33,536 nucleotides of DNA from a candidate division Zixibacteria bacterium SM1_73. Lineage in GTDB: Bacteria > Zixibacteria > MSB-5A5 > SM1-73. The DNA lies in NCBI GenBank assembly GCA_001304225.1, contig LJVD01000065.1, positions 1 through 33,536 on the forward strand, read 5' to 3'. The first letter of the stretch is position 1. Each line of letters starts with the position of its first letter. Positions 1 through 33,536 of this stretch are shown in pieces. Below the pieces are notes generated by a model. The model had not been told where the DNA came from. It searched no databases and was given only the letters and a program-made list of their open reading frames with translations. The translations under genes and the position numbers were made by a program.

Positions 1-455
1 ATTCCGTTTATACTCCAATCCGCAAGTCCAACCGATCCAAAAGCGATACCATCTATGCTTCCACACGCCATCCCGATGCCTCCGATGGCTATTCCACGCA
101 CTGTATCAGACGCCAGCCCAATTGTCCCAAAAGCAACGCCGTTTATTTTCTCACCCACCACCGCAACCCCGCCCAAGGCAAGACCGTTTAGCTCTTTAGC
201 TGCCGGCGCTACCAGTCCGAAGGTAAAACCATTCATTACGGCATAGGGATTATCTTTTGGCTTCCAGAATGTTAAATTGAGTCCGTTTATTCTTTCAACT
301 CCACTGTCAACAAGATTAAGGCGCATGCCGTTTATTCTCTTTGAATTACCTATGCTTATGCCATAACCCCGGTACGTGATGTCCAGAGATGAAGCAAAAG
401 AATCACCAACACCGATGATTGAGAAAATCAACAAATAGACAAAATACTTTCTCAT
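1..455 (-). CDS. Partial secreted protein made of ~15-aa Gly-rich repeats (surface repeat / LA_2272-like); C-terminus beyond the window edge
   Basis: Open minus-strand frame from ATG at 455 to the window edge. I translate it as MRKYFVYLLIFSIIGVGDSFASS... (signal peptide-like), then tandem units MNGFTFGLVAPAAKE / LNGLALGGVAVVGEK / INGVAFGTIGLASDT / VRGIAIGGIGMACGS / IDGIAFGSVGLADWS / ING. Absent from the ORF track because there is no stop in the window. Confidence 0.75.
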   Translation of the reverse strand, partial: MRKYFVYLLIFSIIGVGDSFASSLDITYRGYGISIGNSKRINGMRLNLVDSGVERINGLNLTFWKPKDNPYAVMNGFTFGLVAPAAKELNGLALGGVAVVGEKINGVAFGTIGLASDTVRGIAIGGIGMACGSIDGIAFGSVGLADWSING

Positions 456-516
456 TATATTCTCTTAATTGGCATCACAAGCGTTTGCCTGTAAAAGCTT
501 CTTCGTGACATGCCCT

Positions 517-1257
517 CTAATTCTTCTTAACAGCTTCTATTATCAGTAGTGAATGCCCATTTTGAAAATTGGCAAAATCATAATCGCCAAATTCCCGCTG
601 CACCCCGAAGCCAGTCTTTCCTAAGAGACGATGGAGCTTCTCGCGATCAATTACCCCTACCAGCGATCTTTCTTCAACTCGTTCTATCAACTTGCCAGAC
701 TGATATACCTCAAAAACAAGTATCGTTTCTCTGGTTTCATCCGGAAGAAGCTTGCCTCCCACAAAACGACGATATTCCATATTTCCTTTTTTCACAACAC
801 CTGCCGGAGATAAAGGAGTGTCCTTCATGAATCCCAGGAAGACATCGAAAACCAACTTGCCTTTTGGGTTCAGATGTCTGGCAATGTTGAGCAACGATGA
901 CGAACGTTCCTGGTCATTCAGAAAATGATCAAAGCTACCGGAAAGGAAAGCTGCCGGAAAGGTCCGACCCAAATCAAAGGACATGGCATTACCTTCTACC
1001 AAACAGAGGTGTTCCAGGAGATCGGGTCGTGCAGATAGCTTTCTGAGCAATTGCCTTCTCATGGCCGGCGAGGTTTCAACACAGAAAACATTGACACCTT
1101 TTTCAGCAATCGGGAAAGCGATGCGTCCGGTCCCCGCACCAATATCAAGGATCTCTTTTGCCTCGGAGCCATAATGAAGAAAGAACTCGATATTTTCTTT
1201 GGTGTCAAACAAATCATATAGATGCGCACTCTTCTCGTAGCCGGTATGATAAGTCAT
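517..1257 (-). CDS. Class I SAM-dependent methyltransferase
   Basis: 246 aa; motif I ILDIGAGTGRIAFPIAEKG, then VFCVETSPAM and FDHFLND typical of Methyltransf_25-type folds. Confidence 0.85.
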   Translation of the reverse strand: MTYHTGYEKSAHLYDLFDTKENIEFFLHYGSEAKEILDIGAGTGRIAFPIAEKGVNVFCVETSPAMRRQLLRKLSARPDLLEHLCLVEGNAMSFDLGRTFPAAFLSGSFDHFLNDQERSSSLLNIARHLNPKGKLVFDVFLGFMKDTPLSPAGVVKKGNMEYRRFVGGKLLPDETRETILVFEVYQSGKLIERVEERSLVGVIDREKLHRLLGKTGFGVQREFGDYDFANFQNGHSLLIIEAVKKN

Positions 1258-1376
1258 ATGTTATTCTCCTTATCACTAAACGAAAAATGGCAGTTAAAGT
1301 TCCGTCTTTTTAAAGTGTCCTCGAGGAATAGATTTTGACGAAGCGAGGTTAAGAACGGAGTCTGTCTATTCGTTCC

Positions 1377-2090
1377 TCAGTGGTGAACTTTCCTTTCAAT
1401 GTATCTCATAGTCCAGGGACAAACTGAGATACAAATTCCACAAATGGTATCATCAATCCCAATCTTGGTGAGCGCATATTCCTTCGCTGCGCTTGCGCAC
1501 GCAAAGGCATCAAAGAACGAGTTCCGGTAAACATTAACATTCCAGTTCTTTCCTGAAGGTGCTTTTCCTGGGCATGAGTTCACGCAAATCACACAATCAC
1601 CACAACGTGAATAATCTACCGGAATCGCCGTTTCCAATTCAGCATCAGTCAGAACCGTGGTGAGTCGAATGGCAGAACCATATTCATCAGTCACAAGAAG
1701 CGCACACTTTCCTATCCATCCGAGTCCTGCTCGTGTGGCTACAGTTTTGTGCGGGAGAACCGTGCTTTGCGTATGGGGATCGATTCCCACTCCTGTGGGC
1801 GCTTTTGGAATTGCCTGATGTCCATGATCTCTCAATATACTACAAGTTAACTGTCCCAAATGTGAGAGCAGAGCATTAGCCTTGGTGTATTCAGAGTAGT
1901 ATTCCTGGGTCGGCCCGGCACATATATTCTCAATGATAGAAGCATTCAATGCCACAACAATCGACACGGCAAATCTCATGGAATGACGGGCATCCGCTGG
2001 AGTTTCGGACAAATCAGCGAAACCAACAAGTGATGCTCCCTCATCAAGTAATGCTTCTTTTATTCGTGACTCTACACCATTCGTCTTCAT
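1377..2090 (-). CDS. QueG-like / 4Fe-4S double-cluster protein (epoxyqueuosine reductase family-like)
   Basis: Two ferredoxin-like motifs CGDCVICVNSCPGKAPSG and CGICISVCPW, plus GLGWIGKCALLVTDEYGSAIRLTTVLTD as in QueG-family proteins. Confidence 0.75.
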   Translation of the reverse strand: MKTNGVESRIKEALLDEGASLVGFADLSETPADARHSMRFAVSIVVALNASIIENICAGPTQEYYSEYTKANALLSHLGQLTCSILRDHGHQAIPKAPTGVGIDPHTQSTVLPHKTVATRAGLGWIGKCALLVTDEYGSAIRLTTVLTDAELETAIPVDYSRCGDCVICVNSCPGKAPSGKNWNVNVYRNSFFDAFACASAAKEYALTKIGIDDTICGICISVCPWTMRYIERKVHH

Positions 2091-2216
2091 CTATCAAATT
2101 TCTGATCTTTGAGTCGTCGCCTATGAGCTGCTCGAATTTGGGAAGCGGCGAAGGCACACGCTGCAGTTCTTATCGTACGCTCGGGATACATTTAGTCAAC
2201 AGCTAAGTTGGAGTTG

Positions 2217-2672
2217 TCAAAAGTTCGGGCGTCTGACTGTCTTCTCGTCCAGCAGGTCAAGGAGGCCTTCTGGATATAAGGGAGACTTTCCAGCCCGAAA
2301 CTCGGCTATAGGTTTCCACACGGCAACGAATTCCTCACCATCATCTCGACATCTTAACGATTCCACCTGGTATAGATGCGAATCAACAAAGTTCGCCTCA
2401 TAGACCAATACGATCTCGTGTCCTGGTTTGCCATCATAAACGAAAAGGTTTTCGATCATACCAATGTAAGTTAAATCCTCGATTTCCGCCCCTATCTCTT
2501 CTCGAATTTCGCGAACGATAGATTCGCGGCTGTGTTCGCCAAACTCAATGGCACCTCCCAGCGGACGATAGAATATCTCCTTTTTGGCAGGATCATAGCA
2601 CTCCATCAAGAAAAGCCTGTCCTTATCTCTGAAAACACATATTGCTATTGGTCTGATTTGTCTTGGTTTCAC
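2217..2672 (-). CDS. Nudix hydrolase
   Basis: Nudix box GAIEFGEHSRESIVREIREEIGA fits Gx5Ex7REUxEExGU. Confidence 0.9.
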   Translation of the reverse strand: MKPRQIRPIAICVFRDKDRLFLMECYDPAKKEIFYRPLGGAIEFGEHSRESIVREIREEIGAEIEDLTYIGMIENLFVYDGKPGHEIVLVYEANFVDSHLYQVESLRCRDDGEEFVAVWKPIAEFRAGKSPLYPEGLLDLLDEKTVRRPNF

Positions 2673-2820
2673 TGCTATGTCCCGATTTTAGACAATATCT
2701 TGCATGTATCTGAAATTGCCGAAAGCGATTTGGGTTGTCCCGATTAGCCGGGAAGATCAGATTCGCTCTATTAGACGGAATGTGAACGAAAAGGTTCAAT
2801 TTTTTGTGTCCGATGACTCA

Positions 2821-3411
2821 TTATTTCCTTCTTACTTTTGGGAAAAACATTCCCACTTTTTTCTTATACTCCTTGTATTCATTGCCGAACGACTTTTCCA
2901 AAATATATTTCTCTTCAATGGGAGCCCAGAGTAATATGAAGATGATCAAAATCGGTAATATGCAAAAGCTATAAAGTCCACCCCAGATTAAAAACCAGCC
3001 TATGATAAAAACTATACCCCCAACGTACTGAGGCTGCCTTACAATGCGATATGGACCACTTGTAACGAAACAGGCTGGTCCGTGAAGGGTGAGAACCCAT
3101 TTAGATGTGAGAAGGTCTGGTCGAGTCTTCATTTTTTTGAAATATATCAGAGGATGCATTCTAAAGCCCATTCCAAGTATAGTCAAAGGTACCCCCACAA
3201 AAAACCGCAGATGGATATTTGATAATCTTGGCTGGTGAACAAAAGGAAGGCCAAAAATCATACCTGCAAGAAATACTATGCCTGTAAGTATGATCGACGT
3301 TCTCACGAACTTGTTGCCAAATCTCCCAGATTTTGCACTTATCCATGAGGAAAGAATAAAAAGAACAGGAAACAATATTCCACCCAACATTATCCATACA
3401 GGCATAGTCAC
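2821..3411 (-). CDS. Isoprenylcysteine carboxyl methyltransferase / PEMT-like integral membrane methyltransferase
   Basis: Multiple TM segments; GPYRIVRQPQYVGGIVFIIGW and the C-terminal LWAPIEEKYILEKSFGNEYKEYKKKV motif typical of the ICMT/PEMT family. Confidence 0.8.
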   Translation of the reverse strand: MTMPVWIMLGGILFPVLFILSSWISAKSGRFGNKFVRTSIILTGIVFLAGMIFGLPFVHQPRLSNIHLRFFVGVPLTILGMGFRMHPLIYFKKMKTRPDLLTSKWVLTLHGPACFVTSGPYRIVRQPQYVGGIVFIIGWFLIWGGLYSFCILPILIIFILLWAPIEEKYILEKSFGNEYKEYKKKVGMFFPKVRRK

Positions 3412-3461
3412 ATCCTAAACACTATGATTCAGAGTTCATTTATGTTAGAGGAGCAAGAATT

Positions 3462-4313
3462 TTATGAAGCCGTAGAAGGATCCCAGCTTGTGCGTAAGTT
3501 TTCATTAAAAGAATCCAGAACGCTTTTGTCTTCCGGAGAGATTGTAAAATCGAAAACGTCTGCGTTCTCAAAAATCCTTTCCTTTTTGGATGACTTTGGT
3601 ATGACTATGACACCATGTTGTAACACCCAGCGGATGAGCATTTGAGCGGGACTTTTGGAATATCTTGATGCGATGGCCACAAGTTTGGGATCACTCAGCT
3701 TTTGCCCCTTGGTGAGAGGACTATATGCCTCTAATTGGATGTTATGAGAACGACAGAATTCTAAAAGGTCCTTTTGATAAAGATACGGACTAAATTCAAC
3801 CTGATTAACTGCAGGAACAGTCGATGAACTCCTCAAAAGCTCCTCCAGATGCCAAATCATGTAATTGCTTACACCAATAGCCCGGCATTTCCCCTCTTTC
3901 TGCAGTGTCTCCATAGCTCTCCATGTTTCATTTCGGAGACCTTCTACAGGCCAATGAATCAAATAGAGGTCGATATAGGAAAGGCCAAGACTTTTGAGGC
4001 TTTTTTCACAAGCAGCAATAGCGGCTTCGTAGCCGTGGTCGGAATTCCATAATTTTGTAGTAATGAAGACCTCCTCCCGTGGAATGCCACTTTTTCTGAC
4101 AACTTCTCCAACATCTTTCTCGTTCCCATAGATTTTGGCGGTGTCGATAAGTCTATAACCAGCTTCTAAGGCATAAAGGACAGCCGCTTGTGTTTCTTTG
4201 CCACTCCGAGTTTGATATGTGCCTAATCCGAAGATGGGCATTTCAACGCTATTGTTCAATTTTATCTTGGTGTCAATACTTATTTCCTCTATCATCGCAA
4301 TCCTATCTTCCAT
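3462..4313 (-). CDS. Aldo/keto reductase
   Basis: GLGTYQ, DTAKIYGNEKDVG, TKLWNSDHGYE, YIDLYLIHWP, GVSNY, IPKSSKKERI: canonical AKR motifs. Confidence 0.95.
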   Translation of the reverse strand: MEDRIAMIEEISIDTKIKLNNSVEMPIFGLGTYQTRSGKETQAAVLYALEAGYRLIDTAKIYGNEKDVGEVVRKSGIPREEVFITTKLWNSDHGYEAAIAACEKSLKSLGLSYIDLYLIHWPVEGLRNETWRAMETLQKEGKCRAIGVSNYMIWHLEELLRSSSTVPAVNQVEFSPYLYQKDLLEFCRSHNIQLEAYSPLTKGQKLSDPKLVAIASRYSKSPAQMLIRWVLQHGVIVIPKSSKKERIFENADVFDFTISPEDKSVLDSFNENLRTSWDPSTAS

Positions 4314-4397
4314 GTCAATCTATTGGTTTTGGCTGTGCTCCAAAAGAGTTGCCAATGTATGAGCTTATGTTCTGTGACAACAGAAATTTAGTTTTTT

Positions 4398-4448
4398 CAC
4401 CTCACCCCCTATCTCCCCCTCTCCATGAAATGGAGAGGGGGACGGAGG
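4398..4448. repeat. Interspersed palindromic repeat, family A copy 1
   Basis: cacctcaccccctatctccccctctccatgaaatggagagggggacggaggtg: CCCCCTCTCCAT/ATGGAGAGGGGG stem. Same sequence type recurs inverted at ~31150-31193. Confidence 0.75.
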
Positions 4449-4543
4449 TGCGGTTCTTAAAATGTCAACTTCCTTAAGTCCTTAAGGTCTTTTCTCTCTC
4501 AAGAAGGCCTACAACTAAAATGGAGAAGCACGTTATTTTTTAT

Positions 4544-4894
4544 TCATCCTTCTTTTATCTTACGGTAAATCGCTATCCAGAGGCTTCCAAAGGATTCTTT
4601 CTCCTCCCTGGTTGCTCGGCGATAGTCTCCCATTCCGCCCTTTCTGTATTTTTGAAATGGCTCCAAACAAGACTCGGATTTATGCGAATGAAGATAAAGC
4701 CTGTTCGCAAGGTATGTCGCCACGGTATATCTCTTCCTCTGGCCAAACAGACCATATCTTTCAACCAGTCTCTGCCACTGATCCGGAAATAACTGCTTGA
4801 ACGTCTCTATAAAATCAAGGATGGTGAAAGAACTCTTAGGCAATCCTGCAATAGTCTCCATAATTTTTCTCTCTTCAAGAAATGGCCTCTTCAT
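4544..4894 (-). CDS. Hypothetical small protein
   Basis: 116 aa ORF overlapping the upstream DUF3795-like gene by 4 nt (ATGA), consistent with translational coupling. Confidence 0.55.
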   Translation of the reverse strand: MKRPFLEERKIMETIAGLPKSSFTILDFIETFKQLFPDQWQRLVERYGLFGQRKRYTVATYLANRLYLHSHKSESCLEPFQKYRKGGMGDYRRATREEKESFGSLWIAIYRKIKEG

Positions 4895-5241
4895 TTCTTT
4901 TTCATCTCTTTGAGTCGATTTAAAGCTTCTTCATATCCCTTGCTTGTTTTGGCCCACTGGCTAAGTTTGTCGCAAGGAAAATCTTCACATTCATAGCAGA
5001 ATTCCAATCCCTTCTTGTCAACACAGCATTGAAGTATCCAACAGTCGGGAGACCAATGTTTTGTTCGATCACCTCTACAGTTCAAGCAACGAATATCCTC
5101 TATCTTTACCTCTTCATTTCTTTCCTTTTTGAACCAATCTACAATTTTTTGTGCTCTTTGGGGATCATTTGTTGCTTGAAAAATGCCGCATCCGTTGCAG
5201 TCCAAGCCACAAACTGCGATCATCTGGTTTTCTTGCTTCAT
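4891..5241 (-). CDS. DUF3795-like Cys-rich protein
   Basis: MIAVCGLDCNGCGIFQATNDP ... CLNCRGDRTKHWSPDCWILQCCVDKKGLEFCYECEDFPCDKL pattern of the DUF3795 family. Confidence 0.8.
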   Translation of the reverse strand: MKQENQMIAVCGLDCNGCGIFQATNDPQRAQKIVDWFKKERNEEVKIEDIRCLNCRGDRTKHWSPDCWILQCCVDKKGLEFCYECEDFPCDKLSQWAKTSKGYEEALNRLKEMKKK

Positions 5242-5286
5242 ATTTCCCTCCTCCTGCTTATTAATACCGTAATTTCATGTTAATAG

Positions 5287-5658
5287 TTATAATATCTCCG
5301 TCAGGAGCTTTACTCTCCCGCCTTTGGGGCGAGCCGGACGGTTCACACCTTTGGCGGAATCCTGGTGACCGATGCTTAAAAAGGTGTCCAGTCCGCAGGT
5401 GTGCACCGCACGGTGCACTCCGCAGGATCTTAGGAACTGAGGTCCTGACACATTTATGAGAAGATAAACGTTCAAACGGGCAAATATTATGGTTAAAGCC
5501 ACTGGAACCCAGAGAGATGGACTCCTGGGTAAGGATAACTCTTTCTGTTTGGGGCGAAGTGCGAGACGCAGGTGGACTTTACAATATTTATCATTGGACA
5601 GAGCTTTTCTCTTACATCTTTTCCCTTTTAATGTTATGGCCCGACATTGGTTTTTCAC
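5287..5658 (-). CDS. Small Cys/His (DUF5763-like) protein with a repeat-derived C-terminus
   Basis: N-terminus MKNQCRAITLKGKRCKRKALSNDKYCKVHL is a recognisable CxAxTxKGxRCxxxA...YCxxH motif. The rest overlaps palindromic repeat-like DNA (5300-5460) and may not be an ancestral coding sequence. Confidence 0.45.
   Translation of the reverse strand: MKNQCRAITLKGKRCKRKALSNDKYCKVHLRLALRPKQKELSLPRSPSLWVPVALTIIFARLNVYLLINVSGPQFLRSCGVHRAVHTCGLDTFLSIGHQDSAKGVNRPARPKGGRVKLLTEIL
5390..5430. repeat. Palindrome flanked by short direct repeats
   Basis: TCCGCAGGT-GTGCACCGCACGGTGCAC-TCCGCAGGA: 8-bp perfect stem GTGCACCG/CGGTGCAC (5401-5418) between two TCCGCAGG copies. Confidence 0.6.
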
Positions 5659-5787
5659 TTAAACCCCTCGTAATGCTTTCATTCTTAGCTGTTACCTTAA
5701 TCTGTTGCGCTCATAATATAGTAAATAAAGACCCTTTTACAAGATCTTTTAACCTGCAATTAATGAAAAAAAATGTAAAAATTTCTC

Positions 5788-5815
5788 TTGACTATGTTTC
5801 CGGTTTGTTTATATT
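5788..5815 (+). promoter_or_regulatory. Putative sigma70-like promoter of the dockerin protein gene
   Basis: TTGACT - 16 nt - TATATT, ~140 nt upstream of the ATG at 5954, which has a strong SD (aaggagga). Confidence 0.4.
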
Positions 5816-5953
5816 AGGTTTAGAGTTTATGTTAGAGAGGATCGGATTTGTTCTCTCGGCTAATGAGTTTGTCTGAGCAGATGTTTTTCGTGGAAAGCAA
5901 ACATTTTGTTGAGCATGCTTCTCTTGGTGACGCTATAAATTAAGGAGGAAAAG

Positions 5954-7171
5954 ATGAAAAAGTCATTTTTGGTTTTATTGTTGGGAATCATGATCCTTTT
6001 GGTTTCGCTTTTCAACTCCACTTTTGCAGACCAGGATCCTAATGATCCCGCCGGACCAGATTCGGTCTTCTTTAGTTCCAGGGGCTTTTTGGTCCCAGAG
6101 CCTCCTGAAGTGGGGAAGGTTGCCATACCGGTATATTTTAGAAACGATGCTTATGTTATTGCATTACAAATTCCCCTGACCTGGACAGGTCCTGCCACCA
6201 TCGATTCCACCAGCTTTTTCGGAAGCAGGATCAGCTATGTGGGGGACAAAAATGTAAGCATAGACAACCCCAACAAAAAGTTCCTGGTTACTGCGGATGT
6301 GGGACTACAGCCGCCTATACCTGAGGGTAGAGGAATGTTGGTAAAATTATATTTTTCCACCACCGATATCGGCACCCTGATCATTGATACTACTGCCAAT
6401 TCCCCTCTTCCAGAAGAACATCTATTGTTTAGCACAGAAGATTCGGTAACCTATGTGCCACGGTTCCGTAGAGGAGAGTTCCCCTTGGTAAGCGAGGAAG
6501 ATCCCAATGATCCTGGAGGCCCAGATTCGGTTTCATTCTACCCCGACCGCGCCTATTATCCTTTGCCCAGTGGTCCGGGAATATTCTACGCTCATATTCA
6601 GGTTGTAAACGATGATGAGGTGGGGGCCATGATCCTACCTTTTCACTGGTCCGGACCAGTATCATTTGATTCCGTTACTTTTAGGGAAAGCGTATTTGAG
6701 GAGCTTGAATACAGAATAGTCAACCCAGACACTGCGTCAAACAAAGTGATGATCGGAGGGATTCCAGTATCAGAACCTCCAATTCCTCCTGCTCGAGGTC
6801 TTTTTACCACCTTGTGTTTTACCGTGTACGGTAAGACTGATTTGGTGACAGTGGACACTAGTTTCTTTCCCCCTGTAAATCACTATACATTTGTCAGCAA
6901 TGAGCCGTTAGGCTATGCTCCTCAGTTCGTCTTAGGGGATTTTCCTGTGATTGAGTATTGGCCTGGAGATGTAACCTTTGATGGCATACGCAACAGCGCA
7001 GACGTGGTTTTCCTTTTCGATTACCTGTTTAAAGGCGGTTTACCTCCCCCACACCCCATATCGGCTGATATGAACGGACCAGATAGGATAATTGACATTG
7101 AGGACATTGTGTACTTAATAGATTATCTCTATAAGGCTGGTCCCGATCCTTTGCCAGGGGATCCCTGGTAA
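5954..7171 (+). CDS. Secreted protein with two tandem cohesin-like beta domains and a C-terminal type I dockerin-like domain
   Basis: Signal peptide MKKSFLVLLLGIMILLVSLFNSTFA; two ~150-aa units starting DPNDPAGPDSV / DPNDPGGPDSV and ending YVPRFRRGEFPLV / YAPQFVLGDFPVI; C-terminal GDVTFDGIRNSADVVFLFDYLF + ADMNGPDRIIDIEDIVYLIDYLY duplicated dockerin motif. Confidence 0.85.
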   Translation: MKKSFLVLLLGIMILLVSLFNSTFADQDPNDPAGPDSVFFSSRGFLVPEPPEVGKVAIPVYFRNDAYVIALQIPLTWTGPATIDSTSFFGSRISYVGDKNVSIDNPNKKFLVTADVGLQPPIPEGRGMLVKLYFSTTDIGTLIIDTTANSPLPEEHLLFSTEDSVTYVPRFRRGEFPLVSEEDPNDPGGPDSVSFYPDRAYYPLPSGPGIFYAHIQVVNDDEVGAMILPFHWSGPVSFDSVTFRESVFEELEYRIVNPDTASNKVMIGGIPVSEPPIPPARGLFTTLCFTVYGKTDLVTVDTSFFPPVNHYTFVSNEPLGYAPQFVLGDFPVIEYWPGDVTFDGIRNSADVVFLFDYLFKGGLPPPHPISADMNGPDRIIDIEDIVYLIDYLYKAGPDPLPGDPW

Positions 7172-7189
7172 AAGTTAAAAAGAAATCAG

Positions 7190-7223
7190 AAAGGCGTCCC
7201 AGCTTTAATGGGACGCCTTTTTA
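7190..7223 (+). terminator. Rho-independent terminator
   Basis: AAGGCGTCCCA-GCTTTAA-TGGGACGCCTTTTT: perfect 11-bp stem with T tract, 19 nt after the stop of the dockerin gene. Confidence 0.9.
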
Positions 7224-7642
7224 ATTTGGCAACAAAATAGCGTAACTCGCAGATCCCCCTAAAGATGAACCCGGATCCGATGTCAATCATTGGGGTTGGT
7301 ATCAGAACAAAAGCTCTCAGATCACAGAAAAATGTTGTTTCTGCTCAATTGGGAAATTCACCCAAATCCTGATTTAATGTTTTTATACTCTTCTCCCCCA
7401 AAAACCAGTTTTTTCTCACCCAGATTGAAGGACTTACTGTGTTCCTCCGCCCCAGCTGTTCGATCAGGTGATGGTGGATGAGAAACTAAGAACTGACCAA
7501 AAATGTGTTTTTTCTTCTTTTCTCCGTTTGCCTAAATCTCCTAAAAAGTTGAATCATGCCTCCTGGATCATATCCCGCCTTGATCATGTAATAGGCTCCA
7601 TTTCTCAATAGTGTTTCATTGCAAATTTTTCACCTTTTATGG

Positions 7643-7670
7643 TTGACGAAGAAAAAAAATCGCTTATTAT
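7643..7670 (+). promoter_or_regulatory. Putative sigma70-like promoter of kptA-rlmN
   Basis: TTGACG - 16 nt - TATTAT, ~55 nt upstream of the ATG at 7726. Confidence 0.45.
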
Positions 7671-7725
7671 TCGAATTAAAGGATGTTTTGGAATCTAAAA
7701 AGGATTTGTTGAGATAACAAAGACC

Positions 7726-8289
7726 ATGTATAGATACGTCGGAATATCAAAATTCATGAGCTTCGTGTTAAGACATAAGCCTGAAAATTTTGGACTGCAA
7801 CTCGATCCTTTCGGTTTTGTGAATACAAAGGATCTACTTGTCGTGCTCCAAAATCGGTATGGGGACGTTCAATTGTCTGATGTAGAAAAAGTAGTGAAAA
7901 ACTGCCCCAAAGGAAGATTTGAGATAAAGGGAGATAAAATCAGAGCAAGATATGGTCATTCCATCCAAGTCCAGCTTGACGTTGAACCCTCGGAACCTCT
8001 GGAATATCTATACCATGGGACAAGTCCGGCCATGAAAAAGACAATTTTAGCTGAAGGCTTAAAACCGATGAAAAGAAGATACGTTCATTTGAGCAAAAGC
8101 AAAGAAGAGGCATTTCAAGTGGGGAGAAGAAGATCCAGAAACCCAATAGTTTTCATCATAAAGGCAAAAGAAGCTTTTCAAAACGGAACAAAATTCTATG
8201 ATATGGGAGTCGTGGTTTTGGGTGAATTTGTGCCCAGCGAATTCATAGAACTAGCTGACGAACCTGACAAAAAAAATCCGCTGCTTTAA
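7726..8289 (+). CDS. kptA: RNA 2'-phosphotransferase, Tpt1/KptA family
   Basis: KFMSFVLRHKPENFGLQLDPFGFV N-domain; RARYGHSIQV; LYHGTSPAMKKTILAEGLKPMKRRYVHLS ADP-ribosyl-transferase-like core. Confidence 0.93.
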   Translation: MYRYVGISKFMSFVLRHKPENFGLQLDPFGFVNTKDLLVVLQNRYGDVQLSDVEKVVKNCPKGRFEIKGDKIRARYGHSIQVQLDVEPSEPLEYLYHGTSPAMKKTILAEGLKPMKRRYVHLSKSKEEAFQVGRRRSRNPIVFIIKAKEAFQNGTKFYDMGVVVLGEFVPSEFIELADEPDKKNPLL

Positions 8290-8338
8290 TTTACCATTTT
8301 TGCAGCGGTCGGCAGGCATCGGGCTGCGGACAATTTAT

Positions 8339-9364
8339 ATGAAAGAGAAGATAAATCTGAAAGGGCTCTGGATAGACGACTTGGAAAAACTGCTTGAGGA
8401 ATTGGGAGAAAGAACTTATAAAGCCAATCAGCTGGCTTCGTGGATTTATGATAAAGGAAGCACTAATTTCAGCCAGATGACTGATCTCTCCAAGAGCCTC
8501 CGGGAAAAGCTAAGCTCCATCGCATGTATAGATACCATAAGACTAATCAAGGCGCAAACTTCCGAGCTTGACTTTTCGAAGAAATTTCTCTTTGAACTAA
8601 GGGACGGCGAGAGAATTGAAGCGGTCTTAATGTGGGAAGATGACCGAACTACCATCTGTGTGTCCACCCAAGTGGGATGTCCTCTGGGGTGCGCCTTTTG
8701 TGCTACTGGGAAGATGGGCTTTAAAAGAAACTTAACCCCTGGCGAGATTGTGGATCAAATCTTAGCACTGAAGGATCACAGACCCACTCATGTGGTGCTC
8801 ATGGGCATGGGGGAGCCCCTTTTGAACTATGAGAATACCATCAAGGCTTTGAAAATCGTCAACTCCGAGCTGGGTCTCTCTTTCGCTGGCAAAAGAATTA
8901 CCCTATCCACTGTGGGCATACCCAACATGATAAAGAAGTTGGCGGACTTAACCTGGAGAATAAGATTGGCTATTTCACTCAACGCCCCCAACGACCAAAA
9001 AAGAAGCCAACTGATGCCCATAAACAAAAAATACCCCTTGAACACCCTGTTAGAAGCCGTCAAATATTATGCCAAAAAGAAGAAATTGAGGCTTACCTTT
9101 GAATACGTTTTGATAAAAGACTTTAACGATTCCGAAGAAGATGCTTTGGAACTGTCAAAGCTGGTGAGAGGGATTCCCTGCAAGATCAATCTAATACCCT
9201 ATAATTCCGTCCCCGATTTGCCCTTCGAAAAACCTTCTGAGGAAAAGATTACTGCCTTTAGGGATTATCTTTATCCCCGTTGTCCCACAGTCACCTTGCG
9301 AAAAAGCAAAGGCGAAGACATCCAGGCCGCCTGCGGACAGCTGTGTACTTCTATCAAATCCTGA
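8339..9364 (+). CDS. rlmN: 23S rRNA (adenine-C2)-methyltransferase RlmN, radical SAM
   Basis: CVSTQVGCPLGCAFCATGKMGFKRNL (CxxxCxxC), HVVLMGMGEPLLNYEN, C-terminal IQAACGQLC. Start set at the ATG at 8339; the track's 8300 TTG start lies in repeat-like intergenic sequence. Confidence 0.95.
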   Translation: MKEKINLKGLWIDDLEKLLEELGERTYKANQLASWIYDKGSTNFSQMTDLSKSLREKLSSIACIDTIRLIKAQTSELDFSKKFLFELRDGERIEAVLMWEDDRTTICVSTQVGCPLGCAFCATGKMGFKRNLTPGEIVDQILALKDHRPTHVVLMGMGEPLLNYENTIKALKIVNSELGLSFAGKRITLSTVGIPNMIKKLADLTWRIRLAISLNAPNDQKRSQLMPINKKYPLNTLLEAVKYYAKKKKLRLTFEYVLIKDFNDSEEDALELSKLVRGIPCKINLIPYNSVPDLPFEKPSEEKITAFRDYLYPRCPTVTLRKSKGEDIQAACGQLCTSIKS

Positions 9365-10036
9365 AGAAAGATTTGCACAGTCTTATCAGCCTAATAGTCT
9401 GTCCGAACAAGAGAAGGCACCAGATACTAATCGGTAAATAACACCGAGGACTTAGCTAACATTGTATTGTGTGGTGTTTCCTCTTTTTATGCTGTTTTAT
9501 ATACTCTAGATAGTAAATCTCTGGAAAGACAAATCGAAAATTTCGGGCTCCCTATTCTTCGTTTGTAGTTCATCTTCTATGAAGATTCGGTTCGTGGACG
9601 ATTTTAGAACTTTTCTGGCAAGTTTGGAAGAGCCGATGCCCGATGCTTCTCCCCTGCTGCTCTCTTTATGATGTCAGTCGTCATTGGAGCACGCCTCGCT
9701 CCTTCCTGCGGGCCCTCCATCCTTAGATTCTGTGAAACAAAATATTGACTAAGCCGTTACAATGGATAGTGACGAAGACAGAAGAACACTCGAAGGAGAT
9801 TCAGGAAAAGAGGCTGGAGCTGAAATGCTGAAGCACCCGAATAGAGAAGCTCACGAATATCCTTGCTGTCGCTGGTATTATTTACGATGAAAAAAGATAC
9901 TTGTGGGACGCTTTCAAGTGGGGTAGGCAGAAACCTAAAAAGGGTAAAAAGGCATGCAACATTTGTGAGAATCCACTGTCTGATATTTTGGACGGATATT
10001 AGAATGGACTTAGAAAATATAGGAGGATAAAAAATC

Positions 10037-10909
10037 ATGGAACTATCAATTAACAATCTTTCCAAAACCTATGCCAACGGCGTTGTGGCCTTGGACGATG
10101 TCTCCTTAGACATTCCTACTGGACTCTTCGGCCTTTTGGGTCCCAACGGGGCTGGGAAATCCACCTTGATGCGAACCATTGCCACGCTGCAGGAAGCCGA
10201 TTCCGGCGAAATATCGTTTGAAGGCATCGATGTCCTAAGACAAAAAAGCGAAGTCAAAAAGGTGCTGGGTTACCTGCCCCAGAATTTCGGATTCTATCCC
10301 AAGGATACAGGCTACAATCTGCTGGATCATTTTACCCTACTGAAAGGTGTTAGAGACAAAAAAGAAAGAAAGGCGAAGGTCGAAGAACTCCTGAAGCGGG
10401 TCAATCTCTGGAATGAGCGGAAGCAAAAACTGGGCACCTATTCCAACGGAATGAGGCAGCGCTTCGGCATCGCCCAGGCGCTTATCGGAAATCCCAAGCT
10501 GATCATCGTCGACGAGCCGACCGCCGGACTGGACCCGGAAGAGCGGGTCCGCTTTCACAACCTGCTCAGCGAAATCGGCGAGAACATTGTGGTCATTCTC
10601 TCGACACACATCGTTGATGACGTGAGCGATCTGTGCATGAACATGGCCATCATAGACAAGGGGAGAATCATTCTAAAAGAGAACACCCTGGACGCCATGT
10701 CGCAACTAAAAGGAAAGATTTGGGAAAAAGAAATCCCAAAGGGTGAGCTACCCAAGCACGAAGAGAAGTACGATGTGATATCAACACGACTCTTCGCAGG
10801 CACGACGTTCATCCGTATCTACAGTGAAACCAATCCTGAAAACGGATTTTCGAACATCAAACCGTCGGTGGAGGATGTGTATTTCTATCATTTAAGCCAA
10901 GCGAACTAA
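10037..10909 (+). CDS. ABC transporter ATP-binding protein
   Basis: Walker A GPNGAGKST, Q-loop, signature YSNGMRQRFGIAQAL, Walker B LIIVDEPTAGLDPEER. Confidence 0.95.
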   Translation: MELSINNLSKTYANGVVALDDVSLDIPTGLFGLLGPNGAGKSTLMRTIATLQEADSGEISFEGIDVLRQKSEVKKVLGYLPQNFGFYPKDTGYNLLDHFTLLKGVRDKKERKAKVEELLKRVNLWNERKQKLGTYSNGMRQRFGIAQALIGNPKLIIVDEPTAGLDPEERVRFHNLLSEIGENIVVILSTHIVDDVSDLCMNMAIIDKGRIILKENTLDAMSQLKGKIWEKEIPKGELPKHEEKYDVISTRLFAGTTFIRIYSETNPENGFSNIKPSVEDVYFYHLSQAN

Positions 10910-11016
10910 AGGCCTCTAAGATGGCCAAGGTATACAAGACAGATCATTAATATGAATGGCTATAATCACTTTGGATTTTTGCTTTCTTCAGTCACTTCTA
11001 CACGAGGTCAATATTC

Positions 11017-12201
11017 ATGTTTTTAAGCATTTATCTGGCCGAATTCAAAAGAAATCTGCAAAGTCTTTCCTTTTACATCTTCTGTGCTCTGCTGCTTTTC
11101 GGGGCATATCTTTTCGCCTCCAATCTCAATCCAAATTCATACATTATGGGATTGAGCATCGGAAAGGAATGGCACAACGCGCCCCTCCTCATCGCCAAGC
11201 TGACGGCGCGCTTCAGCGTGGTCGGGGTGCTGTTCACCATGGTCATGGTGGGGCGCGCGGTGACTCGGGATTTCGCCATTGGGATCCACGACTTCTTCTT
11301 TACCATTCCGATGAGCAAGGCTTCCTATCTGGGTGGACGGTTTCTTGGCGGATTCACCGCTAATATTCTTATCTATTCCGGCATCGCCCTGGGGTTTGTC
11401 GTAGGCTGTCTGGTCATCGATCCCAGATATTACGGCCCGTTTGGCCTGTCGTCGTTCCTACTTCCGGCAGTGGTCATATTGATTCCAAACCTGCTCTTCA
11501 TCGCCAGCATCTTCTTCTCCCTGGCAACCCTGAGCCGAAGGATGTTGATGACCTATCTGGCAGGTGTTGGATTCCTTATGATCTACGGCGCGGTGCAGGG
11601 TGGCTTTACCGGTTGGGAAAACGACACCGCCAAGATCCTCTTGGACCCCTTTGGCATCTCCGCACTGGACATTTTGACCAGATACTGGACGGTGGCCGAC
11701 ATCAACGTCAACCAAATTCCACTGCAGGCTCCTCTCATATTGAACCGAATCATATGGATGGCGGTCAGTCTGGCCATTCTTTTCTATACCTGGAAGCGGT
11801 TTCAATTCGTTTCGGTCCTAGAAAAGAAGAAAGAAAAACGAACCGACGTCGAACATATCGAATTCCAAGGTGTCCGTGCACTGGGAACAATCCGGCCAAC
11901 GATCATCGACGATGCTTTTCCTTTCCAACTGAAAAAGTGCCTCCACCTGGTCCTCAGAGAATTCAAGAGAATCGTCTTCCACCCCGCTTTCCTCATCCTG
12001 ACCTTCATGGCTATGGGCGAGCTGGTCGTGAATTTTGCCTTAAATGCCGGACCTATGGGAGATAACGTTTACCCCCTCACTTCACGGTTTCTGGATCAAA
12101 GCATGCATATCTGGATCTACATGATTCCACTCACCATCTTCTTCGGCGGTCTTATCATTTGGCGAGAACGGGATCATATCTTTCTAAGCTCTTCACCATG
12201 A
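11017..12201 (+). CDS. ABC transporter permease; N-terminal half of a permease/M1-aminopeptidase protein
   Basis: Hydrophobic ABC-2-like permease ending ...IPLTIFFGGLIIWRERDHIFLSSSP; continues in another frame at 12159. Confidence 0.8.
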   Translation: MFLSIYLAEFKRNLQSLSFYIFCALLLFGAYLFASNLNPNSYIMGLSIGKEWHNAPLLIAKLTARFSVVGVLFTMVMVGRAVTRDFAIGIHDFFFTIPMSKASYLGGRFLGGFTANILIYSGIALGFVVGCLVIDPRYYGPFGLSSFLLPAVVILIPNLLFIASIFFSLATLSRRMLMTYLAGVGFLMIYGAVQGGFTGWENDTAKILLDPFGISALDILTRYWTVADINVNQIPLQAPLILNRIIWMAVSLAILFYTWKRFQFVSVLEKKKEKRTDVEHIEFQGVRALGTIRPTIIDDAFPFQLKKCLHLVLREFKRIVFHPAFLILTFMAMGELVVNFALNAGPMGDNVYPLTSRFLDQSMHIWIYMIPLTIFFGGLIIWRERDHIFLSSSP

Positions 12202-14555
12202 TGTCTATCCAGCTCCTCTACGTCATCCTCGCCATGCTTACGGGGATCGTCACGCAGGTGATCGGCTTCGGCTACACCGACATCGAATTGGGTCTCTACT
12301 TCAGGCACCTGTTCGGCATCACGCTGCTGAAATTCTGGTTTTTGACGGTTATCGTCTTTTTCATCCACAACCTGGTCGGTAACAAAATCCTTGGCTTCTT
12401 CATCTCCGCACTTTTTGTAGCCGCCGATCTGATCATCTTCGAGGTTTTAAAGGCAGAGAATTTCTTGTTCCGATACGGCCAGTTGCCTCCGTTTATCTAT
12501 TCCAACCTAAACGGGTTCGGACATTACGGCCTCCTTATAATCTGGTACTCGATCTACTGGCTTTCCTTCGCAGGCATCCTCGGTATCCTGACATCACTTT
12601 TATGGCGCCGTAGCAACGAAACGGCCCTGAAATTCCGATTGAGGGTGGGACTACAGAAACTGAACAGACAGTTTGGTTGGGCATTGGGTATCTTGCTGGT
12701 CCTGTTCCTGGCAACGGGCGGGTACATTTCTTATAATAAATACATTCTGAATCAATATACGTCAAGAAACGAGAGAAAACGAATACAGGCAGATTACGAA
12801 AAGAAATATGCGCAGTACAAGAACGCTCCCCAGCCAAAAATGGTCAGGGTGAATCTTCAAGTGGACATATTCCCCGAAGAGAGGAAAGCCTCCCTCAAAG
12901 GGCATTATATCCTTAAGAACAAGACGGATCAGCAGATTGACGAGGTATTAGTCAATCTCTCCGATCAGCACATCACACAAATCAACAGGCTCGAATTCTC
13001 GCCGTCGGCTGCGCTCACACATCACGGTCGGGAGTATGGCTTTCGCATATTCGAACTCCAGAATCCTTTGAACCCTGGATCGGAAATCCGACTCGAGTTC
13101 GACCTCATGGCCCGGGCAGAGGGATTCACTGAGAACAATCCGAAGAATGAGCTTGCCCGGAAAGGAACCTGTTTTCTTCTCACATCGGAGTACCCCGACT
13201 ACTTTCCGCTCATCGGATACGTCCGTAACCTGGAGCTTAAGAAGGAAAGAGATCGGGAGAAGTTCGGTCTCCCGAAAAAACCCAAGAGTCCCCCCTTGGA
13301 GGTAGCAAGTAAGTCAGTCTGCGAGTTGCGGTTCGACCTTGCTGAATATGAGGCCGTTATCAGCACGAGCGGTCCTCAGAAGGTTGTTTCTAACGGGAAC
13401 CTGATCAAGCAATGGACGGAGAATGGTAGAAGTTATTTCCATTACAAGTCTGAAGGTCCCATGGCTAATGAGTTTGTGTTTGCTTCCTCGGAATACGAAG
13501 TGGCCGAAGACGAATATGAAGGGATCAAGATTGAGGTTTATTATGATAGGGGGTATCCCGACAATGTGCCGCGCATGATCAAGGGTGTGAAGCGATCCTT
13601 CGATTACTGCACCAAGAATTTCTGTCCCTTCCCCTACCGATTCGTCCGAATTGCTCAAATACCTAACTATGTTCATTTTGGGGCCCGTTCCCAGCCCACA
13701 CTCTTTACCTGGCGCGAGGATGCCGGGTTCATCAGCAACCTCGAAGACACCGGTGAAATCGACATGGTGTTCGGCGTCTGTACACACGAAATGGCCCATC
13801 AATGGTGGGCATATATCGTCAAGCCTGCGGAAGCCGAAGGTGCCGAAATGCTGACCGAGACCATGGCCCAGTATGTTGAGGTTATGTGTCTGGAAAAGGA
13901 ATACGGGAAGAACATATCGCGGAAGCTCTTGAAAAAAGAGATGAACAGGTATCTGGCAAGACGGAAAAAAGACGTTGCCGGCGAACGACCCCTGATGAGG
14001 AGTTATGCAGATCAGTATTATCTGAACTATCCTAAAAGCACAGTCTTGATGTATGCACTGCAGGATTACATTGGTGAGGATAGGGTGAACAGGGCTCTGA
14101 GAAGAGTGGTGGAGGAGTATGGGCACACCGAAGATGTGTTTCCCATATCTCTGGATGTCGTAAACGCCTTCAAGGCCGTCACACCCGATAGCCTCCAGTA
14201 CTTCATTACTGATCTTTTCGAGACCATCACGCTGTGGGAGAATGAAGCCAAATCAGCAACTTATGAAGAAATGGAGAATGAAAAATACAAAGTCAATTTG
14301 ACAGTTTCTACCCATAAGTTCAGGGCCGACAGCATCGGCAACCAAACCGAAATCCCCATTGATGATTATATCAACATCGGTGTTCTTGGAGAGAATGGCG
14401 AAGAACTATACTTGAAGAAACATAAATTAACCCAGAACCGATCGGATATTGAAATCATAGTGGACAAAAAACCGGTTCGGGCAGGGATCGACCCTTACGT
14501 GATTTTGATTGACCGGGAAAGAGACAATAACTTAGTTGAAGTCAAGAGAGAGTAA
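12159..14555 (+). CDS. Membrane-anchored M1 family (gluzincin) aminopeptidase; C-terminal half of the permease/M1 fusion
   Basis: N-terminal TM helices; VCTHEMAHQWWAYIVKPAEAEGAEMLTETMAQ (HExxH-x18-E) zinc site of M1 peptidases. Confidence 0.88.
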   Translation: MARTGSYLSKLFTMMSIQLLYVILAMLTGIVTQVIGFGYTDIELGLYFRHLFGITLLKFWFLTVIVFFIHNLVGNKILGFFISALFVAADLIIFEVLKAENFLFRYGQLPPFIYSNLNGFGHYGLLIIWYSIYWLSFAGILGILTSLLWRRSNETALKFRLRVGLQKLNRQFGWALGILLVLFLATGGYISYNKYILNQYTSRNERKRIQADYEKKYAQYKNAPQPKMVRVNLQVDIFPEERKASLKGHYILKNKTDQQIDEVLVNLSDQHITQINRLEFSPSAALTHHGREYGFRIFELQNPLNPGSEIRLEFDLMARAEGFTENNPKNELARKGTCFLLTSEYPDYFPLIGYVRNLELKKERDREKFGLPKKPKSPPLEVASKSVCELRFDLAEYEAVISTSGPQKVVSNGNLIKQWTENGRSYFHYKSEGPMANEFVFASSEYEVAEDEYEGIKIEVYYDRGYPDNVPRMIKGVKRSFDYCTKNFCPFPYRFVRIAQIPNYVHFGARSQPTLFTWREDAGFISNLEDTGEIDMVFGVCTHEMAHQWWAYIVKPAEAEGAEMLTETMAQYVEVMCLEKEYGKNISRKLLKKEMNRYLARRKKDVAGERPLMRSYADQYYLNYPKSTVLMYALQDYIGEDRVNRALRRVVEEYGHTEDVFPISLDVVNAFKAVTPDSLQYFITDLFETITLWENEAKSATYEEMENEKYKVNLTVSTHKFRADSIGNQTEIPIDDYINIGVLGENGEELYLKKHKLTQNRSDIEIIVDKKPVRAGIDPYVILIDRERDNNLVEVKRE

Positions 14556-14578
14556 ATTCGATCCCAAGAATTTAGTTC

Positions 14579-14700
14579 TTTTTGTCGACCAGGTTATCCT
14601 ACGGATCCATCTGGACGCCATGGTTAACTTACAATTTTTAGGATACTTTGTCGCGTGGGAATTATGGTCAGGGGTAAGGGTACCCCTGACCAACAGGTTA
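14579..14700. repeat. Long direct repeat copy 1 (left of helicase gene)
   Basis: tttttgtcgaccaggttatcctacggatccatctggacgcc...tacaatttttaggata...atggtcaggggtaagggtacccctgacc; includes perfect 11-bp hairpin GGTCAGGGGTA-AGGG-TACCCCTGACC. Confidence 0.85.
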
Positions 14701-14704
14701 AATT

Positions 14705-16540
14705 TTAATAATTCGGCCGTATAAATTCTCTGTAGGAATCAGGAATATCAAATATGAATGACGACTTATCATAGAATTTGTATCCTTGTGCTGATTTTCC
14801 CTCGCGTTTGTTTGCGTAGCACAGAAAGAGTTTCTCCTCAGCTCTGGTCATGGCCACATAACAAAGCCTTCTTTGTTCCGCAACATCTGCATTTAATTGA
14901 GGGAAACTTCCTTTTTCCATACCGAGTACAAAAATGACTTTTCGCTGTAGCCCTTTAACAGAGTGCATGGTGATAAATAATACAGCATTAACTTGCTCCT
15001 CTCCTGATTTTCTGGGATCAGCACTTTTCTCTCCCTTTAAGCCTCGGATCTCCTGGATGAAATCATATAAACTCCGCACAGGTGGTATCTGCTCAGATTT
15101 CTTCACCATTTCTATTATTCTTGGCTCTTTTTCATAGCCGAAGGATTTTGCTACCTCATAAAGTAACTTATTTAACTCTACTTTAGTAGTGAGTGTTGAC
15201 AAATATTCAAAAAGTTGATTAAAAGCCTTCAAAGGTTTATGCCATCTGTTAAAAGAGTCTTTATTTTGGGCGATTATCAATGCATCCCACAAACAACATT
15301 CATTAGTTTCTGCATAGTCCCGGATATTCTTTATGCCTTTGCTTCCAATACCCTTAGCTAAATTCGATGCTAGACATACCCTTAAAGCCAAACTGTCACG
15401 TCTGTCAACAATAAGTCTTAGGCAAGCAATAAATTCTCTTACATGTTTTGTCTCTTCAGGAGAAGGTCTTATTATAGGAATACCTGCGTCAGTAAGACTT
15501 TCAGCAATCTTATCTGCAATATCTTCACCACGGTATAGGATGGCTATATCCTTAGGTGAGTATTCATTATGCTTGATGCCAGTTTTAATCCAGTCGGAAA
15601 TATATGTTGCCTCTTGAACATCACTCTTACAATCAAGAATTCCAATCGGCTCCGAATCTTTCTGAAGAGGAATTAGGGGCGGCTTTCGTTTGATAAATTC
15701 ATCAGCACCTCTTATAATCTTCTCTGGACAACGAAAGCATACTGTCATTGGTTTTTCAATTGCCCCAACAAAATCTCGAGTAAATCCTAGAAGAATTTTA
15801 GTATCTCCTCCACGCCAACCATAGATACTTTGTTTGTCGTCTCCAACTACGAAAAGCCCAGTTCCTCTATCAGCAAGTAATTTAAGTAGGGAGTACTCAG
15901 CCTTATTTATATCCTGAAACTCATCAACCAATAAATTTTTACTTCTTTCCTGATAGAAATTCTTGACTGGAGCGTATATTTCCAGGAGTTTGCAAGCCTC
16001 CAATATCAAATCTTGAAAATCCAAAGCAGAATGGAATCGTAATAGCTTTTGGTATCTCATATACATCTTCTTAAATAAACCGTTTGGAATATCATCTGGC
16101 CGTTTCTGATTTGCTTTTAATAGCAAGATTCTTTTTGAGTATTCCTTTATTTCGCCTATTACTTTTGGATCAATATCAAAGATAGCATCACTTAACACAA
16201 GAGATGCCTCATAGCTATCTGCAATTAGAAATTCTTCAGGTAGATCTATTTCATTGCCTTTTTCTTTAAGCATTTTGGCAGAAAGAGAATGCAATGTGCA
16301 TATCAATGGCTGATCTTCGATTGCCAAACCAAGCTCTACGAGTCTGTTTCGCATCTGTTCTGCTGCCTTGGTTGTAAAACTGATACCAATAATCTCCTTT
16401 TTTGATGCTAAATTCTTCTGCAATAAATGCAGAATTCTGTGGGCTAAGACTTCCGTTTTGCCTGTTCCTGGTCCTGCCAAAACAAGCATTGGCTTTCCAA
16501 CACCTTCCACTATATCCTTTTGTTCTCTCGTCAAAGGCAT
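14705..16540 (-). CDS. UvrD/PcrA-like superfamily 1 DNA helicase
   Basis: LTREQKDIVEG, LAGPGTGKTEVLAHRI (Walker A), LLVDEFQDINKAEYSLL, FVVGDDKQSIYGWRGGD, VLFITMHSVKGLQRKVIFVLGMEKGSFPQ, RRLCYVAMTRAEEKLFL. Confidence 0.95.
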   Translation of the reverse strand: MPLTREQKDIVEGVGKPMLVLAGPGTGKTEVLAHRILHLLQKNLASKKEIIGISFTTKAAEQMRNRLVELGLAIEDQPLICTLHSLSAKMLKEKGNEIDLPEEFLIADSYEASLVLSDAIFDIDPKVIGEIKEYSKRILLLKANQKRPDDIPNGLFKKMYMRYQKLLRFHSALDFQDLILEACKLLEIYAPVKNFYQERSKNLLVDEFQDINKAEYSLLKLLADRGTGLFVVGDDKQSIYGWRGGDTKILLGFTRDFVGAIEKPMTVCFRCPEKIIRGADEFIKRKPPLIPLQKDSEPIGILDCKSDVQEATYISDWIKTGIKHNEYSPKDIAILYRGEDIADKIAESLTDAGIPIIRPSPEETKHVREFIACLRLIVDRRDSLALRVCLASNLAKGIGSKGIKNIRDYAETNECCLWDALIIAQNKDSFNRWHKPLKAFNQLFEYLSTLTTKVELNKLLYEVAKSFGYEKEPRIIEMVKKSEQIPPVRSLYDFIQEIRGLKGEKSADPRKSGEEQVNAVLFITMHSVKGLQRKVIFVLGMEKGSFPQLNADVAEQRRLCYVAMTRAEEKLFLCYANKREGKSAQGYKFYDKSSFIFDIPDSYREFIRPNY

Positions 16541-16572
16541 CGTTTTAATCTTATTGCTAAACCCTAATTCAT

Positions 16573-16694
16573 CTTTTTTGTCGACCAGGCTATCCTACGG
16601 ATCCGTATGGACGCCAGGGCTGATCTACAATTTTTAGAATACCTTATCCTGTGCTAACATGGTCAGGGGTAAAGGTACCCCTGACTAACGGGTG
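16573..16694. repeat. Long direct repeat copy 2 (right of helicase gene)
   Basis: ttttttgtcgaccaggctatcctacggatccgtatggacgcc...tacaatttttagaata...atggtcaggggtaaaggtacccctgact; same orientation and order of blocks as 14579-14700. Confidence 0.85.
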
Positions 16695-16702
16695 AGATCA
16701 TG

Positions 16703-17734
16703 TTAAACTAACCAGATATGGTTGGAGAAAATCCATCCTTTTTTTCCCTTGTATGCTTCTACACGATAAATGCCTGGTTTCTGGCAAGAATACTCCAAAT
16801 CCTTACCGACGCCCTCAGAAATCGTTGTTCCGTCCCGGAGGAGTTTGATCCGGCATTTCTGCGGGGTTTTAATAATGAAGGTAACATTGTCCTGGGAGCT
16901 TATGCTCTCTCCTATCTTGGCGATCCGGTCTTTGCTTTCCGCATAGAAGGAGAATCCTTTGGCATCTCCCCAGCGGTAATTGGAGATGAAAAGTTGGCAA
17001 TTTTTCAGAGCATCGATGATTTGTTTTTTGGCGATCTGATCATCCGAAGACAACGGTGTTTCCAAGAGCAAATGGGTTCTTAAGGATTTGAATTGAACCT
17101 CGTAAGGGAAAATTATCAATTTGAATGGACCAATTCCATACGGATAGGCGTGCACATCCACCCCACTTGTCCCAAAGACCTTTCTTTGCTTATTTAACTG
17201 GTCCCATATTCTCAAAGTCTTCGGAGTGGGGCTGGTAAGATACCTTCTGGGAGAGACAAACATTTTGAGCATATTAAGCTTGTTTATTCCCTCCATCCAT
17301 TCGGACATCTGATTCCAGATTTCGATCCCGTCGAATTCTTCTGCATCCCAGGCTGTCCAGGGGTAGGCAGGAAACTGAGGCAGAACTCGGGTCTCATCTG
17401 GATGAGCAATAATCCCCAAACCGCCTCGCCTATTTACCTCTTTCACATATTCTTGCGGAGAGAATTCGCCTGGGAGAACTTCATCAATATTGAAAGCCAG
17501 ATAATGATTTCTGCTGGATTTATCGTGTATCTCATATCCGATTAAGACAAACGTGTTACCGTGCCATCCTTCCAAACCCTGATGAAGCGATCTTAGGGTC
17601 ATATGGTCGGAGAAAAAAAGGAAATCCAAGCCGGTCTTCTGCCCGATCCTGATAATCTCCGGAACAGACTTAGACCCATCTGAATCCGTGGAATGTATGT
17701 GGGACACGCCCACGTATTCATGCCAGGATGTCAA
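16703..17734 (-). CDS. PHP-domain metal-dependent hydrolase (CehA/McbA-like)
   Basis: VSHIHSTDSDGSKSVPEIIRIGQKTGLDFLFFSDHMT (PHP HxH motif), GLGIIAHPDE, GTSGVDVHAYP. Confidence 0.85.
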   Translation of the reverse strand: MTSWHEYVGVSHIHSTDSDGSKSVPEIIRIGQKTGLDFLFFSDHMTLRSLHQGLEGWHGNTFVLIGYEIHDKSSRNHYLAFNIDEVLPGEFSPQEYVKEVNRRGGLGIIAHPDETRVLPQFPAYPWTAWDAEEFDGIEIWNQMSEWMEGINKLNMLKMFVSPRRYLTSPTPKTLRIWDQLNKQRKVFGTSGVDVHAYPYGIGPFKLIIFPYEVQFKSLRTHLLLETPLSSDDQIAKKQIIDALKNCQLFISNYRWGDAKGFSFYAESKDRIAKIGESISSQDNVTFIIKTPQKCRIKLLRDGTTISEGVGKDLEYSCQKPGIYRVEAYKGKKGWIFSNHIWLV

Positions 17735-17787
17735 GATTCCTCCGATTTTGGAGCAGCAGAATTGGATTACCGCAAAGACGAATCTCG

Positions 17788-19155
17788 CTACTCCGCACGT
17801 TCTATTTTGAATTTATCCGGGACCTTTAGAAATATGATCAAACCCAAGATCATCATTACTACTAAAGACCCTACAGCAAAACGATACTGGATGGTCGAGA
17901 TCACTTGATCGTTGAAGGCAAGACCCAAGTTTCTCAGGAAAGAAATCACATTTTGAACTACAATTTTATCGGCTTTAAAATAGAGGATCACAAATCCCCA
18001 GATGATTGGTCCCAGGATGGCAGCGGTCTTTCCTGATAACGAATATAAACCAAAAAACTGACCCAAAACTTCCTTTGGTGCCAAGCTGGTCAGAAGTGGC
18101 CGGGAGGCAGTCCAAGTTGATCCTAAAAAAATTCCCACCAAAGAGCCAATAATCCAAAAGATGGTTCGGTCGGCGATGAATATAACCACAGACAAGGACA
18201 ATATCCATCCGATGATTACAAAGAGCAAGGTTTTTTTGGGACCGATAAAATCTGTAACATATCCACACAAAAAGGAGCCGATCACGGCGGAGGTAGTGGA
18301 AACGATGAAAAACCAGATCTTGACCGAATCAGGAAAGCCCATCACCAGTTGAGCATAGACTGCCATGAAGATACTTACCGTGGCAATAGCGTCGGCTAAA
18401 AAGAAGTTGGCTATCAGAAATCTCAAGACCCCCGGATATTTTTGAGTGTTGGAGATTCCCTCCCATACCCTCAAAAAAGCCACCTTAATTTTCGCTTTCC
18501 CTCTGTCCAATCGTTCGCTAATTTTCTCTTTTGTCCATAGAAATATTGGAAGACTGAATAATAGAAAAAACAAAGCGGTGGGGATGAATGCATTTTCTCT
18601 TCCTCCGTGTTGGGTAAAAGGCATCTTCATTCCAAATAGATTTCCCTCCACGAAAGGTTTGACCAACAATAAACCCACAATTGCTCCCACATATCCCAAG
18701 GATACGCCAAGGCCGGAAACTCTTCCAATATCATCTTTTGTGCTCACCTCCGGAAGAAGAGCATTATAAAAGACCAATCCTCCCTCATAGCAGAAATTAG
18801 CCACCACAAAAAAGGTTAAAGCCAAAAGAATCTTTGTATTTATGTTCACTACGTTGTTGCTTATCATTCCTATCAAAATCGTTGAGAAGATACAGCCTAA
18901 GGTGAGCGTCAGAAGAAAGGGTTTCCTTTTCCCTTTGCCATCAGAGATCGCTCCTAAAACAGGCATGGTGATTGCCACCAAAAACATGGAGAGGGCATAA
19001 CTGGTGCTGTAATAGATATCTTCTTTTTTGTTGTCCACGATGATCCACTGAGCAAAATACATGGTGACGATATTCATGGAGAAGATGGTGTTGGCAAAAT
19101 CGTAAAGTGCCCAGCTTGCCGTGGCCGATTTGCTTTTTGCTGCAGAATTATTCAT
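17788..19155 (-). CDS. MFS transporter, UMF1/Atg22-like
   Basis: SWALYDFANTIFSMNIVTMYFAQWII ... ALSMFLVAITMPVLGAISDGKGKRKPFLL; ~12 TM segments. Confidence 0.85.
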   Translation of the reverse strand: MNNSAAKSKSATASWALYDFANTIFSMNIVTMYFAQWIIVDNKKEDIYYSTSYALSMFLVAITMPVLGAISDGKGKRKPFLLTLTLGCIFSTILIGMISNNVVNINTKILLALTFFVVANFCYEGGLVFYNALLPEVSTKDDIGRVSGLGVSLGYVGAIVGLLLVKPFVEGNLFGMKMPFTQHGGRENAFIPTALFFLLFSLPIFLWTKEKISERLDRGKAKIKVAFLRVWEGISNTQKYPGVLRFLIANFFLADAIATVSIFMAVYAQLVMGFPDSVKIWFFIVSTTSAVIGSFLCGYVTDFIGPKKTLLFVIIGWILSLSVVIFIADRTIFWIIGSLVGIFLGSTWTASRPLLTSLAPKEVLGQFFGLYSLSGKTAAILGPIIWGFVILYFKADKIVVQNVISFLRNLGLAFNDQVISTIQYRFAVGSLVVMMILGLIIFLKVPDKFKIERAE

Positions 19156-19175
19156 TCGTTATTCACTTTATCATC

Positions 19176-19253
19176 CACCGTCCGCCGAAGGCGAGAGTTT
19201 CTTAGCGTTGGACGGCCAACTTGTCCTGAGCTAAGTCGAAGGGCTGCGGACAG
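19176..19253 (+). repeat. Interspersed repeat family B copy 1
   Basis: CCACCGTCCGCCGAAGGCGAGAGTTTCTTAGCGTTGGACGGCCAACTTGTCCTGAGCTAAGTCGAAGGGCTGCGGACAG; matches the reverse complement of 20342-20426. Confidence 0.85.
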
Positions 19254-19265
19254 ATGACATCTCCC

Positions 19266-19661
19266 TTATCTTGTCGCTATCCATAAACCCAACCCGATTC
19301 CCAAGATGTCCGCTACCAGATCCTTATAACTGAATCTTCCATTTGGCCTCTTTTCATCATAGATCTCTTTTCCCACACCCAAACTGAAAGTTAAAGCACT
19401 GGAAAAATACAAAGAGGATTCCTGATTATTATGATAGAAATCCCGAAAGATCTCATAAGAGGTAGCTGATAAAAAGGCACTAATCCCAAAATGTTCGACT
19501 TTGTCCCAAGCCAACCATCTATCGCAGATTTTCAAAGTATCCGATTCTTCATGCTCATTCAAAAATAATGTTTGAGATGTATTTCCTGCATAAGAAATTT
19601 GATACAGAAATAGGAGAAGCAAAAAACAGGAAATCAGAAGTCTCTTGTTTCCCTCAATCAT
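19266..19661 (-). CDS. DUF2279/YfiM-like small envelope protein
   Basis: Signal peptide-like N-terminus; WDKVEHFGISAFLSATSYEIFRDF ... FSLGVGKEIYDEKRPNGRFSYKDLVADILGIGLGLWI is typical of this family. Confidence 0.7.
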   Translation of the reverse strand: MIEGNKRLLISCFLLLLFLYQISYAGNTSQTLFLNEHEESDTLKICDRWLAWDKVEHFGISAFLSATSYEIFRDFYHNNQESSLYFSSALTFSLGVGKEIYDEKRPNGRFSYKDLVADILGIGLGLWIATR

Positions 19662-19773
19662 CTTTTACCCTTGCTTCAGCTGGAGGATAACATCCAGTTG
19701 GAGCACAAAATGTAAGAACATTTATCCAACCCATTTCATCTGTCCCATCTGTTTCATCTGTTGGGAGATTTCT

Positions 19774-20328
19774 TCACAGACCTAATTCCACATCGATGCT
19801 TTGCATCCCCTCCAAAGCCAACCGGACGAATTCTTCTAAGGATAATCCAATGTTTTCACATGCTCTGATATCTTCACGGTTTGCTCCGGCGGCAAACCTT
19901 TTCTCCTTGAATCTGTTCAACACGAATTCCCCGGTGACGTTTTTTAACTTTTTGGTCGGATGCATCAAAGCAGCTGCCACGATCAATCCGGATAAAGGAT
20001 CCGTGGCAAAAAGTGCCCAATCCATCCTGGACTTTGGCTCGACCTTTCTGGGATGAGCTTTGATGGCGTATAGTATACTCTCATCCAGATTATAATCTTT
20101 AAGCCACTGGCAGGTTAAAAGCGAATGCTGGTCGAAATCATTAACCGTTTCATCATAATCCAGATCATGCAAAAGGCCGGTAAGACCCCACATCTCTTGG
20201 TCTTCATTGAAATGCTGAGCTAATCTCCTCATGATGGCTTCCACTGCCAACATATGCTTGACCAAATTCTTCCCCTTGACTTTGGATTTGACCAAATTTA
20301 AAGCCTCTTCCCTGTTCATTTTTACCAC
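19774..20328 (-). CDS. HD-domain (HDIG-like) hydrolase
   Basis: LVKHMLAVEAIMRRLAQHF, LTGLLHDLDYDET (HD), AIKAHPRKVEPKSRMDWALFATDPLSGLIVA. Confidence 0.85.
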   Translation of the reverse strand: MVKMNREEALNLVKSKVKGKNLVKHMLAVEAIMRRLAQHFNEDQEMWGLTGLLHDLDYDETVNDFDQHSLLTCQWLKDYNLDESILYAIKAHPRKVEPKSRMDWALFATDPLSGLIVAAALMHPTKKLKNVTGEFVLNRFKEKRFAAGANREDIRACENIGLSLEEFVRLALEGMQSIDVELGL

Positions 20329-20341
20329 CTTTCCTTTTTAT

Positions 20342-20426
20342 GACCGCCGTCCGCAGTCCTTCGACTTCGCTCAGGACAAGTCGGCCGTCCGCCGCTAAGA
20401 AACCTTGACTGCGGCGGTCTGCAGAC
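20342..20426 (-). repeat. Interspersed repeat family B copy 2, inverted relative to copy 1
   Basis: GACCGCCGTCCGCAGTCCTTCGACTTCGCTCAGGACAAGTCGGCCGTCCGCCGCTAAGAAACCTTGACTGCGGCGGTC; imperfect terminal inverted repeat GACCGCCG(TCCG)CAGTC / GACTGCGGCGGTC. Confidence 0.85.
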
Positions 20427-20430
20427 AATT

Positions 20431-22521
20431 CTAGTCGAAAAATTCCCAATAGAAGCCCCACCACCAACTCCTTTCGGGCATAGGATACTCTTGGGTCAAA
20501 AGATAAACCCGATCGGTGATATTCTCCACTACATAATAAAAATGAAAATCCAAAAGCCTTACGGTAATTTTACCGTTAAATATGGCTACTCCTGGCTCTT
20601 CATTCTTCTCATATTCATCCAAGAAACGTTCGGATAAGATATTTGTTTCCAATCGCAATTTCAAGCCGATTTCCCTTTTCAAAAATTCATTTTCATATTG
20701 AACATAGCCAAAAAGAGAATGTTTGGGAGAGTGGGGCAAAAACAGTTTTCTGTTTGAGTCTTTATTTTGCTTGAAGCAATAGGAGATTGAAGATTTGAAA
20801 TGATTGAAGAGATGAAGACTTGAGTTCAGGTTAATTCCCCAAATATCTGCCTCGGTATTGATTGGTTTCCAGTATCCATAAGCCATCGAAGTGTCAATAT
20901 TGGACCAATAAAAAAAGTCATCAATTTTGTTTTCGAACAAAAAGCAACTCAGTTTATAATTTTCTCTTTCCAACCTAACGCCAAAATCAAAGACGGTTGA
21001 TTTTTGTGATTTTAAATCAGCGTTTCCTTCTTCCAAATAATTAACAATCGTATCATTTAGATTTAATGAAAGGGGTTTCCAATACAAATCCATCGATGAC
21101 GGACAATTCACAAGTTTCCCCAAAGTGGAAAACAAGTTTATGTTCGCAGCGATTTTGTAAGAGATACCTCCTAAACCGGAAAAATTCACTTTAAAATCAT
21201 CCTCTTTTTCGATCTTGGAAAACCAAATGAGATTTGTTCTTTCATTCATATTGATCAGGTCTGAAAAAGAAAGATATGTCCCGTAGGCAATGTGACTAGA
21301 ATTTGACGTTTCAAATTTCTTCCCGCCGGCATAAGCTTCGAATTTTAAATTATGTCTCTTTCTGTATTTTAACGTCTGGAAAGCTTTCATACCCAAACGC
21401 CTGTTTATTTTCTTGATTTCAAACCAAGCGGATGAACTTTTCAATTCTTGTTCTCGCTTATCATAAAGAAGATCTAATCTAAGGAAAGAATTTTTATTTT
21501 GCTTGAGAAAAATGCTACTTGTAATTCCCCAGTTATTTTCCTTCTTTCTTGTATCTTTAATATTCGCATCAGGGAATAGGGGAAGCCCCATCTTTGTTTT
21601 GTATTGATGAGCAAAAAACCTTAGATTAAGATTGTTTTTCAAGCTAAGCGTAGTTTTCCCTGAAAGTGACCTGCCATCATAATCGCTATTTATCAAATAG
21701 CCGTTCGATTTTTTAAATCCTCCAGTAAGATAGATTTTGCCTCTTGAGCTTACTCCCCTTCCCAACTCCACCTGAGTTCTGCGATACTTATCTGAGCCCC
21801 TATCCACCGTTATCCTTGAGTAAGGCTCTATCTCCCCATAATCTTTGGTGATGATATTTATTCCTCCTAAACCTGATCCCCTTCCCCATAGATTTGCTAT
21901 TCCTGACGGAAGTATTTCGATCTTCTCTATGTTTTCTACGGGTATTGAATTCAAATCCAAGACACCTCTCTGGGGAAGATGTAAACTCTGTTGCTCATAC
22001 AAAATTCCATCTATAAAAATTCTCAAATCCTTGGCTGCTCCCCAAGAAACGGTCTCAAGTTGTCCCGGAGGACCAACTTTGATTACATTTAGTAAGCTTC
22101 TGGTATGTAGAATATCTCCCAAATCCCTGACAAAACAATCGTCGATCTCCTCAAACAAGATTTCATCTTTGTTGGAAAAATGATGCAGAACCTCCTTTTT
22201 GAATTCGTCATCATCAATGAATTTTTTTTCCGGAACCTCCTGAGCAGTATCCGAAACTATAGCAAAAGAATTAAATAAATTTATATAATCACCCTCCCCC
22301 TCACCGCCTCCCATCAAGGGAGGGGGATATTTACGAAGTCCCTCGCCTTTGGCGGGGTTAGGGTAAGGGGGATATAAACTTATTTCTTGCTTTTGTATTA
22401 TTTCCTCCTGAAGTGAATCTGAAGCTTGAGGATGGTAGTCTTTGTGTAGGTCGGCTTTTTCCACTTGGGAATACCCTACAGAGAATTCTGAAAGCAAAAA
22501 GATCAAAACTAATTTTTTCAA
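20431..22521 (-). CDS. TonB-dependent outer-membrane receptor
   Basis: Signal peptide MKKLVLIFLLSEFSVGYSQ; plug domain LRIFIDGILYEQQSLHLPQRGVLDLNSIPVENIEKIEILPSGIANLWGRGSGLGGINIITK; long beta-barrel ending aromatic (WWWGFYWEFFD). Confidence 0.88.
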   Translation of the reverse strand: MKKLVLIFLLSEFSVGYSQVEKADLHKDYHPQASDSLQEEIIQKQEISLYPPYPNPAKGEGLRKYPPPLMGGGEGEGDYINLFNSFAIVSDTAQEVPEKKFIDDDEFKKEVLHHFSNKDEILFEEIDDCFVRDLGDILHTRSLLNVIKVGPPGQLETVSWGAAKDLRIFIDGILYEQQSLHLPQRGVLDLNSIPVENIEKIEILPSGIANLWGRGSGLGGINIITKDYGEIEPYSRITVDRGSDKYRRTQVELGRGVSSRGKIYLTGGFKKSNGYLINSDYDGRSLSGKTTLSLKNNLNLRFFAHQYKTKMGLPLFPDANIKDTRKKENNWGITSSIFLKQNKNSFLRLDLLYDKREQELKSSSAWFEIKKINRRLGMKAFQTLKYRKRHNLKFEAYAGGKKFETSNSSHIAYGTYLSFSDLINMNERTNLIWFSKIEKEDDFKVNFSGLGGISYKIAANINLFSTLGKLVNCPSSMDLYWKPLSLNLNDTIVNYLEEGNADLKSQKSTVFDFGVRLERENYKLSCFLFENKIDDFFYWSNIDTSMAYGYWKPINTEADIWGINLNSSLHLFNHFKSSISYCFKQNKDSNRKLFLPHSPKHSLFGYVQYENEFLKREIGLKLRLETNILSERFLDEYEKNEEPGVAIFNGKITVRLLDFHFYYVVENITDRVYLLTQEYPMPERSWWWGFYWEFFD
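22279..22378. repeat. Palindromic interspersed repeat embedded in the TonB receptor ORF
   Basis: ACCCTCCCCCTCACCGCCTCCCATCAAGGGAGGGGGATATTTACGAAGTCCCTCGCCTTTGGCGGGGTTAGGGTAAGGGGG: hairpins CTCCC-ATCAA-GGGAG and CCTCGCC-TTT-GGCGGGG; flanks TTTATAT(AA)TC ... GATATAAA. Confidence 0.75.
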
Positions 22522-23516
22522 TCAAGTCCCTTTCTTGAAGAAATTGTTTTTTCCAAGAGCCTTTCCACCGCATCCGTTACCATCTCCGGTTCGATCAGAT
22601 CCATGCAGTATCTGGATTTTTTATAACATCTTTTTTCCCCATGCAGACTGCAGGGGCTGCATTTGACATTGGCAGTCAAAACTACATTTTTAAAAGCGGA
22701 GGCAATATGCATGGGACCGGAGTCGTTGGTTACAAAGCAATCACATCTTTTGATTAAACTCATAAATTTATCCAGTGGCAAATTCCCTGTCTTCAAAAGG
22801 TTTTGATCCTCAGCGCGGGAGCTTATGCTTTCAACTGCTTTCTGATCTTTTTGATCCCCAAACAGGACAATCTTAAACTTTGGTTTCTGATTCAAAATCT
22901 GACAAACCTTAGCGAATCTTTCTTCCGGCCACCTTTTGGTTTCCCATCTGGCGCCCGGATGTATTCCCACCACAATATCATCTTTTTCTATCTTTTTCTC
23001 AATCAAAAAATCTTTTAAGAAATTTTCGCTTTCCTGGTCTAAAAAGATTTTGGGCTCCTTTTCGACTGAATCCACACCAACTTTCTTTAAAGTTTCCAAA
23101 TATAAATCAAGTGTATGAATTGATTTTACTTTAAGAAATTTTAAATAAACCAGAAGGAAACGAGCCAACCGGCGCTTGTCATATTTTATCTTAATCTTGG
23201 CTTTTAACAGATGACGGATAAAAAAACTCCTTAAATTGGCGTGCAGGTCTATCACCACATCAAAATTAAGACTCTTGAGTTCTTTGAGCAGTTTAACAAA
23301 TCCTAAAACTCCTCTGTGTTTTTCAAACGGATCAAATTCGATGAAGGAAAAAATATTAGGATCGTTTTTTAAAACATCCCGATACTGACTTTTGGCTAAG
23401 AAGAAAATTTGGGACTGTGGAAATTTTTGTTTCAAAGATTTAATGGCTGGAGTGGTGAGGACAACGTCGCCCAAGGAGCTCAAACGGATGACCAAGATTT
23501 TTTCTATAAGATGCAT
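22518..23516 (-). CDS. Glycosyltransferase family 9 (heptosyltransferase-like)
   Basis: ILVIRLSSLGDVVLTTPAIKSLKQKFP; VVGIHPGARWETKRWPEERFAKV; FVTNDSGPMHIASAF. Confidence 0.93.
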   Translation of the reverse strand: MHLIEKILVIRLSSLGDVVLTTPAIKSLKQKFPQSQIFFLAKSQYRDVLKNDPNIFSFIEFDPFEKHRGVLGFVKLLKELKSLNFDVVIDLHANLRSFFIRHLLKAKIKIKYDKRRLARFLLVYLKFLKVKSIHTLDLYLETLKKVGVDSVEKEPKIFLDQESENFLKDFLIEKKIEKDDIVVGIHPGARWETKRWPEERFAKVCQILNQKPKFKIVLFGDQKDQKAVESISSRAEDQNLLKTGNLPLDKFMSLIKRCDCFVTNDSGPMHIASAFKNVVLTANVKCSPCSLHGEKRCYKKSRYCMDLIEPEMVTDAVERLLEKTISSRKGLD

Positions 23517-23606
23517 CTACTTCAGATATAGTGTTCAAACCCAAGGTCTATGATTTGAAAAAATAACAGTTAGCAAAAATAATTTTTTGCACTCCATGGG
23601 GTCTAA

Positions 23607-24458
23607 TCATTTCAGGAATATCAAAGAGAGAAATCCAATCAAAAAACAGTAATAAGCGAAAAACTCAAACCTGCCTTTTCTTATTACATTCAAAAGGAAT
23701 TTGATGGCCAGCCAACCGGACAAGAAGGCGAAAAGCATGCCGATTAAGTAAAACCATAAATCAAAGGATGAATTGCTTCTGTTCAACACGTCTTTTAATT
23801 TCACGGCTGTGGCGCCCAAGATGGCAGGCAACGATAACAAAAAGGAAAACTCTGCAGCTTTCTCCCTCTGGATTCCCCGGAATATCCCGGTGCTGATGGT
23901 AAGACCCGAACGTGAGATGCCCGGAAGCATAGCTATGGCTTGAGCTATGCCGATCAGAAATGCGTCGGGAATTTTTATTTTTCCCTCAACTCTTTTGAAG
24001 AACTTAGTCAGAAATAGAATAGAACCTGTGATCAACAGCATGATGGAGACAAAGGTGGGAGAAGAAAAGCTCTCTTCTACGGATTCTTTGAACAAAATTC
24101 CCAATATCCCTGCCGGAACCGATCCCAACAGAATCAACCAAATCAGGTTCCAATTTTCGTTTGCAGATGCTTGATCATATTCTAATGAGTTAGGTCTGTT
24201 AAGCCCACCATAAATTGGTCTAACTTTTTCCCCGACTGCTTTCATCATTCCCCAAATGGTTCTTCGAAAGACTATCACCACCGAAAAAAAAGTTCCAAAA
24301 TGCAGAAAAACCTCAAAGCTTATGTCATCGAATTTTACCCTCAGCAGATTTTCGCCCAGCACCAGATGTCCGGAACTGGAGATGGGCAGAAACTCGGTCA
24401 AACCTTGAAGGATTCCTAAGGCTGCGGATGCGTATGCATTCATACGAATTCCAACCAA
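23607..24458 (-). CDS. uppP: Undecaprenyl-diphosphatase UppP/BacA
   Basis: GILQGLTEFLPISSSGHLVLGE and IAMLPGISRSGLTISTGIFRG active-site motifs. The start may be the internal ATG at 24443 (MNAYASAALGI). Confidence 0.95.
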   Translation of the reverse strand: MVGIRMNAYASAALGILQGLTEFLPISSSGHLVLGENLLRVKFDDISFEVFLHFGTFFSVVIVFRRTIWGMMKAVGEKVRPIYGGLNRPNSLEYDQASANENWNLIWLILLGSVPAGILGILFKESVEESFSSPTFVSIMLLITGSILFLTKFFKRVEGKIKIPDAFLIGIAQAIAMLPGISRSGLTISTGIFRGIQREKAAEFSFLLSLPAILGATAVKLKDVLNRSNSSFDLWFYLIGMLFAFLSGWLAIKFLLNVIRKGRFEFFAYYCFLIGFLSLIFLK

Positions 24459-24485
24459 CTCAAATTTTCTCTCTCTGCAAGAAAA

Positions 24486-24508
24486 AAGCTCTGGTTAATC
24501 CAGAGCTT
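24486..24508 (-). terminator. Rho-independent terminator downstream of 24534-25202
   Basis: Minus strand AAGCTCTGG-ATTAA-CCAGAGCTTTTTTC: 9-bp stem plus T tract. Confidence 0.85.
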
Positions 24509-24533
24509 GATTAAATTTCTGTTTTAAGGAACT

Positions 24534-25202
24534 TTAGAAGATGCCGTAATTTGCTCCCGCCACAAAGCCCACATTGTCGTCAATTTGTAGTTCCCCAACC
24601 AGATTGAAGTCCTGCGAAAGCTTTAAATCGGCTCCCAAAGATAGTGCCACACCCATGTCGTCATCGTTCCAGTCCTCCCTCTCATTACCCCACACCCAGC
24701 GAGATGAGCGTTTGAAGCTGGCTCTTTCCCAACGCAGATTCAACCGTCCATACGGAACCACACTCTTTTCTCGCCCGTATTCAAACTCATACGAGGCAAT
24801 TACATTTCCTCCCAAGGTGAACAGACTGTAATCTGTAATCTTTAAAAACTCCATCCCTCCTCCCAAGGAAACGTCCAGGGGGTCATTGGATTCTCTTTCT
24901 AAAAACCAATATTTCACATCTCCGCCAAAGGCGAGACCGGTCTTGCCCTCCCCATATCCCGGATCCAGATTGAGCATTCCCATTTTGAAGCCGAAATCCA
25001 GATATTTGACTATCCCATGACGAAACTGGCCGAAAACAGAAAAAGCATCTTCATAGACTCCCAGATATGCCCCCAACATGGTTTCCCCTTTATTCAAAGT
25101 CTGAGCGGTGGAGAGCTGTCCTAAAAACTGAGCGGAGGCGGAAAAAATAGAAAGCATGATTATAATCCCTATAACCATTATTGAAAAAATAATCCGCATC
25201 AT
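24534..25202 (-). CDS. Predicted outer-membrane beta-barrel protein
   Basis: Signal peptide MMRIIFSIMVIGIIIMLSIFSASA; alternating amphipathic Gly/aromatic strands to the C-terminal FVAGANYGIF. Confidence 0.65.
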   Translation of the reverse strand: MMRIIFSIMVIGIIIMLSIFSASAQFLGQLSTAQTLNKGETMLGAYLGVYEDAFSVFGQFRHGIVKYLDFGFKMGMLNLDPGYGEGKTGLAFGGDVKYWFLERESNDPLDVSLGGGMEFLKITDYSLFTLGGNVIASYEFEYGREKSVVPYGRLNLRWERASFKRSSRWVWGNEREDWNDDDMGVALSLGADLKLSQDFNLVGELQIDDNVGFVAGANYGIF

Positions 25203-25282
25203 CGACCTCCTTTAGGATGTCTACATTTTTAGAGTATAATATTCATGGCTTCATTTGTCAATCTTTGTATTGAGAATTCTTT

Positions 25283-25882
25283 TCAGGGAAGATTAAAAGT
25301 AAAACCAGCCAAAAGGGTTGTATATTTGGTAGATTTGCCTTTGCTCTGGACAACCGTGTATCTTCCTTCGCCAAAGAGCTCAACAGGAAACATCGGGAAT
25401 TTAAATGAAACTCCGCCAACTCCATGGAATCCCAATGTGTTTTGATTCTCTGGCAGATACATCGAATAACTCCCTTTAGAAATTTTATAAACCAATCTAT
25501 GTAATCCCGCTCCTGCTCCAGCATAGGGTTTTACAATCGGGAAGGAAAAAAAATATTTTGCGGTAGCGTTTAAGGAAAGATCATTTATGGTGAAATCCGC
25601 CTTTACTTTGTCTTGCAGGACTATCTCTTTTTTCTTCCAGGCATACTCAAGAGAACCCTCCAAATGAATTATGCGCAGAGTCCCAATTTTAAGATGAACT
25701 CCTGCCACAGACATCTCTTTGAGAAAATCCTTTGATGTAGGCAAAGAGTTCAAGTTAGGATTTTTGTAATTTTGGATCACGCCGCCTCTTACCCCTATTC
25801 CCAGACCAGTTATAGCAAAGGCTTGGATGGGTACAAATGAACAAATAAAAAATGTCAATACAATAAATGGTAACTTTTTCAT
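25283..25882 (-). CDS. Predicted outer-membrane beta-barrel protein
   Basis: Signal peptide MKKLPFIVLTFFICSFVPIQAFA; YFFSFPIVKPYAGAGAGLHRL ... YTTLLAGFTFNLP barrel-like. Confidence 0.65.
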   Translation of the reverse strand: MKKLPFIVLTFFICSFVPIQAFAITGLGIGVRGGVIQNYKNPNLNSLPTSKDFLKEMSVAGVHLKIGTLRIIHLEGSLEYAWKKKEIVLQDKVKADFTINDLSLNATAKYFFSFPIVKPYAGAGAGLHRLVYKISKGSYSMYLPENQNTLGFHGVGGVSFKFPMFPVELFGEGRYTVVQSKGKSTKYTTLLAGFTFNLP

Positions 25883-26065
25883 CTGGATTCTCCTTTGTGA
25901 AAAAATGATTATCTTTGGAGTGTCCGCCTTATTCTGTAGTCCCGATGCCTTCGCTTGATAGACAGTGAGTGAAGGTTGAGATGATCCTTATGAATTAACG
26001 CCTTGCAATATAACGACTTAACAAACACTACATCCTCCCAGACTCTTTATTTTGTTCCAAGATAG

Positions 26066-26689
26066 TTAAAGACCTTTCTTTGCCGGCTTCAAATGCCTAT
26101 ACAAAAAATAGAATATTCCCAAAGCTATGACTATTCCAATGAAAATGTCCGCTCTGCGAAAGTAAATTCTGATGCTTTCCCAGTTTTCTCCCAAGATTTT
26201 TCCAACATAGGCTAACATGAAGCACCAGGGAAGTGAGCCCAAGAAAGTGTAGATAATGAATTTTAAAAAATTCATTTTGGCGATGCCGGCAGGCAAGGAA
26301 ATGAATGTTCTGATCACCGGAAGAAGCCGGGAGAAAAATATTGCCCACTCGCCATATTTTTCAAACCAGCGATCGGCAGTGGCTAAGTCTTTATGGGAGA
26401 TTAAAACATATTTCCCATATTTCTGAATGAAGGGACGTCCTCCCCAGATCCCCACCCAGTAAGCTGCAACAGATCCGACCACGCATCCAAATGCACCCGC
26501 CACGGAAACTCCCACCAAACTAAATCTTCCAGCAAATACCAGGTAGCCGGAAAAGGGCATGATGATCTCTGAAGGAAGCGGGATGCAGGCACTTTCGATC
26601 CCCATGGTCAATACGATTCCCAGGTATCCCATCTGGGAGATCACGTCGATTATCCATCTGCCGATTGGTTCAAGTATTGCTTCAAACAA
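26066..26689 (-). CDS. DedA family membrane protein
   Basis: MGIESACIPLPSEIIMPFSGYLV; FSRLLPVIRTFISLPAGIAKMNFLKFIIYTFLGSLPW. Confidence 0.93.
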   Translation of the reverse strand: MFEAILEPIGRWIIDVISQMGYLGIVLTMGIESACIPLPSEIIMPFSGYLVFAGRFSLVGVSVAGAFGCVVGSVAAYWVGIWGGRPFIQKYGKYVLISHKDLATADRWFEKYGEWAIFFSRLLPVIRTFISLPAGIAKMNFLKFIIYTFLGSLPWCFMLAYVGKILGENWESIRIYFRRADIFIGIVIALGIFYFLYRHLKPAKKGL

Positions 26690-26718
26690 GGTAGCAACTC
26701 TTAGATATTAAGTCTTCA

Positions 26719-28044
26719 CTAAACTTTTTGCTCTTTTCTCTTTTTGATCACCTTGATCTTTTTAAGCCGGTGTCCCACCTTCTCGAAGATCACAAAGGTT
26801 AAATTCCCTATTCTAATCTCCTCGTCCAGTGTAGGAATTCTTCCTAAAACGCTGGTGAGGTAACCCCCAACAGTATTGAATTCCTCTGGAAGTTCAGTGC
26901 CAAATTTCTCATTGAAATCGCCCAAGAACAATGAAGCGCTTACTATGGCCAGGTTCTTAGAGAGAAAATAGATTTTCTCCTCTTCCGCCTGATCATATTC
27001 ATCTCGAATCTCTCCGACTATTTCCTCGATGACGTCCTCCAAGGTGATAAGCCCTGCAGTACCTCCGAATTCATCCAGCACCATAGCCATATGGATTCTT
27101 TTTCTCTGAAATTCTTTCAAAAGCTCTGAGATCTTTTTGGAATCCGGAACAAAATAGGGCTTGCGAATTATATCATCCAATATGATCAGTTCTCGGTTCT
27201 GAAGCAAATTGATGATGTCCTTGGCGTAAATTACCCCCACAACATTATCCAAATTCTCTCTATAGACGGGAATTCGTGAATACCCATGTTCGGTTAACGC
27301 CCGCACCACTTGCTCTTGACCTGCTTTTATATCCAAAGCCACAATCTCAGTTCGGGGGGTCATGGCATTGCGGACTGTGGTATCGGTAAATTCAAGGGCG
27401 CTTCGGATCAACTCCTCCTCGGTTTGGTCAAAAACACCTTTGGTTTTCCCTTCACGAACGATAAATTTTAATTCTTCGTCCGTGATGAATCCCTTTTCTT
27501 TGGGGATTCTTTTTAGAAAAATGGACACAAAAAACCTGCTGGAGGTTGAAAGTATGTTCACAAATATGAAAGCCAATTTAGAAAGAATATTGAGGGGTCC
27601 AACTGTTCCGAAGGCTATCTTTTCCGGGTAGGCTAAGGCTAAATATTTGGGAACCAGCTCGCCAATCACCAAGAGAAGATAGGTGATCACCACCACCACG
27701 ATGCCTATAGCAATGGATTCGCTGGCGTTTTGAATAGTTGACGAAGGAATCTTTTTGATCAAAGGCTGTAAAAGGTCAACAATCCTCGCTCCCCCAACCA
27801 CCGAGGCTAAAGTCCCCACCAAAGTAATTCCTACCTGAATGGTGGCCAAGAACAAATCAGGTTTGCTTTTAAGCTTGTCCACCAGCTGAGCTTTTTTGTG
27901 TCCTTTTTGAGCTAACTGCTTGATGCGGCTCTTTCTGGAGGAGATCAAAGCTATCTCAGAGGAGGCAAAGAAACCATTGGCTAAGATCAATAGGATGATT
28001 ATCAGTATTTCGATCCAGGCATTGCCCATGAAGGGTTCTCCCAA
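26719..28044 (-). CDS. CNNM/CBS-domain protein (hemolysin family, DUF21-CBS-CorC/HlyC)
   Basis: ANGFFASSEIALISSRKSRIKQLAQKG; VRNAMTPRTEIVALD; HMAMVLDEFGGTAGLITLEDVIEEIVGEIRDEYD. Confidence 0.93.
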   Translation of the reverse strand: MGEPFMGNAWIEILIIILLILANGFFASSEIALISSRKSRIKQLAQKGHKKAQLVDKLKSKPDLFLATIQVGITLVGTLASVVGGARIVDLLQPLIKKIPSSTIQNASESIAIGIVVVVITYLLLVIGELVPKYLALAYPEKIAFGTVGPLNILSKLAFIFVNILSTSSRFFVSIFLKRIPKEKGFITDEELKFIVREGKTKGVFDQTEEELIRSALEFTDTTVRNAMTPRTEIVALDIKAGQEQVVRALTEHGYSRIPVYRENLDNVVGVIYAKDIINLLQNRELIILDDIIRKPYFVPDSKKISELLKEFQRKRIHMAMVLDEFGGTAGLITLEDVIEEIVGEIRDEYDQAEEEKIYFLSKNLAIVSASLFLGDFNEKFGTELPEEFNTVGGYLTSVLGRIPTLDEEIRIGNLTFVIFEKVGHRLKKIKVIKKRKEQKV

Positions 28045-28052
28045 GTTTTCAC

Positions 28053-28101
28053 AAAAAAAGCGGCGAGGACTTTAATGCAAATACCCAATCCCCACCGCTT
28101 T
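28053..28101 (-). terminator. Probable Rho-independent terminator downstream of the HtpX-like gene
   Basis: Minus strand AAAGCGGtgGGGA ... TCCTcgCCGCTTTTTTTG. Confidence 0.6.
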
Positions 28102-28112
28102 GTTTTTCCACA

Positions 28113-28964
28113 TCAAACACTTTTGGCTATCTTCTCTAACCTTGCCACCCTCTCTTCGACTGGAGGATGGGTGCTGAACAAACTGGCCATACCTTTGCCC
28201 GAGAGTGGATTTACGATGAAAAGATGGGCAGTAGAAGGTTTGGCTTCGAGGGGTATTCTGCGGCTGGCGTATTGCAATTTTCTTAGGGCATTGGCTAAGG
28301 ATAAAGGTTTATGGCTTATTTTAGCTCCGGTTTGATCCGCTTCGTATTCTCTTGAACGCGAGATAGCCATTTGAATCAGAAGTGCGGCCAAGGGCGCTAC
28401 TATAGCCATGATCAAAAGTCCCAGCCCTCCCCCTCGTCCCTCACTATCTCTTCCACCAAAACCACCGAAAATAGCGGCCCATCGTGCCATAAAGGCCAAC
28501 ATACTGATCGCACCCGCCAGGGTGGCCACGATGGATCCAGTTAGAATATCTCTGTTTCTAATGTGTGCCATCTCGTGCGATATTACCCCCTCCAATTCAT
28601 CCTCATCCAGAGTTCTCAATATTCCGGAAGTGACAGCCACAGCCGCATGTTTGGGATTCCTTCCGGTTGCAAAAGCATTGGGAGTTTGAGTGGGTATAAT
28701 ATAAACCTTGGGCATGGGCAAACTTGCATTGGTGGCTGCCCGTCTGACAAGATTGTACAAACGGGGATTATCCGATTCCCCGATCGGTTGCGCTCGATAC
28801 ATGCCTAAAACGATCTTGTCCGAAAACCAATAAGTGCTAAGATTCATAATGGCGGCAAATATCAAAGCCACTATCATGCCCGAATTTCCACCTAACATCC
28901 GACCGATAAAGACAAAAAGCAAAGTCAAAAGGGTCAAAAGAAAAGTGGTCTTTAGAGTGTTCAT
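28113..28964 (-). CDS. htpX: M48 family metalloprotease HtpX
   Basis: [31 protein letters not shown] (HExxH), [52 protein letters not shown]. Confidence 0.95.
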
Positions 28965-29089
28965 CCTTTCACCTCCTGGATAATTCTATCGGCAAAACAC
29001 TTTAATGTCAAGGGTAATTTTTTGAATCTCGTGAAATATACGCATTTTGGCAAAAGATTTTTGGTATCCGGAAAGAAACCGTAAATAGC

Positions 29090-30925
29090 CTAAATTGCGC
29101 TGTCAAGGAACAATTGATTCCAGAGTTCAAAAATCAAAAGCGATCCCAGCTTAAAGGTATTGTTTTGTCTTGCCGAAAGATGTTCATTTATGATTTCTTT
29201 GACAAATTCGGGATTAAAATATCCCCTTTCTGTAGCTTTTTTGCTTAACAGAGTGGAAATTACAAAATCCTTTAATTCGTTTCTCATCCAATTCTCATCA
29301 TCAACATGTCCCCGTTTGTCTCTTTTCGGAGGAAAAAGCTTCTTTTGGCACATATCTTGAGCCTTCTTAAACAGGACAACCATCAAATTGGAGTTCACAG
29401 GAAGTCCGGTTCGCTGATATGGAATTGTAGCTAATTCCGGAAACTTCCTGACAATGAGCTTGCGATAGAAGGTGGCCAGCACCCTTTGTCTGGGCGGAAT
29501 GGTCAAAAGGAAATCGACTAAATCATAGTCGCAGAAGGGGATTCTATATTCGATGAGATGGCTATCGGATATAGGGCCATAAAGATGTGTCTTTCTTGCC
29601 TTCTCTGTGATGTAAAAATGGTAAACCTTATTAAAGGGGGATTTCTCAGGAAAGTTAGCCATTGTATCAGCAAAAGATTGAAAAACCCTTCCCCTAATCT
29701 GGGAATAATATTGACGGACAAAAAGTTTGGACAACAGGTCTTCGGAGAATGGTTCGTTAATCTTGCGAAAAAATCCTCTCACCCAATTCATTGATTTTTT
29801 TGTAAAGACAAATCTAAGCAAACCAAACGATAGAACTCCCATAAACTCATTCCCGCAGAAGCCATTAAAAAGTATGAACACATTTTTTCTTATCTCCGGA
29901 AGGAATTCAAAGCTATGGAAAGAGGCACGGGTCATTCCATCGGTTACCCAAACTCCGGTTCCTGCCCAGTGCTTTAGATAATCCGGAGAGACCTGAAAAA
30001 AATAATTTTTCATTCCCAGGGTTCTGGAGATAAGCTCCGCACCCTTTTGATCGTCACAGCCAGCCCTTCCAAAGGTAAAAGTGGGAAGTTCATAACCCAA
30101 TCGGCTAAGCGCCCCCAGAATGGTTCTCGAATCCAATCCCCCACTCAAATAGCAACCCTTTGGCTTTTGGTCATCCATCTGCCTTTTCACCGCTTGTAGA
30201 AGAAGAGAATGCGCTTTTTCGATCGCCTCCTTTTGATTGAAACCGGGATGGTCATCTTTGAGCATAAGTTCCCAATATCTTTTGGTATTCAAAGATCCAG
30301 CTTGAAAGGTTAAAATCGAAGCAGGATTCAAGACTTTGATATCTTTAAAAAGCGTCCTTTCTCCCAGGATACAGTTCAGACCGAAAAATTCGGCTAAAGC
30401 CTGCTTGTCTATTTCTTTTCTCACCTGCGAAAAGGCGAGGATGGATTTCATTTCAGAGGCAAAGAGGAAAAGATCATTTTGCCAAGAATAATACAGGGGC
30501 CTCAGTCCATATCTGTCATTGGCGATGAGGAGAAGATTTTTATTAAAATCCCATAAAGCTAAGACAAAAGAGCCATTCAACTTTTTTATGATTTGGGTCC
30601 CTTTCTTTTCTAATAAGTATAGAATGAGTTGAGGGTGATTGTCATATTCGAGGCTATGGTCTTTTACTATGGTCTTGACAAAATCATCCCGATAATGGTA
30701 AATCTCTCCGTACATGACAAGGCATAAAGATCGATCTTGGTTGAAGACCGGCTGAGGATAAGGGTCGATTACCCCTAAAGAGGCTCTTCCCAAAGCTGCC
30801 GGCCTTCGGTGGTAATGATCCACTTTATACCAAGGCTCGTGCCGCATCAGGTCTAACATCTTAGTGATTTTCTGTTCTAAGTCGTATTTTCCTTCCAGAT
30901 CGATTATTCCTGCAATGCCAGACAA
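29090..30925 (-). CDS. Asparagine-synthetase-like protein (degenerate class II glutaminase domain + ATP-pyrophosphatase domain)
   Basis: TTG start with SD AAGGAG 5 nt upstream; SGIAGIIDLEG... (Ser in place of the catalytic Cys); LVMYGEIYHYRDDF; PP-loop LSGGLDSRTILGALS. Confidence 0.88.
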   Translation of the reverse strand: MSGIAGIIDLEGKYDLEQKITKMLDLMRHEPWYKVDHYHRRPAALGRASLGVIDPYPQPVFNQDRSLCLVMYGEIYHYRDDFVKTIVKDHSLEYDNHPQLILYLLEKKGTQIIKKLNGSFVLALWDFNKNLLLIANDRYGLRPLYYSWQNDLFLFASEMKSILAFSQVRKEIDKQALAEFFGLNCILGERTLFKDIKVLNPASILTFQAGSLNTKRYWELMLKDDHPGFNQKEAIEKAHSLLLQAVKRQMDDQKPKGCYLSGGLDSRTILGALSRLGYELPTFTFGRAGCDDQKGAELISRTLGMKNYFFQVSPDYLKHWAGTGVWVTDGMTRASFHSFEFLPEIRKNVFILFNGFCGNEFMGVLSFGLLRFVFTKKSMNWVRGFFRKINEPFSEDLLSKLFVRQYYSQIRGRVFQSFADTMANFPEKSPFNKVYHFYITEKARKTHLYGPISDSHLIEYRIPFCDYDLVDFLLTIPPRQRVLATFYRKLIVRKFPELATIPYQRTGLPVNSNLMVVLFKKAQDMCQKKLFPPKRDKRGHVDDENWMRNELKDFVISTLLSKKATERGYFNPEFVKEIINEHLSARQNNTFKLGSLLIFELWNQLFLDSAI

Positions 30926-31071
30926 GCTCTCTCCTTACAGTTTTGGATTCAAAGTCACCTTTTGCGAAATAATTCTTAAAGTGTGTCCTTTAACAGTTAT
31001 CCTAATGGTGGGATAGGATAGATTTGAGGATCTTCTCCAAAAGAGTTGCTGATGCATAAGTCAGACCGAAA

Positions 31072-31264
31072 CATTCATACGAATATTTGCACCAATAAGC
31101 AAAAGCATAGTTGGTCTATTCCTCCCAGACGGGTCTCCGCCACTCCCTTTGTCCCCCTCTCCATGAAATGGAGAGGGGGTAGGGGGTGAGGTTTCAATCA
31201 ACTCTGTTACCATTCTACCAGCGTTGTTAACTCCTTGAGATTTTCATTCTTATTCGTATGAATG
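31072..31264. repeat. MITE-like intergenic element with perfect 14-bp inverted ends
   Basis: CATTCATACGAATA (31072-31085) and TATTCGTATGAATG (31251-31264) are exact reverse complements; a family A hairpin lies inside. Confidence 0.7.
31150..31193. repeat. Interspersed palindromic repeat, family A copy 2
   Basis: tccccctctccatgaaatggagagggggtagggggtgagg: same core as 4398-4448 in opposite orientation. Confidence 0.75.
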
Positions 31265-31288
31265 CATGCGCATCAAAAAAATTCAGTC

Positions 31289-32263
31289 TCAAGACACAGA
31301 ATTCGTGCCACTAAAATAGAGAAAACCCAAAAATAAAATATAAAGTCCCAAAAGGATAACTCCTTCGGTCCGGCTCAAAGTAAGATTTGTTTTCATCATC
31401 CAGAACAAAAGAAGGCTGAAAAGCAACATGGCAGGAAACTCAAACCCCAGGATGTTTTTTTCTATACTTAAAGGATGAATTATGGCAACTGCACCGATCA
31501 CAAAGAAGATATTGAAAATGTTGCTGCCGATGACATTACCGGCACTGATATCTGCTTCCTTCCGATAGGCCGCGACTGCCGAGATGGCTAACTCAGGGAT
31601 GGAGGTACCCACAGCCACCAAGGTTATCCCGATCATCAGTTCACTCACCCCTAACTTCTGGGCAATAAAAATCGCTGATTTAATTAAAAGGTTAGCGCCA
31701 CTTGTGATCAGGATTAAACCAACTAAAGAAAGTAAAATGAGTTTGATCCGTTTGCCCTTTTTTCCCTTCAAGAATTTTTCGTATTCTTTCTCCACCAGTT
31801 GATTTTTATTCTTTTCCTTCAAACCTTGGTAAACAGAGTAGGCGATAAACAAAATAATCCCCACAAAAAGTAAAAGTCCCTCCAGGAAGCCTATACTTAA
31901 ATTCAAAGCCATCAGATAAAAAAGAATGGTGGCTCCCATCATAATGAGAAGTTCTTTTCTTATGACAGATAGCTGAACCTTCAAAGGTGAGATTATGGCG
32001 GAAATGCCTAAGACTAGCCCGATATTGGCGATGACGCTACCTAAGATATTACCCAGGGCAATATCGCTGTTCTTTTTTAAGGCGGCGACTATACTCACCG
32101 CTGCTTCGGGGGCGGAGCCTGCAAAAGCTACAATGGTCACACCTATAATAATCGGTCGGATATATAAGGACTTGGCTAATCTGGATGATCCTTTGACAAG
32201 CCACTCTGACCCAAAGTATAGGGCAGTCAAGCCAATTAAAAATATGATAATATGCACTAACAT
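31289..32263 (-). CDS. Calcium/sodium antiporter, CaCA family
   Basis: Two alpha repeats: GVTIVAFAGSAPEAAVSIVAALKKNSDIALGNILGSVIANIGLVLG and GITLVAVGTSIPELAISAVAAYRKEADISAGNVIGSNIFNIFFV. Confidence 0.93.
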   Translation of the reverse strand: MLVHIIIFLIGLTALYFGSEWLVKGSSRLAKSLYIRPIIIGVTIVAFAGSAPEAAVSIVAALKKNSDIALGNILGSVIANIGLVLGISAIISPLKVQLSVIRKELLIMMGATILFYLMALNLSIGFLEGLLLFVGIILFIAYSVYQGLKEKNKNQLVEKEYEKFLKGKKGKRIKLILLSLVGLILITSGANLLIKSAIFIAQKLGVSELMIGITLVAVGTSIPELAISAVAAYRKEADISAGNVIGSNIFNIFFVIGAVAIIHPLSIEKNILGFEFPAMLLFSLLLFWMMKTNLTLSRTEGVILLGLYILFLGFLYFSGTNSVS

Positions 32264-32405
32264 CGGCGATATTTAACTCATAAACTCTCTTTTGTTGGAA
32301 AAACCTCCGGAGCGGCTATGCTCCCGAGACGAAAAACCTTATTCTTTGCTCAACGGTCATGTCCAGTGGAACCACATCTCTCTTATGAAAAAGCATGATC
32401 CATCC

Positions 32406-33389
32406 TTAGCTGTGATGTACACGGTTAGACTCCGTTTTCTCTCTGTTGGGACCGGTTGACATTAGGACGGCCTCTTCCTGGCACGGACGAATAATAGAGA
32501 CTATTATGGAGATAAGTAGCACGCAGGCTATTACACCTAATGCAATGCCGACTGGAACCTTATAGATTTGGGAAATCAACATCTTAACCCCTAGGAAGAC
32601 AAGAATAGAAGAAAGTCCGTAATGGAGGTAGTGGAACATCCGCATAAGCCCAGCCAGCGCAAAGTAGAGCGCGCGTAATCCTAAAATTGCGAACACATTT
32701 GAGGTATACACAATAAATGTATCCAACGTGATGGCCAGGATGGCTGGAATCGAGTCTACCGCGAAAATGACGTCCGTTGTTTCAACAACCAGCAGCACAA
32801 TCAACAATGGAGTTGCAAGGTAACGGCCAGCTCTCTTTATGAGAAACTTACTATCCTCGTAGCCATCCGTGACAGGCACAAATCGGCGGAAGAGCCTAAG
32901 CACCGGATTCCTTTCGGGATGAATCTCTTTGTCCTTCTGCAAGCCCATCTTGACACCGGACAGAACCAGAAAGGCTCCGAAAATATAGATGACCCAGTGA
33001 AACTTCTCAATCAAAGTTACGCCGGTGAAGATGAAGATGGCCCGCATGATCAGCGCGCCCAGAATGCCACAAAAGAGAACCTTATGCTGGTAAAGAGAGG
33101 GGACACGAAAGTAAGAGAAGATCAACAAAAATACGAAGAGGTTGTCTAAGCTGAGAGATTTCTCTATGAGGTAACCGGTTAGGAATTCAAGCGCCGTCTC
33201 CGGTCCGCGCCAGAAGTAAACCACCAGATTGAAGAGGAGGGACAGAACAATCCAGAAGGCACTCCACAGGAGTGCTTCTTTAATCTTAACAACATGGGCT
33301 TTACGATGAAAGACCCCCAGATCCAAAGCGAGCATCGCCAGCACGAAAATGTTAAAAGCAACCCACAATAGGACTTGGTTCGACATCAA
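32406..33389 (-). CDS. TerC/Alx family integral membrane protein
   Basis: ALDLGVFHRKAHVVKIKEALLWSAFWI; FLTGYLIEKSLSLDNLFVFLLIFSYFRVP; VVETTDVIFAVDSIPAILAITLDTFIVYTSNVFAILGLRALYF. Confidence 0.95.
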   Translation of the reverse strand: MMSNQVLLWVAFNIFVLAMLALDLGVFHRKAHVVKIKEALLWSAFWIVLSLLFNLVVYFWRGPETALEFLTGYLIEKSLSLDNLFVFLLIFSYFRVPSLYQHKVLFCGILGALIMRAIFIFTGVTLIEKFHWVIYIFGAFLVLSGVKMGLQKDKEIHPERNPVLRLFRRFVPVTDGYEDSKFLIKRAGRYLATPLLIVLLVVETTDVIFAVDSIPAILAITLDTFIVYTSNVFAILGLRALYFALAGLMRMFHYLHYGLSSILVFLGVKMLISQIYKVPVGIALGVIACVLLISIIVSIIRPCQEEAVLMSTGPNREKTESNRVHHS

Positions 33390-33536
33390 AACTCCCTCTT
33401 TTCATTTACACCGCTATAGTAACGACGTTAAGTATTGCCACCATTTCATAAGGAGAGAGCAAAAACTGGGTCGCCTCTCCTGCAAAGTGGATGACCAAGG
33501 CCGAAAAATAATGAAGGGGAAGGTCCAGATGGCGGA

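Follow-up and report, generated by a model that had tools for sequence, protein, structure and literature searches.

Asparagine-synthetase-like (AS-like) ligases, with or without a glutaminase, form a chemistry class that is already known. Beta-lactam synthetase (BLS) and carbapenam synthetase (CarA) share the AS fold, carry a glutaminase domain that does not function and use a Tyr-Glu dyad and a catalytic Lys, and the XrtA/PEP-CTERM amidotransferase family keeps its N-terminal Cys. AS homologs serve many carboxylates, as in FzmA and in TsnB9, which acts on a non-aspartate carboxylate (PMC6133997), and one homolog, PesC, makes nitriles (PMC13060819). We analysed a stretch of 33,536 nucleotides from the candidate division Zixibacteria bacterium SM1_73 (the window), which carries an AS-like gene whose product, here called W, has Ser in place of the catalytic Cys. 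The features of the gene are as follows.

29090-30925, minus strand: gene for the Cys-less AS-like protein of 611 aa, starting with TTG (PF13537, 1.6e-23; PF00733, 1.7e-34)
30931-30936, minus strand: AAGGAG resembling a Shine-Dalgarno sequence, 5 nt upstream of the start codon, read from the sequence
30920-30922, minus strand: codon 2, TCT, encoding Ser where AsnB has its catalytic Cys1 (sequence and alignment)
30236-30925, minus strand: residues 1-230, comprising what was a glutaminase (GATase) domain plus the linker; the C1, R49, N74 and D98 positions all replaced, fold and conservation kept
30827-30841, minus strand: HEPWY, residues 29-33, where AsnB has HRGPD; Trp32 does not vary within the core Cys-less group
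30695-30712, minus strand: YGEIYH, residues 72-77, in place of NGEIYN; AsnB Asn74 lost
29093-30235, minus strand: synthetase (ATP pyrophosphatase) domain, residues 231-611 (Pfam, model and fold search)
30125-30145, minus strand: PP-loop SGGLDSR, residues 261-267; Arg267 diagnostic of the Cys-less clade
29846-29863, minus strand: GFCGNE, residues 355-360, counterpart of GEGSDE; Glu348 replaced by Phe356 and Asp351 by Asn359
29405-29416, minus strand: QRTG, residues 504-507, counterpart of the AsnB Lys449 region; Lys449 not kept

The reading frame runs from 30925 to 29090 on the minus strand, and the plus strand there contains many stops. As the initial annotation had stated, W starts with TTG behind a well-placed Shine-Dalgarno sequence and its second codon, TCT, encodes Ser and not Cys; the motifs quoted there (MRHEPWYK, YGEIYH, DNHPQ, SGGLDSR and NGFCGNEFMG(V)) were also correct. 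We found no alternative start upstream, and because only three codons separate the TTG from an in-frame stop, an upstream start cannot supply a Cys. W is a member of the AS-like superfamily with both domains, GATase_7 (PF13537) and Asn_synthase (PF00733), scoring above their cutoffs, and with the AS fold. An AlphaFold2 model with 13 homologs (pLDDT 87.9, pTM 0.90) gave a confident AS-type fold, for which Foldseek ranked TsnB9 first (TM 0.76/0.80), followed by AsnB, human ASNS, and then BLS and CarA; profile scores of W were 182 bits for TsnB9, 166 for AsnB, 125 for human ASNS, 70 for BLS and 63 for CarA. The gene is present in a single copy in the source genome (2.22 Mb assembly, 147 contigs, 77% complete), which also encodes an ordinary AsnB with the N-terminus MCGICGIYY on contig C85. 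A role of W in anti-phage defence was considered and rejected, as PADLOC gave no match.

A tree of 32 Cys-less and 25 Cys-containing homologs, with BLS, CarA and lasso cyclases left out, was split between the two groups by one branch with support of 100/100, and a smaller tree (21 and 21 sequences) likewise placed one branch between them. W, with no Cys at residue 2 and with GGxDSR in its PP-loop, lay on the Cys-less side of this branch, and every member of the clade around it lacks the Cys, so that its closest homologs were not ordinary AsnB. In the Cys-less tree, W and an ortholog from Zixibacteria SM23_73_3 (genome G002; support 100/99) joined Zixibacteria of two other families (93/79), and haloarchaeal "asparagine synthase-related" proteins formed the sister group (99/96); the deeper order was weakly resolved and some branches were long. 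Other Cys-less members came from Methanoperedens, other Methanosarcinia, Planctomycetota (including Scalindua and its class) and Dehalococcoidia. Judged from these trees, W belongs to an old, unnamed Cys-less family of bacteria and archaea and is not a stray mutant AsnB, and it scored below every cutoff of the curated NCBIfam models. A scan of the genome contigs with a single protein gave no matches, and an alignment used as query recovered the relatives. A Cys-less member was present in at least 11 of the 133 genomes of the window's class (E ≤ 1e-60, N-termini inspected), and its presence is thus patchy.

A second Zixibacteria subgroup was also seen (L032:9369-11228, L033:11565-13424 and L078:1501-3360), with the motifs MPG.FGLIRK, SGGLDSRF and YQ.TGVDLY. 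GGPTNFG replaces GEGxDE in two of these three proteins, in which the Mg site looks even more altered, and the genes lie in or near polysaccharide clusters where the context could be seen.

The G002 ortholog (L037), from another genus, is full-length and 56% identical to W, and it starts with TTG-CCT, which places Pro at residue 2. This independent ortholog with its Pro, together with the Cys-less clade around W, rules out an assembly error or chance at codon 2. Comparison of the two genes indicated purifying selection (pN 0.27, pS saturated at 0.79), and decay of W into a pseudogene was ruled out by its full length, this selection and its confident fold. A decayed copy was found in G003, of the ortholog's genus, at the same place where G002 carries the intact gene, and no copy was found in G001, of the same genus as the window genome, indicating that the gene is dispensable. 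The G003 remnant (C1:1526200-1526418; L027:9204-9425) comprises 74 C-terminal residues and lies upstream of rplM.

We aligned 25 Cys-less proteins and the Cys-containing set to E. coli AsnB, numbering from Cys1. In W, C1 is replaced by Ser, R49 by Ser49, N74 by Tyr72 and D98 by His97. The first three were replaced in all 25 Cys-less proteins, whereas D98, although lost in W, is retained across much of the core Cys-less group. At the Cys position the relatives of W have Pro in most cases and Val in one, and HRGPD of AsnB has become HExWY/H across the group. By the known mechanism, glutamine cannot serve W as a nitrogen source. Domain matches and residue alignment thus agreed with the initial reading that W is AS-like, that its glutaminase site does not function and that the PP-loop, its ATP motif, is intact.

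The disabled glutaminase domain is nevertheless the better-conserved half of W and is not drifting. Identity between W and the G002 ortholog was 62% over residues 1-230 and 53% over residues 231-611, and mean identity in the core Cys-less group was 0.50 for the N domain and 0.375 for the C domain. The ratio of N to C identity, about 1.4 in the 30-40% identity bin, was the same in the core Cys-less group as in the Cys-containing family. Since conservation of the N domain is undiminished, the domain has been kept for another reason, whether structure, docking or a new ligand.

In the synthetase domain, the PP-loop of W satisfies the AsnB consensus SGGxDS, and GGxDSR was found in 25 of 25 aligned Cys-less proteins, with S, G or T at the Arg position in the Cys-containing members. 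This loop had been described as retained, which holds for the motif but not for its last residue: canonical AsnB reads SGGLDSS/G/T, and the Arg is itself a change. Glu348 of AsnB was replaced in all 25 Cys-less proteins, chiefly by hydrophobic or aromatic residues (Phe in W, Tyr in two Zixibacteria members), and the Mg ligand Asp351 is Asn in W, Gly in its nearest ortholog, and Asp, Gly or another residue elsewhere. Lys449 was replaced in 24 of the 25, the exception being the divergent L126 (Lys). Its counterpart in W is Gln504, or Arg505 under a one-residue shift of the alignment, a position that is mixed among the Cys-less proteins (R, K, A, L, V). Arg267 may take over from Lys449. With Glu348 and Lys449 replaced and Asp351 altered, amide-forming chemistry is not assured.

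The neighbours of the gene in the window are an HtpX-like protease and an antiporter-like gene (named by eye), with no polysaccharide or fumarase gene beside it. The initial annotation had noted no biosynthetic cluster nearby, which is true within the window; in many relatives from this clade, by contrast, the gene is part of a polysaccharide cluster. By eye and without a background test, we counted Cys-less genes that start 1-9 bp after a flippase-like gene in Methanoperedens (L038, L039, L041), a planctomycete (L044) and Methanosarcinia (L123, L124), and Pfam confirmed Polysacc_synt_3 in all three flippase-like neighbours tested. Copies in Scalindua, Dehalococcoidales and some members of the anammox class lie near capsule, glycosyltransferase, chain-length or exosortase-like genes. 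In Zixibacteria of two families, fumarase alpha and beta genes stand directly upstream of the Cys-less gene (L028:12328-15616, L031:11138-14125 and L034:7379-10666), with Pfam confirming the fumarase in L028 and L034. W, L154 and L148 have neither glycan nor fumarase context.

Several further observations were made at these loci. An rpmA-like (L27) gene lies further upstream of the fumarase and Cys-less genes in L028 and L034. In the Methanosarcinia genome G189 (L125:9155-11435), the AS-like gene is cut to 310 aa and the adjoining flippase is broken into two ORFs; both genes are probably decaying. In each of two Dehalococcoidales loci (L127:7756-19008 and L128:7124-16633), a single glycosyltransferase cluster contains both a Cys-less AS-like gene and, roughly 6-8 kb away from it, an ordinary MCGIVGF AsnB. 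Elsewhere in the window, on the plus strand, 7726-8289 encodes an RNA 2'-phosphotransferase-like protein (Tpt1/KptA) and is followed immediately by an RlmN-like gene at 8300-9364 (by eye), and 5954-7171 encodes a protein that looks secreted, contains two similar repeats and has a C terminus resembling a dockerin (GDVTFDG...ADMNGPDR).

Because its clade has lost the glutaminase residues, W probably couples a carboxylate to another nitrogen source. We tentatively favour, at a probability of roughly 0.45, that W is a glutamine-independent, ATP-dependent AS-like carboxylate-amine ligase, probably acting on a surface-glycan precursor. Its C-terminal domain would bind ATP/Mg through the GGxDSR loop and activate a carboxylate as acyl-AMP, the intact PP-loop suggesting ATP use and the AS fold carboxyl adenylation. 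The acyl-AMP would then react with an amine from a source other than glutamine hydrolysis, such as free ammonia, an amino acid or an amino sugar. The former glutaminase domain may serve as a structural and probably substrate-docking unit, its pocket rebuilt by ExWY/H and the changed R49 and N74 positions. The substrate would most likely be a surface-glycan precursor carboxylate, e.g. a uronic acid, to which the neighbours of the relatives point, or, in the Zixibacteria branch, some other acid produced next to fumarase, whose presence there suggests small acids. Direct support comes from the loss of glutaminase residues, the ancient Cys-less clade, the PP-loop with the predicted AS fold, selection, and the glycan and fumarase neighbourhoods of the relatives; confidence is limited by the loss of Lys449 and Glu348, which leaves room for other nucleophile chemistry or a pseudoenzyme. 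A bolder and rather doubtful proposal is that this ancient archaeal-bacterial family converted its glutaminase into an ExWY/H pocket for another ligand, replaced Lys449 by the PP-loop Arg, and decorates glycans with amides or esters before flipping.

Among the alternatives, W could be an intramolecular or non-amine ligase in which, as in BLS or lasso cyclases, the activated carboxylate is attacked within the substrate to give a lactam, lactone or ester without ammonia. The shared architecture with a dead glutaminase domain as scaffold, the presence of BLS and CarA among the fold matches, and the mostly hydrophobic or aromatic residues at Glu348, including the two Tyr, are consistent with this. 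However, W has Phe at what we take to be the Tyr position of beta-lactam and carbapenam synthetases, and BLS and CarA gave the weakest profile scores of the AS family. No clavam or carbapenam genes were recognised by eye among the window ORFs or the neighbours of inspected relatives, and no lasso genes around the copies inspected. We consider this alternative unlikely, and the profile scores do not support the kinship with beta-lactam/carbapenam synthetases and lasso cyclases that had been suggested at first.

We give a similarly low standing to a pseudoenzyme or regulatory protein that may bind ATP with neither half catalytic and act as a scaffold, e.g. of a glycan assembly complex. Such a role would fit the dead glutaminase, the loss of Lys449, Glu348 and in places Asp351, the patchy presence and the decayed G003 copy, whereas the invariance of GGxDSR across bacteria and archaea and the purifying selection on the gene argue against it. 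Less probable still is an ammonia-dependent asparagine synthetase, simply AsnB without its glutaminase: the AsnB fold, the PP-loop and a TIGR01536 match of about 212 bits agree with it, but that match lies under the cutoff of 267, the acceptor-side Glu348 and Lys449 are replaced, the genome already has a canonical AsnB, and relatives lie in glycan clusters. A W that still depends on glutamine with Ser2 as nucleophile is chemically conceivable but strongly disfavoured, as Arg49 and Asn74, and Asp98 in W, are gone as well and most relatives have Pro, and one Val, at that place.

The clade of W offers a compact target in the search for a new carboxylate-modifying reaction, one whose connection with surface glycans can be tested in methane-oxidising archaea, methanogens and anammox-type bacteria. 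It also shows a catalytic domain that has stayed under selection although its chemistry is gone. The database label "asparagine synthase (glutamine-hydrolyzing)" would be wrong for this clade, whose proteins are unable to split glutamine by the known mechanism; AS-like proteins also carry the label "asparagine synthase-related". Searching for AS-like enzymes in polysaccharide, uronamide and archaeal glycan pathways, with subscription journals mostly outside the search, we found no published description of the Cys-less clade, of GGxDSR and ExWY/H as its signatures, of its occurrence in both bacteria and archaea or of the flippase link.

Compared with known systems, W shares with E. coli AsnB (PDB 1CT9) the two-domain architecture, the fold and the SGGxDS PP-loop, but it lacks Cys1, R49 and N74, has E348 and K449 replaced, and ends its PP-loop in Arg; against the glutamine-hydrolysing asparagine synthase model TIGR01536 it scored 211.6 bits. 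The lasso peptide isopeptide cyclase (NF033535) is AS-like too, but W reached 156 bits against a cutoff of 525, and beta-lactam and carbapenam synthetases are weak sequence matches (70 and 63 bits); at the position of their catalytic Lys, the Cys-less alignment is not conserved. The XrtA/PEP-CTERM amidotransferase (TIGR03108) is AS-like and occurs in exopolysaccharide clusters, a setting similar to that of many W relatives, and W scored 199 bits against its cutoff of 817. The haloarchaeal "asparagine synthase-related" proteins WP_227356960 and WP_253520477, for which we found no characterisation, are Cys-less like W and carry DE(P/E)WY and SGGLDSR, at 24-26% identity. The best structural and profile match for W is the hydroxyamidotransferase TsnB9 (PDB 7YLZ), which in the alignment keeps the N-terminal Cys that W does not have and is merely 17-18% identical to it.
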